Shown here piece by piece: positions 1 to 64,000 of a stretch of 64,000 nucleotides of DNA. The stretch comes from an uncultured Cytophagales bacterium (GTDB lineage: Bacteria; Bacteroidota; Bacteroidia; Cytophagales; Thermonemataceae): NCBI GenBank assembly GCA_938002655.1, contig CALLAC010000008.1, positions 1-64,000 on the forward strand, read 5' to 3'. The notes beneath the pieces are model-generated. The model had not been told where the DNA came from and did not search any database. It worked only from the letters and a program-made list of their open reading frames with translations. Position 1 is the stretch's first letter, and each line of letters begins with the position of its first letter. The position numbers and the translations under genes were made by a program.

Positions 1-697
1 AAAAAACCTTAAAGGTAGGTTGATTGCAAGCTGCTGATAAGATAGCTGGCAGGTTTTCTTTGGTCTTATGATACACTATACTATCACGAATATAAAAATT
101 TTCATAGTATCTGAATCGGGAAGTATATTCTATGTCATCTAGCCAAATAAAAAAATGCTCATTAGGAAATCCTACATTTTTGACAGCCTCCATTGAAAAC
201 AAACAACTTACAAAGGAAGCTACATCTACTTTAATAAATGTTTCTTTTTTGTAATTATGATCATTAGTTTCTTCATACTTTCGTTTTCGCCAGAAATAAC
301 CAGGCTTATTCATTAAATGAAGGTTATCATCTATCCATAGAACTTGGCTTGCTAAAAAGCCTATTTTCTTATCTGGAAAGGACTTAATATATTCACAAAA
401 CTTTTCAAGGGCAGTAGCAGTGGGGATAGTATCATCGTCCATCGTCCAGATCCAATCGGCTTTGCGGGCATAAGCCTCTTTAAAGGCTCTATTCTGACCT
501 CCTCCACTGCCCAAATTTTCTTGATGAATTGCAATAATATCTTTCTGTTCGTTGAGCCATTCAGTTGTACCATCAGTACTTGCATTATTTATAACAATAA
601 TTTCATCAACAGGATAGGTCTGCTTACGAATAGCTTCTATACACTCTTTTAATAAAGCTAAACGATTATGAGTAACAACGGTAGCTATAATTTTCAT
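1..697 (-). CDS. Glycosyltransferase family 2, galactofuranosyltransferase-like (partial, runs off left edge)
   Basis: Only the N-terminal 232 residues are visible; the frame is open to the window edge. It has a GT-A fold signature: a VVTHNR start, NNASTDGT at residues 37-44, a metal-binding MDDDT around 86-90, and WLDDIEYTSR near 185-194, which is typical of the GlfT2/rhamnosyl-like branch. It likely transfers galactofuranose (or a related sugar) from a nucleotide donor to a growing surface glycan at the inner membrane. Its ATG (695-697) overlaps the stop of the UDP-galactopyranose mutase gene in an ATGA, implying translational coupling to the enzyme that makes UDP-galactofuranose. Family assignment is firm; galactofuranose specificity is inferred from the neighbour and the motif style. 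Confidence 0.85.
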   Translation of the reverse strand, partial: MKIIATVVTHNRLALLKECIEAIRKQTYPVDEIIVINNASTDGTTEWLNEQKDIIAIHQENLGSGGGQNRAFKEAYARKADWIWTMDDDTIPTATALEKFCEYIKSFPDKKIGFLASQVLWIDDNLHLMNKPGYFWRKRKYEETNDHNYKKETFIKVDVASFVSCLFSMEAVKNVGFPNEHFFIWLDDIEYTSRFRYYENFYIRDSIVYHKTKENLPAILSAACNQPTFKVF

Positions 698-1803
698 TGT
701 CCTGCGATTTCGGTTTCAAAAATATGTAAAGCCCTAGCTATTACTTGGTCCATGTTGTAGTATTTGTAGTCGGCAAGTCTGCCACAAAAGTAGACATTTT
801 TTTCTTTTTCTGCTTCTTTTTTGTAAAGACGAAAGCGTTCATGATTATCTTCTTTGGGAATAGGATAATATTTCTCGTCGTTTTCACCTGCTAGCAAAGA
901 ATACTCTCTCGTAATAGTAGTGTAAGGGTGTTTTTGATGCGTAGCATGTTTCCATTCTACAATTCTCGTAAAGTCATATTCATTGGGATAGTTGATTTGC
1001 TGATACGATTGATAAAACTCTTGTAAGTAAGTTTCATGTTCAAAACGTAACGATCTGTAAGGCAATTTACCATAAATAAAATCAAAAAAACTATCAATGG
1101 GTCCTGTGTAAATCATTTTATTAAATTTGATAACGCCTGTAAGTTCTTTGTAATCTGCTTGCAACAAGATATGAATATTTTTATGTTTAATCATTTTTTC
1201 GAATAAAGCTGTGTAGCCGTATTTAGGCATACATTGGTACGTATCGGTAAAATATCTATCATCGCGATTGGTACGTGTAGGGATACGAGCTGTGACACTG
1301 GCGGCAAGCTCTCGTGGATGGATTTCCCACTGCTTGAGCGTATAACCCTTGAAAAATTTTTCATATAAATCTTCTCCCACCAAAGAAATTACCATTTCTT
1401 CGGCATTTTGCGGTTTAGTAATCGATTTATCTCTTACACTATCGTAAAAGGCTTGCACTTCTTGTGGGGATTGTAAGTTCATACCATAGAGTATATTTAC
1501 TGTATCCATATTGATGGGAATAGGTAAGAGCATACCATCTACATAAGTACGAACTCTATGATAATGAGGTATCCATTCGGTAAATTGAGATAGGTATTGA
1601 AATACTTTTTTATCGTTGGTATGAAACCAATGCGGACCATATTTATGTACTAAAATACCATATTCGTTGTAATAATCATAGGCATTTCCGCCTATGTGAT
1701 TACGCTTTTCTACGATTAGTACCTTTTTATTGAGTTGAGTAGCGATACGTTCTGCTAAAACACAACCCGAAAAACCCGCCCCTACAATCAGAAAGTCATA
1801 CAT
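694..1803 (-). CDS. glf: UDP-galactopyranose mutase
   Basis: A flavoenzyme that interconverts UDP-galactopyranose and UDP-galactofuranose in the cytosol, supplying the donor for galactofuranose-containing glycans. The 369 residues match the usual bacterial length. An N-terminal FAD-binding Rossmann motif (VGAGFSG, residues 7-13) is followed by EKRNHIGGNAYD, and WEIHPRELAASVTARIP and the C-terminal GRLADYKYYNMDQ segment are typical of the family. The gene lies 2 bp downstream of a Wzx-like flippase and overlaps the following GT2 gene by 4 bp, so flippase, mutase and transferase form one transcription unit for surface polysaccharide. Confidence 0.97.
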   Translation of the reverse strand: MYDFLIVGAGFSGCVLAERIATQLNKKVLIVEKRNHIGGNAYDYYNEYGILVHKYGPHWFHTNDKKVFQYLSQFTEWIPHYHRVRTYVDGMLLPIPINMDTVNILYGMNLQSPQEVQAFYDSVRDKSITKPQNAEEMVISLVGEDLYEKFFKGYTLKQWEIHPRELAASVTARIPTRTNRDDRYFTDTYQCMPKYGYTALFEKMIKHKNIHILLQADYKELTGVIKFNKMIYTGPIDSFFDFIYGKLPYRSLRFEHETYLQEFYQSYQQINYPNEYDFTRIVEWKHATHQKHPYTTITREYSLLAGENDEKYYPIPKEDNHERFRLYKKEAEKEKNVYFCGRLADYKYYNMDQVIARALHIFETEIAGQ

Positions 1804-1805
1804 TT

Positions 1806-3074
1806 TTAGTCTGAAAGTTTAAAGTATTGTGAATAAAGACGTTTCAAAGTGTAAGCAAAGAGCAAAAGAATAATACCTTCTATCAAAACTACACTTACTG
1901 CCAAACCTGTTGCTTGTCCTAAATTTACTCCTATGCTGTTTATAATCACACTTAAAATAGAGCATTTCAACAATACTTTGCTGTACACTGCGTCTGCCTT
2001 CAATGCTAAAAGCAAACCACCATAACGCAAGTGCAAAGCTATCAAAATTGGTGCAAGCAACAAAATATTCAATATGTTTATAATCTCTGCTTTGGCTGTA
2101 CCTGCTAATAAAGTTATGATAAATGTACTTTGCCAATACAAAACAAGTGTTATTATTCCAAGAGCAATCATAAAAAAAAGAAAATATTTTCTGAAAAACA
2201 TCCTTACATAAGCTTTATTGAGAATACTATTGAACAATGTTGGATAAACCGCTTGATTGAAGACTTGTACAAAATTTCTCAAAACCGATACGACCTTATC
2301 AGCTACATTGTAATAGCCTACGAGCCTATCGGTAGTAAAAATTCCTAAAATTATCAGGTGTAGTTGTGTATAAAAACTAATCGTAAACATCGAAACAAAT
2401 AAATGCCAAGAATTTTTTAACTGAACAACTATGCTATTCCAAGAAGGCAAAAAAAAGCTTCTGATAGCATAAAGTCTAGCTATTAACAAACTCAATATCC
2501 CACTTGTGCAGCTACCTACGCCATACCAAAATAAAATCCATCTATAAGCTTGTGGCTCTTTGATAAAAACTACAATACATACGAATGTAATAATTTTTCC
2601 TAAAAGATTGGCATAGGTCAGAAATTGCATTTTTTGCAAGCCTTGGAAAAGCCATACAGGTAAAATCACCTGACCTACAACCATTAAATAGCCTGAAAGA
2701 TAAAGCAGTGCATCTTGATAGAGTTTGGGGAAAATCAGTACTATCAAAATAAGAAACAAAAACGTAGGGAAAGTCAGGAAAATTTTGGTAAAAAATACTT
2801 CATTGAAAATCTGAACAACTTTTTCTTTGTTGTGATGATGCTCACTGATTGCTCTGGTAGCCGATAAATTAAATCCATAATCTACAACAATAATCAAATA
2901 ATTGATAATGGCTTGAGCGAACGATACTTTTCCGAAATTTTCTTCTCCTATTGTCTTTATCAAGTAAGGAATAAGAACAAGCGGTAGGAGGTAGTTAGAG
3001 CCTTGTAAAATAGCTAGAAAGAAAAAGTTTTTGAAGATAGGATTTTTCAAAATCCCTCTTCTTGAAATTTTCAT
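1806..3074 (-). CDS. Polysaccharide flippase, Wzx/RfbX type
   Basis: A 422-residue hydrophobic protein with about a dozen predicted membrane segments, of the polysaccharide transporter (PST/MATE-like) family. The N-terminus GSNYLLPLVLIPYLIKTIGEENFG resembles O-antigen flippases. It presumably flips undecaprenyl-linked glycan repeat units across the inner membrane. Coupling to glf and a galactofuranosyltransferase-like gene suggests the transported unit contains galactofuranose. The ATG at 3074 gives a normal basic N-terminus (MKISRRGILKNP). A possible promoter -7 element (CAAATCTA on the plus strand, 3115-3122, i.e. TAGATTTG) lies just upstream, but no convincing -33 partner is seen. Confidence 0.85.
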   Translation of the reverse strand: MKISRRGILKNPIFKNFFFLAILQGSNYLLPLVLIPYLIKTIGEENFGKVSFAQAIINYLIIVVDYGFNLSATRAISEHHHNKEKVVQIFNEVFFTKIFLTFPTFLFLILIVLIFPKLYQDALLYLSGYLMVVGQVILPVWLFQGLQKMQFLTYANLLGKIITFVCIVVFIKEPQAYRWILFWYGVGSCTSGILSLLIARLYAIRSFFLPSWNSIVVQLKNSWHLFVSMFTISFYTQLHLIILGIFTTDRLVGYYNVADKVVSVLRNFVQVFNQAVYPTLFNSILNKAYVRMFFRKYFLFFMIALGIITLVLYWQSTFIITLLAGTAKAEIINILNILLLAPILIALHLRYGGLLLALKADAVYSKVLLKCSILSVIINSIGVNLGQATGLAVSVVLIEGIILLLFAYTLKRLYSQYFKLSD

Positions 3075-3148
3075 CGCAAAATGTAAGTTTAGATTATTTT
3101 TTAGAAAAACGAGGCAAATCTACAAAATAAATGCTTTGTAGAAAAAAC

Positions 3149-3943
3149 TTATTTTTTCAACATAAGCGAATGTTTCAGATTTTGGTGTTTTTGCAGTTCG
3201 GCTTCTACCTGTCCTACAAGCATATCGGCTTGTATGCGTATGGGTATGCGGTTTTTATCAGCTGAAATAAATACTTTGATAGGTCGTTTTCCTCTGAAAA
3301 GTTGATTTTCGGGCATAATAGGCGAAAGCACGTAGCATTCCATTCGTCCAAGTAAGCATTTAGCTTCTTGATGGCCCAAGAACTGAACTTTCAGGTCATA
3401 GACATCTGTTTCAAGGGTACCAGGTATGCTCAAAATATCGCCTGCTTTGTACTTTTCGAAAGGCAAGGTACGTAAGTAATAAAATCCACTGACTAAATCT
3501 TGCACATATTCGGGGATACTGAACTTTCTTTGGCCTTTTTCATCTTTGATTTCAGCAACTTTCTGTAAAGTATTAAATACAACGGTTTCTTCTTTATGAT
3601 AATCCCCTTCGTTAATGTTTCTGTAAAATTTATGTGGGTGAATAGAGGCTGTATCAATATACGAACGCCAAAAATCTCGTATTTTGGTAATGCCTTCCAA
3701 CGTGCCGATGCTTCTACCATACACATCTACTTTGTAACAAGGACGATTATTCACCAAATACAATTTGTTGTCTAAATCTATGGTGCCAATACCTGCATTG
3801 AAAGGACCTAAGTGAACCAGATATTCTAAATGCTCTCCTCTTTGAAAATATTCTTGTCGAATTACACGATAATTTTCAGATTCACGCATTGCAATAAACA
3901 GAGGAGCCGAAGCAAGCAAAGAAGTAAGTACAAACTTTTTCAT
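3149..3943 (-). CDS. DUF3108 domain protein (exported, function unknown)
   Basis: A 264-residue protein beginning MKKFVLTSLLASAPLF, a signal peptide. The body (EYLVHLGPFNAGIGTIDLD near the N-terminus, DVYGRSIGTLEGITKIRDFWRSYID, then a C-terminal PIKVFISADKNRIPIRIQADML) matches DUF3108 periplasmic proteins common in Bacteroidota. No biochemical role is established. The frame is open 60 codons further upstream, but that extension overlaps the DUF429 gene and lacks export features, so the start at 3943 is preferred. A good TTTG/TAnnTTTG promoter (3992-4022, minus) places the transcript start just before this ATG. Confidence 0.85.
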   Translation of the reverse strand: MKKFVLTSLLASAPLFIAMRESENYRVIRQEYFQRGEHLEYLVHLGPFNAGIGTIDLDNKLYLVNNRPCYKVDVYGRSIGTLEGITKIRDFWRSYIDTASIHPHKFYRNINEGDYHKEETVVFNTLQKVAEIKDEKGQRKFSIPEYVQDLVSGFYYLRTLPFEKYKAGDILSIPGTLETDVYDLKVQFLGHQEAKCLLGRMECYVLSPIMPENQLFRGKRPIKVFISADKNRIPIRIQADMLVGQVEAELQKHQNLKHSLMLKK

Positions 3944-3991
3944 AGCAAAGCATTTTGCTGATAGTATTTCAAAATTTGTACCAAAGTAAAA

Positions 3992-4022
3992 CAAAAATAA
4001 TAATTTTCCTAAAAAAATCAAA
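3992..4022 (-). promoter_or_regulatory. Bacteroidota-type promoter of the DUF3108 gene
   Basis: On the minus strand TTTG (4022-4019) is followed after 19 bp by TATTTTTG (3999-3992), matching the phylum's -33/-7 consensus. The -33 box overlaps the stop codon of the upstream DUF429 gene. It lies about 50 bp before the ATG at 3943. Confidence 0.6.
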
Positions 4023-4596
4023 CCCAAATCAAGCCTTCTTGTGCATTTCCGAAGCACTCTGCAAGTCCTTGCTGATAGCGAAAAGCTGTACAAAACGCCA
4101 AAACAGCATCTATTTGGTGCCAATTTTGTAGAATAGGCAAAACGAAAGGCAATTGTTCTTGAATACGCTCCGAAATAGGTTGGATTGCACTCAAATCTTT
4201 CTTATAATTAAGCTCATAGAGTTTCCATTTTCGAGCCAATGCGGCAGGATATGCCTCTAAAATAGTGGGTGTATATTTTTGTAAAATTTGAAATTTGAGT
4301 TGCATGGCTCGGGCTGTCAGTCCGCCAAGAAACAAGGGCGACATAGCATTGAGCAACTTATCGGCTTTTCTGTAAAAAAAATCAGGCTCTTTTTCTGATG
4401 ATGAATAAATTTTAGGCAACGAAAGTGGGGCATCAATACTTATAATTTGAGGCGTGTGGCTTTCTATCCATTTTTGTAAGAAAGCATCAGCATCTTGCTT
4501 TTTTGGTATTTGCAAAACGCTGATACGGTTATTTTCTACCCAAGCGATAGCTGTAGTTCCTGCAAGTTTTGCTCCGAAATCAAGCCCTGCAAGCAT
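4018..4596 (-). CDS. DUF429 family protein (RNase H-like fold, function unknown)
   Basis: 192 residues from ATG at 4596. The opening LAGLDFGAKLAGTTAIAWV with a downstream IISIDAPLSLP is the acidic-strand pattern of DUF429 proteins, which are predicted to adopt an RNase H-like fold and are sometimes annotated as predicted nucleases. The LGGLTARAMQLK and LEAYPAALARKWKLY segments and the C-terminal HQIDAVLAFCTAFRY acid support the family. The stop of the upstream outer-membrane gene and this ATG share one base (TGATG), a coupling arrangement; a TTG one codon earlier would make a 4-bp overlap. Substrate unknown. Confidence 0.8.
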   Translation of the reverse strand: MLAGLDFGAKLAGTTAIAWVENNRISVLQIPKKQDADAFLQKWIESHTPQIISIDAPLSLPKIYSSSEKEPDFFYRKADKLLNAMSPLFLGGLTARAMQLKFQILQKYTPTILEAYPAALARKWKLYELNYKKDLSAIQPISERIQEQLPFVLPILQNWHQIDAVLAFCTAFRYQQGLAECFGNAQEGLIWV

Positions 4597-5258
4597 CAAC
4601 GATTTCTATGAGTGCGGTGATATCTGTTAATATTAGTTAAATTGAAACCTGCCATACCTTGCAAAGCCAAGATGTTGGCACTCATACCGCTTGCAATAGG
4701 TGTAATATTATATTCGGTACGAAGAGCAAAATTCAAGCCTGAGGGTAGCTCGTAACCCAAGCCCACTACGGCTCCCAAAGCGATTTGGCTGGGCTTTTTG
4801 TTTATAATTCTTTCTATTTCAGTGTATTCGTTTTCTAAACGCTTTCGGCTCAAGAGCAGATACCCTAGCTGCGGACCTACAAACATATGCAAACCCTGTT
4901 CGGCATCCCCTAATTGCAATAAAGGTGTAAAATCTAAATAATTGAAATCGTAGCGATATACTTTGGCATCAATATACTGATAAACAGCTTTCTGATTAGC
5001 AAATCCTTTGGCAGAGTATCCCAGTTCGGGGCGAAAAAATAAATGGTTGCTCAAAGGCATACGAGCATAAAAGCCAACATTGAAGCCTATTTTGGGTTGA
5101 GTGGGGATTTCATTATTGTCTTTGTCAAGTACATGAAATATATTTTTATCACCTCCCAGCACCATAGAAGCGTTCGGTCCCAGCCTTATACCATAATCTT
5201 GTGCTTTGAGCAAAAGAGAAAAGATACAAACAACTCCCATTAAACAAAACTTTTTCAT
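4596..5258 (-). CDS. Outer-membrane beta-barrel protein, PorT-like family
   Basis: A 220-residue protein with signal peptide MKKFCLMGVVCIFSLLLKAQ and alternating hydrophobic strands (YGIRLGPNASMVLGG, IGFNVGFYARMPL, FFRPELGYSAKGF, MFVGPQLGYLLLSR, IALGAVVGLGYEL, FALRTEYN). This is the pattern of the small 8-strand outer-membrane barrels (outer membrane protein beta-barrel domain) abundant in Bacteroidota. The role of this member is unknown. It lies 6 bp after the GNAT gene and overlaps the DUF429 gene, so it belongs to a four-gene unit starting with the ABC ATPase. Confidence 0.8.
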   Translation of the reverse strand: MKKFCLMGVVCIFSLLLKAQDYGIRLGPNASMVLGGDKNIFHVLDKDNNEIPTQPKIGFNVGFYARMPLSNHLFFRPELGYSAKGFANQKAVYQYIDAKVYRYDFNYLDFTPLLQLGDAEQGLHMFVGPQLGYLLLSRKRLENEYTEIERIINKKPSQIALGAVVGLGYELPSGLNFALRTEYNITPIASGMSANILALQGMAGFNLTNINRYHRTHRNR

Positions 5259-5264
5259 ATTATT

Positions 5265-5699
5265 TTACTTTTTGAGTTTCATTGCGTAGTGCCAAATTTT
5301 ACATTCTTGGAACATTTCTCCAAACTTTTCAAAGCCAAATTTTTCGTAAAAGCCTACTACCTGTACTTGTGCATGCAAATATATCATATTTTCAGCAGAT
5401 TGGCTATTTTTTTGCACATCTTCTAGAATTTTTTCTAAAATAGCTTTACCAACTTTTTTTGCCCGATAAGGGATAAGTACTGCAAAACGCTCTAATTTAA
5501 CACCTTTTTCTGTAAAACGCCACCGAGCCGTACCGCAAGGAATGCCTTCGTAGAAAGCCAAAAAGTGCTTACTTTCTGCTTCGTATTGGTCGTATTCTTC
5601 GCTGGCAGGTACGTTTTGTTCTTGGACAAATACTTCTTTGCGAATTGCAAAAGCCTTTTGTAAATCTTCTTGCGTTTGTATTTTTTTTACTTCTATCAT
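5265..5699 (-). CDS. GNAT family N-acetyltransferase (YjcF/ElaA-like)
   Basis: 144 residues with a complete GNAT domain: IRKEVFVQEQNVP in the N-terminal strand-helix, GTARWRF, the acetyl-CoA loop around RAKKVGKAILEKIL, and the C-terminal HAQVQVVGFYEKFGF. This combination is typical of the YjcF/ElaA subgroup, whose acceptor is generally unknown. Its ATG overlaps the stop of the upstream ABC ATPase gene (ATGA), indicating translational coupling. Confidence 0.88.
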   Translation of the reverse strand: MIEVKKIQTQEDLQKAFAIRKEVFVQEQNVPASEEYDQYEAESKHFLAFYEGIPCGTARWRFTEKGVKLERFAVLIPYRAKKVGKAILEKILEDVQKNSQSAENMIYLHAQVQVVGFYEKFGFEKFGEMFQECKIWHYAMKLKK

Positions 5700-7570
5700 T
5701 TCAAATTTTGCATTTTAGCCTTTAATCGTAATCGCTTCATTTCACGGCGTTGAGCTTGGATTTTACGAATTTCTTCCGTATCGCTTTCAGGAATAGATTG
5801 TATGAGTTTTTTGGTATAAGGCTGTTGGGGGTTATTGTAAATATCTTCTGAATAGCCAATTTCTTCAATTTTGCCTTGGTTCATTACCAAGATTCTGTCT
5901 GCCATGAAACGCACTACCGAAAGGTCGTGAGAAATGAAAATATATGTAAGATGATACTTTTCTTTAAGCTCATTGAGCAAATTAAGTACTTGTGCTTGCA
6001 CCGAAACATCTAGAGCCGAAACGGACTCGTCGCAAACGATAAATTTCGGTTCTACGGCAAGAGCCCTTGCGATGGCAATGCGTTGGCGTTGCCCCCCTGA
6101 AAATTCGTGGGGATAATGATTAAAATGTGAGGCTTTCAGACTCACAGTTTCAAGCAACTCAATAACTTTTTCTTTACGCTCTTTTTCGTTTTTACCAATA
6201 CCAAACAATCGCATTGGCTCCATAATTGCCATACCTACGGGCATACGTGGGTTGAGCGAGGAATAAGGGTCTTGGAAAATAATTTGCATATCTTTTCGTA
6301 ATTGCCTTACTTCATCAGGTTTGAGAGTAAAAATGTTTTTTCCTTCAAAGATTACCTCACCTGCTGTAGGCGGAATAAGGTGCAAAATTATTCGCCCCAA
6401 AGTAGTTTTGCCACAACCCGATTCGCCCACAAGCCCCAAGGTTTCTCCCTGATATACATTAAAACTCACATCATCTACGGCTTTCTTGTATTCTAAGACT
6501 TCTTTTTTGAATATGCCTTTGGTTTTTACAGGAAAATATTTTTTCAGGTTTCGCACTTCTAAGATAGGCTTACTTTGCAAAGATATTTCTTTTTTTCGTT
6601 CAATAATATCTTCTTCAATTTCCATGTTCATCACAAGAGCCTCACCTACCGAGCCTAATTTGTTTTTTTCAATGATTTCGCCTGTGGGTAAAACTTCCAT
6701 AAAATCAGAGACTACAGGCAATACTCTCATTTTCATATTCGAACGAGGACGACACGCCAACAGCCCTTTTGTGTAAGGGTGTTTCGGATTGTAAAAAAGT
6801 TCCCAAGTATCATTTTTTTCTAGAATACTACCCCGATACATCACCAGCACTCTATCAGCAATTTCTGCAATTACGCCTAAATCATGTGTGATAAAAATTA
6901 CTGACATTTCAAGCTCATTGCTAAGCTCTTGAATGAGCTTTAAAACTTCTGCCTGTACGGTTACATCAAGGGCTGTGGTAGGCTCATCGGCAATCAGCAA
7001 AGCAGGCTGGCAAGAAAGAGCCATTGCAATCATAACACGCTGTTTTTGCCCACCTGATATTTCGTGCGGATAAGCCTTGAAAATCCGTTCGGGCTCAGGG
7101 AGTTTGACTTTTTCAAAAAGGGTCAAGGCTCGCTTTTTAGCTTCTTCTCTCGTTACCTCCTGATGCAATAGAATTGTTTCTACTATTTGCTCGCCACAAG
7201 TAAAAACAGGATTGAGAGAAGTCATTGGTTCTTGAAAAATCATTGCTATCTCGTTGCCCCGAATATCTTTCCGCATTTGGGCTTCGCTAAGTTCTAAAAG
7301 ATTGATTCTGCCGTATTTAGAGGAATTGAAAATAATTTCTCCATCGGTAATTTTTCCTACACCCTCTTGAATGAGCTTGAGTATTGCTAGCGAAGAAACA
7401 GACTTTCCCGAGCCCGATTCGCCTACTATACCCAAGGTTTCACCTTTGTATACCGTGAAATTTATATCTCTGACAGCTTCCACGATCCCTTTGGAAGTGT
7501 TAAAAGTTATACTCAAATTTTTTACCTCTAAAAGTATTTCAGGTTGATAGTGAGCGATTTCTTTTGCCAT
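5696..7570 (-). CDS. Fused dipeptide/oligopeptide ABC transporter ATPase (DppD-DppF type)
   Basis: 624 residues holding two complete ABC domains. The first has Walker A GESGSGKS (about 50-57), signature SGGQKQR and Walker [13 protein letters not shown]. The second has [16 protein letters not shown] and [12 protein letters not shown], where the usual proline after the Walker B glutamate is serine. Each half carries the C-terminal HPYT(K) oligopeptide/dipeptide extension ([22 protein letters not shown]). It would power import of peptides or another Dpp/Opp-class substrate at the inner membrane. No permease or binding-protein genes are in the window, so the partners lie elsewhere. First gene of a tight unit with GNAT, barrel and DUF429 genes. 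Confidence 0.93.
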
Positions 7571-7706
7571 AACAATATATTTAGACTTTTAGTCTGTAAG
7601 TCGCATTTTCAAATTTCAAGTGTTTATCTGCTTAGTACGGGTTTTCTCAAAGATAAAGAAAAATTAAAAAATTATATCTTTGGGGGGAGAAAAACTTTCT
7701 TTGGGG

Positions 7707-8405
7707 CTACTTTTGTGTGCCTTGCTCAAAATTTTTGAGCAGTTCAGGGCGTTTCTGACGAGTACGCTGTAAGGCTTGTTCCCAACGCCATTCATCTATG
7801 GCTTTATGATTGCCTGAAAGCAATACTTCGGGTACTTTCCATCCTTTGTATTCTTCGGGGCGTGTATAAATGGGGGGGGAAAGTAAATCGTCTTGAAAGG
7901 AATCTGTAAGAGCGGAAGTTTCATCGGAAAGAACGCCCGGTACGAGCCGAATGATAGCATCAGCAACTACTGCTGCTGCAAGCTCTCCTCCTGAAAGCAC
8001 ATAATCGCCGATGCTGATTTCGCGAGTTATCAAGTGTTCTCGCACTCTTTCATCAACACCTTTGTAGTGCCCGCAAAGTAGAATTAAATTTTTTTTCAAT
8101 GAAAGCTGGTTAGCCATTTTTTGGGTAAATCGCTCTCCGTCAGGTGTGAGGTAAATAATTTCGTCATATGTTCGTTGCGATTTCAAAGACGAAAGGCAGG
8201 CATCAATGGGCTCAATTCTCATTACCATTCCTGCTCCTCCTCCAAAAGGGTAATCATCTACTTGTTTATAGCCTCCCAAGCCATAATCATGTAAATTATG
8301 CAGAATTACTTCTACCAAGCCCTTTTCAATTGCTCTTTTGAGTATGCTATGCGAAAAAGGGCTTTCCAAAAGCGAAGGAACTACACTGATAATATCTATA
8401 CGCAT
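7707..8405 (-). CDS. trmD: tRNA (guanine-N1-)-methyltransferase
   Basis: Makes m1G37 in tRNAs reading codons starting with C (Leu, Pro, Arg), preventing +1 frameshifts, using S-adenosylmethionine. The 232-residue protein has the SPOUT trefoil-knot signatures [28 protein letters not shown] and [14 protein letters not shown], plus the C-terminal helical domain ([18 protein letters not shown]). It is not followed by rplS as in many bacteria; it stands alone with its own promoter. Its substrate class includes the G37-bearing tRNA-Pro encoded at 49.06 kb in this window. Confidence 0.97.
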
Positions 8406-8426
8406 ATAGAAAGTTGGTTAGAAACT

Positions 8427-8458
8427 CAAAATTAACAAGCATTTTTTTTAGTTACAAA
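8427..8458 (-). promoter_or_regulatory. Bacteroidota-type promoter of trmD
   Basis: Minus-strand TTTG (8458-8455), 20-bp spacer, TAATTTTG (8434-8427), about 22 bp before the trmD ATG. This fits the phylum consensus and gives a very short leader. Confidence 0.6.
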
Positions 8459-8571
8459 AACAAAAAAGTCATTTTTTATAAAAATTAGCTCAAAATTTGA
8501 GGCTTTTTATTGCAAAAAATATATTTTTTTCGGATTTTTGCCCTAAAATAAAACTTAAAAACCAAAAAAAT

Positions 8572-10761
8572 ATGTCTATTTTACGATTTGAGGCTATAAA
8601 ACAAGCCCAAGACCGCCCTTTTGTAAAAGTTATACCACCTTCAGAAAAAATTTCTGAGTATTTTGGTTGCAATGTCTTCAACGATACGGCTATGAAGCAG
8701 TATTTGAGCAACGATACGTACAAAAAACTCAAATCTGCTATTGCCAAAGGTGAGCCCATTAGTTTACAACTTGCCGACGATGTAGCCGCAGGAATGAAAA
8801 ACTGGGCAATAAGCAAAGGGGTTACACATTATACTCATTGGTTTCAGCCGCTTACAGGTAGTACTGCCGAAAAACATGATGCTTTTTTTGATCTAGAAAA
8901 AGATGGAAGAGTAATTGAAAAGTTCAAAGGTTCGGCACTTGCCCAACAAGAACCCGATGCTTCATCGTTCCCAAGCGGTGGTATTCGTTCTACCTTCGAG
9001 GCTCGTGGCTACACAGCCTGGGATGCTACCTCGCCTGCTTTCATTATGGAAGATAATGGTACGAAAACCCTCTGTATCCCTACGGTATTTGTTTCGTATA
9101 CAGGAGAAGCTCTGGATTACAAAATGCCTCTGCTCAAAGCCTTACATGCTATTGATAAAGCCGCTACTGCTGTAGCTCAGTATTTTGAAAATGATGTGAG
9201 TAGCGTGATTGCTACGCTGGGTGCCGAACAAGAATATTTTCTGATTGATAAAGCAATGTATTATGCTCGTCCCGATTTAGTTTCAACAGGTAGAACACTT
9301 TTTGGGCACACTCCTCCCAAAGGTCAACAACTCGAAGACCATTACTTTGGCTCTATTCCTTCGCGTGTGAGGGCTTTTATGGTTGATTTTGAAATTGAAT
9401 GCTTGAAATTAGGTATTCCTATTCGCACTCGCCACAATGAAGTAGCTCCTGCTCAGTTTGAGTGTGCTTGTGCCTTCGAGGAAGCCAATTTAGCCATAGA
9501 CCATAACCTTTTGCTGATGGATATCATGGAAAGAATTGCTGACCGCCACGACTTGAAAGTACTCTTTCACGAAAAGCCTTTCGCAGGCATCAATGGCAGT
9601 GGCAAGCATAATAACTGGTCTTTGCAAACAAATACAGGCATCAATTTACTTGCTCCTAGCACCAAAGCCAAAGAAAATTTACGCTTTCTTACTTTTTTTG
9701 TCAATGTAATTAAAGCAGTACACGACCACGCCGACCTACTGCGAGCCAGCATTATGTCAGCCGGAAACGAACATCGCTTAGGGGCTAATGAAGCTCCTCC
9801 TGCTATTATTTCTGTTTTTATCGGAAAGCAAATGAAGGAAATCTTGGAAGAACTGGAGAAAAAAGCAACTATCAAGGTAAGCAAAGGGGAGAATATCTAT
9901 ATGAAAACAGGTATCAACAAAATTCCACCTGTACTTTTGGATAATACCGACCGCAACCGAACGTCTCCTTTTGCTTTTACAGGTAATAAATTTGAATTTA
10001 GAGCGGTAGGGGCATCGGCAAATTGTGCTTCAAATATGATTGTACTCAATACTATTGTAGCTCATCAGTTGCAAGCTTTTAAAAAAGAAGTAGACCAACG
10101 CATTGCTAAAGGGGAAAAGAAAGAAGCCGCTATCATCAATGTGCTCAAAAACTATATCAAAGAAAGCAAAAAAGTGATTTTTGAAGGCGATGGCTATTCG
10201 GAAGAGTGGAAACAAGAAGCTCAAAGACGAGGACTTACCAACATTACGTCTTGTGTAGAAGCTCTAGATGCTTTTGTAAGTGAAAAAAGCATTGAGGTAT
10301 TCGAGAAAAATCAGGTGCTCTCACATCGAGAATTAGAAGCTCGCTACGAAATTTTGCTTGAAAATTATATCAAGAAAATTCAGATAGAATCAAGAATGAT
10401 GGGCGAGCTGGTAATCAATCATATTATTCCTACGGCTATTTCATACCAAAACAAACTTGTAGAATATGTTCGCAGCCTGAAAGCAGTAGGAATTGAAGAT
10501 ATGTTGGTAGAAAATACTATGATTGTAATCAAGAAAATTGCAGGCTACATCAATGATTTGCAGAAAAACGTAAAAGCCATGATTGATACCCGTAAAATAG
10601 CTAATCACACGCCCCATACTCGTAAACGTGCCGAAATATACAACAAGGAAGTAAAAGGATTTTTTGAGCCTATTCGCTATGCTGTGGATAAGTTAGAACT
10701 CACTATCAGCGACGATATGTGGCCCATTGCCAAGTATCGCGAAATTTTAATGATACGATAG
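8572..10761 (+). CDS. glnN: Glutamine synthetase type III
   Basis: ATP-dependent ligation of ammonia to glutamate in the cytosol, the main ammonia-assimilating step. The 729 residues are the characteristic GSIII length, far longer than GSI/GSII. Visible motifs are GSTAEKHDAFFDL, the active-site strands KVLFHEKPFAGINGSGKHNNWSL and SAGNEHRLGANEAPPAIISVF, and NRTSPFAFTGNKFEFRAVGAS. The start at 8572 (MSILRFEAIK) is chosen because it follows an A-rich leader and gives the family N-terminus; 25 further upstream codons are open but do not resemble the family. No PII or ammonium transporter gene is adjacent. A strong bidirectional terminator follows. Confidence 0.97.
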   Translation: MSILRFEAIKQAQDRPFVKVIPPSEKISEYFGCNVFNDTAMKQYLSNDTYKKLKSAIAKGEPISLQLADDVAAGMKNWAISKGVTHYTHWFQPLTGSTAEKHDAFFDLEKDGRVIEKFKGSALAQQEPDASSFPSGGIRSTFEARGYTAWDATSPAFIMEDNGTKTLCIPTVFVSYTGEALDYKMPLLKALHAIDKAATAVAQYFENDVSSVIATLGAEQEYFLIDKAMYYARPDLVSTGRTLFGHTPPKGQQLEDHYFGSIPSRVRAFMVDFEIECLKLGIPIRTRHNEVAPAQFECACAFEEANLAIDHNLLLMDIMERIADRHDLKVLFHEKPFAGINGSGKHNNWSLQTNTGINLLAPSTKAKENLRFLTFFVNVIKAVHDHADLLRASIMSAGNEHRLGANEAPPAIISVFIGKQMKEILEELEKKATIKVSKGENIYMKTGINKIPPVLLDNTDRNRTSPFAFTGNKFEFRAVGASANCASNMIVLNTIVAHQLQAFKKEVDQRIAKGEKKEAAIINVLKNYIKESKKVIFEGDGYSEEWKQEAQRRGLTNITSCVEALDAFVSEKSIEVFEKNQVLSHRELEARYEILLENYIKKIQIESRMMGELVINHIIPTAISYQNKLVEYVRSLKAVGIEDMLVENTMIVIKKIAGYINDLQKNVKAMIDTRKIANHTPHTRKRAEIYNKEVKGFFEPIRYAVDKLELTISDDMWPIAKYREILMIR

Positions 10762-10770
10762 CTTCAATAA

Positions 10771-10800
10771 AAAACTGCCCTATCTTCTAGGGCAGTTTTT
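10771..10800. terminator. Bidirectional intrinsic terminator between glnN and metB
   Basis: A perfect 12-bp stem (AAAACTGCCCTA / TAGGGCAGTTTT) with loop TCTTC, flanked by A and T tracts on both sides. It lies between two convergent genes, so it can end both transcripts. Confidence 0.92.
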
Positions 10801-10802
10801 CT

Positions 10803-11942
10803 TTATCCGATGGCTTGGCTTAAATCTTCAATTAAATCTTCGGCATCTTCCACTCCTACGCTCAAACGAATGAGTGTATCTTTGAGCCCTGCTTTTTCGC
10901 GTTGTTCTTTGGGAATGCTGGCATGAGTCATTGTGGCGGGATGCGTACAAAGCGACTCCACTCCCCCCAACGATTCGGCTAAGGTGAATACCTTGAAACT
11001 ACTCATTACACGTTTTGCCTCCTCCAAATCATCTCCTTTCAAGATAAAAGACACCATGCCTCCAAAATCACGCATTTGGCGTTTGGCTACTTCATGGTTG
11101 GGGTGGTCAGGAAAGCCGCACCAAAATACTTTTTCTACTTTGGGGTGAGAGCGAAGCCAATGAGCAATTTTTGCACCATTTTCGCAATGGCGTTGCATAC
11201 GCAAATGTAAAGTTTTTATCCCACGTAACATCAGAAAACAATCCATTGGAGCAGGTACAGCTCCTACGGCGTTTTGCAAAAAGGCAAACTCTTTTGCCAA
11301 ATCTTCACGATTTGTAGCTAATACACCCATCACCACATCAGAATGCCCACCAAGATATTTCGTAGCTGAGTGCATCACTACGTCTGCCCCCCAATCGAGC
11401 GGATTTTGCAAATATGGTGAAGCAAATGTATTATCTACGGCAAGAGTAATGTTGTATTTTTTAGAAATTTTTGCAACAGCCTCAATATCAATAACATTCA
11501 TCAAGGGATTGGTGGGGGTTTCAATCCAAATAAGTTTAGTTTGAGAGGTAAGATGTTGCTCAATATTTTGAGCATTTTGCATAGGGATAAACTTAAATTT
11601 CAGCCCAAATTTTTCGATTACTTGTACAAAAAGACGGTAAGTACCTCCGTAGAGATCATCTGTTACGAGTACTTCATCACTGGGTCGAAAAATACGTAAA
11701 AGTGTATCCGTAGCCGCCAGACCGCTAGCAAAAGCAAAGGCATATTTTGCATTTTCAAGAGCGGCAAGATTGTTTTGTAGGGCGGTACGTGTAGGGTTAT
11801 GCGTTCGTGAATATTCGTAGCCTTTGTGCTTTCCTGGTGCCTCTTGGGCATAGGTAGACGTTTGAAAGATAGGTGTCATTACTGCACCTGTATGGGGTTC
11901 GGGCTCAACGCCTGCGTGAATAGCTTTGGTAGCAAATTTCAT
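10803..11942 (-). CDS. metB: Cystathionine gamma-synthase / gamma-lyase family PLP enzyme
   Basis: 379 residues of the Cys/Met-metabolism PLP family. The family segments SGLAATDTLLRIF, DDLYGGTYRLF, IWIETPTNPLM and VDNTFASPYLQNPL are present, and the PLP lysine sits in MHSATKYLGGHSD. The C-terminus SLGGVESLCTHPATMTHASIP with SVGVEDAEDLIEDL is typical of cystathionine gamma-synthase and the closely similar gamma-lyase; sequence alone does not separate them safely. It would act in methionine/cysteine interconversion. Start at 11942 (MKFATKAIHAGVEP) is preferred over 21 extra upstream codons that read as leader. Confidence 0.88.
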   Translation of the reverse strand: MKFATKAIHAGVEPEPHTGAVMTPIFQTSTYAQEAPGKHKGYEYSRTHNPTRTALQNNLAALENAKYAFAFASGLAATDTLLRIFRPSDEVLVTDDLYGGTYRLFVQVIEKFGLKFKFIPMQNAQNIEQHLTSQTKLIWIETPTNPLMNVIDIEAVAKISKKYNITLAVDNTFASPYLQNPLDWGADVVMHSATKYLGGHSDVVMGVLATNREDLAKEFAFLQNAVGAVPAPMDCFLMLRGIKTLHLRMQRHCENGAKIAHWLRSHPKVEKVFWCGFPDHPNHEVAKRQMRDFGGMVSFILKGDDLEEAKRVMSSFKVFTLAESLGGVESLCTHPATMTHASIPKEQREKAGLKDTLIRLSVGVEDAEDLIEDLSQAIG

Positions 11943-11959
11943 ACAATAAATGTTTTTGG

Positions 11960-11995
11960 CAAAGCTACAAAAAAGTTTTTTGGTAAAAAAACAAA
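11960..11995 (-). promoter_or_regulatory. Possible promoter of the metB-like gene
   Basis: TAGCTTTG (11967-11960, minus) fits the TAnnTTTG -7 box and lies 18 bp before the ATG. The nearest TTTG (11995-11992) is 24 bp upstream, longer than usual, so the -33 assignment is uncertain. Confidence 0.4.
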
Positions 11996-12024
11996 CCTTC
12001 GCCACTAAAAAGCGACAAAGGTTT
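11984..12024 (-). terminator. Candidate terminator of the Spy-like gene
   Basis: On the minus strand AAACCTT...CGC pairs with GCG-AAGGTTT (arms 12024-12012 and 12002-11993, a 3-nt bulge in one arm) and is followed by a run of seven T. Position between the Spy-like stop and the metB-like start fits a terminator. Confidence 0.5.
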
Positions 12025-12055
12025 CAAAAACAGTTACTATATGAAAAAAAGCCTT

Positions 12056-12451
12056 TTATCTGTCTCTAATTATACGAGGAGCCATTGTTGCTTCAAAATC
12101 ATCTTCGTTACGACCACGCCTTTGTTTTTTTCTTTCGTACATAGCTCTTTGCTGAGGTGTAAGAATAGCGACGATACGAGCTTCACGCTCTTGATTAAGA
12201 TTTTTTCTCTGCTCACGAGCTTGTTCTTTTGTGATAGCACCAGATTCTACCTGATTTTTTATTTGTATCATTCTTTGGGCTACATCTAAATTGATGGCAT
12301 AGACTTGGCTTTTTTGTTCGGGGCTAAAATTGGCGTACTTGTGCATACGCTCTGTAATAGCAGTAGCACGCTGTTCAGCGTTTGCCTGTGATTGAGCTTT
12401 GGCTACACCCAGAAAAAGCACCAAAGTAAAGAGTAAAAGTATTTTCTTCAT
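12056..12451 (-). CDS. Small exported Spy/CpxP-like protein
   Basis: 131 residues with signal peptide MKKILLLFTLVLFLGVAKAQ. The mature part is helical and highly charged, with two LTxxQ-like motifs spaced as in Spy/CpxP family periplasmic proteins: FSPEQK (around 42-47) and LTPQQR (97-102), joined by a long basic helix. Such proteins act as periplasmic chaperones or envelope stress sensors in enterobacteria; whether this one does is unknown. It is followed by a basic, then acidic tail. It appears to be monocistronic. Confidence 0.65.
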   Translation of the reverse strand: MKKILLLFTLVLFLGVAKAQSQANAEQRATAITERMHKYANFSPEQKSQVYAINLDVAQRMIQIKNQVESGAITKEQAREQRKNLNQEREARIVAILTPQQRAMYERKKQRRGRNEDDFEATMAPRIIRDR

Positions 12452-12544
12452 AATCTACGGGATTAAGGTTGTACCATAATAAGAGTTTCGAAGCACTATA
12501 TTACGAAATTTTTGGCAAAAAAAAAATTTTTACAAAAATATTTT

Positions 12545-13534
12545 TCAAAGCAGTGCTTTCTCCAATAAATATTCGGCAATTTGCACGGCATTGGTAGCGG
12601 CACCTTTTCGTAAATTATCTGCCACAATCCACAGGTTGAGCGTATTTTCTTGCGATTCGTCTCGGCGAATTCTACCTACAAAAACCTCATCTCTGCCTTT
12701 GCTAAGTATAGGCATCGGATAACGATTATTTCGCACATCGTCTTCTACTACAACGCCTGGGGCTTTACTCAAAATTTCTCGTACTTCATCAAGAGTAAAA
12801 TCTTTATGAAAACTCACATTTACTGCCTCCGAATGCCCCCCGATAACAGGCACACGTACTGTAGTAGCTGTTACTCCGATTTTATCTGTCCCTAAAATTT
12901 TCTTGGTTTCATTAACCATTTTCATTTCTTCTTTGGTATAGCCATTTTCCAAAAACGCATCAATATGCGGCAATACATTCAAATCTATGCGATGTGGATA
13001 GATTTTCTTGCCTTCTATGCCTGCTCTTTCATCGAAGAGCTGGTCAACGGCGGCTTTACCGGTTCCTGTAACCGATTGGTACGTAGCTACTACAATACGC
13101 TTAATTTCGTACTTCAAATGCAAAGGATACAAAGCCACTACCATCTGAATAGTAGAGCAATTAGGATTGGCAATAATTGTATCCGATTTAGTAAGCAAAT
13201 GAGCATTGACTTCGGGAACAATCAGTTTTTTATCCTTATCCATTCGCCAAGCCGAAGAATTGTCAATGACGATAGTTCCTACCTCAGCAAACTGCGGGGC
13301 ATATTGTAGCGAAGTAGCACTGCCTGCTGAAAAAATCGCTATATCTGGCTTGCAACGAATCGCCTCTTCAATGCTCATTACAACATATGTTTTGCCCTGA
13401 AAATCAATTTTTTTACCTACTGATTTTTCAGAGGCAACCAAGAACAATTCACTGAACGGAAAGTATCTTTCCGCCAATACTTTCAAGATTTCGCTACCCA
13501 CTAAACCTGTAGCACCTACGACAGCTAATTTCAT
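12545..13534 (-). CDS. asd: Aspartate-semialdehyde dehydrogenase
   Basis: Reduces aspartyl phosphate to aspartate semialdehyde with NADPH, feeding lysine/diaminopimelate, threonine and methionine synthesis. 329 residues with the Rossmann motif VVGATGLVG at residues 5-13, DNSSAWRM, the catalytic cysteine C126 in NPNCSTIQ, and the substrate/histidine segment RVPVIGGHSEAVN. The start MKLAVVGATG is canonical. Upstream ccmB on the same strand is 37 bp away. Its product supplies the pathway used by the metB-like gene nearby, but the two have separate transcripts. Confidence 0.96.
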   Translation of the reverse strand: MKLAVVGATGLVGSEILKVLAERYFPFSELFLVASEKSVGKKIDFQGKTYVVMSIEEAIRCKPDIAIFSAGSATSLQYAPQFAEVGTIVIDNSSAWRMDKDKKLIVPEVNAHLLTKSDTIIANPNCSTIQMVVALYPLHLKYEIKRIVVATYQSVTGTGKAAVDQLFDERAGIEGKKIYPHRIDLNVLPHIDAFLENGYTKEEMKMVNETKKILGTDKIGVTATTVRVPVIGGHSEAVNVSFHKDFTLDEVREILSKAPGVVVEDDVRNNRYPMPILSKGRDEVFVGRIRRDESQENTLNLWIVADNLRKGAATNAVQIAEYLLEKALL

Positions 13535-13571
13535 GGATTTGAAGTTTTTTTAGGTTGAAGTATAAAAATCA

Positions 13572-14237
13572 TCAGCTTCTCCACAAGAAGCCGAATAGCA
13601 AATAAGAAACACTAACTACAATTGCATTGATGGCAAGCAGTGCAAAAATTTCTTCGCCACTACTACTTCTATCAATTCCATCCATTGCATTTTTAGAGAC
13701 TTTGATAAGTAAGAGCAATATAGGTAAAATTACAGGGAAGCCCAAAATTGCCATAAGTACGGCATTGTTATTGGCTTTGGAGGCTATTGCCGAAATCATT
13801 GTCAGGGTAGAAGCAAAGCTTAAAGCTCCTAAGAAAAGATTAAGCGTAAAAAAAGGCATATCTTGTATAGGATTTCCCATAAACAGAGTGTATCCGCCCA
13901 ATCCGACTAAACTTATCAGAAGCATCAAAAGTATATTGTAAGCAATTTTGGCTAAAATCAAAAGATACGGGTCGAGCGTCATGTAGTAATAATATTGCCT
14001 GCCTGCTTTTTCTTGCATAAAACCTTTGGCAATAGCATTGAAAGAAGCAAAAAGCAGAATCAGCCAAAAAATTGTATTCCAAGTAATCGGCTCGATTGTT
14101 TGCGTTTCTAAATTGAAACTCAAATACACTATCAGAATAGCACTGCTTACGTACAAAAGTAAGCTATTGAGAGCATACTTTTGCCGCCATTCCAATAAAA
14201 ACTCTTTCCGAATAAGTTGTATAAATTGAGCAAGCAA
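13572..14237 (-). CDS. ccmB: Heme exporter protein CcmB
   Basis: A 221-residue integral membrane protein with about six hydrophobic segments and the CcmB N-terminus (LIRKEFLLEWRQKYALNSLLLYVSSAILIVYLSF). It is the permease of the CcmAB transporter of system I cytochrome c maturation, which drives heme release from CcmE. The C-terminus VSVSYLLFGFLWRS is typical. No ccmA, ccmC or ccmE lies beside it; its neighbour is asd. It is transcribed divergently from the TrpF-like gene. Confidence 0.88.
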   Translation of the reverse strand: MLAQFIQLIRKEFLLEWRQKYALNSLLLYVSSAILIVYLSFNLETQTIEPITWNTIFWLILLFASFNAIAKGFMQEKAGRQYYYYMTLDPYLLILAKIAYNILLMLLISLVGLGGYTLFMGNPIQDMPFFTLNLFLGALSFASTLTMISAIASKANNNAVLMAILGFPVILPILLLLIKVSKNAMDGIDRSSSGEEIFALLAINAIVVSVSYLLFGFLWRS

Positions 14238-14310
14238 GTCGGTAGAATATTTTTGGCTTGCAAATTTGTAAAAAAACCTTGAAAAAAACTATTTCTTTTG
14301 AAGTTTTGGC

Positions 14311-14318
14311 TAAATTTG
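14311..14318 (+). promoter_or_regulatory. Promoter -7 element of the TrpF-like gene
   Basis: TAAATTTG, an exact TAnnTTTG match, 16 bp before the ATG at 14335. Upstream TTG/TTTG candidates exist but at non-standard spacing, so only the -7 box is called. Confidence 0.45.
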
Positions 14319-14334
14319 CAAAAAAACTAAACTG

Positions 14335-14943
14335 ATGGCATTACGTTGTGTTGTAAAAGTAGGAGGCATTACCAATCTTTCCGATGCTCGTTATGCGGCA
14401 GGAATGGGCGTAGAAATGTTAGGTTTCAATGTACAAGAAGATAACGAAAGTTATGTTTCTGTTGCAACTTATCAGGAAATTACGTCTTGGATATCAGGTT
14501 CAGATTTTGTTGTAGAGATATCTGAATGCTCTTTGCAAAAACTGCAAAGTATTTTAGAAAAATATCCTTGTCATGCTCTTGAAATTGCAGACGAACACTT
14601 GCTCGCTACGCTTATTCAAAATGCAGAATTCAGTGAAAATTTGCCTGTAAAATTACTTTGGAAAGTGAAAAATAAAGATTTTTTTAGTCAAAATGCAGAG
14701 TTATGGCGTAAATGGATACATTATTTTCTCTTTTCAAAAACAGATGTAAATTTTTGTCAAAAATTTGCAGAAAAATATCCTATTCTTTTGGAAGGTGATT
14801 TTTCTGCTAATGAAGTAGAAAGAATTTTATCGGAGACGGCTATCAGGGGTTTTTCGCTCAAAGGCTCGGCAGAAATTGCCCCTGGCTTAAAAGATTTTGA
14901 CCATCTGGCAGAAGTTTTAGAAATTTTAGAAATTGAGAATTGA
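14335..14943 (+). CDS. Phosphoribosylanthranilate isomerase-like protein lacking the catalytic cysteine
   Basis: A 202-residue protein with clear TrpF barrel resemblance: VVKVGGITNLSDARYAAGMGVEMLGF at the start and GFSLKGSAEIAPGLKDFDHL near the end, the phosphate-binding part of TrpF. In active TrpF the first strand reads K-[IV]-C-G-I-T with the catalytic cysteine; here residue 10 is glycine. The central segment carrying the catalytic aspartate and the GGTG loop also appears to be missing. It is therefore unlikely to isomerise phosphoribosylanthranilate. No other trp gene is adjacent. It precedes a DUF4197 lipoprotein gene by 20 bp. Actual function unknown. Confidence 0.8.
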   Translation: MALRCVVKVGGITNLSDARYAAGMGVEMLGFNVQEDNESYVSVATYQEITSWISGSDFVVEISECSLQKLQSILEKYPCHALEIADEHLLATLIQNAEFSENLPVKLLWKVKNKDFFSQNAELWRKWIHYFLFSKTDVNFCQKFAEKYPILLEGDFSANEVERILSETAIRGFSLKGSAEIAPGLKDFDHLAEVLEILEIEN

Positions 14944-14963
14944 CCTCAAAACTTTCAGGATAT

Positions 14964-15713
14964 ATGAAAAAAATTTTTTTTATTTTACTTGCAATGCTGA
15001 TGCAGAATGCTTGTACAACTTTACAAGGAGTAGTAAGTAATTTACCTACCAATCAGCCACTTACAGAAGCAGAAATTGCCAATGGTTTGAAAGAAGCTCT
15101 TATGCAAGGTATTAGCAACGGCGTTAACGAACTTATCAAGCTCGATGGCTATTTTGCTAATGAAACAATCAAGATACTTTTGCCGCCCGAAGCTCAGAAA
15201 GTGCAAGATTTAATTGTCAAACATATTCCACAAGGGCAAAAACTGATTGATGAAGCCGTATTGAAAATGAATCGTGCTGCCGAAGAAGCGGCAAAGGAGG
15301 CTAAACCTATTTTCGTAGATGCCATTACTTCTATGAGCATCGTAGATGCTAGAAATATACTTTTGGGCAACGAAACTGCGGCTACGAATTATTTGTATGA
15401 AAAAACCTTTCAAAAACTTGTGCAAGCATATAGTCCGAAAATCAACAATGCTCTGAGCAAAGTAGGTGCTACGCAGGCTTGGGTGGCACTTATCAACTCG
15501 TATAACAAACTTGCTAATAGCAATGCAGGTGCTCTTTTGGGGGTTCGTGAGCCTATCAATACCGATTTGGGAGCTTATACTACTCAAAAGGCCCTTGATG
15601 GATTATTCTGGCGTATTGCCCAAGAAGAAATAAAAATTCGCCAAAATCCTATTGCTCGCACTACTGCTCTTTTGCAAAGAGTTTTTGGGGAGCTAGATAA
15701 AAATAAAAAGTAA
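14964..15713 (+). CDS. DUF4197 domain lipoprotein (function unknown)
   Basis: 249 residues from the ATG at 14964. The N-terminus MKKIFFILLAMLMQNAC ends in a likely lipidated cysteine at 17, with a loose lipobox. The body (EAEIANGLKEALMQGISNGVNELIKLDGYFAN, IKILLPPEAQKV, AITSMSIVDARNILLGNETAATNYLYEKT) is diagnostic of DUF4197, a helical family of envelope proteins in Gram-negative bacteria. Function unknown. It probably shares a transcript with the TrpF-like gene upstream and the UPF0316 gene 17 bp downstream. Confidence 0.88.
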   Translation: MKKIFFILLAMLMQNACTTLQGVVSNLPTNQPLTEAEIANGLKEALMQGISNGVNELIKLDGYFANETIKILLPPEAQKVQDLIVKHIPQGQKLIDEAVLKMNRAAEEAAKEAKPIFVDAITSMSIVDARNILLGNETAATNYLYEKTFQKLVQAYSPKINNALSKVGATQAWVALINSYNKLANSNAGALLGVREPINTDLGAYTTQKALDGLFWRIAQEEIKIRQNPIARTTALLQRVFGELDKNKK

Positions 15714-15730
15714 GTTTTTGCACAAGAATT

Positions 15731-16345
15731 ATGCAAGAATTTTTTCAAGCCTGGGGCGTTTCTGAAACGCTTTTTCAGTGGTTGGTATTGCCGCTGATTA
15801 TCTTTTTTGCCCGAATTACAGATGTTTCTATTGGCACGGTTCGTATATTACTAATGACCAACGGCAGAAAATATTTGGCTACACTTTTGGGCTTTTGCGA
15901 GTCGCTGATTTGGCTTATTGTAATTGCGAGCATTTTCAAGTATGTAAAAACGCCCCTTGCTTATATTGCCTATGCAGGAGGCTATGCGACAGGTACTTTT
16001 ATCGGAATGACACTAGAAAATCGTTTGGCAGTAGGAAAAGTAATTGTTCGGTTTATCACTCGCCAAGATGCCACAGCTTTACTTAATTATTTACGAACAA
16101 CACGTTTTGGCTTTACTAGTCTGAAAGCCGAAGGGCACAAAGGCAACGTGAATCTGATTTTTTCTGTTGTAGAACGCAAAGACCTCAAAGAGCTTGTGGA
16201 AATTGTACGTAGCTATCATCCCAAAGCCTTTTACAGCATAGAAGCTACTAAGTATGCCTCCGAACCTCCAAGTGATGAGACCGACATAGCTACTAAGAAA
16301 TGGTTCTTTGGAAATTTCAGTAAAGAGTTTTTCAAAAAAATATAA
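15731..16345 (+). CDS. UPF0316 family membrane protein (DUF5698 + DUF2179)
   Basis: 204 residues. Three N-terminal membrane segments (LVLPLIIFFARITDVSIGTVRILL, ATLLGFCESLIWLIVIASIFKYV, AYIAYAGGYATGTFIGMTLENRLAVG) are followed by a soluble DUF2179 domain (TTRFGFTSLKAEGHKGNVNLIFSVVERKDLKELVEIV). The arrangement is that of UPF0316 proteins. The DUF2179 fold resembles small ligand-binding regulatory domains, but no ligand is known to me. Last gene of a probable three-gene run. Confidence 0.88.
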   Translation: MQEFFQAWGVSETLFQWLVLPLIIFFARITDVSIGTVRILLMTNGRKYLATLLGFCESLIWLIVIASIFKYVKTPLAYIAYAGGYATGTFIGMTLENRLAVGKVIVRFITRQDATALLNYLRTTRFGFTSLKAEGHKGNVNLIFSVVERKDLKELVEIVRSYHPKAFYSIEATKYASEPPSDETDIATKKWFFGNFSKEFFKKI

Positions 16346-16496
16346 TACCGAAATTTTGGGATAGTGCAGAATGGGCGATGTTAAATTTATGAAGAGCCTT
16401 ATGAGGTTTTCGAGATAGATGCTTATTTAGAAAAAATTGGGCTACCGAAAATTGTTTTCTTGAAAAAACAAGAATTGCTTATTTTGAGCAGAGAAT
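16346..16496 (+). other. Short residual reading frame, unidentified
   Basis: Between the convergent UPF0316 and WD40 genes a frame without a start codon reads IYEEPYEVFEIDAYLEKIG and continues to a stop inside the WD40 gene tail (about 47 codons after a TAA near 16382). Its composition looks protein-like rather than random, so it may be the tail of a lost gene. I do not recognise a family. Confidence 0.25.
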
Positions 16497-17414
16497 TCAG
16501 CTTATATTCTCAATTTGCCAAATATTGATAGTTTTATCATCACTGCCACTTAAAAGCCATTGAGTAGCTTTGTGCCATAGCAATTTGTTGATGGAGGTGT
16601 CGTGTCCAGCGTAGCGAGCTTTATCAATTACTTTCAGTAGTTTGAAGTTTTGGCTATCCCAAATTTTAATAGACTTATCCATACTGCCTGTGGCAAAGTA
16701 CTTTCCGCAAGGGCTACTAACAATATGATTGATAGCAAACAAGTGGGCAGGAATATCTTCTGTAAGTATGTAGTTTTGAGTTACATTCCATACTTTTAAG
16801 TGGGCATCTCTTCCGCCACTGATAAGATATTTTCCACAAGGAGTATACATGAGCGAAAATACCGAGTTTTTGTGAGCTTTCCATTCGTACAAGCGTTTTT
16901 TAGATTTTATATCAAAGACTCTAATATGATAATCACTATAACCTACGGCTAAGTGTTTATTATCGGGGTGTAAAGCCAAAGAGCGTGCAGAAAGCACACT
17001 ATCGAGAAAAGTATGTTGAATATGCCAATTTTCTATATCTATTATTTGCACAGAGCCATCGGCGTTGGCGGCAAGCAAAGAGTTTTGGTAGTATTTGAGG
17101 TCAAAAATAGCATTTGAGGTAGTTTTAAGTGTCTTTTTTTCACGCATTTTTTCAACGTCAATCCAGTGTAAGCCTTGTGTATTTTGAGCAATTATAAGAG
17201 CTTGGTACTGAGGAATACAGAGTAAGGCATAAACAGAATGAGGGATTTGAGCAACCAACTTACCAATTTCGGGCTTTTGTAAGTCCCAAATGGCTACGAT
17301 TCCGTCGCCTCCTGCTGAAAAGAAATGGTAGTCGCTGATACCTTTTTCTAAGCTATACACACAATCGCGATGCCCTGTGAGAGTATTTATTTTTTGAGCA
17401 TGGAGCTTTTGCAT
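16497..17414 (-). CDS. WD40 repeat protein
   Basis: 305 residues made of about seven WD40 blades. Clear ones are GHRDCVYSLEKG...GIVAIWDL, ADGSVQIIDI, SDYHIRVFDI, WKAHKNSVFSLMYTPCGKYLISGGRDAHLKVWNV, SPCGKYFATGSMDKSIKIWDS and GSDDKTINIWQI. It forms a soluble beta-propeller, probably a cytosolic protein-interaction scaffold, since no signal peptide is seen. Partners are unknown. It is downstream of rny but separated by a palindromic repeat element. Confidence 0.9.
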   Translation of the reverse strand: MQKLHAQKINTLTGHRDCVYSLEKGISDYHFFSAGGDGIVAIWDLQKPEIGKLVAQIPHSVYALLCIPQYQALIIAQNTQGLHWIDVEKMREKKTLKTTSNAIFDLKYYQNSLLAANADGSVQIIDIENWHIQHTFLDSVLSARSLALHPDNKHLAVGYSDYHIRVFDIKSKKRLYEWKAHKNSVFSLMYTPCGKYLISGGRDAHLKVWNVTQNYILTEDIPAHLFAINHIVSSPCGKYFATGSMDKSIKIWDSQNFKLLKVIDKARYAGHDTSINKLLWHKATQWLLSGSDDKTINIWQIENIS

Positions 17415-17448
17415 AGAACTACGTTGGAGCTATCGGATAAAAATGTAT

Positions 17449-17489
17449 CCTCAAACCTGATAGGTTTTCAAAAGCTATCAGGTTTGAGG
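17449..17489. repeat. Palindromic intergenic repeat (AAACCTnATAGGTTT-like family)
   Basis: A perfect 15-bp inverted repeat (CCTCAAACCTGATAG / CTATCAGGTTTGAGG) with an 11-nt spacer, between rny and the WD40 gene. The arm resembles the palindromes at 27.72-27.79 kb. It lacks a following T tract, so it is more likely a dispersed repeat than a normal terminator. Confidence 0.8.
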
Positions 17490-17552
17490 CGTGGGTTTTC
17501 AAATCGATAAATCTGTTTTCATTTTGGTTTGGGTATATTTTTAATTTTTTGA

Positions 17553-19115
17553 CTATTTAGCAAAATTCACAGCTCTCATTTCTCTGATTACGGTTACTTT
17601 GATTTGCCCTGGGTACTGCATTTCTTTCTCAATTTTTTGAGCTATTTCAAAGGAGAGTATGCCAGCTTTTTCGTCAGTCACATTTTCGGCATCTACAATT
17701 ACACGCAATTCTCTGCCTGCTTGAATGGCGTAGCACTTCTGTACACCTTCGAAGGAGAGAGCAAGAGTTTCGAGTTCTTTCAAACGTTTGAGATAGGCTT
17801 CCATCATTTCTCTTCTTGCCCCTGGGCGTGAACCTGAAATGGCATCGCAAGCCTGTACGATAGGAGCGATGAGCGTTGTCATTTCAATTTCATCGTGGTG
17901 AGCTCCAATAGCATTGCAAACTTCGGGATGTTCTTTGTATTTTTTAGCAATTTCCATTCCCAAGATAGCGTGGGGTAGCTCTTTTTCATCAGGAACTACT
18001 TTGCCAATATCGTGTAAAAGCCCTGCTCTTTTGGCAAGTTTTACGTTTAGCCCAAGTTCAGCGGCCAGAATAGCACATAAATTAGCAACTTCTTTGGAGT
18101 GTTGAAGCAAGTTTTGCCCATAAGACGAACGGAATCGCATTCTACCTATCAATTTGACTAGTTCGGGGTGCATTCCATGTATTCCCAAATCAATAACGGT
18201 ACGCTCACCGATTTCTACAATTTCTTCTTCAATTTGTTTTTGTACTTTGGCTACAATTTCCTCGATACGAGCAGGGTGTATTCTGCCATCGGCAACGAGT
18301 TTGTGAAGAGCCAAACGAGCGATTTCACGGCGTACGGGGTCAAAGCCAGAGATGATAATAGCTTCGGGAGTATCATCAACGATGATTTCAACGCCAGTGG
18401 CGGCTTCTAGGGCCCGAATGTTACGTCCTTCACGACCAATAATTTTGCCTTTTACCTCGTCAGATTCAATATGAAACACTGAAACGCAGTTTTCAATGGT
18501 GTATTCGGTGCCATTGCGTTGGATAGCCTCAATAACTAATTTTTTGGCTTTTTTGGCGGCGGTAGCTTTGGCTTCTTCTAGAATTTCTTTGATGTAGCTA
18601 GAAGCCTGTGTTTGAGCTTCGGCTTTGAGCGATTCTATGAGTTGGGCTTTTGCCTCTTCGGCGGTCATTTCGGCAATTTTTTCTAATTGCTTCACTTGCG
18701 AAAGGCGTAATTTTTCGGCTTCTTCGCGTTTTTTATGTGCAATTTCGTTTTGTTCTTGGAGTTGTTTTTCCAATACATCTAGTTCTGTTTCTCTTTTTTT
18801 GATTTGCTCGGCGAGTTTTTTAAGTTCAGTTTCTTTTTGTTTGAGTTTGTTTTCGTTGGTTTGAAGGAGTGTTTTTTTCTTGTTCAAATCTTGTTCAAAC
18901 TCATTTTTGAGTTCAAGATATTTTTCTTTGGCGGCGAGTTCTTTTTCTTTACGTATCGCTTCGGCTTTGGTTTCGGCTTCTTGAATAATCATAGCGGCTT
19001 TTTGTTTGATTTCTTCTTCTCGTCTACCAAAAATTTTCAGTAAGACGTATCTACCAATAGCAATCCCTGCTATCAGCGATACTACAGCGGTAATAATGAT
19101 ATAAACTACTTCCAT
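17553..19115 (-). CDS. rny: Ribonuclease Y
   Basis: Membrane-anchored endoribonuclease that initiates mRNA decay. 520 residues, normal length. Order: N-terminal membrane helix ([24 protein letters not shown]), a long Lys/Glu-rich coiled coil to about residue 190, a KH RNA-binding domain ([29 protein letters not shown]), then an HD metal-dependent phosphohydrolase domain with HSKEVA and LLHDIGK, and the C-terminal [12 protein letters not shown] segment. It is in one operon with zapA (66 bp upstream) and a ZapB-like gene, an order I associate with Bacteroidota. Confidence 0.97.
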
Positions 19116-19181
19116 AAGTTAAGGTATTTAGGTGAAAAGCCTAATCACCTCATAGCACGAAAGGCAGGCAAAGAGCAAGAG

Positions 19182-19469
19182 CTACAACACCGAATTGAGT
19201 ATTTCTTCAATGGAATTGATTTTTTGCAGAACAATATCTTCTAGTTCTGTTTTGGAGAGTTCTATATTTTTTTTTTTCATCATACAATCTATGGCAAACA
19301 TAGCGAGCATATCCTGGTAGTTATCCACCTCAAACTCTTCACGATAGTGTTTGAGAGCCATATTGATTTCTCTGCCTACACTGCGTAGCATAGCTTCTTC
19401 GTTGGCATCTACCTGCATAGGATACTCTCTATCAGCTATTTTGAGGCGAATAGGAAGTTTATAGTCCAT
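19182..19469 (-). CDS. zapA: Cell division protein ZapA
   Basis: 95 residues with the ZapA fold: LPIRLKIADREYPMQVDANEEAMLRSVGREINMALKHYREEF followed by a DMLAMFAIDCMMKK helix and a short C-terminal coiled coil. ZapA binds and bundles FtsZ filaments at the division ring. It starts 5 bp after the stop of the ZapB-like gene, indicating co-transcription, and rny follows. Confidence 0.92.
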   Translation of the reverse strand: MDYKLPIRLKIADREYPMQVDANEEAMLRSVGREINMALKHYREEFEVDNYQDMLAMFAIDCMMKKKNIELSKTELEDIVLQKINSIEEILNSVL

Positions 19470-19474
19470 AGTTT

Positions 19475-19768
19475 TTATTTACTCAAAAAATCAATGCATC
19501 GGTCTATATCGGCGATGTAGGCATCTATTTTTTCCCTCAACTCTGCGGCACTTTCGGCATCTGAGGCAATAGAGGCTACAAGTTTACTGATTTTATACTG
19601 ATTTTCAAGATTATTTAGTTGTAAAGTTTGCTTTTTGATAGTTTCTTTCAAAGCTAAATTTTCTTCTGAAAGATATGTACATTTTTGTTGAATGAGTTTG
19701 TATTTTTCAACCAATTCTTGCACTTTACTTTCCAAAAGATTTAGCTTTGCTAATAATGCTTCATTCAT
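19475..19768 (-). CDS. Small coiled-coil protein, ZapB-like position
   Basis: 97 residues from the ATG at 19768 (MNEALLAKLNLLESKVQEL). Nearly all of it is heptad-patterned coiled coil (LVEKYKLIQQKCTYLSEENLALKETIKKQTLQLNNLENQ). It has no recognisable catalytic motif. Coupling to zapA suggests a division-ring adaptor analogous to ZapB; this is inference from size, coiled coil and position. A start four codons earlier is possible but less natural. Confidence 0.75.
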   Translation of the reverse strand: MNEALLAKLNLLESKVQELVEKYKLIQQKCTYLSEENLALKETIKKQTLQLNNLENQYKISKLVASIASDAESAAELREKIDAYIADIDRCIDFLSK

Positions 19769-19794
19769 AAAAGCACGCAAAATATGTCAATTAG

Positions 19795-19825
19795 CAAAAA
19801 TACAAAGCGTTTTCTGAAAAAGCAA
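19795..19825 (-). promoter_or_regulatory. Bacteroidota-type promoter of the zapB-like/zapA/rny operon
   Basis: Minus-strand TTG (19825-19823), 20-bp spacer, TATTTTTG (19802-19795), 27 bp before the first ATG. Confidence 0.55.
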
Positions 19826-19895
19826 GAAAAATTTGAAAAAATATTTGTGGATATGTTTCAGGACTTATAGGTGATAGATGATAAGATTGATTTTG

Positions 19896-22800
19896 TTACA
19901 TTCCTGCAAGATTATATCGCAACTGAAAACCAACGTTCGTATTTTTTCTTGGAAACGAAAGGGTTGTGGCAGGTGTATTGATGAGCCTTTCAAAATAAAA
20001 GGAAGTTGTCAGATTGTTATTGACTTTGTAGCTAATATTGGGGCGAAGTTGGAAATTGTAATTTCCTGAGGTAATAACAGTTTCTTCATCGATACGTCTT
20101 TGGAAAATTTTACTGTCACGAATAGTAAAATCTATTCGAAAATTCATTGTATTTCGTAGTATTACTTGCTGCCCTTCGGTATCTCGGAAAGGCAAACGTA
20201 CATTTTTCTTATCAAAACCAATGCCAATAACAATATCGTTGCTGCGGGCTTCGGTGATTTGAGCATTAGATAGGTTTAAGCCAATTTCTCGACTTCGGTT
20301 GATATCAAAACGAATATTTGCCCCACTTTTGGCACGAATATTTACGCCTACCAACGGATTGAAGCGTTCGGAGATTTGCACTTGTCCGAGTACTAGAATA
20401 GGAACAAGTTCGCCATTGGCATTGAGTACGAAAGGCTGAACATAGCTACCAAAATCGTTGTTGAGTTGTAAAAGAGCCGTGTTTTGGTACTCTAATGCCG
20501 ATGTATAGTTTCCGATACGATATTCCGAACTATATTTATGGCTTATGGTAAAAGTTGTAAAAATTTCTTGCAAACCGAAAAGTTGGTTGAAGCCGCTATA
20601 ATCAATTTGCCAGTTGGGCAAAGGAAAGCGAGGAAATGCCGAACTGCCCGCTTTTTGCCCTGCATACGTTTCTATAAATGAGGCAATAAGTATATCTTGG
20701 GAGCGTTGATTGTAAGCATTACTGGTGGTAGCGTTGGGGTTTTGAGCAGTGAAAAGCTGTTGATATTTGGTTAAATTGTTGATGAAGCGATTGAAGGTTT
20801 CAGAATTCACGTTATTGTCTTTGGCAAAAGCCGAACTCCACGAAATAATGGTGCTTTGGAAAGTTCCGTTTCGGTATGGGCTAAACGAGGCATATGCCCT
20901 GTTGAGTGTATCAAAGCGGAAGAGTTCTTGGTAGTTATCGGTACGAATTTGCTTAGCATCGAGTGTTATTCTAAAATCTTTGAAAGGTTCTATGTTTAGC
21001 GTAAAGCTAATGTTTTGTGTTCGATTTTGCTGAAAAGGGTTGTTTTGAATAAGGCTTGTATCAGGCGGAATGACCATCCAACCATTATTTACAAAATCAA
21101 AACGCTGATTAGGGTTTTGGCTACCTGCTACGAAGTTCCAGCCAGGTGCTCCCCAGCCGTCGGTAAGCCCTAGATAGCGAGGATTACCCATCACGCCGGG
21201 CAAGGTAGTTCCTTCGTTTCTTGAAACATTGAAAGTACCACCTCTTACACTCATTAGCAAACGCAATACGCTTCGCAACACAGGATTTATTTGCAGATTT
21301 TGTTTTTTCTTTGCCAAATTTGTTTGGGCTTTGCTGGTGTTGCTTGGCTTTTTCTGCAAAGGATCTGTTTGCAAACTATCTTTGGCTTGTTTTTTAGCTT
21401 CTTTGGCTTTTTTCTTTTCGAGTTCTTTTTGGCGTTTTTCTTCTAGACGTTTTTGGCGTTTGGCTTCTTTCTGCTTCTTGCGTTCAGCTTTGCTTAATGT
21501 AGGCTGTTTGGGATTAGTAGTAGGTTTATATTCATTGACAGCTTTGAGCAAAGGTATTTTGTTATAAAATTTGCTGAAATCAATACTGGTTCGTAGGCTT
21601 TGCTCACGATTATTTTGAATGGTATTACCAAGAATTTTTTCTAACCCTAATGAGGCGGCTGTCCAACGATAATTAGCATTGTAGGTATAATTAGCAGTGA
21701 GCCAGTCTGTAATAGGAAACTTATCCAAAGGGAGTTTGTAAGAGATATTGAACTGTTGGGAATAATCTTTCATTCGTCCGAGTTTGAGCAAGTTTTCTTG
21801 TACGGCTTGCCGGCTACCAGGTGCATTGAGTTCGCCAAAGGGCTCATCTACAACGGCTTGGGCTTGTGCATTTCCACTGAATGTAAGGCTTCTTGTCAGA
21901 TTCCATTGCAAGCTATAATTTCGATTGAAGTTATAAAACTTTTCAAAGAAAGGCTCAAAATTTTCTACTCTGAAATCGCCTGAACGGAGTTGGGTACGAA
22001 TGAAAGTTCTATCTAAATCGCCTCGGGCAGTAAAATTGTTGGGTAATGGGTTGAAATTGATTTCTTTGATAAATTTGAACCAAGGCGATTGTAGCCATTT
22101 GGCTTTGTTTTTCTTGAAAGGCTCAATATAACTAAACTCGCGTGTATAGTTGTAGGTAAGACTTTGTCGCCAATTTTGTTGTAGGTAGCTTGCTACATAC
22201 GGACTGCTCCGCTCAATATCAGAATACGACCACGTATAGCTAAAGTTTGGTATATCCCAAGGCATAGCCTTACGTTCTTTGTTAGTTTTGAGCTTTCGAA
22301 CATTTGAGAAATTGATGCTTCGGCGAGTTTCGCGGTCTTCAATAAGGCTTTTGAAAAACTCTCTTTCGCCATCAGTAGCAAACTTTTCCAAAGAACGTTT
22401 TATTCTCACATCGGGGTCAAAGGGGTCGAAGAGAGGGATGGAGTTTCGGCGTTGGTAGCTCAAAAATATGGGGAGGCGTATGCCCCATTTAGCAGGAGTA
22501 AATTTATCCAAAGCGAAGGTGCCTTGGGTATCAAACTCCCAATCGTTGCGGAGTTGCCTTTCGGAAACTTTTTGAGAAATTTGCCCGAAACCTGCGGTAC
22601 GAATGGCTCCTGAGGCTTGTATTTGGGCAAAATCGGCAAGGTTAAACATCAGGCGGGCATTGGCGGCAATGCCATTGGTGCGGTCAAAGCCTATGGCTCG
22701 TAGTTCGTTGAACCATACACAAGCCGATTTGGGGCGGCGGTCGTCGTTGGGCAAATTTGGATTTTTGATTCCGAGCATTAGCACCAGAACAGCACTCAAA

Positions 22801-25800
22801 TCAGGATTGCCAACGACGGTTATCTTATACCTGCCTACTTGCCTTGTAAAAGGCACAAACAAATTATTCCGAAAGCCGAATGTATTGTTGCGTTGAATTT
22901 TGGTTTCTACTAACTCTTGCAAGGCGATATCTAGCTCGTTTTCGGCTTTCCATACGATACGTTGTAGGGCTTCGTAGTTAGGAACAGCTTGTGTTTCGGC
23001 TATGCGTGTAAAAACCAAAGGAACTTCGATTTCATAATAATTCTCGGTAAAATCTGTTCCTAAGCGTACGATAGCACTTAGCTCAGCGTCTTGAATAGTA
23101 GGGTCAGACGATTGGGCGTGAATAGGCATAGCCAAACGCTTGTAGTAGAGCATATTCAGATTTACGTTCTTGAAAGCGGCACGAGCATCTCTATCTTGCA
23201 AGCCTTCTACACACACTTGCAAAGATTGCTCGTTAAATTCGCGATTGTTGATGGTTGTAATATCTCTATCACGCACGAAACCAGGAGGAATAGTATAAGG
23301 AATAACTCCCGTAGCGGGACTGCCATTTTCTTCTAAATTTACTACCGATACTACAAACGAGGGGTTGTAAGGTTCGGGTGGCAGTTGTAAACCTTTATCT
23401 CGCAAATCGCCCAGATATCTACGCCATTGATTGGCTACCATTTGGAATTGTGCCATTCGCAATACAACAGGTTGCTGAAAGCCCGTTAAATACAAACGCA
23501 TAAAACGAATAGACTTAAACCCGTTGATATTACCAATTTTTTCGGTAAACTCTCTGATAGGAATACGAAACTGATACCAAGTAACAATATCTTGATTTTT
23601 GGTAATGCGTGGGTCTCGAACTTCTACTTTATCTACGATATAATTTTGCCCTACTACCAAATCTGAAGGGCGAAGCGAAATGCGGTATTCGTAATACTCT
23701 TCCAAATCGCTGATTGTGTTATCGGTATTCAAATCTTCGTTATCGGGAAAGTTAGTAGCTGATTGTGTAAATTGCCCGCCTGTATTTTCGGGTGAGTTGC
23801 CTTCGGTATTGTTGTAGTATTTGTAACGCTCAATAATTTTGGCATTGCGAGCAGTGTATTCGCCATCGAGATAAAATTTGAAATTATCTGCTGAAACATC
23901 TGTTTCTACTTGGCTACGTACTGCGGGAGGGAGGCTATTCAGATAGCTCTGGAAAAAGTCGTTTTCTTCTGTATTTCGCAGGCCATCTAAACCTACATCT
24001 TGTAAACCTCGTACGCCAGGGGTATTACTGAAGGCATTGTTGAGAAACTGATTGCGAGGAACAAAGCCCCAAGGGGTAATATCTTTGGCTGTGCTTGTTT
24101 CGTTTTCGGGCAAGCCATTTTCAAAGAAATGACGTGTATCTTTCATCACATCTTCGGAGATATTACCCAAATTGATGTATAAATCGCCGCCAGTAGTGTT
24201 GTTGATGCCTTGGTCGCCGCTGACAATCACACGCCCACGATCGCCGGCAATGAAAGGGTCTAACAGCCAAAACTCAATGTATTCGATATTGGCATTATCA
24301 AAATCTACTTCTTGGGTAATAGCTCTTGTGATAGAAGCAAAATTTTGAGCAGGATTGGGCAATTTGCCGTTAGGCGTTAGGTTAGGATTGTAATTGAAAG
24401 AGCCTCGTTCATCGGGGAAATAGGCAATTTCAAAAAGATTTTGATTGACGGCAATATTTTCAAATTGTCGGTTAGGAAAAATTTCTTGTGGAGCAACTAC
24501 TCGCATATAGTGGTTTTCAAGGTCGGTAGCAGTGATGTTGCTGGGGCGTTGGTTTTGGTTGTAGAAAATAGAGTTATCTATGTTGTACCAAGCCATTCTT
24601 GCTCTACGATAGGCATATTCTAGGGGGGAGGAGAGGGTTCCTTGTTGGTCAAGGATACGCTTTGGGGTAGCACCTAATTTCCATCGCAAATGGGCAGTAT
24701 TGCCTAAATCAAAGGGGGTACGAGAGCCTTCAAAGTCATCGATATATGAAACAGCTCCACTAAGCCGTGCGGCATTGGGTCGGATTTGGGCAATTTCGGC
24801 ATCAAATTGAATAGAAGATTTTTCTTTGGTTTGAATTAGTGGTAAGGCATCGGTAAGTTTGGTGAGCAAGCGAGAGTCGCGTCGGAGTTTTATATCAAAA
24901 CCTATCATAGTGTTGTTAATGGCTTCTTGCCCCATAGCTACCCGTGTAAGTAGAGGACGTTCACGCAAGTTGGCAATAGTAAAGCCCAATTTCAAATCTT
25001 TATCGACTTCGTATTCGAAGCGAGAGCCTAAAAAATTGCGTACTTGCAAGTTGAACAAATCAGCTTTTTCAAAACTTATGCTAATTTCTTTACCTGAATT
25101 GAGAATAGCATCGTTAGTAATAGTTACTTGCCCTGTGGAATAATTGACTTGATAATCTACGCCTTCTGTAAGTGGTACGCCACCAGCTTTCACAATTACC
25201 GAGCCTTGTGCGATGTTGATACCAGGTAAAAAGACTGTATTTCCTGTAGCAGTACCTTCGTATTGCCCTTTGATAAAGAATTTATTTTTGGTAGCGAAAT
25301 TGTTTTGGGCATCGTTGCGAGTGCCTGTATAAAGTTCTTGAAAAACATATTTGCCGATAAGGTTTGCTTCAGTAGCAGGGTTGAACTCGTTGCGGAGAGT
25401 TGTTCCAAAGGGTTCTAATACGGGAAAGATGAGCAAGCCTTTCTGGGCATTGATGGTAATTCCTTCTACGAAATCAAAGTTACCATCGCCGATGGCTCTG
25501 CCGAAGCGGTCTTTGACTACATTGCCTTGCTGGTCGAGCACTCTATCGCCACGAGGGTTGAGTTGGTCTAATCCGAAAATTTTGATAAGTTGTACATCTT
25601 TTGTACGTTCTCCTTCTTGCAAAGCAGGATTATCAAGCCCTGAAATATCGTCTCGGTAGATGATACGCAATTGGAAGCCTTGTTGTTGGAGTTGAGCGGC
25701 ACCAAGCGAATAGATGTTTTTCATCATCAAGTTCCAGCTGGGCAAATCGGTACGGATAGTGGAAGGGCGTAACATTTTCACGAAAATGGCTTCTTCTTGC

Positions 25801-27311
25801 GGGCGATTAACGTAATCTTCAGAAAGCTCGCCTACTTTGTATTGTTGACCATTGAAAGTGTATTCAAAAGAAACGCCTAGAATTTCATCATTACGTAAAG
25901 GGGTATTAAGAGAAATATAACCTAATTGGGGGTGAAAGGTAAATTCGTTGGGTTCGAGTTTTCGGGCGGCACGCAATACTTCAAAATCAGTGCCACGACG
26001 CAAACCTTGTAGTTCAAGAAAATCGGCGGCACTTTGCGGGTCACGTACTGAGTTGTTGTTGGCAATATTGGCAAAAAGATTATTCGCCTGATTGCTTGCG
26101 GGAAAATTGGGGTTTGTATTCGCTCCCACAAATGCTAAGGTATTTCGGTAGCTTTGGGCTTCGCCTAAATCCAAAAAAGCAATAATATTACGCAAACTTT
26201 GTGTGTTGTTGGTACGGTTGGTTACGTATACTTCAACTCTGCTAATCAGTATACCTGAATTGATAGTAGGCATAGTGATAAGAGCAGGCTCATAACGATT
26301 GCGATGAAATTGTGAAAGCAAAAAGTGTTTATTTTCTTCGTAATCAGTCATTCTAATTTCAAAACGACGGACTTGCCTGCCTCCTTGTAAGCGGATTTCA
26401 TCGGCTGTTGAACGCTGATTAGCAATGACATTTTGCATTTTTAACTTACCAAATTGCCAATCAGTACGAATACCAAAAAGGTTTTGGCTTCCTTGGATAA
26501 GTGCTACACCAGGCGAAAAATTAACATTTCCAAACTTTACATCTTGTAGAGCCTCTTCGGGATAGGCTTGGTATTGTACACGAAAAGTATTTTCAAAATT
26601 AAAACTCGCTTTGGTATCATAGCTTGTATTGAGAGTAAGTTTTTCGCCAATTTTGCCTGTTACGCTGAAATTGGCGTGGGGGTCAAAGTCAAAAACGCCA
26701 TTACTTTGCCTATCTGCAGGAATGGCAGGATTAGCAACATTTTGCCTTTTATAGCCAAAATCTAAGTTTACAAAGCCATTGAACTTAAAATCTATAGCAT
26801 CACCACCAAATATTTTACCAAAAAGTTTGCTCCCAATAGGAATACGTGGCTTGAAATTGAAACGAGAGTTCTGGGTAGTGGTTTCTTCGGCGGCATTGGC
26901 TCCGTTTATTTTCCAGAACTTTTTGTTAATTTCTACATCCTGAAAGTAGTCTAAATCTTTGCGTGTAATGCGTGAGGGAGGGCGGTAGTCATATTCGCCA
27001 ATTTTTTCTTCTACTACATAACTACGAGCCGTATCGTTCAAATCTACTTTAATGTTTGTTTTTAAGTTAGAAGGTTTGAGGTCTAAAAGAGATTTACTAC
27101 GGTGTGAGCCAAACAAATCGCCACGCCTATCTGGGAACGGATAGGTAGAAAAGCGACTTTTCTGATACTTGGGGGTATCTTGGGGAATGGAAGGGAAATC
27201 CCATTCATCATAATTATCATATTTATATTGAGTGGGGCGGTTACCGCTCCATATACAAAGCGAAAACAACATACCGCCCACTATCCATAAGTGTAAGCCT
27301 TGACGTAACAA
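19896..27311 (-). CDS. sprA: Cell surface protein SprA, T9SS outer-membrane translocon
   Basis: A 2471-residue giant outer-membrane barrel that forms the translocon of the type IX secretion system and is needed for gliding in motile relatives. Recognisable SprA segments include DFKFNGFVNLDFGYKRQN, TLNTSYDTKASFNFENTFRVQY, GSQNLFGIRTDWQFGKL, YIDDFEGSRTPFDLG, FWLLDPF, WYQFRIPI and the C-terminal FRIDFTIRDSK...TSGNYNFQLRPNISYKVN. The frame begins with TTG at 27311, giving a signal-like LWIVGGMLFSLCIWSGN; an ATG 13 codons inside would cut this short. A Lys/Glu-rich helix (about 21340-21500) interrupts the barrel region. Unlike many Bacteroidota, ruvA is not adjacent. Confidence 0.96.
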   Translation of the reverse strand: MLRQGLHLWIVGGMLFSLCIWSGNRPTQYKYDNYDEWDFPSIPQDTPKYQKSRFSTYPFPDRRGDLFGSHRSKSLLDLKPSNLKTNIKVDLNDTARSYVVEEKIGEYDYRPPSRITRKDLDYFQDVEINKKFWKINGANAAEETTTQNSRFNFKPRIPIGSKLFGKIFGGDAIDFKFNGFVNLDFGYKRQNVANPAIPADRQSNGVFDFDPHANFSVTGKIGEKLTLNTSYDTKASFNFENTFRVQYQAYPEEALQDVKFGNVNFSPGVALIQGSQNLFGIRTDWQFGKLKMQNVIANQRSTADEIRLQGGRQVRRFEIRMTDYEENKHFLLSQFHRNRYEPALITMPTINSGILISRVEVYVTNRTNNTQSLRNIIAFLDLGEAQSYRNTLAFVGANTNPNFPASNQANNLFANIANNNSVRDPQSAADFLELQGLRRGTDFEVLRAARKLEPNEFTFHPQLGYISLNTPLRNDEILGVSFEYTFNGQQYKVGELSEDYVNRPQEEAIFVKMLRPSTIRTDLPSWNLMMKNIYSLGAAQLQQQGFQLRIIYRDDISGLDNPALQEGERTKDVQLIKIFGLDQLNPRGDRVLDQQGNVVKDRFGRAIGDGNFDFVEGITINAQKGLLIFPVLEPFGTTLRNEFNPATEANLIGKYVFQELYTGTRNDAQNNFATKNKFFIKGQYEGTATGNTVFLPGINIAQGSVIVKAGGVPLTEGVDYQVNYSTGQVTITNDAILNSGKEISISFEKADLFNLQVRNFLGSRFEYEVDKDLKLGFTIANLRERPLLTRVAMGQEAINNTMIGFDIKLRRDSRLLTKLTDALPLIQTKEKSSIQFDAEIAQIRPNAARLSGAVSYIDDFEGSRTPFDLGNTAHLRWKLGATPKRILDQQGTLSSPLEYAYRRARMAWYNIDNSIFYNQNQRPSNITATDLENHYMRVVAPQEIFPNRQFENIAVNQNLFEIAYFPDERGSFNYNPNLTPNGKLPNPAQNFASITRAITQEVDFDNANIEYIEFWLLDPFIAGDRGRVIVSGDQGINNTTGGDLYINLGNISEDVMKDTRHFFENGLPENETSTAKDITPWGFVPRNQFLNNAFSNTPGVRGLQDVGLDGLRNTEENDFFQSYLNSLPPAVRSQVETDVSADNFKFYLDGEYTARNAKIIERYKYYNNTEGNSPENTGGQFTQSATNFPDNEDLNTDNTISDLEEYYEYRISLRPSDLVVGQNYIVDKVEVRDPRITKNQDIVTWYQFRIPIREFTEKIGNINGFKSIRFMRLYLTGFQQPVVLRMAQFQMVANQWRRYLGDLRDKGLQLPPEPYNPSFVVSVVNLEENGSPATGVIPYTIPPGFVRDRDITTINNREFNEQSLQVCVEGLQDRDARAAFKNVNLNMLYYKRLAMPIHAQSSDPTIQDAELSAIVRLGTDFTENYYEIEVPLVFTRIAETQAVPNYEALQRIVWKAENELDIALQELVETKIQRNNTFGFRNNLFVPFTRQVGRYKITVVGNPDLSAVLVLMLGIKNPNLPNDDRRPKSACVWFNELRAIGFDRTNGIAANARLMFNLADFAQIQASGAIRTAGFGQISQKVSERQLRNDWEFDTQGTFALDKFTPAKWGIRLPIFLSYQRRNSIPLFDPFDPDVRIKRSLEKFATDGEREFFKSLIEDRETRRSINFSNVRKLKTNKERKAMPWDIPNFSYTWSYSDIERSSPYVASYLQQNWRQSLTYNYTREFSYIEPFKKNKAKWLQSPWFKFIKEINFNPLPNNFTARGDLDRTFIRTQLRSGDFRVENFEPFFEKFYNFNRNYSLQWNLTRSLTFSGNAQAQAVVDEPFGELNAPGSRQAVQENLLKLGRMKDYSQQFNISYKLPLDKFPITDWLTANYTYNANYRWTAASLGLEKILGNTIQNNREQSLRTSIDFSKFYNKIPLLKAVNEYKPTTNPKQPTLSKAERKKQKEAKRQKRLEEKRQKELEKKKAKEAKKQAKDSLQTDPLQKKPSNTSKAQTNLAKKKQNLQINPVLRSVLRLLMSVRGGTFNVSRNEGTTLPGVMGNPRYLGLTDGWGAPGWNFVAGSQNPNQRFDFVNNGWMVIPPDTSLIQNNPFQQNRTQNISFTLNIEPFKDFRITLDAKQIRTDNYQELFRFDTLNRAYASFSPYRNGTFQSTIISWSSAFAKDNNVNSETFNRFINNLTKYQQLFTAQNPNATTSNAYNQRSQDILIASFIETYAGQKAGSSAFPRFPLPNWQIDYSGFNQLFGLQEIFTTFTISHKYSSEYRIGNYTSALEYQNTALLQLNNDFGSYVQPFVLNANGELVPILVLGQVQISERFNPLVGVNIRAKSGANIRFDINRSREIGLNLSNAQITEARSNDIVIGIGFDKKNVRLPFRDTEGQQVILRNTMNFRIDFTIRDSKIFQRRIDEETVITSGNYNFQLRPNISYKVNNNLTTSFYFERLINTPATTLSFPRKNTNVGFQLRYNLAGM

Positions 27312-27715
27312 TTTGTAAAAGTTTAGTTAGCCTTTTTTCGTAAAAGTATCCAATAAGCACGTAAGTTAAAGGGCTTCAAAAATAAAAATTATTACCAAAA
27401 AACAAAAGTGAGAGAAAAACGAGAAAGTCGCAAATTTTACTAGCAAATTTCGTGCAAAACTCTGAGTTTGTCAAAGAATTGTTTATCCTATTGCAAGATA
27501 AACATTTAGAAAGATGCTCAAAAAAGAATCCTTTTGTGTTTAGGAAAACAAACTATTCAAAGAAGAGCATCTTGGGCAAAATAAGATAAAAAATATACTT
27601 TACCCCATCTTTCTTTTGGGAAAGACAGGGGTAGAAACGTATAGGTATCGTATTTATCATCTTTTATCGGCTGAAAACTGGCTGTCAGTGGCGAGAATTG
27701 CCCATAAAACATTAG

Positions 27716-27750
27716 AAAACCTATGAGGTTTTTTAAACCTCATAGGTTTT
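27716..27750. repeat. Palindromic intergenic repeat
   Basis: A perfect 16-bp stem (AAAACCTATGAGGTTT / AAACCTCATAGGTTTT) with a 3-nt loop. Same family as the elements at 17449, 27759 and 29167. Confidence 0.85.
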
Positions 27751-27758
27751 GAGCCATC

Positions 27759-27792
27759 AAACCTATAAGGTTTCCAAAAACCTTATAGGTTT
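27759..27792. repeat. Palindromic intergenic repeat
   Basis: A perfect 15-bp stem (AAACCTATAAGGTTT / AAACCTTATAGGTTT) with loop CCAA, only 8 bp from the preceding palindrome. Confidence 0.85.
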
Positions 27793-27808
27793 GGTATTGA
27801 GTTTTGCA
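27772..27808 (+). repeat. 37-bp direct repeat, copy 1
   Basis: From TTCCAAAAACCTTATAGG to GAGTTTTGCA, identical over 37 bp to 29167-29203. It includes the right arm of a palindrome plus 16 bp of unrelated sequence, so the identity is more than shared palindrome. Confidence 0.9.
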
Positions 27809-27885
27809 ATGTGCCGTTCAAACTCGCTGTCTATGCGTCAATGAAGATTTTTTATCTTCCGAAACTAAACCCATAAGGTCTTTAA

Positions 27886-28548
27886 AGACCCTACCAACCC
27901 AAAGATATTGTAGGAGGTGATTTTTACAGCGTTTTTGATAAAGGCGATAAAATTATCGTTGCCGCTGCCGACTGCACAGGACACGGCGTACCCGGTGCCT
28001 TGATAAGTATGCTCGGCGACTCCCTGCTCCGCTCCGTAATTGACTACAAAGAAGAACACCGCCCCGATTTAATCCTCAATTTTGTTCGTGATGGTGTAAG
28101 TAAAACCCTCCGACAAGGCGAAAATGATGGCAAAGATGGTATGGAAATGGGTGGCGTTGCCTACCACCCCGATAAAAAAATCCTTGAATACGCAGGCTCG
28201 CGTATGAACCTTGTCTATTTCCAAAATGGCGAAATGCACGAACTCAAAGCCGATAAAAATTTTATTGGCGGTTTTGATGCCGAAGCCTTCGAATTCTCCT
28301 TACAAACTATTTCTACACAAGAAAAAACAACTTTTTATTTGTTTTCAGATGGCTTCCAAGACCAATTCGGTGGTGAGCAAAACCGAAAAATTGGCTCCAA
28401 ACGCCTCAAAGAGTTACTTGCCGAGATACATCAAAAGTCAATGTACGAGCAAAAAGTGCTATTAGAGATTTTTCTCTACAAATGGATGAACCAACAAGCA
28501 GATAACCAACAAATGGATGATATTTTGGTGATGGGGATAAAAGTGTGA
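27886..28548 (+). pseudogene. Truncated SpoIIE-type PP2C phosphatase
   Basis: The frame opens after a stop at 27883-27885 and encodes an essentially complete SpoIIE-like PP2C catalytic core: DIVGGDFYSVF, AAADCTGHGVPGALIS, VAYHPDKKILEYAGSRMN, FYLFSDGFQDQFGGE and the terminal DDILVMGIKV. These motifs carry the metal-binding aspartates. The usual long N-terminal sensory part (TPR, GAF or 7TM in this phylum) is missing, and there is no ATG, GTG or TTG before the core; the first ATG (28000) lies after two metal-binding aspartates. The break coincides with a degenerate palindromic repeat. I read it as a 3' gene remnant whose coding sequence has not decayed much. Confidence 0.8.
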
Positions 28549-28587
28549 AAAAATTCTAAACAATTTCGATGAAATATTGGTTTAACG

Positions 28588-28614
28588 GTAAAATTTTGTA
28601 AAATAAAATTTTAC
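28588..28614. promoter_or_regulatory. AT-rich inverted repeat before the globin start
   Basis: GTAAAATTTT and AAAATTTTAC, 10-bp perfect arms with a 7-nt spacer. Placement immediately before the ATG would either hide the translation start in RNA or serve as an operator in DNA. Confidence 0.4.
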
Positions 28615-28618
28615 TTTT

Positions 28619-29029
28619 ATGACCGAACAACAATCCGACCTCATTAAAAACTCTTATGCCAAATTTTTGGCAAGAGCAATCAACAACGCAGGTATCTTGT
28701 ACGAAAACCTGTTTGAAATAGCTCCTGAAACGAAAAAAATATTTGAGAATACTTCAAACGAGAAGAAATCACAAATGTTTGTGGCTATTATTCGTAAAAT
28801 TGTGAAAGGTATCGATGAATGGGACACGGTACAGAAAGAGTTGGAAGAATTGGCTCAACAACATAAAAATTACAACCTACAACCTGAATACTTCCAACAC
28901 TTAGAAAATTCGCTCATCGTTACGCTCAAAAGCATTGCCGAAAAAGAATGGAATAACGATATAGAAGATGCTTGGAAGGCTTATTTTAAAAAGGTAGCCA
29001 ATGTAATTAAAGAAATATCTATTCAATAA
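28619..29029 (+). CDS. Single-domain globin-like protein
   Basis: 136 residues with a globin helix pattern: ILYENLFEIAPETKKIFENTS in the B-C-D region, KKSQMFVAIIRKIV for helix E, and LAQQHKNYNLQPEYFQHLENSLIVTL for helices F-G, where His82 is the likely proximal heme ligand. The C-terminal EDAWKAYFKKVANVIKEIS is helix H. It probably binds heme and O2 or NO; no reductase or signalling domain is attached. It is the only intact gene in the decayed segment. An AT-rich inverted repeat (28588-28614) ends 4 nt before the ATG. Confidence 0.75.
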   Translation: MTEQQSDLIKNSYAKFLARAINNAGILYENLFEIAPETKKIFENTSNEKKSQMFVAIIRKIVKGIDEWDTVQKELEELAQQHKNYNLQPEYFQHLENSLIVTLKSIAEKEWNNDIEDAWKAYFKKVANVIKEISIQ

Positions 29030-29166
29030 AAATTTGAAAATCAGTTTTTTGAGCGTATAATTTACATAAATAGTCGTCCCTGAAAAAGCACACAAGTATT
29101 TTATTTTCAGTTTTTTACATTTTAAAAAATGCCACAAAAAGCACATTATTTTGCAAGGAAATTACA

Positions 29167-29203
29167 TTCCAAAAACCTTATAGGTTTGGTATTGAGTTTT
29201 GCA
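29167..29203 (+). repeat. 37-bp direct repeat, copy 2
   Basis: Identical to 27772-27808 over 37 bp, with both flanks different. Together the copies bracket the phosphatase remnant and the globin gene (1.36 kb). The rest of the 29030-29290 gap shows no gene. Confidence 0.9.
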
Positions 29204-29292
29204 TGACCCAATATTTCGGGAAATACGCCAAAAAACAGAACACAAGCCAAAAAATATTTTTCTCTGTTCCGAATTTTCTTTTGGAAAACTAA

Positions 29293-29939
29293 ATTACGGA
29301 TTTGGAAAATCAAATCAATTTTTATGTGGTAGAACACTTCAGAAAATTGCTCGTTCTCGTAATTTTCTAGGAAATCCTATGCCTGTTGTACGTGTACCCG
29401 TGCAGATGCTTCGCTTGCGTCCTGATGTACGTATGGCAGAAAGAGAGCTAAAAGCGGCTCGTTTTGGTGTACGTTCAGCACAAGCCACCTTTTTACCCTC
29501 TCTGACCCTTGATGCTTATGCAGGATTTCATTCATTCCGAAGGGATGTTTTGTTTAACCCTGTTTCTTTGGCTTTTGGTTTATTGGCAGGTTTAGTAGCT
29601 CCTATTTTTCAGAACAATACTCTAAAAGTCAATTATAAAATAAGTGTAGCTCGGAATTATGAGGCTTACTTTGAGTATCAAAAAACGCTCTTGCGAGCTT
29701 TTCAGGAAATTCAAACTTTTCAGAAAATTCTTTTCAATCTGCAATTAGTGTATGATTTACGAAACAAAGAGGTAGAGGAATTACAGAAAGCTATTGTCAC
29801 GTATCAGGATTTGTTTAAGACAGGTTTTGCGAATTATTTGGAAGTAATTACAACACGAAAGACTGTGTTGGAGGCAGAAATAGATTTGTTTGAGATTCGC
29901 CTGCATCAATTTCAGTATGCTATTGCTTTATATAAATAA
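29293..29939 (+). pseudogene. TolC/NodT-family outer-membrane efflux protein, 5'-truncated and frameshifted
   Basis: The long frame reads GRTLQKIARSRNFLGNPMPVVRVPVQMLRLRPDVRMAERELKAARFGVRSAQATFLPSLTLDAYAGF and on to the end, the C-terminal half of an RND-efflux outer-membrane channel. The expected preceding residues (ITDLENQINFYV) occur in another frame at 29293-29328, so a one-base loss near 29328 breaks the gene. Everything before ITDLENQ (the N-terminal half and signal peptide) is absent. No membrane-fusion or RND pump gene is beside it. Confidence 0.85.
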
Positions 29940-30042
29940 AGCATTGGGGGGCAGTTGGCAATAAAAAATTTGTGCTTTCTCAAACCTTCTTTTTTCCGAA
30001 AATGTTTATCTTTGTACAAATGCTATACACCTCATTTTTAGT

Positions 30043-30555
30043 ATGGAAACTACTATTTTACACATACCCGAAACCTTGGGTTTTACTGATGATGAATTCT
30101 TTGAGTTTTGCAGGCAAAACGACCATCTGAAGTTTGAACGCACTGCCTAAGGCGATATAATTGTCATAGCACTTACGGGCGGAAAAACGGGTAGAGCAAA
30201 TGCTAAAATTTTGTTTGAAATAGGGTTGTGAAATAGAAACGTACAATTTGGCTCCATTACACGTTTTCGTTTGGCTGATACCTCTATCAAGTTGCCTGAT
30301 GTGGCAGTAGTGGAGCGAAGTCGTTGGGAGGCATTGGGCGAAGCAGAAAAAGAAAAGTTTGTACCACTTTGCCCTGATTTTGTGATAGAAATTAAATCTG
30401 ATACGGATAGGCTCAAAGATTTACAAGAGCAAAAGATTTATATGTATACACAAACCCCCCAAGAGCCTGAAATAATTGAAGGTTTTGAAAGAAAAAGCCT
30501 AATTGTAAAAGATATTTTACCGAATTTGGTTGTAGATTTGAGCATTTTGTTATAA
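30043..30555 (+). pseudogene. Uma2-family (DUF820) endonuclease-fold protein, inactivated
   Basis: From ATG 30043 the frame reads METTILHIPETLGFTDDEFFEFC and continues in one frame through two stops, TAA at 30148 and TGA at 30229 (the latter where family members have Trp in GLWN). It then gives the restriction-endonuclease-like core LPDVAVVERSRWEAL, FVPLCPDFVIEIKS and LQEQKIYMY. The end is shortened around TQTPQEPEI. Uma2 proteins are multi-copy and of unclear role in Bacteroidota and cyanobacteria. Confidence 0.85.
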
Positions 30556-30597
30556 TTGCTTTGCGATGTTTTTGTATTTCAATTCAAAATTACTACA

Positions 30598-31485
30598 ATG
30601 ATAGAACTGCCTGTTGTAACTTCTGAAAAAGAACATAAAACGAAAAAACCACATTGGCTACGTGTAAAACTACCCGTAGGGCACGAATACGCCAAAGTAA
30701 GAAAACTCGTAGATACTTACAAACTGCATACGATTTGTCAGAGTGGCAACTGCCCTAATATGGGCGAATGTTGGGGAGCAGGTACAGCAACCTTTATGAT
30801 TTTAGGAAATGTTTGTACGCGTAGCTGTACATTTTGTGCAGTGGCTACGGGCAAACCTACCGAATATGATACCGACGAACCTCGTAGAGTAGCAGAGGCA
30901 ATTAAACTTATGGGTGTAAAGCATGCTGTTATCACTTCGGTGAATAGAGATGAACTGAAAGACCGAGGAGCGGCTATTTGGCACCAAACCGTACGGCTTG
31001 TCAAAGAGTTGTGTCCTGAAACTACTATTGAAACTCTTATCCCTGATGTAAAAGGCAATTGGGAGGCTCTCTACACAATGATTTCCGCAGGGCAGGAGGT
31101 AGTTTCGCATAATATAGAAACTGTGAAGCGTTTGTATCGTAGGGTGCGTCCCCAAGCCAAATATGAACGCAGTTTAGAGCAAATTCGCCGAACCAAAGAA
31201 TTTGGCAAACGTACTAAATCAGGTATAATGTTGGGCTTGGGTGAAACTCGCGATGAGGTTTATGAAGCAATGGACGATTTGGTAGCCAATGGATTGGATA
31301 TTCTTACGCTGGGTCAGTACTTACAACCTACTAAAATGCACTTGGAGGTAGTTGAATACATTCCCCCCGATTTGTTTGAGCATTACAAAGAAGAGGGCTT
31401 GAAAAGAGGCTTAAAGTACGTAGAGGCGGGTCCTTTGGTGCGTTCTTCTTACCATGCTGAAAGGCACGTAAATGTTCCGATTTGA
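30598..31485 (+). CDS. lipA: Lipoyl synthase
   Basis: Radical-SAM enzyme inserting two sulfurs into octanoyl-protein to form the lipoyl cofactor of 2-oxoacid dehydrogenases and GcvH. 295 residues. Auxiliary cluster cysteines C47, C52 and C58 lie in [12 protein letters not shown]; the radical-SAM cysteines C73, C77 and C80 in CTRSCTFC; and the C-terminal RSSYHAE motif supplies the serine ligand. The start at 30598 (MIELPVV) is preferred over a 14-codon upstream extension. lipB is not adjacent. Confidence 0.97.
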
Positions 31486-31514
31486 TTATTTCTTACACCT
31501 AAAACCTTAATTCT

Positions 31515-31706
31515 ATGGAACAGCAAGTCTTACAAATTGAAATTCTACCCAATGGACCTGCGGTGGTCTATGGTACTTGCACAATAAAAGTAGGTGGAGA
31601 AGTGCAAAAAATTGAAAAAGAGAAAACTTTTCTTTGTCGTTGTGGAGTTTCGAAAAAAAAGCCGTACTGCGATGGCTCGCATAAAAAAGTAGGCTTTCAA
31701 GGTTAA
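31515..31706 (+). CDS. CDGSH iron-sulfur domain protein
   Basis: 63 residues. The C-terminal half is a CDGSH 2Fe-2S site, CRCGVSKKKPYCDGSH, with ligands C41, C43, C52 and H56. The N-terminal half is a short beta segment (IEILPNGPAVVYGTCTIKV). Stand-alone proteins of this size bind a redox-active, labile cluster; the partner is unknown. It lies 29 bp after lipA, itself an iron-sulfur enzyme, and may share its transcript. Confidence 0.9.
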   Translation: MEQQVLQIEILPNGPAVVYGTCTIKVGGEVQKIEKEKTFLCRCGVSKKKPYCDGSHKKVGFQG

Positions 31707-31744
31707 AAGTCTGAATTATTGAAAAATAATTCGGGAAAAATTTT

Positions 31745-31772
31745 TTTGTTCTAAAATCTTTTCCTAAATTTG
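31745..31772 (+). promoter_or_regulatory. Promoter of the ribosomal protein operon
   Basis: TTTG (31745-31748), 16-bp spacer, TAAATTTG (31765-31772). The -7 box is an exact match; the spacer is slightly short. It lies 62 bp before rplC, directly in front of the leader hairpin. Confidence 0.6.
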
Positions 31773-31775
31773 CAG

Positions 31776-31803
31776 TCCCTTACGGAAACCCTATCGTAAG
31801 GGA
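31776..31803 (+). promoter_or_regulatory. Leader hairpin of the rplC operon
   Basis: A 9-bp perfect stem (TCCCTTACG / CGTAAGGGA) with a 10-nt loop beginning within about 4 nt of the predicted transcript start. It has no following T-run of terminator type before rplC. It may be an r-protein autoregulatory site or a 5' stabiliser. Confidence 0.55.
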
Positions 31804-31834
31804 TTGATTTTTTGAAATTTAAGCGAAAAATACA

Positions 31835-32455
31835 ATGTCTGGTCTTATTGGAAAAAAAATCGGAATGACTAGCTTTTTCAGTGCCGATGGACAGCTTGTC
31901 GGATGCACGGTAATAGAGGCTGGTCCTTGCGTAGTTACGCAAGTGAAGACGAAGGAAAAAGACGGTTATGAAGCAGTACAGCTTGGCTTTGGTGAAGCAA
32001 AAGAAAAAAATACACCAATGCCTTTGCTCGGACACTTCAAGAAAGCGGGTACAACCCCGAAACGTAAATTAGTGGAGTTCAAAGGTTTTGAAAAAAAACT
32101 GCAACTTGGTGAAACCCTTTCTGTACAAGATGTCTTTGCAGAAGGTGATTTGGTTGATGTAGTAGGAACTTCCAAAGGTAAAGGTTTTCAAGGAGTTGTA
32201 AAAAGGCACGGATTCAGTGGGGTAGGTGGGCAAACCCACGGACAACACAACCGCCAACGCCACCCCGGTTCAATGGGTCCTGGCTCTACACCTGGGCACG
32301 TTTTCAAGGGTCGTCGTATGGCAGGTAGAACAGGCAACGAACGCGTAAAAGTGCAAAACCTCAAAGTTTTGAAAGTTATTCCTGAAAAGAATCTCATTGT
32401 CGTAAAAGGTTCAGTACCCGGTGCGATAAACTCTTTTGTTATCATTGAAAAATAA
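31835..32455 (+). CDS. rplC: 50S ribosomal protein L3
   Basis: 206 residues, with the L3 start [19 protein letters not shown] and the conserved loop [45 protein letters not shown] that reaches the peptidyl transferase centre. It is the first gene of the operon; rpsJ, which usually precedes it, is absent here. Confidence 0.98.
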
Positions 32456-32466
32456 TTCTTACAGCG

Positions 32467-33099
32467 ATGCAATTACCCGTTTTGAATATACAAGGCACAG
32501 AAACAGGCAGGTCTATTAACCTGCCCGATGAGATTTTTGCGATTGAGCCTAATCAGCACGTTGTGTATTTAGATGTAAAACACTATTTGGCGGCACAGCG
32601 TCAGGGAACGCACAAATCCAAAGAAAGAAACGAAGTGCACGGTTCTACCCGCAAACTTCATCGTCAAAAAGGTACAGGTGGCTCTCGTAAAGGTAGTATC
32701 AAGAACCCTCTGTTCCGCCATGGAGGACGCATCTTTGGCCCCAGACCTCGCGATTACGACTTCAAACTCAATAAAAAAATCAAAATCTTGGCTCGCAAGT
32801 CGGCTCTTACCTATAAAGCCCAAGAAAATGCTATCAGAGTACTAGAAAATTTCAACTTCGAAAAGCCTAAAACCAAAGATTATCTGGCAATTCTTGAAAA
32901 ATTAGCTGTTCAAGACAAAAAAACGCTTCTTGTGCTACCCGAACACACTCCCAATGTGTATCTTTCGGGCAGAAATTTACCCAAAGCAAATACCATTGTA
33001 GCTTCTGACCTTAATACTTATGCAGTAATGAATGCTGACGTAGTAATTTTGTGTGAAGGAGCAGTTGCCAAAATCCAAGAAATTTTAGTAAAAGAATAA
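32467..33099 (+). CDS. rplD: 50S ribosomal protein L4
   Basis: 210 residues. The extended loop TRKLHRQKGTGGSRKGSIKNPLFRHGGRIFGPRPRDY is the tunnel-lining arm of L4. In E. coli L4 is the autogenous repressor of the S10 operon; whether it acts on the leader hairpin here is untested. Lies 11 bp after rplC. Confidence 0.98.
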   Translation: MQLPVLNIQGTETGRSINLPDEIFAIEPNQHVVYLDVKHYLAAQRQGTHKSKERNEVHGSTRKLHRQKGTGGSRKGSIKNPLFRHGGRIFGPRPRDYDFKLNKKIKILARKSALTYKAQENAIRVLENFNFEKPKTKDYLAILEKLAVQDKKTLLVLPEHTPNVYLSGRNLPKANTIVASDLNTYAVMNADVVILCEGAVAKIQEILVKE

Positions 33100-33104
33100 A
33101 GATT

Positions 33105-33395
33105 ATGAAGACAATACTTAAAAAGGCAGTAATTAGTGAAAAAGCCGCAGGGCTTCACGATAAGGGCATTTACACTTTTATTGTGGATAAAAAAGCCAAT
33201 AAAGTGGAAATCAAAAATGAAATAGAAAGAATATACGGCGTAACCGTAGAAAGTGTAAATACTTTGCGTTCTGCAGGAAAGCCCAAAGTACGTTATACGA
33301 AAACCAATGTTTTATCTGGTAGAACAAAGCCCTACAAAAAAGCCCTTGTACGCATAGCAGAAGGCGATTTCATAGATGTGTACGCAAATAACTAA
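33105..33395 (+). CDS. rplW: 50S ribosomal protein L23
   Basis: 96 residues with ISEKAAGLHDKGIYTFIVDKKANKVEIKNEIERIYGVTVESVNTL and the GRTKPYKKALV loop. L23 sits at the tunnel exit and docks trigger factor and SRP. Lies 5 bp after rplD. Confidence 0.97.
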   Translation: MKTILKKAVISEKAAGLHDKGIYTFIVDKKANKVEIKNEIERIYGVTVESVNTLRSAGKPKVRYTKTNVLSGRTKPYKKALVRIAEGDFIDVYANN

Positions 33396-33454
33396 CGTAC
33401 CCTGCTGAAAATTTTATTAAACTTATAGTGCTTCACTGAAAAAGAAGAAACAAA

Positions 33455-34279
33455 ATGGCTGTAAAAAAACTAAAACCCGTAACCCCTGGGCAACGTTTTA
33501 GAATAGCTCCTGTTTTTACGGAAATAACCAAAACCAAGCCCGAAAAATCCTTGCTTGCTCCCCTGAAAAAAACAGGTGGTCGCAACAATCAAGGGAAAAT
33601 GACTATGCGTTATATCGGTGGCGGACACAAAAGACGCTATCGTATTATTGATTTCAAACGCGATAAATTTGATGTGCCTGCACAAGTGCTTAGCATAGAA
33701 TACGACCCTAATCGTACTGCATACATCGCTTTGGTACAATACGAAGACGGTGAAAAACGCTATATCATTGCCCCCGAAGGTTTAAAAGTTGGTATGACTG
33801 TCAAATCAGGGAAAAATGTAGCCCCTGATTTGGGAAACGCATTACCTTTAGGGGCTATGCCACTGGGTACAATTGTGCATAACATTGAGTTCAAACCAGG
33901 AAAAGGTGGTGGCTTGGCTCGTAGTGCAGGAACTTATGCCCAAATACTTGCCAAAGATGAAAAATACGTTACGCTCAAATTGCCTTCGGGTGAAATGCGT
34001 ATGGTGCTTGCCGCTTGTATGGCTACGGTGGGCAAGGTTTCTAATGCCGACCATATGAACGAGCAAATTGGTAAGGCAGGTAGAAATCGTTGGTTGGGTA
34101 TCAGACCTCGTACGCGTGGGGTAGCGATGAACCCCGTGGATCACCCCATGGGTGGTGGTGAAGGTAGAGCTTCAGGCGGGCACCCTCGCTCTCGTAAAGG
34201 TTTGCTTGCCAAAGGTAAGAAAACTCGTAACAAGAAAAAGTATTCCACTCGTTTAATTATCAGCAGACGTAAAAAATAA
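33455..34279 (+). CDS. rplB: 50S ribosomal protein L2
   Basis: 274 residues. Conserved [26 protein letters not shown], the C-terminal [33 protein letters not shown] (with the histidine associated with peptidyl transfer) and a basic tail. A 59-bp gap after rplW is the largest in the first half of the operon, but no promoter is evident in it. Confidence 0.98.
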
Positions 34280-34287
34280 CAAGTAGC

Positions 34288-34566
34288 ATGGGACGCTCAC
34301 TGAAAAAAGGACCTTACGTAGATTTCAGACTTACCAAGAAAGTCTTAGACATGGAAAAGTCGGGCAAAAAATCAGTTATCAAGACTTGGTCGCGTCGTTC
34401 TACCATTTCTCCCGATTTCGTAGGACACACCTTTGCAGTACATAACGGAAACAAATTTATCCCCGTGTATGTAACCGAACAAATGGTAGGTCATAAACTT
34501 GGTGAATTTGCCCCTACACGTACTTTTCGCGGACACGCCGCCAAAAAAGATAAAGGTAAAAAGTAA
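34288..34566 (+). CDS. rpsS: 30S ribosomal protein S19
   Basis: 92 residues, [42 protein letters not shown] and [18 protein letters not shown]. Binds 16S rRNA in the head with S13. Confidence 0.98.
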
Positions 34567-34614
34567 CGTATGGAAGGGAGGATACTCCGAAAAACCTCTT
34601 AAACACAACAAAGT

Positions 34615-34998
34615 ATGGAAGCAGTCGCTAAACTTAGAAATGTGCCCACTTCGCCCCGCAAAATGAAACTTGTAGTGGATTTAATCCGTGGTATGGAAGT
34701 AGGGCAAGCCCTGAATGTACTCAAATATCAGCCTAATCATGCCGCCCGTAAACTCGAAAAACTCTTACTCTCGGCAGTGGCAAATTGGCAACAGCACAAC
34801 CCCAACACTAGATTGGAAGATGCTGATTTGTTCGTAAAAACAATTTTCGTAGGACACGGCAGAATGCTCAAACGTCTTCGCCCTGCTCCACAAGGCAGAG
34901 CTCATCGTATTCGTAAGCGTTCTAACCACGTAACCGTCATTATTGATGATAGAAACGCATTGCTTGCTCCTTCTCTTGATAAACTCGTAAATGAATAA
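34615..34998 (+). CDS. rplV: 50S ribosomal protein L22
   Basis: 127 residues, with [19 protein letters not shown] at the start and the tunnel-lining beta hairpin [31 protein letters not shown] near the end, the site of macrolide-resistance changes in other bacteria. No alteration is obvious here. Confidence 0.97.
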
Positions 34999-35003
34999 AT
35001 ACA

Positions 35004-35735
35004 ATGGGACAAAAAACGCATCCGATAGGTTTCAGATTGGGTATTACCAAAGCTTGGGAATCCAATTGGTTCGGTGGAAAAGACTTTCCTGAAAAGTTAA
35101 TAGAAGATGAAAAAATCAGAAAATACATTGAAGCACGTATTCCCAAAGGTGGTATCTCTCGTATCCTGATTGAACGAACCCTGAAACGCATTACACTCAC
35201 TATCCAAACGGCTCGTCCTGGTGTGGTAATTGGTAAAGGTGGAAATGAGGTAGATAAAATCAAAGAAGAACTCAAAAAGCTCACGGGTAAAGATATTCAA
35301 ATCAATATTTTTGAAATCGAACGCCCTGAAAAAGATGCCCGCTTAGTAGCTGATGCAATTGCTCAGCAAATCAGAGCTCGTGTTTCGTATCGTAGAGCTA
35401 TGAAACAAGCCATAGCCGCCGCTATGCGTGTAGGGGTAGAAGGTATCAAGGTGAAAGTTTCAGGTCGTTTGGGGGGGGCAGATATGGCTCGTTCCGAGCA
35501 ATATAAAGAAGGTCGTATCCCTTTGCATACTTTGCGTGCCGATATTGATTATGCATTGGCAGAAGCAGATACTGTATATGGCAAAATTGGTGTAAAAGTT
35601 TGGATTTTCAAAGGCGAAATCTATGGAAAACCTAATCTGTATCCTGGGCTTTCAGAAGAAGTTTCTTCTCTGAAAGAAAGTCGCAGAAAAGGCAGTAGCG
35701 GTGGAGGAAAGAAAAGAAGAAGAAAAGAAAAGTAA
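35004..35735 (+). CDS. rpsC: 30S ribosomal protein S3
   Basis: 243 residues: [23 protein letters not shown], the KH domain around [25 protein letters not shown], and [29 protein letters not shown]. The Lys/Arg-rich tail ([18 protein letters not shown]) extends beyond the conserved core. Confidence 0.98.
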
Positions 35736-35809
35736 GCCTTCTGCTCAATTCTTGATGGGGCAAAGAAGGGCTTTTGCGTTATGTATTTATCTATTAAACG
35801 AAAAGAGCA

Positions 35810-36232
35810 ATGTTACAACCCAAAAAAACTAAATACAGAAAACAGCAAAAGGGACGTGTGAAAGGCATTGCAACACGTGGTGCAGAAATTGCTTTTGGCT
35901 CTTTTGCTATCAAATCTTTGGAAGCGGCTTGGATTACAGCCCGCCAAATTGAAGCGGCTCGTATTTCAATGACACGCGAAATGAAACGTGAAGGACAAGT
36001 TTGGATACGCATATTCCCTGACAAACCCATAACCAAAAAACCTGCCGAAGTGCGTATGGGTAAAGGAAAAGGGGCTCCCGAATATTGGGTAGCTTGTGTA
36101 AAACCAGGTACGATTCTTTTTGAGGTTGCAGGCGTCAAACAAGAGGTTGCCCAAGAGGCTCTTAGGCTTGCCGCTCAAAAATTACCTGTAAAAACCAAAT
36201 TTGTTGTGCGTAGAGATTATGTTGAATCTTAA
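35810..36232 (+). CDS. rplP: 50S ribosomal protein L16
   Basis: 140 residues: [28 protein letters not shown]-type helix [53 protein letters not shown]. It is preceded by the second-largest gap in the operon (74 bp after rpsC). Confidence 0.98.
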
Positions 36233-36245
36233 TGCTTATGGTGTT

Positions 36246-36440
36246 ATGAAAGCAGCGGAACTAAAAAAACTCTCTTTGGAAGAGTTGAAAGAAAAGTTGG
36301 CAGAAGAAAGAGATGCTCTCTTGAAACTGAAAATGGCTCACGCTATCGCTCCCATAGAAAACCCTATGCGTTTGCGTGAAGCTCGTAAAGTTGTAGCTCG
36401 TATTCAGACGGTTATCAGACAGAAAGAACTCGGAAAATAA
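36246..36440 (+). CDS. rpmC: 50S ribosomal protein L29
   Basis: 64 residues from the ATG at 36246 ([18 protein letters not shown]), a two-helix protein ending [14 protein letters not shown]. Upstream in-frame ATGs overlap the rplP end and are not family-like. Confidence 0.95.
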
Positions 36441-36447
36441 GAAAATT

Positions 36448-36717
36448 ATGGAACAGACTGCCGTTGAACGAAATGCCCGTAAAGAAAAAGTTGGCAAAGT
36501 AGTTAGCAATAAAATGCAAAAATCCATCGTAGTTGCCGTAGAGCGTAGAGTGAAGCACCCTATTTATGGTAAGTTTATGAAAAAAACTACCAAATTCATG
36601 GCTCACGATGAAAAGAATGAGTGCAATATCGGCGATGTGGTCAGAATTATGGAAACTAGACCACTTAGCAAACGCAAACGTTGGAGACTAGTTGAAATCA
36701 TTGAAAAAGCCAAGTAA
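36448..36717 (+). CDS. rpsQ: 30S ribosomal protein S17
   Basis: 89 residues: [73 protein letters not shown], a complete S17 OB fold. Seven bp after rpmC. Confidence 0.97.
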
Positions 36718-36719
36718 TT

Positions 36720-37088
36720 ATGATACGCCAAGAGTCTAGATTAAATGTAGCTGATAACAGCGGTGCCAAAGAAGTGCTCTGTATTCGTATTCTAGGAGGT
36801 ACAGGCAAAAAATATGCTACCGTGGGCGATAAAATTGTCGTTACTGTTAAATCAGCTATTCCTTCAGGAAACATCAAAAAAGGAGCAATTTCGCGTGCTG
36901 TTATCGTAAGAACCAAAAAAGAAGTACGTCGTAAAGATGGCTCTTACATTCGTTTTGAAGATAATGCCGCTGTATTGCTCAATAACCAAGACGAACCTCG
37001 TGGAACACGTATTTTCGGACCTGTGGCTCGCGAATTGCGTGAAAAACAATTTATGAAAATCGTTTCATTAGCCCCCGAAGTATTGTAA
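36720..37088 (+). CDS. rplN: 50S ribosomal protein L14
   Basis: 122 residues: [63 protein letters not shown] and the C-terminal [28 protein letters not shown], all standard. Two bp after rpsQ. Confidence 0.98.
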
Positions 37089-37093
37089 GCATT

Positions 37094-37435
37094 ATGGAAA
37101 GAAAGTTTAACAAACAGAAAAAATATCATATCAAAACTGGTGATATGGTTTTGGTGATAGCTGGTGACGAGAAAGGTAAAAAAGGTAAGGTTATCAAAAT
37201 GCTTACCGATAAAGACCGTGCCATTGTTGAGGGTTTGAATATCGTAAAAAAACACGTAAAACCTTCGGCTACCAATCCACAAGGGGGAATTGTAGAAAAG
37301 GAAGCTGGTATTCATATTAGCAACCTAATGCTCATAGACCCCAAAACCGGTGAACCTACCCGTACAGGTAGAAAACGCAACGATAAAGGCAAATTACAAC
37401 GTTATTCTAAAAAAACTAACGAATTTATACTATAA
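37094..37435 (+). CDS. rplX: 50S ribosomal protein L24
   Basis: 113 residues with the KOW motif [22 protein letters not shown] and [39 protein letters not shown]. Its stop shares a base with the rplE start (TAATG), a coupled junction. Confidence 0.97.
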
Positions 37436-37992
37436 TGGCAACAACTCCTAGGCTGAAAGAAAAGTATTTGAAGGAAATCGTCCCTGCCCTAAAGGAGCAG
37501 TTCGGCTACAAATCTGTAATGCAGGTACCTCGTATTACAAAAATTGTCATCAATAAAGGTATTGGTGCGGCCGTAGCTGATAAAAAGCTCATTGAACAGG
37601 GAATAGAAGAACTCACCATGATTACAGGACAAAAAGCCGTGCCTACTTTTGCCAAAAAGGCTATTTCCAATTTCAAACTTCGCGAAAATATGCCGATAGG
37701 TGCAAAAGTAACGCTTCGTGGCAATATTATGTATGAGTTCTTGGATAGACTGATGACAATTGCCTTGCCTCGTGTAAGGGATTTTAAAGGAGTAAGTGAT
37801 AAAAGTTTTGATGGCAGAGGAAATTACACGTTGGGTGTAAAAGAGCAAATCATTTTCCCTGAAATCAGTATCGATAAGGTGAATCGTATTTCGGGAATGG
37901 ATATTACATTTGTAACTACTGCCGAAACCGATAAAGAAGCCTACGAATTGCTCAAAGCATTCGGTATGCCTTTTGCAAACTTGAAAAAATAA
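37435..37992 (+). CDS. rplE: 50S ribosomal protein L5
   Basis: 185 residues: [55 protein letters not shown] and the C-terminal [27 protein letters not shown]. Binds 5S rRNA and the P-site tRNA elbow. Confidence 0.98.
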
Positions 37993-38004
37993 TCCACCAA
38001 TCTT

Positions 38005-38274
38005 ATGGCAAAAGAATCTATCAAAGCACGCGAGCGAAAAAGAGAAAGATTAGTAGCTCGCTACGCCGCTAAACGTAAAGCCCTCAAAGAAGCAGGAGAC
38101 TATGAGGCTCTGGATAAACTGCCTCGCAACGCTTCACCTGTACGTTTGCACAATCGTTGTAAAATTACAGGTCGTCCCAAAGGTTATATGCGTCGATTTG
38201 GAATTTCAAGGGTTTTATTTCGACAATGGGCTCTGGAAGGTAAGCTACCTGGTGTAAAAAAAGCGAGTTGGTAA
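38005..38274 (+). CDS. rpsN: 30S ribosomal protein S14 (zinc-free type)
   Basis: 89 residues: [87 protein letters not shown]. Only one cysteine of the zinc knuckle positions remains, so this is the zinc-independent, long form. It is the last gene of the operon; rpsH and the rest of the spc set do not follow. Confidence 0.97.
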
Positions 38275-38283
38275 AAAAATACA

Positions 38284-38318
38284 GACACAAAATCTCAAAA
38301 AGTTTTGTGTCTTTTTTA
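38284..38318 (+). terminator. Intrinsic terminator of the ribosomal protein operon
   Basis: A 9-bp stem GACACAAAA / TTTTGTGTC with a 10-nt loop followed by TTTTTTATT, 10 bp after the rpsN stop. A clean rho-independent terminator. Confidence 0.9.
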
Positions 38319-38358
38319 TTCTTAATCTTGAACGTTTATTTCCAGCAGAGCTGTTCGC

Positions 38359-40446
38359 TTATTGCATTTTTGTCAAAATTTCAAACTCAACACGACGATT
38401 GAGCCTTTTATCTTCGGCTGTTTTTTCTACTACAAGAGGGCGAGTACTACCATAACCAATCGCATCTATACGGCTGGGTGAGATTTTACCTTTATCCACG
38501 ATATATTTCTTGATAGCATCAGCACGAGCCTGCGAGAGTTTAAGATTAGCATCATCGCTGCCGTCAGAATCGGTATGCCCACTGATTTTGATGCGAATGT
38601 TAGGGTGGTCTGTCATGAAATATACTACCTTATCTAGGTCCGATTGCATTTCAGGCTTGATTTCTGCACTGCCTTCATCAAATTCTAATGAAGCAAATTT
38701 CCATTTATTGAAGCGAATAGCTTCACCTTGCAAATCCATTTGCGTATCGCCAGTAAGGAAAAACTTTTTTTCAATCCTGAAAAAATCATCTCCTGTAATA
38801 ATGATAAGGTAGTTTGTGTGCTTGCGTAGCTGAAACTCGTAGGAACCATCGGGGCGTAGATATTGCGGAGCAATTTCAATGCCATTATCTAAATCAACAA
38901 TGGAAACAATTCCTTGAAAAGGATTGCCTGTTTGGCTATCTACTACTTTGCCTTTGAAAACTACTGTGGCATCGGGTTTGGCTTCCATAGGTACAGGAAA
39001 AGAAAATAAGTTGAGATTGTCGGGTTCATCTTCGGTAGCTTTGGCATAGTACAAATACTTGGCTTGATGGTCGATGGTAAAATAATATTCATCAGCACTA
39101 CTATTGACAAGCGGACCTACATTGAATGGCTCTTGCCAGCGTCCAAAAAGTTTGTAAGATTTGTAAATATCAAAACCACCAAAATTGACTAAATGCCCAT
39201 CAGAGCTGAAATACAGAACATCATACACAGGATGAACATAAGGACTAACCTCACTGCCACGCGTATTGATAGTAGGACCTAAATTTTGAGCCTTTGCCCA
39301 AGAACCATCAGGCAATTTGTAAGAGAAATAAATGTCGGCAAGACCAAAACCACCTAATCTATCAGAAGCAAAGTATAAAGTGTCTTCATTTTTAGAAAGA
39401 GCAGGGTGCGAGTCCCAAGCTACACTATTGATATTGATGCCTAAATTTTGCACTTTCCAAGTGCTGTCGGCTTGGAGATAGGCTACGTAAATATCGCAGT
39501 TTCCATACCCATCAGGGGAATCGCAACGAGAAAAATACAACGTTTTGCCATCTTTGCTTAAATGAGCAGAACCTTCATTGTAAACAGTATTGAGCCCTTT
39601 AAACTCTTGGGCTTCTGTCCAGTAGCCATCTATTTTGTAAGAAAAGTAGAGGTCTTCGTTGGCTTTGGTATCTCGCTTGATAGCCATTATCGGCTTTTCT
39701 TTGCGTTTGGAGCTAAAAATAATGAGTGTGTCATTTTGTCTTATAAAAGTAGTAGGAGCATAGTCAGCTTTGGTAGAATTGATGGCAAAATCCATCTCCA
39801 AAAGCATCGCTTCGGGAGGCATTAAAGTATCAACGAGTTTGCGATATTCTACAAGTTCGTAGTAGTATTCAACAGGTACGTAGTAAATTTTCTGATTAAC
39901 CATCATGCTATCAAAATGCAATTCAATGGCTTTTACTTCGCTACCTTTGTGATGTTTCAGAATAGTTCTGTAAAGGCTTTTGGAGGCTTCAAAATCATCT
40001 AGCAACTCTATCATTTTAGCCAATGTCCACATTTTTTCAGCATCACGATAAAAATTTTCAATACCAAAATTCTTGACATAGTCAAAAAGTAAAGGATAAG
40101 CCTCTTTGTATTTGTGATTTTTGATGAGTTTTTCTATTTTTTGCCATTTTTTCTCATCGGAATAATATTTGATAGAATTTATTTTGGGAAACTCAAATAC
40201 ACTTTCAGGGTGTTTGCCTACTACTGGGTCCTTGATTTTTACAATGCCTTGCGATTTTACTTTATCTGGCTGGGCTTGTGCAAAATGTATGAAACACACA
40301 AATGATAAAAAAGTCGCAAAACAATACAAACTTATCCAAAATTTATGAAAACAGATTTGGAAAGCCTGGAGTTGCCGAACTTTTGCAAATGCTTTATTCT
40401 TATACCTGAAAATAAATTGGGCTTCAAAATATTTAGATAGTTTCAT
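38359..40446 (-). CDS. PD40-repeat OmpA-family outer-membrane protein
   Basis: 695 residues. A long basic N-region and a hydrophobic stretch (FWISLYCFATFLSFVCFIHFAQAQ) form the signal peptide. A helical, TPR-like region follows (about 75-190). Then come PD40/WD40-like propeller blades (GSAHLSKDGKTLYFSRCDSPDGYGNCDIYVAYL, HPALSKNEDTLYFASDRLGGFGLADIYFSY, VSPYVHPVYDVLYFSSDGH), a carboxypeptidase-regulatory-like beta domain (VFKGKVVDSQTGNPFQGIVSI) and a C-terminal OmpA peptidoglycan-binding domain (IRIKISGHTDSDGSDDANLKLSQARADAIKKYIV). This order resembles PorE-type T9SS-associated proteins, but that link is only inferred. No closer start codon than 40446 is available. Confidence 0.85.
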   Translation of the reverse strand: MKLSKYFEAQFIFRYKNKAFAKVRQLQAFQICFHKFWISLYCFATFLSFVCFIHFAQAQPDKVKSQGIVKIKDPVVGKHPESVFEFPKINSIKYYSDEKKWQKIEKLIKNHKYKEAYPLLFDYVKNFGIENFYRDAEKMWTLAKMIELLDDFEASKSLYRTILKHHKGSEVKAIELHFDSMMVNQKIYYVPVEYYYELVEYRKLVDTLMPPEAMLLEMDFAINSTKADYAPTTFIRQNDTLIIFSSKRKEKPIMAIKRDTKANEDLYFSYKIDGYWTEAQEFKGLNTVYNEGSAHLSKDGKTLYFSRCDSPDGYGNCDIYVAYLQADSTWKVQNLGININSVAWDSHPALSKNEDTLYFASDRLGGFGLADIYFSYKLPDGSWAKAQNLGPTINTRGSEVSPYVHPVYDVLYFSSDGHLVNFGGFDIYKSYKLFGRWQEPFNVGPLVNSSADEYYFTIDHQAKYLYYAKATEDEPDNLNLFSFPVPMEAKPDATVVFKGKVVDSQTGNPFQGIVSIVDLDNGIEIAPQYLRPDGSYEFQLRKHTNYLIIITGDDFFRIEKKFFLTGDTQMDLQGEAIRFNKWKFASLEFDEGSAEIKPEMQSDLDKVVYFMTDHPNIRIKISGHTDSDGSDDANLKLSQARADAIKKYIVDKGKISPSRIDAIGYGSTRPLVVEKTAEDKRLNRRVEFEILTKMQ

Positions 40447-40754
40447 GGTATTGGGTTTTTATCAAAAAAACTACATCAAAAGTTTGTGATTTTGCAGGTT
40501 TTAGCTTGTAAATATAGTAAAAAAAACGATTTTTTTATTAAAAACCTACAAAAAATCATCGGTCTGACTTTCTGCACTGCCATTTCTTTTTGGCACAATA
40601 ATTGAAAATAATTATTTTTGCCAAATTTTTTTACTCAAACATATACCAAAAAGATATTTAAGGTGTTTTGTACATAAAACTACCTGTAAATTGTTACTCA
40701 CTTGAATGACTTTTTGTCAGTTCTTTTTGGAGTGTAAGCAAAAACCATTCTACA
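40447..40754 (+). promoter_or_regulatory. 308-bp divergent intergenic region with the lon promoter
   Basis: Contains a textbook promoter for lon: TTTG (40589-40592), 20-bp spacer, TATTTTTG (40613-40620), leaving a leader of about 130 nt. No clear promoter toward the PD40/OmpA gene is found, and I see no ncRNA or heat-shock inverted repeat (CIRCE). Confidence 0.6.
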
Positions 40755-43214
40755 ATGACAAAAAAAGCGAAAAAAAATAGTTCAGCACTTTTGAAAGAAA
40801 ACGGAAAGAATACCAGCGTGGAAGTGATTTCTATTTTAGGTGAAGGTTCTCAAAATAACGAAAAGATACCCGAAACAATAGGAATTTTAGCTCTTCGTAA
40901 CACGGTTCTTTATCCAGGAGTAGTTGTACCTGTTACGGTGAGCCGAAAGAAGGCGATGCGTCTGATAAAAAAGGTAAATAAAACTGATAAAGTTTTGGGA
41001 GTAGTAGCTCTGAAAAATCCGAATGTGGAAGAGCCTACTCCTCAAGATTTGTACCGTGTAGGTACTTTGGGGCATATTCTCAAAACTATCAACATGCCCG
41101 ATGGCAGTATGACTGTCATCATACAAGGGCGTGGGCGTTTTGAGATTCGAGAATTTTTGCGTGAAGAGCCTTACTTTTGGGCAAAAATAGAGGGCTTGCC
41201 CGAAAAGTTCCCGACACATTATTCGCGAGAAACAAAAGCCCTGATAGCTTCTTTGAAAGAATTAGCCATTAAAATTCTCAAGCTCAATCCTGATATTCCT
41301 CAAGAAGCCCAAATTGCTGTGGATAATATTGAATCGCTTGCTTTTCTGACACACTTTTTGGCTTCGAACCTCAGTGCCGAATTGCACGAAAAGCAAGAGC
41401 TTCTAGAAATAAACGATGGCGTAGAGCGGGCTACCAAGCTTTTAGAGCTTATGCTTCGCGAAGTGCAAATGCTTGAACTCAAATACGAAATACAAAGCAA
41501 AGCCCACTCTGATATAGAACAGCAACAACGCGATTACTTTTTACGCCAACAGCTCAAAGTTTTGCAAGATGAACTCGGCGATGAAGCTGGGGGTGTGAAA
41601 ATTGATGAGCTTCGCCAGAGAGCCGCTCAAAAAAAATGGAGCGAACAAGTAGCCAAACATTTTGAACGGGAACTCATACGCCTGCAACGTGCTAATCCCG
41701 CCTCGCCCGAATATGCAATCAATCTTAACTATATTGAGCTACTTTTAGATTTGCCTTGGGGTGAGTATTCAGAAGATAATCTAGACCTGAAAAATGCTCA
41801 AAGAATTTTAGACGAAGACCATTACGGGCTAGAAAAAGTAAAAGAAAGAATTTTAGAATACCTGGCTGTACTAAAACTTAAAAAAGATTTGCGAGGACCG
41901 ATTCTTTGCCTTTATGGACCGCCCGGCGTAGGAAAAACCTCTTTGGGGCGTTCTATTGCAAAGGCTTTGGGCAGAAAGTATGTACGTATGTCTTTGGGTG
42001 GCTTGCACGACGAAGCAGAAATCCGTGGGCATCGTAAAACTTATATCGGAGCTATGCCAGGCAAAGTTATTAGTGGTATCAAAAAAGCAGGAACTTCTAA
42101 CCCCGTAATGATACTTGATGAGGTAGATAAAATTGGTGCCGACTATAAAGGAGACCCCGCCTCAGCACTTTTAGAGGTTTTAGACCCCGAGCAAAATAGT
42201 ACTTTTGTAGATAATTACTTAGAAGTAGAATACGACCTTTCCAAAGTGCTGTTTATTGCTACCGCTAATACTTTGGATACCATTCACCCTGCTTTGCGTG
42301 ATAGAATGGAAATTATTGAAATTAGTGGCTATACTACAGAAGAAAAGTTGGAAATTGCCAAAAAACACCTAATTCCTAAACAAAGACAAGAAAATGGCTT
42401 GAATGCCCGCCAAGTGAGTTTTACGGATAGTGCCATTCAGACAATTATTGAAAAATACACTCGGGAATCGGGAGTAAGAAATTTAGAGCGAAAAATAGGT
42501 GCTATTATGCGTAAAGTAGCTAAATCAGTAGCATTAGAAGAGCCTTATACCAAAAAAATAACCCCCGAAGTTGTAGAACAACTGTTGGGCACACCTATCT
42601 TCGATAAAGAAATCTATGAAAATGATAAAATCGCAGGTATTGTTACAGGACTTGCCTGGACTGCCACAGGAGGTGAAATTCTTTTCGTAGAAGCCTCTTT
42701 GAGCAAAGGTAAAGGCAAACTTACGATTTCAGGGCAACTCGGCGAAGTTATGAAAGAATCGGTTTCGGCGGCTCTTTCTTATCTAAAAGCACATGCTCAC
42801 GAGTACCAAATAGATTATCGCCTTTTTGAACAATACGATTTACACATACACGTACCCGCCGGAGCAGTACCCAAAGACGGTCCTTCGGCTGGTATTGCCA
42901 TACTTACAGCTTTGGCTTCGGTTTATACCCAACGAAAAGTGAAAGACAAATTGGCAATGACAGGAGAAATTACTTTGCGAGGTAAAGTGTTGCCTATTGG
43001 TGGAATAAAAGAAAAATTGTTAGCCGCTATAAGAGCAGGTATCAAAGAAGTGATTTTGCCCAAACGCAACGAAAAAGATATTCGCGAAATACCTGAACAT
43101 TATCTGAAAAATTTACAGATTTATTATGTAGATACAGCCCAACAGGTACTTTCCGAAGCACTACTTCCGCAAAAAGTAGATAATCCGATAGAATTTGAAA
43201 TTTCTGACAAATGA
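40755..43214 (+). CDS. lon: ATP-dependent protease Lon
   Basis: AAA+ serine protease degrading misfolded and regulatory proteins in the cytosol. 819 residues. N-terminal LON domain (IGILALRNTVLYPGVVVPVTV), helical linker, Walker A GPPGVGKTS (about residue 390), Walker B MILDEVDKIG, and the Ser-Lys protease domain with the catalytic serine in PKDGPSAGIAI (about 711) and the lysine in LPIGGIKEKLLAA. Length and order are normal for LonA. Confidence 0.98.
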   Translation: MTKKAKKNSSALLKENGKNTSVEVISILGEGSQNNEKIPETIGILALRNTVLYPGVVVPVTVSRKKAMRLIKKVNKTDKVLGVVALKNPNVEEPTPQDLYRVGTLGHILKTINMPDGSMTVIIQGRGRFEIREFLREEPYFWAKIEGLPEKFPTHYSRETKALIASLKELAIKILKLNPDIPQEAQIAVDNIESLAFLTHFLASNLSAELHEKQELLEINDGVERATKLLELMLREVQMLELKYEIQSKAHSDIEQQQRDYFLRQQLKVLQDELGDEAGGVKIDELRQRAAQKKWSEQVAKHFERELIRLQRANPASPEYAINLNYIELLLDLPWGEYSEDNLDLKNAQRILDEDHYGLEKVKERILEYLAVLKLKKDLRGPILCLYGPPGVGKTSLGRSIAKALGRKYVRMSLGGLHDEAEIRGHRKTYIGAMPGKVISGIKKAGTSNPVMILDEVDKIGADYKGDPASALLEVLDPEQNSTFVDNYLEVEYDLSKVLFIATANTLDTIHPALRDRMEIIEISGYTTEEKLEIAKKHLIPKQRQENGLNARQVSFTDSAIQTIIEKYTRESGVRNLERKIGAIMRKVAKSVALEEPYTKKITPEVVEQLLGTPIFDKEIYENDKIAGIVTGLAWTATGGEILFVEASLSKGKGKLTISGQLGEVMKESVSAALSYLKAHAHEYQIDYRLFEQYDLHIHVPAGAVPKDGPSAGIAILTALASVYTQRKVKDKLAMTGEITLRGKVLPIGGIKEKLLAAIRAGIKEVILPKRNEKDIREIPEHYLKNLQIYYVDTAQQVLSEALLPQKVDNPIEFEISDK

Positions 43215-43256
43215 AAAATACTCCTAAATGCCTAAACTGAATACTTCTTGTAAGTA

Positions 43257-44102
43257 ATGGCTATCTTTTTTTATCTGCTTGCCAAGTTGCCTTTAAGCGT
43301 ACTTTATGCTTTGAGTGATTTGCTCTATTTTATAGCTTATTATGTAGTGGGCTATCGTAAAAACGTAGTTTGGCAAAATCTGAAAAATTCTTTTCCTGAA
43401 AAATCTCAAAAAGAGCTAAAAACTATTCAAAAGCAATTTTACAAGGGTTTGATAGATGTTTTCATTGAAACCTTGAAAGTATTGGCTATTTCGCCCCAAG
43501 AGCTAGAGCAAAGAGTGAGAGTAATTGGGCTTGAAAAACTCACTAATAACCTTACTGAAAACAAAGCGGTGCTTGTTTTTGTGGGGCATCTGTTCAATTG
43601 GGAATGGCTTTCGCTAATTTGTAATCTCAAACAGCCCTACCCACTCTATTTTGTGTATCAGCCTTTGAGCAATCGTTTCTTTGATAGCCTCATGCTTCAA
43701 ATTCGTACGCATTTTGGGGCAAAACCTCTGAAAATGCAAAATGTTCTCAAAGATATATTGCAAAATCATCAAGAAACTCGTATTGTAGCTTTTTTGGCAG
43801 ACCAAAGCCCCGCAGGTACAGAAAAAAACTATTGGACTACCTTTCTTCATCAAGAGACGGCTTTTTTTACAGGGGTTGAAAAAATTGCTCTCAAATTAAA
43901 CCTTCCTGTACTTTTTGGTGGAGTACGTAAGCTAAAAAGAGGCTATTATGAGTTGTATTTTGAAGAAATTTATCATCCTCAAAAGCTAGCGGATAAGCAA
44001 ATTACAGAAAAATATGTTAGATTTCTAGAAAAACAAATTCAAGAAACTCCTCCGAACTGGCTGTGGTCGCATAAACGTTGGAAAAAGCAAAGAAATTGCT
44101 GA
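43257..44102 (+). CDS. LpxL/HtrB-like lipid A acyltransferase family protein
   Basis: 281 residues of the LpxL/HtrB lysophospholipid acyltransferase family. A membrane-associated N-terminus (AIFFYLLAKLPLSVLYALSDLLYFIAYYVVGYRKNVVWQNLKNSF) precedes the HxxxxE catalytic motif in FVGHLFNWEW. It probably adds a secondary acyl chain to lipid A at the inner membrane, though ornithine- or other aminolipid acylation is possible for Bacteroidota members. It starts 42 bp after lon. Confidence 0.88.
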   Translation: MAIFFYLLAKLPLSVLYALSDLLYFIAYYVVGYRKNVVWQNLKNSFPEKSQKELKTIQKQFYKGLIDVFIETLKVLAISPQELEQRVRVIGLEKLTNNLTENKAVLVFVGHLFNWEWLSLICNLKQPYPLYFVYQPLSNRFFDSLMLQIRTHFGAKPLKMQNVLKDILQNHQETRIVAFLADQSPAGTEKNYWTTFLHQETAFFTGVEKIALKLNLPVLFGGVRKLKRGYYELYFEEIYHPQKLADKQITEKYVRFLEKQIQETPPNWLWSHKRWKKQRNC

Positions 44103-44107
44103 AAAAA

Positions 44108-44138
44108 TTTGCATAAGAAGTTTTTTGTGTTAAATTTG
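44108..44138 (+). promoter_or_regulatory. Bacteroidota-type promoter of the lipid kinase gene
   Basis: TTTG (44108-44111), 19-bp spacer, TAAATTTG (44131-44138), 34 bp before the ATG. One of the best consensus matches in the window. Confidence 0.65.
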
Positions 44139-44172
44139 CGTTCTTTGAAAGTTAAGCAAATATTATCAAACT

Positions 44173-45042
44173 ATGAAACTGCAGTTTGTTATCAATCCGA
44201 TTTCTGGAGGCAAATCTAAAAAACGAGTAATTGAGGCTTTGCAAAAGCATTTTCCTAAAAATGAATATGAAATAACCATAGATTTTACCGAAAGAGAAAA
44301 GCATGCTACTGAAATTACGCAGAAAGCAGTAGAAAAGTCTGTTGATGCTGTAGTAGCCGTAGGAGGCGATGGTACTATCAATGAAGTAGCACAAGCTTTG
44401 ATAGGTTCAGAAATTCCTTTGGGTATTATTCCGTATGGTTCGGGAAATGGTTTGGCTCGCCACCTGAATATGTATGCTTCACCTGAAAAAGCAGTAGAAA
44501 TTATCAAAAAGTTCAATCCGCAAAAAATAGACACTTGCCTTATCAACGAAAAGCCTTTTCTTTGTACTTCGGGAGTAGGTTTTGATGCTTATGTGAGCAG
44601 TCTTTTTGCACAAGCAGGCAAAAGAGGTTTTCAGACCTACGTAGAAAGCACTTTGAAAGCATTTTTTCAATACAAACCCGAAACTTATATTTTAGAAACA
44701 GAAAACGGTATAATGGAAATAAAAGCCTTTTCAGTAACTTTTGCCAATGCTTCGCAATACGGCAACAATGCCTTCATTGCCCCACAAGCTGATATTCAAG
44801 ATGGCTGGCTCGATGTGTGTCTAATCAGCCCTTTCCCAAAATGGAAAATGCCCAAAATTGGGATAGATTTATTCTTGAAAAATTTGCCCAAGACCAAATA
44901 CTATCAAAGTTTCAGAGCAAAAAGCGTACAACTCAAACGTTTAAGTGCAGGAGCTGTACATTTAGATGGTGAAAATTATGCTTTGGGCAGAGAGCTGAAC
45001 GTTGTCATTCAGCCTCGAAGCCTAAACGTATTAGTAGCTTGA
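44173..45042 (+). CDS. Diacylglycerol kinase family lipid kinase (YegS/BmrU type)
   Basis: 289 residues: start LQFVINPISGGKSKKRV, nucleotide loop GGDGTINEVAQAL (about 59-71), PYGSGNGLARHL, and the two-domain DAGK fold with late VHLDGENYALGRELNVVIQPRSL. It phosphorylates a lipid hydroxyl, probably diacylglycerol or a sphingoid-like lipid, on the inner membrane face. Its stop overlaps the start of the isochorismate synthase gene. Confidence 0.9.
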   Translation: MKLQFVINPISGGKSKKRVIEALQKHFPKNEYEITIDFTEREKHATEITQKAVEKSVDAVVAVGGDGTINEVAQALIGSEIPLGIIPYGSGNGLARHLNMYASPEKAVEIIKKFNPQKIDTCLINEKPFLCTSGVGFDAYVSSLFAQAGKRGFQTYVESTLKAFFQYKPETYILETENGIMEIKAFSVTFANASQYGNNAFIAPQADIQDGWLDVCLISPFPKWKMPKIGIDLFLKNLPKTKYYQSFRAKSVQLKRLSAGAVHLDGENYALGRELNVVIQPRSLNVLVA

Positions 45043-46292
45043 TAAGTCAACAAATTTTAATTTTTGTACTACTATACAAACTTTTCAGGCTCAGGTCTTG
45101 TTTTTCAAAGAAAAAATTGGAAACGCTTACTACTCGCTCGCTTACGATTTCCCCCACAGAAATTTTTGAACAGGCTTTGCAAAAAGGTTATGCTACGGCT
45201 TTGTGGCGTTTGCCTAATAGCAAAATTGTACATTGCTTAATTGATTTTACCGAAAAAATTGAGCCACAGCCTTTACAGATAGATGAATTTAGCGAGAAAA
45301 AGGGCTTTCTGTTTAGTCCTTTTGAAAACGAAGGTTTGCGGAAAAATTTTTTCTTGAACGCTGATTTTTACAGCAATTCTGCCCAAATGCTAACGCCTGA
45401 AAGTATCCCTTTGGATTTTGATAACAAGCCTGCAAAAACTTCTAATCTCACCCCAACCCAAGTTCAAGTAGTTTTACCTAATACAGATTTTGAAAAAACA
45501 CAACATCTGCATTTAGTAGAAAAGGCGGTAGAAGCTATAAAAGAAAAAGATTTTCAAAAGGTGGTACTTTCCAGAAAGATGAAAGTAGTGTTTTCGAAAG
45601 CATTGCAAATTTCACGTGTTTTTCAAAATCTTTGTGTTTTGTATCCTTCGGCTTTTGTTTCTGTGGTGTATGTACCGAGTTGCAATATTTGGATAGGAGC
45701 AAGTCCTGAAATTTTGGTGAGTGTAGATAAAAATAACATTTTCCATACTATGGCACTGGCAGGTACGCAGAAATATCCCGAAGGAGCAAATCTTACAGAA
45801 ATCACTTGGACACAAAAAGAAATAGAGGAGCAAGCCCTTGTAAGCCGTTATATTATCAATGCTTTCAAAAAAATACGTTTGCGTGAGTTTGAAGAAGAGG
45901 GTCCGAAGACAATTCGGGCGGGAAATTTAGTGCATCTGCGTACTGATTTTTGGGTAAATCTCAACGAGGTAAATTATCCACATCTTTGGCAAGTGATGTT
46001 AGGACTTCTGCACCCTACCTCGGCAGTATGTGGCATGCCTAAGGAAGAAAGTTTAGCTTTTATTCGGGCTTACGAAGGTTATGATAGAGCCTTTTACAGT
46101 GGTTTTTTGGGGCAAGTAAACATAGAAAACGAAACGCATATCTTTGTGAATTTGCGTTGTATGCAGGTATTACATTCTCTGAAAGAAGCCTATTTGTATG
46201 CAGGCGGAGGTATTACAGCAAACTCTGTACCCGAAAAAGAGTGGAATGAAACAAACTTTAAAATGGAGACCATCTTAAAAGCCATCTGCTAA
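45039..46292 (+). CDS. menF: Isochorismate synthase
   Basis: 417 residues from a TTG at 45039 that overlaps the preceding stop (TTGA). There is no ATG before the conserved part, so a non-ATG start is required; an internal TTG near LETLTTRSL is an alternative. The chorismate-binding C-terminal domain is complete: KDFQKVVLSRKMKV, WIGASPEILVSV, ALAGTQKYPEG, VRAGNLVHLRTDF-type segment, LHPTSAVCGMPKEESLAFI, RAFYSGFLGQVN, and AGGGITANSVPEKEWNET. It makes isochorismate for menaquinone. Other men genes are not in the window, so a siderophore role cannot be fully excluded. Confidence 0.88.
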   Translation: MISQQILIFVLLYKLFRLRSCFSKKKLETLTTRSLTISPTEIFEQALQKGYATALWRLPNSKIVHCLIDFTEKIEPQPLQIDEFSEKKGFLFSPFENEGLRKNFFLNADFYSNSAQMLTPESIPLDFDNKPAKTSNLTPTQVQVVLPNTDFEKTQHLHLVEKAVEAIKEKDFQKVVLSRKMKVVFSKALQISRVFQNLCVLYPSAFVSVVYVPSCNIWIGASPEILVSVDKNNIFHTMALAGTQKYPEGANLTEITWTQKEIEEQALVSRYIINAFKKIRLREFEEEGPKTIRAGNLVHLRTDFWVNLNEVNYPHLWQVMLGLLHPTSAVCGMPKEESLAFIRAYEGYDRAFYSGFLGQVNIENETHIFVNLRCMQVLHSLKEAYLYAGGGITANSVPEKEWNETNFKMETILKAIC

Positions 46293-46301
46293 AAGAAAAC
46301 A

Positions 46302-46328
46302 AAAATTCCCGCCATTGGCGAGAACTTT
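46302..46328. terminator. Candidate bidirectional terminator between menF and aceA
   Basis: An imperfect hairpin, AAAATTC-CCGCC / GGCGAGAACTTTT, with A and T flanks, between two convergent genes. One bulge and one mismatch lower the confidence. Confidence 0.45.
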
Positions 46329-46358
46329 TGGTCAAGAAACAACGCAATCTGTTTATTT

Positions 46359-47645
46359 TTAGTGCTTAAATTGAACCTCTTCGGTAGAGCCTTTGAGTGC
46401 TACAGTAGAAGTTTCACCTCCTGTAATTACTTCTTGGACGCTATCAAAGTATCCTACTCCTACAAAAGACTGATGTTTTACAGCTTTGAAGCCTTTGCTT
46501 TGCAGAGCAAATTCTCTTTGTTGCAATTCGGAATAGCCTGCCATACCTTTTTCTTTGTAGGCAAGAGCCAATTCAAACATACTTGTATTGAGAGCATGAA
46601 AACCTGCAAGCGTAATAAACTGAAACTTATATCCCAAATCTGCAAGGTTTTCACGGAAAGAAAGCATTTCTTTTTCGGAGAGTTTGGCTGCCCAGTTGAA
46701 AGAAGGTGAGCAATTGTAAGCAAGCAATTTATTTGGATATCGGGCGTGAATAGCTTGAGCAAATTCGCGGGCTTCGCCAAGGTCGGGGTGGCTAGTTTCC
46801 ATCCAGAGCAAATCGGCATAAGGAGCGTAGGAGAGCCCACGACTAATGGCTTGCTCAATACCACATTTTACGTAATAGAAACCTTCGCTGCTGCGTTTTC
46901 CTGTAATGAAGGCTTGGTCGCGAGGGTCTATATCGCTGGTGAGCAAGTTAGCGGCATCGGCATCGGTGCGAGCAATAATTATGGTAGGCACGCCCATTAC
47001 GTCTGTGGCAAGCCTTGCGGCAATGAGTTTTTGGATAGCTTCTTGAGTAGGGACGAGCACTTTTCCGCCCAAGTGTCCACATTTTTTAGCAGAGGAGAGT
47101 TGGTCTTCAAAATGAACGCCTGCGGCACCAGCTTCAATCATCATTTTCATGAGTTCGTAAGCATTCAGGTTGCCTCCAAAGCCTGCTTCGGCATCAGCGA
47201 TAATGGGTAGAAAGTAATCGATATTGCCTTCGCCAGTGAGATGCTGGATTTGGTCGGCACGTAAGAGGGCTTTGTTGATGCGTCTTACTACTGCAGGGAC
47301 ACTATCAGCAGGATAAAGGCTTTGGTCAGGGTACATTTCACCTGCAAGATTGGCATCAGCGGCTACTTGCCAACCGCTTAGGTAAATAGCGTCTAGGCCT
47401 GCTTGTGCTTCTTGGATGGCTTGGTTGCCTGTCAGGGCTCCCAAAGCGGCTACGTAAGGTTGCGTATGGAGTTTTTTCCATAACTTTTCTGCTCCTTTAC
47501 GGGCTAGGGTGTATTCAATTTGTAACGAACCTGATAGTTTTACGACATCTTCGGCAGTGTAGGGCCGTTCAATCCCTTGCCAACGAGGGTTGCTTGTCCA
47601 GTCTTGTAGAAGTGCATTGATTTTGTCTTGAAGAGTAGTAGCCAT
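46359..47645 (-). CDS. aceA: Isocitrate lyase
   Basis: Cleaves isocitrate to glyoxylate and succinate, the first step of the glyoxylate shunt for growth on acetate or fatty acids. 428 residues from the ATG at 47645 ([12 protein letters not shown]). Diagnostic segments: [12 protein letters not shown], the catalytic [39 protein letters not shown], and [16 protein letters not shown] with YNCSPSFNW. Malate synthase is not in the window. A strong promoter with a nested dyad lies just upstream, suggesting a dedicated repressor or activator. Confidence 0.97.
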
Positions 47646-47694
47646 AAGTGAATATTTTTTAAGATAGAACATTTTTAATATGCAGAATCTGCTA

Positions 47695-47725
47695 CAAAAA
47701 TAATATGGCGAAAAATATAAGTCAA
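47695..47725 (-). promoter_or_regulatory. Promoter of aceA
   Basis: Minus-strand TTG (47725-47723), 20-bp spacer, TATTTTTG (47702-47695), 50 bp before the ATG. The -33 box abuts the AGCGAAATTTCGCT palindrome. Confidence 0.6.
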
Positions 47726-47755
47726 GCGAAATTTCGCTAAAATTTTTATTTTCGC
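47708..47755. promoter_or_regulatory. Nested-dyad candidate operator at the aceA promoter
   Basis: An inner 14-bp palindrome AGCGAAATTTCGCT (47725-47738) is flanked by outer arms GCGAAAA (47708-47714) and TTTTCGC (47749-47755). Both pairs share the same axis at 47731.5. It covers the -33 region, so a bound regulator would control aceA transcription. Confidence 0.65.
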
Positions 47756-47805
47756 TGAAAAAATTTCAAAAATTGTATTTTAAGAAGTTTTATTTGAATT
47801 TAACC

Positions 47806-47830
47806 AAGAAAAAAGGGCTTATCGCCCTTT
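47806..47830 (-). terminator. Intrinsic terminator of hisB
   Basis: On the minus strand AAAGGGC - GATAA - GCCCTTT is followed by TTTCTT, starting 4 bp after the hisB stop. Compact and convincing. Confidence 0.85.
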
Positions 47831-47833
47831 CTC

Positions 47834-48958
47834 TTACAACAAACCTTTGGTCGAGGGTATATCTTGATGCTCTTGTTTGATAGCCTCTCGGACAGCTTTG
47901 GCAAAGGCTTTGAAAGTAGCTTCAATGATGTGATGGTCGTTTTGTCCTTGGGTGTGTATGTGGAGATTGCAGAGAGCTGTATCAGAAAAAGATTTGAAGA
48001 AGTGTTTAGCCATTTCGGTAGGGAAATTGCCAACTTTTTCACGCAAAAGGTTCATGTGAGCAGAAAAGTACGGTCTGCCTGAAAAATCTATGGCTACTTG
48101 GGCAAGGGCCTCGTCCATTGGCAAGGTAAAATATCCGTAGCGGGCAATACCTTTTTTGTTGCCCAGGGCTTTTTTGAAAGCTTCACCGAGGGTTAGAGCG
48201 GTATCTTCGATGGTATGATGTTCGTCGATGTGTAAATCTCCTTGTGCATATATGCGTAGGGAGATGCGGGCGTGTTTGGAAATTTGCTCCAGCATGTGGT
48301 CAAAAAAGCTAATACCTGTCTGAATATCAGTGTATTCGTAGCTATCTAAATTGAGCTCTACACGGATATCCGTTTCTTTGGTTTTTCGGTGAATGGAGGC
48401 TTTACGTTGGGAGTAGCTTTTCTCTGATAAAAATTGAGCGATTTCATCCCAGTTGTAGCTTTGTAGGGCAAGAGCTTTTTGGTGTTTTTCAGAGAGTAAT
48501 AAAGTATTTTCATTGAATAAAATGCCTTTGATGCCCATATTGTAGGCAAGTTCAAGGTCGGTGAGGCGGTCGCCGATAACATAACACTGCGAATAGTCAA
48601 TATCGTTGGAATGGAGGTAATGTTGTACCAGACCTGTACGAGGTTTGCGTGTGGGGGCATTTTCGTGTTCAAAGGTTTTATCGATAAGTATTTCAGCGAA
48701 AGTAATATCTTCATTTTGTAGAATTTGAAGCATTTTTTGATGAGGTGGCAAGAAATCGGTTTCGGGCAAAGAGGCAGTTCCGAGCCCATCTTGGTTGCTA
48801 ACCATCACCAATTCGTAGCCTAAATGGTGTTGCAAGAAATATAAATTGCGAATAACTTTGGGAATAAAGGAGAGCTTGGCAAGGCTATCTACCTGAAAGT
48901 TGTCGGTAGGTTCTACAATAATAGTGCCGTCGCGGTCGAGGAATAAAATTTTTCTCAT
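47834..48958 (-). CDS. hisB: Bifunctional histidinol-phosphatase / imidazoleglycerol-phosphate dehydratase
   Basis: 374 residues, two fused enzymes of histidine synthesis. The N-terminal HAD phosphatase (LFLDRDGTIIVEPTDNFQVD with nucleophile Asp, VSNQDGLGT, and KPRTGLVQHYL) occupies about 1-165. The C-terminal dehydratase (about 180-374) has FFDHMLEQISKH, IDEHHTIEDTALTLGEAF and NDHHIIEATFKAFAKAV, the manganese-binding histidines. Start at 48958 (MRKILFLDRDG) is preferred to a 12-codon extension. The other his genes are not adjacent, so hisB stands alone here. Confidence 0.96.
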   Translation of the reverse strand: MRKILFLDRDGTIIVEPTDNFQVDSLAKLSFIPKVIRNLYFLQHHLGYELVMVSNQDGLGTASLPETDFLPPHQKMLQILQNEDITFAEILIDKTFEHENAPTRKPRTGLVQHYLHSNDIDYSQCYVIGDRLTDLELAYNMGIKGILFNENTLLLSEKHQKALALQSYNWDEIAQFLSEKSYSQRKASIHRKTKETDIRVELNLDSYEYTDIQTGISFFDHMLEQISKHARISLRIYAQGDLHIDEHHTIEDTALTLGEAFKKALGNKKGIARYGYFTLPMDEALAQVAIDFSGRPYFSAHMNLLREKVGNFPTEMAKHFFKSFSDTALCNLHIHTQGQNDHHIIEATFKAFAKAVREAIKQEHQDIPSTKGLL

Positions 48959-49017
48959 AAGAATAAGAGGTTGAATTTTGAATTGCAGGAGCAAGTTAAA
49001 AAAAATTACAGTTTGAT

Positions 49018-49047
49018 TTTGGAAATAGAAAAAATTTTGTATTTTTG
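49018..49047 (+). promoter_or_regulatory. Promoter of tRNA-Pro
   Basis: TTTG (49018-49021), 18-bp spacer, TATTTTTG (49040-49047), 14 bp before the mature 5' end. Confidence 0.65.
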
Positions 49048-49061
49048 CAATCCAAAATGTT

Positions 49062-49135
49062 CGGGATGTAGCACAGCCAGGTAGTGCACTCGTTTAGGGT
49101 GCGAGGGGTCGCTGGTTCAAATCCAGTCATCCCGA
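49062..49135 (+). tRNA. tRNA-Pro (anticodon AGG)
   Basis: A complete 74-nt cloverleaf: acceptor CGGGATG / CATCCCG, D stem GCAC / GTGC, anticodon stem CTCGT / GCGAG with loop TTAGGGT, variable loop GGGTC, T stem GCTGG / CCAGT with loop TTCAAAT, discriminator A. The anticodon at 49096-49098 is AGG with G37. CCA is not encoded (CAA follows). Proline identity fits the body and the anticodon; A34 is unusual for bacteria. Confidence 0.93.
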
Positions 49136-49137
49136 CA

Positions 49138-49174
49138 AAAAAGCCTCAAAATCAAAAAGATTTGAGGCTTTTCT
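49138..49174 (+). terminator. Intrinsic terminator after tRNA-Pro
   Basis: AAGCCTCAAAATC / GATTTGAGGCTT (one bulged A) with loop AAAAA, then TTTCTTATT. It begins 3 nt after the tRNA end. Confidence 0.85.
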
Positions 49175-49190
49175 TATTATGAACTTGGGA

Positions 49191-50051
49191 TTATGAAATA
49201 TTCTTATCGGGCAGGTTTTCAATAAGTTTTAGTTGTTCTTCTATGCTGAAATCGGTCATTTCATCTAGTTCTTCGTCTTTTTCATCTTCTTGAGCGTATT
49301 CAGCGTGTATATCTACATCTTTGATGTAGTGTACCAGCTCCCAGTTTCCATTGAAGTCTTCTGTAAGAGCTGTAAGCGATTCGACCCAATCGCCTGAGTT
49401 GAGATACAAAATGCCATCTATTTCTTTTATTGCAGGTTGATGAATATGCCCACAAATTATAGCATCACATTGTTTGATTTTGGCAAAACTTGCAAGTTCT
49501 TTTTCAAAATCATCAATATATGAAACAGCAGTTTTAACTTTGGATTTTATTTTTTGCGAAAGCGAGTAATAAGGCAAACCTCTTTTGGCTCGATATTGGT
49601 TGTAGCACTTGTTGAGCCATAGTAAAAAATTGTAGCCAATATCACCCAGTTTAGCTACAAATTTTAGTTTGGTAGTAATGCTATCGAAAATATCGCCGTG
49701 TGTGATGTAGTAGCGTTTGCCAAAACTTTCGTAAATGTAATCTTTGCAAATAGAAAGCCTACCGATACGCAAGGGCAAGATTTGGTCTAAGAAATCATCA
49801 TGATTGCCTCTTACGTAAATGACTTCGGTTTTGAGCTTATCTATCATTTTCAAGACAATCTTGATGAAACGTGTATGCTTGCGTTTCCATTTGCCTGAAC
49901 GTTGGAGTTGCCAGCCGTCGATAATATCACCATTCAAAATAAGTGTTTCACAGGCGTTTTGTTTCAGAAAGCGGACAAGCTGTTTTGTTTTTGAACCTGA
50001 TGCACCCAAATGAACATCGGAGATGACGATAGTTTTATGATATTTTCTCAA
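49191..50051 (-). CDS. Metallophosphoesterase, UDP-2,3-diacylglucosamine hydrolase-like (LpxH/LpxH2 type)
   Basis: 286 residues with all calcineurin-like metal motifs: VISDVHLG (about 9-16), NGDIIDGW, VRGNHDDFLD, THGDIFD and CGHIHQPAIK. This pattern is typical of LpxH-related phosphoesterases, which cleave UDP-2,3-diacylglucosamine in lipid A synthesis at the membrane surface. The C-terminal 50 residues are very acidic (YAQEDEKDEELDE). Because LpxH and LpxH2 differ in activity, the exact substrate is not certain. Confidence 0.82.
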   Translation of the reverse strand: MRKYHKTIVISDVHLGASGSKTKQLVRFLKQNACETLILNGDIIDGWQLQRSGKWKRKHTRFIKIVLKMIDKLKTEVIYVRGNHDDFLDQILPLRIGRLSICKDYIYESFGKRYYITHGDIFDSITTKLKFVAKLGDIGYNFLLWLNKCYNQYRAKRGLPYYSLSQKIKSKVKTAVSYIDDFEKELASFAKIKQCDAIICGHIHQPAIKEIDGILYLNSGDWVESLTALTEDFNGNWELVHYIKDVDIHAEYAQEDEKDEELDEMTDFSIEEQLKLIENLPDKNIS

Positions 50052-50224
50052 GGCAGTTTTTTTGCAAAAAAAAAGTTTTTGTTTGTTGTGAATGTAAAAA
50101 AAACTTTATGAAATCTTGAATTTTTCTGATTTTCGCATGCTTGCTCGTAGAATTTGCTCAAAGTACTTTTTTGTAGTTTTTATTAAAATTTTTTCTATAT
50201 TCAGACGTTTTCTTGCAAAAACCT

Positions 50225-51739
50225 ATGTATCATATGCGTTTTGAAATTTATGCTTTTTGTTTCTGTTTTGCGTGCCATAGTGTTTTTGCTCAACAGCAAG
50301 AAAACAAAGAAAAAAAAGAAAGTAGAGAAAATGTTTTTTCTGCACCTAAAATTGTAGAAACTGCCCATCAAATTAGCATTCAAGGCAAGGCTATCAAATA
50401 CAAGGCTCAAGCAGGTTTTTTGCCACTTCAAGATGAATACGGCAAGCCCAAAGCAAATATCTTTTTCATTGCATACCTACAAGAAGGTATCAGTGATGTA
50501 ACAAAGCGTCCTATCACTTTTTGTTTCAATGGAGGACCGGGCTCGGCTTCGCTTTGGCTACATTTAGGCGTGATAGGACCCAAAAGAGTATTGATGACCG
50601 ACAAAGGTGAGCCTTTGCCACCGCCATATCAATACGTGAACAATGAATACAGTTGGCTTGACAAAACTGATTTGGTATTCATTGACCCCGTGAATACAGG
50701 ATATAGCCGAGCTGTTGAAGGCGAAAAGCCTGCCCAATTTTTGGGCTATGTAGAAGATATTGAAAGCGTAGGAGAGTTTATTCGTTTGTATTGCTCGAAG
50801 AATGCTCGTTGGGCTTCGCCTAAATATTTGGCAGGAGAAAGCTATGGTACAACGCGAGCTGTTGGGCTGGCAAATTATCTGCAAGACCGCTACAATCTGT
50901 ATTTCAACGGATTGTGCTTGATTTCAGCAGTTTTGCAATTTCAGACATTACGTTTTGACAAAGGTAATGATTTGCCATACATCTTATTTTTACCTACTTA
51001 CACAGCTACCGCCTGGTATCATAAAAAATTATCTGTTGATTTGCTACAAAAAGAACTAAAAACTTTGTTGAAAGAAGTAGAAGCCTTTGCTCTAAACGAA
51101 TATGCTACCTTTCTTGTAAAAGGCGATTGGGCAACAGACGGTGAAAAAAAGAGTGTAGCAGAAAAATTGCAGCGTTATACAGGGCTTTCAGCCGAATTTT
51201 TGCAGAACTGTCATTATCGTATCGAAATAGGGCGTTTTTGTAAAGAGCTTTTACGAAATGAAGGTAAAACGCTTGGGCGTCTGGATAGCCGAATGATAGG
51301 TATAGATTACGACAATGCAGGCGAACGCTTTGAGTTTGACCCCAGCCTGAATGCAACCATTTCTGGACCTTATGCAACGGCTATCAATCAGTACATTCGC
51401 CAAGAACTTAAATTTGAAACGCATTTAGCTTATGAAGTTCTTACCAACAGAGTTCAGCCTTGGAATTACAACAACGTACAAAATCGATACTTGAATGTTG
51501 CCGAAGAATTGCGTAGTGCCATGGCTAAAAATCCTGCTCTGAAAGTTTGGATATGTAGTGGTTATTATGATTTGGCTACTCCGTACTTTGCCACAGATTA
51601 TACCTTCAATCACGCTTTTTTACGCCCCGAGCAAAAGAAAAACATTCGTACTACTTACTACCCAGCAGGGCATATGATGTACATACACAAAGATTCATTT
51701 GTGCAAATGCGAAAAGATATGGAAAAGTTTTTTGATTGA
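50225..51739 (+). CDS. Exported S10 family serine carboxypeptidase
   Basis: 504 residues from the ATG at 50225, or 501 from 50234, which gives a neater signal peptide (MRFEIYAFCFCFACHSVFAQ). The alpha/beta-hydrolase core has the S10 hallmarks: FCFNGGPGSASLWLHLG oxyanion region, FIDPVNTGYSRA, the nucleophile in LAGESYGTTRA, a C-terminal Asp in GYYDLATPYFA, and the His in YYPAGHMMYIHKDSF. It would trim C-terminal residues from peptides outside the cytoplasm. Followed 58 bp later by a cyanophycinase-like gene, also exported. Confidence 0.9.
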   Translation: MYHMRFEIYAFCFCFACHSVFAQQQENKEKKESRENVFSAPKIVETAHQISIQGKAIKYKAQAGFLPLQDEYGKPKANIFFIAYLQEGISDVTKRPITFCFNGGPGSASLWLHLGVIGPKRVLMTDKGEPLPPPYQYVNNEYSWLDKTDLVFIDPVNTGYSRAVEGEKPAQFLGYVEDIESVGEFIRLYCSKNARWASPKYLAGESYGTTRAVGLANYLQDRYNLYFNGLCLISAVLQFQTLRFDKGNDLPYILFLPTYTATAWYHKKLSVDLLQKELKTLLKEVEAFALNEYATFLVKGDWATDGEKKSVAEKLQRYTGLSAEFLQNCHYRIEIGRFCKELLRNEGKTLGRLDSRMIGIDYDNAGERFEFDPSLNATISGPYATAINQYIRQELKFETHLAYEVLTNRVQPWNYNNVQNRYLNVAEELRSAMAKNPALKVWICSGYYDLATPYFATDYTFNHAFLRPEQKKNIRTTYYPAGHMMYIHKDSFVQMRKDMEKFFD

Positions 51740-51797
51740 GATTCGAATTTTTTTCCGAGATTTGCATAAATCGAATTGCTTATTGATTTACAAAATT

Positions 51798-53819
51798 ATG
51801 AAACAACTGTGTATTCTCACTATTTTCGGTTTGATGGACTTTTCAAATATACTTTTAGGACAAGGCAAACTACTTTTGGTAGGCGGAGGAGCAGAAGTGC
51901 AAGGGGGCTGGAGTGATGCCCCTTATCAATGGGCTCTCAATCAATCGGTGAACAAAAAAGTAGCTATTATCAGTTATCAAACCCAAGATAATTGGCTGCG
52001 TAATTATTTTTTGAATTTGGGAGCAACTGATGCTGTCAATTTTACGATTAGTACTACAGCCCAAGCGAATAATCCTACTACGTATAGCGATTTGATGAAC
52101 CACGATGTCTTCTTTCTTAAAGGAGGAGACCAAAATCAATATTATACTCTCTACAAAGGAACACTTGTAGAGCAAGCCATTGAAGATAAATTCAATGCAG
52201 GAGGAGTAATTGCAGGCACTTCGGCAGGAATGGCTATTCTTTCCTCTATTTTTTTCAGTGCTGAAAATGGAAGTTTCTTTCCCTACGATGCTTTGGAAAA
52301 TATTAACTCGCCGTATTATTCTTTAAAGAACGATTTCGTTCACATTTTCCCCAATTTTATCTTTGACACTCACTTTGCTGAACGAGGCAGAAATGCTCGG
52401 CTTATGGGCTTTCTTGCCAAGTGGTATCAGCTGACAGGTAATTTTATCAAAGGTATTGGTGTTGATGATAAAACAGCTCTTTGCATAGATGCTTCTACAA
52501 ATGCTACTTGTTATGGTACAGGAGCCGTGCATATCTATGTGCCTCAAAGTTTTTCTTTTACCAACCATAAAATCAGTATGCTTGATTTGAAAGCCCATAT
52601 CTTGCTACATGGGCACCAAATCAATTTGAATACGTTTTCAATGATGCAAGAGGCTGGTAGTTTTGTAAGCCCCACGATTAGCGAAGAAAAAGGAAACTAT
52701 CAGGTTTGGTTGGGCGGTGGCGAAGGAATCACAGAAAATAATGTGCTTTTAAATGATTTTGCAAATAACAATACACTAAACGATAATATCATCATTGTAA
52801 CAGGTTCGGACACTACGGTAGCTCATCAATACCGACAAACCTTGCGTAATAAAGGTGTTACAGGTACGATTACGATTGTACAGACTATTGCGGCAAACAA
52901 TCAGAGCGATAAGTTCCAACTTCGCAATGCCATTCGTCTTTGTAAAAAAGTACTTTTTGTGAATATTGCAAATTTTGCCACCTTTTTTCAGTTTATCAAT
53001 GGTGGAGAAACAGGAACTTTGCTCAATTCGCATATTCGTCGTAATCATATTCTGAACCTTTTCATTGGTGAAGCCAGCAAACTTGCAGGAAAAGTATATG
53101 TTAGCAACAATCGAGCTAATAAATTCAATGCCTATGATGGCAACTTGGCATTTGGTAATGGTTTGGCTTTGCTTAATACAAGTACTATTTTACCGAATGC
53201 TTTCAACCCTAACGATAACGATTTTTACGAAAACAATAGTTGTGCAGTAAGCTATGCAGTGGCAAAATATCGTTTGAAATTTGGAGTTTATCTTAATCGC
53301 AATAGTTGGCTTAAATTTTATCAGCAGGCAGGGCAAAATTGGTTCGCTTCAGAAGGCAACTACTCGGCTCTATTACTTATCAATGGTAATACCAAAGGAG
53401 AATTGGCTACGCAAATAGCCAGTACAGTTAGCAATAAAGCTCGTAATATTGCAGGTTTTTCGGAAGTGCATTATGCTTTATTGCACGGCACAAACAAACT
53501 TTTTGCGGGAACCCCCTCTCCGACAAACGACGAAAATTACACACTCGAAACCCCCGTAGTTTCAAGTATACCAAACAATTTCTCGGCAAAAGTTTCAGTG
53601 TACCCTAATCCTGCTCGAAACTTTGTAAAAATTGAGTACGAAAATATTCCTTTCGAAGTGGTAATTTGTGATTTGAGTGGCAGATGGATATCACAAAAGT
53701 ATCAGGCAGTAGGATTTTTACAGATCGACATACGATTTTTTCAGAAAGGCTTGTACGTGATACTAATTAAAAACATACATAATGGACAAACACTGCTGAA
53801 AAAATTGAAGATTTACTAA
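51798..53819 (+). CDS. Cyanophycinase-like S51 peptidase with T9SS sorting domain
   Basis: 673 residues from ATG 51798, with signal peptide MKQLCILTIFGLMDFSNILLGQ. The first half is an S51 domain: KLLLVGGGAEVQGGW, FFLKGGDQNQYY, the nucleophile in GVIAGTSAGMAI, and DTHFAERGRNARL. The second half repeats the pattern loosely (VWLGGGEGITENN, IIIVTGSD, FVNIANFATFFQFINGG, FIGEASKLAGKVYV) but lacks the GTSAGM nucleophile. The last ~85 residues are a type A sorting domain (VYPNPARNFVKIEY ... GLYVILIKN ... KKLKIY), so it should be exported through the SprA/T9SS route. It may degrade cyanophycin or other beta-linked aspartyl peptides. Confidence 0.88.
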   Translation: MKQLCILTIFGLMDFSNILLGQGKLLLVGGGAEVQGGWSDAPYQWALNQSVNKKVAIISYQTQDNWLRNYFLNLGATDAVNFTISTTAQANNPTTYSDLMNHDVFFLKGGDQNQYYTLYKGTLVEQAIEDKFNAGGVIAGTSAGMAILSSIFFSAENGSFFPYDALENINSPYYSLKNDFVHIFPNFIFDTHFAERGRNARLMGFLAKWYQLTGNFIKGIGVDDKTALCIDASTNATCYGTGAVHIYVPQSFSFTNHKISMLDLKAHILLHGHQINLNTFSMMQEAGSFVSPTISEEKGNYQVWLGGGEGITENNVLLNDFANNNTLNDNIIIVTGSDTTVAHQYRQTLRNKGVTGTITIVQTIAANNQSDKFQLRNAIRLCKKVLFVNIANFATFFQFINGGETGTLLNSHIRRNHILNLFIGEASKLAGKVYVSNNRANKFNAYDGNLAFGNGLALLNTSTILPNAFNPNDNDFYENNSCAVSYAVAKYRLKFGVYLNRNSWLKFYQQAGQNWFASEGNYSALLLINGNTKGELATQIASTVSNKARNIAGFSEVHYALLHGTNKLFAGTPSPTNDENYTLETPVVSSIPNNFSAKVSVYPNPARNFVKIEYENIPFEVVICDLSGRWISQKYQAVGFLQIDIRFFQKGLYVILIKNIHNGQTLLKKLKIY

Positions 53820-53832
53820 TACGCTGAAATCA

Positions 53833-54615
53833 ATGAAGTCGCTCCCAAAAGTTTCTATTATTACCATTACATACAATGCTGAAAAGTATTTGGAACGAAC
53901 GCTGAAAAGTGTAGTTCTACAAACTTACCCAAATAAAGAGTACGTCATCATCGATGGCAATTCTACTGATGGTACTCTAGCTATTATTCAGAAAAATGCT
54001 CATCATATCGATTACTGGATCAGTGAACCTGATAAAAGCCTATACGATGCTATGAACAAAGGACTTACCTATGCAACAGGTGAGTATGTGGTTTTTATGA
54101 ATGCAGGTGATACTTTTTTTGAAGAAACTACTCTTGAAAAAGTTTTTGCAAATTGTTCTGAGGATATTGATGTATATTATGGTGATACTATGATGATAGC
54201 CGAGCCAAACTTTGAACCTTTGGGCTTGCGTAGTCAAATTACACCACACAAACTTCCTCCGAAATTATCATGGAAGGATTTGCGTACAGGCTTGGTGGTA
54301 TGTCATCAGGCTTTAATTGTAAGAAAATCGCTTTGCGAACCCTATGATTTACGTTTTAAATATTCGAGCGATATAGACTGGATTATCCGAATTTTGAAGA
54401 AAAAGCCCAAGGTATATAATACGGGTGAAGTTGTTGCTACTTATTTAGTTGGCGGGTTGACAACTACTAAACGAAAAGATTCTTTGAAAGAGCGTTTTAT
54501 TATTTTACAAAAACATTTTGGCTTTTTCCCTAATCTTTTCAATCATTTTCTGATTTCTTGCAGAACTGTATTTTTTACATTACGTATAGGCAAAAATTAT
54601 TGGAAAAACATCTAG
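53833..54615 (+). CDS. Glycosyltransferase family 2
   Basis: 260 residues, single GT-A domain: VSIITITYNAEKYLERTLKSVVLQTYPNKEYVIIDGNSTDGTLAII, WISEPDKSLYDAMNKGLTYATGEYVVFMNAGDTFF (metal-binding AGD) and a C-terminal YSSDIDWIIRILKKKPKVYN. This is close to the WcaA/colanic-acid-type GT2 enzymes. Sugar and acceptor unknown. It starts 13 bp after the cyanophycinase-like gene. Its stop is one base from the stop of the convergent YjjG-type gene. Confidence 0.9.
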   Translation: MKSLPKVSIITITYNAEKYLERTLKSVVLQTYPNKEYVIIDGNSTDGTLAIIQKNAHHIDYWISEPDKSLYDAMNKGLTYATGEYVVFMNAGDTFFEETTLEKVFANCSEDIDVYYGDTMMIAEPNFEPLGLRSQITPHKLPPKLSWKDLRTGLVVCHQALIVRKSLCEPYDLRFKYSSDIDWIIRILKKKPKVYNTGEVVATYLVGGLTTTKRKDSLKERFIILQKHFGFFPNLFNHFLISCRTVFFTLRIGKNYWKNI

Positions 54616-54616
54616 A

Positions 54617-55306
54617 CTACAAAAATTTTTTTAATTCGCTCAGGCAGCTAATTTCATATGAAGGTTTTTTATCGTGTTGAAGATTTTTAGGATTGTAAAA
54701 AACGCAATCCAGACCCACTTGCAAAGCCCCTTCAATATCGGTGAGCAAATTATCGCCAATCATCAGGCAATTTTCTTTGGGGCATTGTACTTTTTGTAAG
54801 AGATACTCAAAGATACCTTTGTGAGGTTTTTTGCAACCTGCTTCTTGCGAGGTTACAATTTCTTGAAAGTAAGGCAATATGCCTGCACTTTCCATTTTTA
54901 TATGTTGAATTTCAGGAAAGCCGTTGGTAATAATGTGTAGCTTATACTTTTGAGAAAGATAATCCAGTACTTCTTTGGCTTGTGGTAAAAGATGAGGTTT
55001 GCGGGGAGTTTTTTCTAAATAAATTTGTGAGAAAGCAATAGATAAATCAGGATTGTGAAAATCAAATTCTTGAAAAACCATAGTAAAACGCTTTTCTCGC
55101 AACTCTTGGGCAGTAATTTGTTCGGTATCGTGTAAATGCCACAAATGAGCATTTATTTCGTGAAAAACTGCTAAAAATTGCTCTTGGGGAATAATTTGCT
55201 CATCTAAAAAATCTTTATGTAGCTCTAAGAGGGTTTCATTAGAATTTTTTTCAAAATCCCAAAGGGTGTGGTCTAAATCAAAGAAAATATGTTGGTAGGT
55301 GGGCAT
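54617..55306 (-). CDS. yjjG: YjjG-type pyrimidine 5'-nucleotidase (HAD superfamily)
   Basis: 229 residues. HAD motif I FFDLDHTLWDFEKNS (about 7-21), a helical cap, motif II LHIITNGFPEIQ, lysine motif III QEAGCKKPHKGIFEYLL, and motif IV CLMIGDNLLTDIEGALQVGLDCVFYNP. The WDFEKN and GFPEIQ wording is typical of YjjG-family nucleotidases, which dephosphorylate non-canonical pyrimidine nucleotides in the cytosol. Confidence 0.9.
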   Translation of the reverse strand: MPTYQHIFFDLDHTLWDFEKNSNETLLELHKDFLDEQIIPQEQFLAVFHEINAHLWHLHDTEQITAQELREKRFTMVFQEFDFHNPDLSIAFSQIYLEKTPRKPHLLPQAKEVLDYLSQKYKLHIITNGFPEIQHIKMESAGILPYFQEIVTSQEAGCKKPHKGIFEYLLQKVQCPKENCLMIGDNLLTDIEGALQVGLDCVFYNPKNLQHDKKPSYEISCLSELKKFL

Positions 55307-55345
55307 AAGATTTGCTCTTTGATGTCAACAAAACAATTTTTCTAT

Positions 55346-55353
55346 TATTTTTG
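55346..55353 (+). promoter_or_regulatory. Promoter -7 element of the META-like lipoprotein gene
   Basis: TATTTTTG, exact TAnnTTTG, 17 bp before the ATG at 55371. The nearest TTTG (55318-55321) is 24 bp upstream, longer than usual. Confidence 0.4.
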
Positions 55354-55370
55354 TGCCAAACATAAGAAAA

Positions 55371-55784
55371 ATGAAAAAATACGCATATCTTGTTGTATCT
55401 ATTGCTCTGCTTGCTTGCTCTTCAAAGGTAAAATCATTTAATAAAAATCAGATTACTATGAGCAAAATCTATGGCAGATGGCAACTCATAAGCATCATCG
55501 ATAAAACAACAAACAAAAAGCAAGATGTTACAGATAAAAACCTTTTGGTTACATTTACTACCGAACAAAGACTACAATTTAATTTGGATGTAAATAGCTG
55601 TGAAGGAAAATTTACCCTTGTAGGTAGTGATGGCATCACTATGAATGCTACTGATTTTGTTTGTACGCAAGCCTGTTGCGATACGATACGCATCAATTAT
55701 GCCGCCGTAAAGCGTTATGAAGTCAAAGGAAAAATTCTCAGATTGTTTTCTGAAAACGAAGTCTTAGAACTGAAAGCCTTATAG
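55371..55784 (+). CDS. META-like domain lipoprotein
   Basis: 137 residues from ATG 55371. The lipoprotein signal MKKYAYLVVSIALLACSS puts the lipidated cysteine at 16. The body has ISKIYGRWQLISI-type opening, VDVNSCEGKFTLVGSDGITMNATDFVCTQACC and a closing LRLFSENEVLELKAL, matching the META/HslJ-type beta domain in order. Members are envelope proteins of unknown function, some heat- or stress-linked. The CTQACC cluster could form disulfides. Confidence 0.7.
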   Translation: MKKYAYLVVSIALLACSSKVKSFNKNQITMSKIYGRWQLISIIDKTTNKKQDVTDKNLLVTFTTEQRLQFNLDVNSCEGKFTLVGSDGITMNATDFVCTQACCDTIRINYAAVKRYEVKGKILRLFSENEVLELKAL

Positions 55785-55853
55785 ACGTATACACCCAAAC
55801 AGAATCACAAATAATTGGGAAGAACTGTTTCCGTCTGTGTGTATAGTTAGAGC

Positions 55854-56504
55854 TTATTTTTGGAAATTGAATTTAGCAAAATCTATAAGGCTATCCAAAA
55901 ATGTTTTTCCTGTGAGGTCAAAAAAGAGATTGACAGCTTTTTCTACGGCGGCATCGGTACGTTCGAAAGCAGGAGAGCTATCTTTGAGCCAAAAATTCAG
56001 CAAATACATCGCTTGCCTCCACAGCAAAGCAGGATAACTTTGGTTAAGAAAGTTGCGATTTTGTATTTCGTTGGTTTCTATTGCTTCGTTCAAAAGTTCT
56101 TGGGCAAATGCCTTAAAGCTTTCTTTGAATGTTTTGTATTGTTCTTGCGAGCATCTCATCTGAGAGGAAATGAGAATTTCTAGAAAACTTCTTTTTCCTT
56201 TTAGATTTTCAAACCAGGTGTAGTAGAAGGCAAGTAGTTTTTCTCGTACTGAAAAACTTTGATATTGTTCGTCGGCTTGCACCTGATTTTTAGTTTTTTC
56301 AAACCAATCTTTCCAAGTATCCTGCAATACAGCAGTAATGCTGGTGTAATTTTCATAGAAATTTTCTTCGCTAGTTTCTAGAAATTTGCAAAGTTCGTAG
56401 GCACTGCGGGGCAGGCGATTGTTCTCCAAAGAAAAACGCACCAAGCCTTCACGCCAATCAATGTTTTGAATATTTTCAGATTTATTTTTGCTTTGCTTTG
56501 CCAT
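55854..56504 (-). CDS. TetR family transcriptional regulator
   Basis: 216 residues, all helical. The N-terminal part (NIDWREGLVRFSLENNRLPRSAYELCKFLETSEENFYENYTSI) has a TetR HTH layout, where PRSAYELCKFLETSEENFYENY is the recognition unit. The C-terminal domain (SFLEILISSQMRCSQEQYKTFKESFKAFAQELL, AFERTDAAVEKAVNLFFDLTG) resembles TetR ligand-binding domains found widely in Bacteroidota. The ligand and target are unknown. Confidence 0.72.
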   Translation of the reverse strand: MAKQSKNKSENIQNIDWREGLVRFSLENNRLPRSAYELCKFLETSEENFYENYTSITAVLQDTWKDWFEKTKNQVQADEQYQSFSVREKLLAFYYTWFENLKGKRSFLEILISSQMRCSQEQYKTFKESFKAFAQELLNEAIETNEIQNRNFLNQSYPALLWRQAMYLLNFWLKDSSPAFERTDAAVEKAVNLFFDLTGKTFLDSLIDFAKFNFQK

Positions 56505-56651
56505 ATTTTTTGCTTTTTCAATTTTTTTAACTATGTTTGAAGCAAGAAAGTTTGTTTTTGTGGTAAATTTTTTATTTTTTTGCTAAAAAAACAACTTTTG
56601 CACCATTTTTTATTGTAAAAACTAAACCCTAATAAAAAATAAAAAAGTGTT

Positions 56652-57734
56652 ATGAAAGTATTTAGAATTTTCTTGCTTGTATTGCTAACGGTAGCTTTGG
56701 GTATGAGTGTAAATGCTCAAAAAGCTAATTCCAAAAAAGGTCGCCAAGTGAATGTGCCTATGGTGTACAGAGTGGATAGCGATAATGATGGTGTGCCTGA
56801 TGTACGCGACCAGTGCCCCAATACGCCCAAAGAAATGGAAATAGAAAAGGACGGAAGAAAAAGCAAAGTAAAGATAGAAGTTGATGATTACGGCTGTCCT
56901 GTAGATACTGATAAAGATGGCGTGTACGACTATGAAGATAAATGCCCAGGTACTCCCGGCGATGCCCAAGCTAATAATATGGGAACAATGGGACCTCGTG
57001 AAAACAACGGCTGTCCATGGGGTGATAAAGATGGTGATGGTTTTTTGGATAATGAAGATAGATGCCCTGATGTAGCAGGAGTACCACGTTATTTTGGCTG
57101 TCCTGCTCCTGATTTTGACCAAGACGGCGTGCCTGATGAAGAAGACGATTGTAAAGATAAAAAAGGACCTAAACACAACAGAGGATGCCCTGAAATGAAA
57201 GACTCTGATGGTGATGGATTGCTTGATTATGAAGACGGCTGTCCAGATAAGCCAGGTCCTCGTGAAACCAAAGGCTGTCCAAAAGTAGTTTCAGCTGCCG
57301 AAGAGGCTATCTTGAAACAAGCTAGTAAAATTGAATTTGAATCAGGAAAAGCAACTATTCCCGAAAAACTTCAAAAGAAATGGTATCCTATTTTGGATAA
57401 AGTCGCAGATATTCTCAAAAGCAAACCTGAAACTTTTATGCTCATCGAGGGGCATACCGATAACGTAAAGCCTCAGAAATCACCATTTCCCGACAACAAA
57501 GCCCTTTCAGAAGCAAGAGCCAAATTTGTAATGGATTATATGATTTCCAAAGGAATAGCCGCTACGCGTCTGAAAGCCGTAGGATACGGTGATACCAAGC
57601 CTTTTGAAATAGATTCTCCTGATGCCAAGCCGCTCACAAAGCCCGAAGAAATTGCTGAATACAATAAAACTAAACAGCAAAAAGAAATGAATCGCCGCGT
57701 GAAGATGACTATCTCTTCGGTTAGGCTTTGGTAA
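56652..57734 (+). CDS. OmpA-family protein with thrombospondin type 3 repeats
   Basis: 360 residues. Signal peptide MKVFRIFLLVLLTVALGMSVNAQ; five calcium-binding TSP3-type repeats between about 40 and 205 (DSDNDGVPDVRDQCPNTP, DTDKDGVYDYEDKCPGTPG, DKDGDGFLDNEDRCPD, DFDQDGVPDEEDDC, DSDGDGLLDYEDGCPDKPG); then a C-terminal OmpA domain (FMLIEGHTDNVKPQ, LSEARAKFVMDYMISKGI, NRRVKMTI) that should bind peptidoglycan. There is no N-terminal barrel, so it is probably a periplasmic linker or tethered protein. It has its own terminator. Confidence 0.93.
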   Translation: MKVFRIFLLVLLTVALGMSVNAQKANSKKGRQVNVPMVYRVDSDNDGVPDVRDQCPNTPKEMEIEKDGRKSKVKIEVDDYGCPVDTDKDGVYDYEDKCPGTPGDAQANNMGTMGPRENNGCPWGDKDGDGFLDNEDRCPDVAGVPRYFGCPAPDFDQDGVPDEEDDCKDKKGPKHNRGCPEMKDSDGDGLLDYEDGCPDKPGPRETKGCPKVVSAAEEAILKQASKIEFESGKATIPEKLQKKWYPILDKVADILKSKPETFMLIEGHTDNVKPQKSPFPDNKALSEARAKFVMDYMISKGIAATRLKAVGYGDTKPFEIDSPDAKPLTKPEEIAEYNKTKQQKEMNRRVKMTISSVRLW

Positions 57735-57751
57735 AAAATACAATTCCGAAA

Positions 57752-57784
57752 AAACCTACAAGACTAAATTTTGTAGGTTTTTTT
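57752..57784 (+). terminator. Intrinsic terminator after the TSP3-OmpA gene
   Basis: A 10-bp stem AAACCTACAA / TTGTAGGTTT with a 9-nt loop, then TTTTA, 18 bp after the stop. Confidence 0.88.
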
Positions 57785-57841
57785 ATGCTTTGTATCTACG
57801 TCTTGTCTTGCTTCCTGTTTCCAATCAAAGATAGTAACTTT

Positions 57842-59629
57842 TCAAACAGCTACTTCTTGGCTGTAAATTTCGTTGATATAGCTTTCGTATTTTTGCAAAA
57901 TATTTTTTCGTTTGAGTTTGAGAGTAGGGGTAAGTTCCCCACCTTCAATGCTCCAAGTAGTAGGCAATAGCACAAACTTTTTGATTTTTTCGTATTGAGC
58001 CAATCCTTCATTTACTTTATCAATTTCTTGCTGATAAAGCATTTGAACTTCTGCCAAATCTATGGCTTGGGCAAGATTTTCATAGGGCAAACCCTGCTCC
58101 AAACACCAGTTTTTGAGAGCTTCTTCAAAAGGACTAATTAGCACGGCAGGAAACTTCTGATTTTCGCCAATTACCATAGCTTGCTCAATGTAAAGCGAGA
58201 GTTTAAGGTTATTTTCAATAGGTTGCGGAGCTATGTACTTTCCGCCTGAGGTTTTGAAAATTTCTTTCTTACGGTCAGTGATTTTGAGATACTTTCCTTG
58301 TATCCACTGGCCGATATCGCCTGTTTTGAGCCAGCCATCTTCGGTAAAAGTTTCGGCAGTATGTTCGGGGTCTTTATAGTAACCTATCATTACATTATCA
58401 CCTTTTACTAAAATTTCTCCATCTTCTGCAATTTTTACCTGCACGCCTTCAATTACTTTACCCACCGTACCAATTACGTAATCTTGTTTGGTGGGTGAGC
58501 CAGCAGTAATAACAGGCGAAGTTTCAGTCATTCCATAACCTTCTAAAACAGGTATACAAGCTCCCCAAAAGATACGTGTCAATTTCGGATTAAGTGCCGC
58601 ACTTCCGCAAATTATATACTTGACATTTCCGCCCAGTGCCTCACGCCATTTATCAAAAACTAAATTGTTGGCAATGCTGAGTTGAACGTTATAAAGCAAA
58701 CCTTTATTTTCTTGGGTATCGTACTGCTCGGCAAGTTCCAAAGCCCAATAAAACAATTTTTGGGCAAGAGGCGAGAGTGTTTTGGCTTTGGCAAGAATTT
58801 TTTCATAAACTTTTTCCAAAATGCGAGGTACAGCCGTAAAAACGTGAGGCTGAACTTCTTTTAAGTTATCTCCGATAGTATCCATACTTTCGGCATAGTA
58901 AATAGAAATACCTTTGTAGATGTAGGCACAAGTAACGGTTCGTTCGAAAATATGGCATAAAGGTAAAAAGCTCAAAGCCTTATGTTCGTAGGTGAGTACC
59001 AAACTGCTAATAGCAGACTTTACATTGCTTACTACATTTTTATGTGAAAGCATTACTCCTTTGGGCTTACCAGTAGTGCCAGAAGTGTAAATGATTGTAA
59101 AAAGGTCGTTGGGTTGAATAGAGGCTTTAATTTTCTCTAATTCATCTAATCTATCAGTTTTGGCTTTTTTGAGCAAAGTTCGCCAGTGTTGGGCTTGTGG
59201 GAGTTGGTCAAAGGTGAAAATTTTTTCAGGGGAAAGGATTTTGCTTCCTTCAATAGCTTTCAGTAGTTTTTCATAAATTTCCTGATTGCCTGCAAAAATC
59301 AGTTTAGATTCCGAGTGGTCTAAAATATAGCGATAATCTTCTGCGGTAATAGTAGGATACATTGGAACGCTTACGGCTCCTATTTTTTGGATAGCCAAAT
59401 CTACGAAATTCCATTCGGGACGATTGTTGCTGATAATAGCGATTTTATCTCCCTTTTGCACCCCAAGCTCCAGCAAGGCGGTTGCAAGCTGATTGGTGGT
59501 ATCAATAAAATCTTGGGTGCTGTAATGTACCCAGCCACCATATTCTTTGCAAGCCAAAGCGTCTTTTTTAGGAAAATTTTGGGCTTGATATTCCAAAAGG
59601 TCAAAAACGCGAGTAATTTGCATAAGCAT
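57842..59629 (-). CDS. Long-chain acyl-CoA synthetase (AMP-forming)
   Basis: 595 residues of the ANL superfamily. P-loop-like FTIIYTSGTTGKPKGVMLSH (about 179-198), SFLPLCHIFERT, the core GYGMTETSPVI, WLKTGDIGQW and ITDRKKEIFKTSGGKYIAPQPIEN. It is the bacterial FadD15-like form, activating fatty acids to acyl-CoA at the inner membrane. MLMQ offers two ATGs (59629, 59623). It lies behind the fbp terminator, so probably has its own promoter. Confidence 0.93.
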   Translation of the reverse strand: MLMQITRVFDLLEYQAQNFPKKDALACKEYGGWVHYSTQDFIDTTNQLATALLELGVQKGDKIAIISNNRPEWNFVDLAIQKIGAVSVPMYPTITAEDYRYILDHSESKLIFAGNQEIYEKLLKAIEGSKILSPEKIFTFDQLPQAQHWRTLLKKAKTDRLDELEKIKASIQPNDLFTIIYTSGTTGKPKGVMLSHKNVVSNVKSAISSLVLTYEHKALSFLPLCHIFERTVTCAYIYKGISIYYAESMDTIGDNLKEVQPHVFTAVPRILEKVYEKILAKAKTLSPLAQKLFYWALELAEQYDTQENKGLLYNVQLSIANNLVFDKWREALGGNVKYIICGSAALNPKLTRIFWGACIPVLEGYGMTETSPVITAGSPTKQDYVIGTVGKVIEGVQVKIAEDGEILVKGDNVMIGYYKDPEHTAETFTEDGWLKTGDIGQWIQGKYLKITDRKKEIFKTSGGKYIAPQPIENNLKLSLYIEQAMVIGENQKFPAVLISPFEEALKNWCLEQGLPYENLAQAIDLAEVQMLYQQEIDKVNEGLAQYEKIKKFVLLPTTWSIEGGELTPTLKLKRKNILQKYESYINEIYSQEVAV

Positions 59630-59657
59630 AAAGTTTTGTTCGAAAATTGCAATTTAC

Positions 59658-59687
59658 AAAAAAAAACCGACAATTTTCAGTGTCGGT
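59658..59687 (-). terminator. Intrinsic terminator of fbp
   Basis: On the minus strand ACCGACA / TGTCGGT with an 8-nt loop followed by a run of T (plus-strand A tract 59658-59665), 13 bp after the fbp stop. Confidence 0.9.
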
Positions 59688-59699
59688 AGTTTTATTTTT

Positions 59700-60695
59700 T
59701 TAAGGATTGAAAGAAAGAGCTTTTTCTACCATATTTTTAGATCCGATGAACAAAGGTACTCTTTGATGTATGGCAGTGGGTTCTATTTCCAGAATACGCT
59801 GTTTGCCATCAGAGGCTATACCACCTGCTTGTTCTACGATAAAAGCAAGTGCATTACATTCGTGCATCAGGCGGAGTTTGCCGTTTTTATCTTTGGCAGT
59901 AGCAGGATACATAAAAATTCCACCTTTAAGCAAGTTTCGGTGGAAATCAGCTACTAATGAACCAATATAACGAGCAGAATATCTTTTTTCTTTGCAATAG
60001 TTGAGATAGTTTTTCACTCCTTCGGAAAGGTCGTTGTGGTTGCCTTCATTGATAGAATAAATCTTGCCATCTTCGGGAGTTAGCAAATTGTGTTTGGAGA
60101 GAATATACTCGCCCAAAGAGTTTTCGTATGTAAAGGCATTTACGCCGTGTCCGGTGGTATAGACAAGCATTGTAGAAGAGCCATATAGCACGTAGCCTGC
60201 ACCTACCTGTTCGGTACCTTTTTGCATAAAGTCTTCAAGTACAGGGGCTGTACCGATGGGGCTTTTTCGGCGATAAATAGAAAAAATTGTTCCGATAGAT
60301 ACATTCACATCAATGTTGGAAGAGCCATCGAGAGGGTCTATGGCAACTACGTATTTACCATTCAGGTTGCCTGTATCAATAAAATCGTCTTCTTCTTCGG
60401 AAATAATACCACAAACTTCGCCGCCATTTTTCAGAGCCCTGATAAAACGCACATTGGCAATGACATCAAGTTTTTGTTGCTCTTCACCTTGTACGTTTTG
60501 CGTTCCATAAGAGCCGGTAATATCAATGAGCCCTGCTCTATTGATTTCTCGGTGAATGATTTTGCTTGCCCAAGCAATATCACGCAAGAGTTGCGATAGG
60601 TCACCTGTGGCATTAGGAAATTGGGCTTGGTCTTGTTTGATAAATCTGTCTAAAGTTCTGCCTACAGAGGGAATGTGAGGAGTAAGATTACTCAT
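59700..60695 (-). CDS. fbp: Fructose-1,6-bisphosphatase, class I
   Basis: 331 residues from ATG 60695 ([19 protein letters not shown]); 21 upstream codons are open but not family-like. The metal-binding motif [36 protein letters not shown] and [24 protein letters not shown] are diagnostic. Hydrolyses fructose-1,6-bisphosphate in gluconeogenesis, which fits with isocitrate lyase (growth on C2 compounds) in this genome. Follows the rhomboid gene by 59 bp. Confidence 0.97.
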
Positions 60696-60754
60696 AATTT
60701 TGCTTTTTAGGTGAATAGTCTGAAAATTACTTGCAAAATTACGATTTTTTTCTT

Positions 60755-63997
<3,243 letters not shown>

Positions 63998-64000
63998 AAA

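Follow-up and report, generated by a model that had tools for sequence, protein, structure and literature searches.

A Nested Dyad at a Cytophagales Isocitrate Lyase Promoter Is a Predicted, Phylum-Wide Operator for a RamB/PrpR-Like Regulator

INTRODUCTION

The isocitrate lyase gene (aceA) of an uncultured Cytophagales bacterium is preceded by a palindrome, nested inside a wider one, that runs into the promoter of the gene. The question raised by this locus is whether the palindrome is an operator and, if it is, which protein would bind it and which genes would be controlled. The original prediction, made from the letters of the DNA, proposed that a regulator of the glyoxylate shunt binds there as two dimers and pointed to regulators of the ScfR/RamB type. 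The locus was examined here in the window (the whole 64,000-nucleotide stretch analyzed, positions 1 to 64,000 of contig CALLAC010000008.1, assembly GCA_938002655.1), in the genome, and in related Bacteroidota. The site, its conservation, its promoter geometry, its two-gene distribution, and its co-occurrence with a regulator were all computed. The reading that we favor, with a probability of about 85%, is that an ScfR/RamB-like regulator responsive to acyl-CoA would use the dyad as its operator and control aceA and the malate synthase gene aceB in trans. A search of the open literature returned no paper on the control of the glyoxylate shunt in Bacteroidota, although subscription papers were mostly outside its scope and absence is not proven; queries with the letters of the motif gave either no papers or ones on unrelated matters.

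RESULTS

The gene predicted to be regulated, aceA (46359 to 47645, minus strand, with its ATG at 47645), encodes a 428-amino-acid product that matched the isocitrate lyase profile NF011645 above its cutoff in a profile search (E = 1.1e-227). The predicted core operator, identified from its letters and its conservation, is the perfect 14-bp dyad AGCGAAATTTCGCT (consensus AGCGAANNTTCGCT) at 47725 to 47738, and it is flanked by the outer half-sites GCGAAAA on the gene side (47708 to 47714) and TTTTCGC on the distal side (47749 to 47755), none of the three being assigned to a strand. Each arm lies 18 bp from the core, all elements share a single axis at 47731.5, and a repeat search of the window recovered an inverted repeat of 24+24 nt at 47708 to 47755; the coordinates originally given for dyad, arms, and axis all proved correct. 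The core and the −33 box of the aceA promoter, TTG (47725 to 47723, minus strand), overlap by a single base, the last of the core and the first of the box. The −7 box TATTTTTG (47702 to 47695, minus strand) lies 22 bp past the dyad and 50 bp from the aceA ATG, and the gene-side arm falls in the spacer between the two boxes. With 54 occurrences of GCGAAA in the window against 53 expected, the half-site is ordinary and the arrangement is the unusual part; when the whole nested dyad is scored over its 24 specified bases, the runner-up in the window has 8 mismatches. The window also carries a tRNA-Pro gene at 49062 to 49136 (plus strand), with a reported anticodon of AGG.

Absence of the dyad from the aceA promoters of close relatives had been named as evidence against an operator. 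In fact, all three congeners (3/3) retain the complete four-arm dyad before aceA, in flanking DNA that has diverged, most plainly in genome G002, and the dyad before aceA is kept in other families too; species with an aceB-aceA operon have it before aceB instead. In a sample of 57 nonredundant regions upstream of aceB or stand-alone aceA, a motif-blind enumeration of all hexamers ranked TAGCGA, CAAGCG, AAGCGA, and AGCGAA at the top, with AGCGAA present in 50 regions against 7.4 expected. The consensus AGCGAANNTTCGCT was found with at most one mismatch in 49 of the 57 regions (39 exact and 10 with one mismatch), against an expectation of 0.01 from shuffled sequences. Among these 49 dyad-bearing regions, a −7 box of the form TAnnnTTG stands 21 to 22 bp past the dyad in 38, and the dyad runs into a −33 TTG in 36. 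Of all the evidence, this fixed spacing points most clearly to action of the site at this promoter, and, judged by its conservation, the dyad is very probably a real control site kept throughout the phylum.

The outer arms behave differently from the core, as the inner dyad is almost always retained in relatives but the arms only sometimes, at 17 or 18 bp. A gene-side arm at exactly 18 bp was found in 12/49 dyad-bearing regions (other offsets in 1) and is missing in most Flavobacteriia, while a distal arm was found at 17 to 18 bp in 14/49 and at 34 to 36 bp in 11/49. These recurring offsets mark the arms as genuine but optional half-sites with a pitch of about 18 bp. The description of the site as symmetric to the base is therefore exact here but does not extend to relatives, which keep mainly the inner dyad; in the genomes compared, perfect four-arm symmetry is a feature of this genus. 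As far as the letters tell, the 14-bp inner dyad suffices for a single HTH_3 dimer, and the 18-bp pitch would fit two dimers, side-by-side dimers, or one tetramer alike.

In a pattern search of the 2.64-Mb genome, the 12-bp core GCGAAATTTCGC occurred exactly at two places only, before aceA and before aceB. The latter gene, encoding malate synthase A, is unlinked to aceA on a different contig, and its dyad, a core without outer arms, is centered 50 bp 5′ of the ATG. The search upstream of malate synthase that had been suggested as a check thus found the exact inner dyad, and the scatter over random genomic positions that would have spoken against an operator was not seen. The consensus AGCGAANNTTCGCT has three exact sites in the genome, the third lying within the asnB coding sequence, and the nearest one-mismatch sites lie within coding sequences. 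With exact sites only at aceA and aceB and the others in coding DNA, the regulon of this organism looks like two genes on present sequence evidence. The one-mismatch coding sites, one of which falls where an acyl-CoA ligase gene encodes the conserved GYGLSETSP region, were taken as chance occurrences, and a site with a single outer arm at C3:112921, where a reading frame resembling a dipeptidyl peptidase begins, was likewise set aside. No site was found at pckA (PEP carboxykinase) of this genome, and no operator was found at its regulator gene, described below.

Other Cytophagales (loci L221, L222, L224, L226, and L223) have exact sites before pckA (3 genomes), the fructose-1,6-bisphosphatase gene (1 genome), and the pyruvate carboxylase gene (1 genome), so that their gluconeogenic regulon looks broader than the one found here. 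In families f35 and f53 (loci L196 to L199, L213, and L214), the regulator and operator face the gene of an AMP-forming acyl-CoA ligase rather than aceB. These additional targets in relatives (pckA, fbp, pyc, and the acyl-CoA ligase gene) are genes for growth on acetate and fatty acids. Several single observations accompany these sites. Before the pyruvate carboxylase gene, the operator occurs twice, 26 bp apart. In family f48 (L210 and L211), it is an adenylate kinase gene that lies opposite the regulator and an exact operator. The sequence AGCGAATATTCGCT, at position 1501 of loci L170 (G006) and L171 (G007), is conserved between these two species of a single genus and immediately precedes a phosphoserine phosphatase/phosphoglycerate dehydrogenase-like gene, a possible extra target.

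At most Bacteroidota loci, a divergent gene for an HTH/IrrE/ScfR-like protein of about 490 amino acids faces aceB across the dyad. The expectation of a regulator of the ScfR/RamB type was borne out, as an orthologue is present in this genome, where it is unlinked (G000:C12:92479-93930, equivalent to L141:4477-5931, minus strand), and in relatives it usually points away from aceB on the other side of the site. The protein encoded here has an N-terminal HTH_3 domain (PF01381, E = 9.7e-17, above the cutoff) and a central IrrE/M78 domain (DUF955; PF06114, 54.1 bits versus a cutoff of 22). The C-terminal ScfRs domain (PF09856, cutoff of 24 bits) scored 13.2 bits here and 22.6 in a Flavobacterium orthologue, and a whole-genome search with PF09856 at an E value of 0.001 gave no match. 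The Corynebacterium glutamicum RamB profile NF038139 aligned to residues 142 to 460 with an E value of 5e-15, yet its 55 bits fall far below the equivalog cutoff of 700, which indicates an ScfR-like relative and not a RamB equivalog. Four cysteines (C361, C448, C451, and C456, the last three arranged as C448-X2-C-X4-C456) are nearly invariant in an alignment of 23 orthologues, and a simple pattern search found CX2CX4C in 25 of 27. Searching the solved structures by sequence returned HTH domains only, and fold comparison was therefore used. An AlphaFold2 model of the Bernardetiaceae orthologue L049 (mean pLDDT, 83.5) matched the PrpR structures 6cz6, 6cyj, and 6cyy with a Z score of about 25 over about 300 residues, the runner-up group being CapP and IrrE/PprI at a Z score of about 14; among solved structures, PrpR is thus the best fit to the orthologue model. 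In this genome, a patatin-like gene (L141:5934-6983) immediately precedes the regulator gene in the same orientation, and a second, partial patatin-like frame is found nearby (L141:22-444).

The association of this regulator with the site was assessed in 28 further genomes of the order Cytophagales that carry aceA. An exact site was present in 18 of the 21 genomes with the regulator and in none of the 7 without it (hypergeometric P of about 1e-4), although six of these seven belong to one family and the test is thus not independent. Two of the three regulator-bearing genomes that lack an exact site have one-mismatch sites before aceB. By coordinate comparison, 23 of 31 exact sites lie at aceB/aceA or at the regulator locus, with at least one such site in each of the 18 genomes. 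In a phylum-wide panel, a site with at most one mismatch lies upstream of 34 of 40 regulator genes, and several of these have neither aceB nor aceA within the kilobase read. The regulator and the site also covary. A lysine in position 2 of the S-x-S-Y recognition helix always accompanies a dyad with CG at its center (23/23), while other residues never do (0/37). On the tree, residue and dyad center switched together once, on the branch leading to the Flavobacteriales, and the switch counts as one event, not 23, so that a Fisher test on these counts (P = 4e-17) was discounted. The co-change, as a single event, is consistent with contact between protein and DNA.

DISCUSSION

The closest known systems are PrpR and RamB of Mycobacterium tuberculosis, from the ScfR/IsaR family, class 2 RamB of Paracoccus denitrificans, and the C. 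glutamicum RamB whose profile match is given above. Like M. tuberculosis PrpR/RamB (PMC6765138), the Bacteroidota regulator has the domain order HTH, IrrE-like, and a putative GAF-like/ScfR C terminus, and glyoxylate and methylcitrate genes are controlled in that system. The likeness extends to the fold (Z score of 25 for the orthologue model) and to four cysteines at nearly equal positions, which correspond to the [4Fe4S] ligands of PrpR, Cys363 and 447-C-X2-C-X4-C-455 (PMC6765138), and from which we infer a cluster in the regulator; identity is, however, about 16% in the structural alignment. The published PrpR/RamB site is TTTGCAAA-N-TTTGCgAA, with a middle of GCAAA-N-TTTGC and a 1-bp gap (PMC6765138), whereas the site here reads AGCGAA-NN-TTCGCT with a 2-bp gap, has extra half-sites at an 18-bp pitch, and is fixed in its phasing to a Bacteroidota −33/−7 promoter. 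The TTTGCAAA boxes of the published operator were not encountered, the core here being AGCGAANNTTCGCT. The statement that the known sites of such regulators differ from this one thus holds for the letters as a whole, although, by reading of the letters, the half-site GC(A/G)AA is common to both. In P. denitrificans, class 2 RamB is an ScfR member whose gene is divergent from aceB-aceA and which activates the glyoxylate operon from two boxes that are separated by 18 bp and lie 82 bp 5′ of the malate synthase gene (PMC10370305). The family, the target operon, the gene arrangement, and the repeated boxes are shared with the Bacteroidota system, while the two-box layout and the demonstrated activation set it apart; the sites were compared by layout. 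CoA esters lock PrpR into tetramers (PMC6765138) and alter how Paracoccus RamB oligomerizes (PMC10370305). On the computed evidence, the operator role is strongly supported, and the site may be described as a new variant for a known kind of regulator.

The likeliest mechanism, in our analysis, is an ScfR-family repressor that would be released by CoA esters. The HTH_3 domains of a regulator dimer would bind the 14-bp core, abutting and overlapping the −33 box, and further subunits, from an adjacent dimer or within one tetramer, would use the half-sites at the 18-bp pitch. Protein bound at the −33 edge and, via the gene-side arm, in the −33/−7 spacer would keep RNA polymerase out. With an intact [4Fe4S] cluster, a buildup of acetyl-CoA or a related CoA ester would shift the regulator to another oligomeric state, leading to derepression or activation of aceA and aceB. 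That the protein binds here, and with which ligand, cluster, oligomer, and sign, is an inference from computed features, the sign coming from the position of the core over the upstream −33 edge and of the gene-side arm between −33 and −7.

The repressor sign is uncertain because Paracoccus RamB is an activator. It is possible, if somewhat doubtful, that the same regulator at the same operator is mainly an activator which, loaded with a CoA ester at the −33 edge, recruits RNA polymerase. HTH_3 activators are able to work from a position at the −33 edge, the dyad reaches no further into the −33 box than its first base, and the absence of the downstream arm in most Flavobacteriia would suit this reading. 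There is precedent in the family in both Paracoccus RamB and M. tuberculosis PrpR (PMC10370305, PMC6765138). However, a subunit bound at the 18-bp arm of the Cytophagales, between −33 and −7, should hinder the polymerase.

It is improbable that another protein binds the dyad and that the ScfR-like gene is a neighbor by history only. The unlinked position of the regulator gene in this genome, with no dyad of its own, would fit such a neighbor, but the operator accompanies the regulator to loci without aceB, such as that of the acyl-CoA ligase, and does so in genome G072, where the regulator gene is apart from aceA. In addition, the exact site is absent where the regulator is absent, and the helix residue and the dyad center change on one and the same branch. 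A structural element, either a hairpin in the transcript or a terminator for hisB, is very unlikely, even though inverted repeats can form hairpins and the 3′ end of hisB is located upstream in the same orientation. The dyad is 5′ of the promoter with which it is phased and should thus be outside the aceA transcript, hisB is followed directly by a separate inverted repeat (47812 to 47830), and the dyad is also found in divergent intergenic regions. The view that AT-rich chance could hardly explain the symmetry was upheld, as a chance palindrome, for which the ordinary frequency of GCGAAA in the window might speak, is refuted by the 49 of 57 regions against 0.01 expected and by the two exact sites at glyoxylate genes.

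Most likely, then, the site is the landing place of a RamB/PrpR-like sensor of CoA esters that switches aceA together with malate synthase. In a broader view, to which we would give roughly even odds, the regulator would represent an undescribed, phylum-wide branch of Fe-S acyl-CoA sensors that acts as a switch from sugar to C2 growth through an operator grammar of its own, a core joined to the −33 box with half-sites at an 18-bp pitch. Its regulon would range from two genes here up, in other Cytophagales, to the glyoxylate shunt with PEP carboxykinase, fructose bisphosphatase, and pyruvate carboxylase, and the recognition residue and dyad center would have changed together in the Flavobacteriales. 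Since the predicted regulator, operator, and promoter geometry hold phylum-wide, the proposal is directly testable in tractable flavobacteria, and the operator may serve as a marker for genes of C2 growth in genomes and metagenomes.
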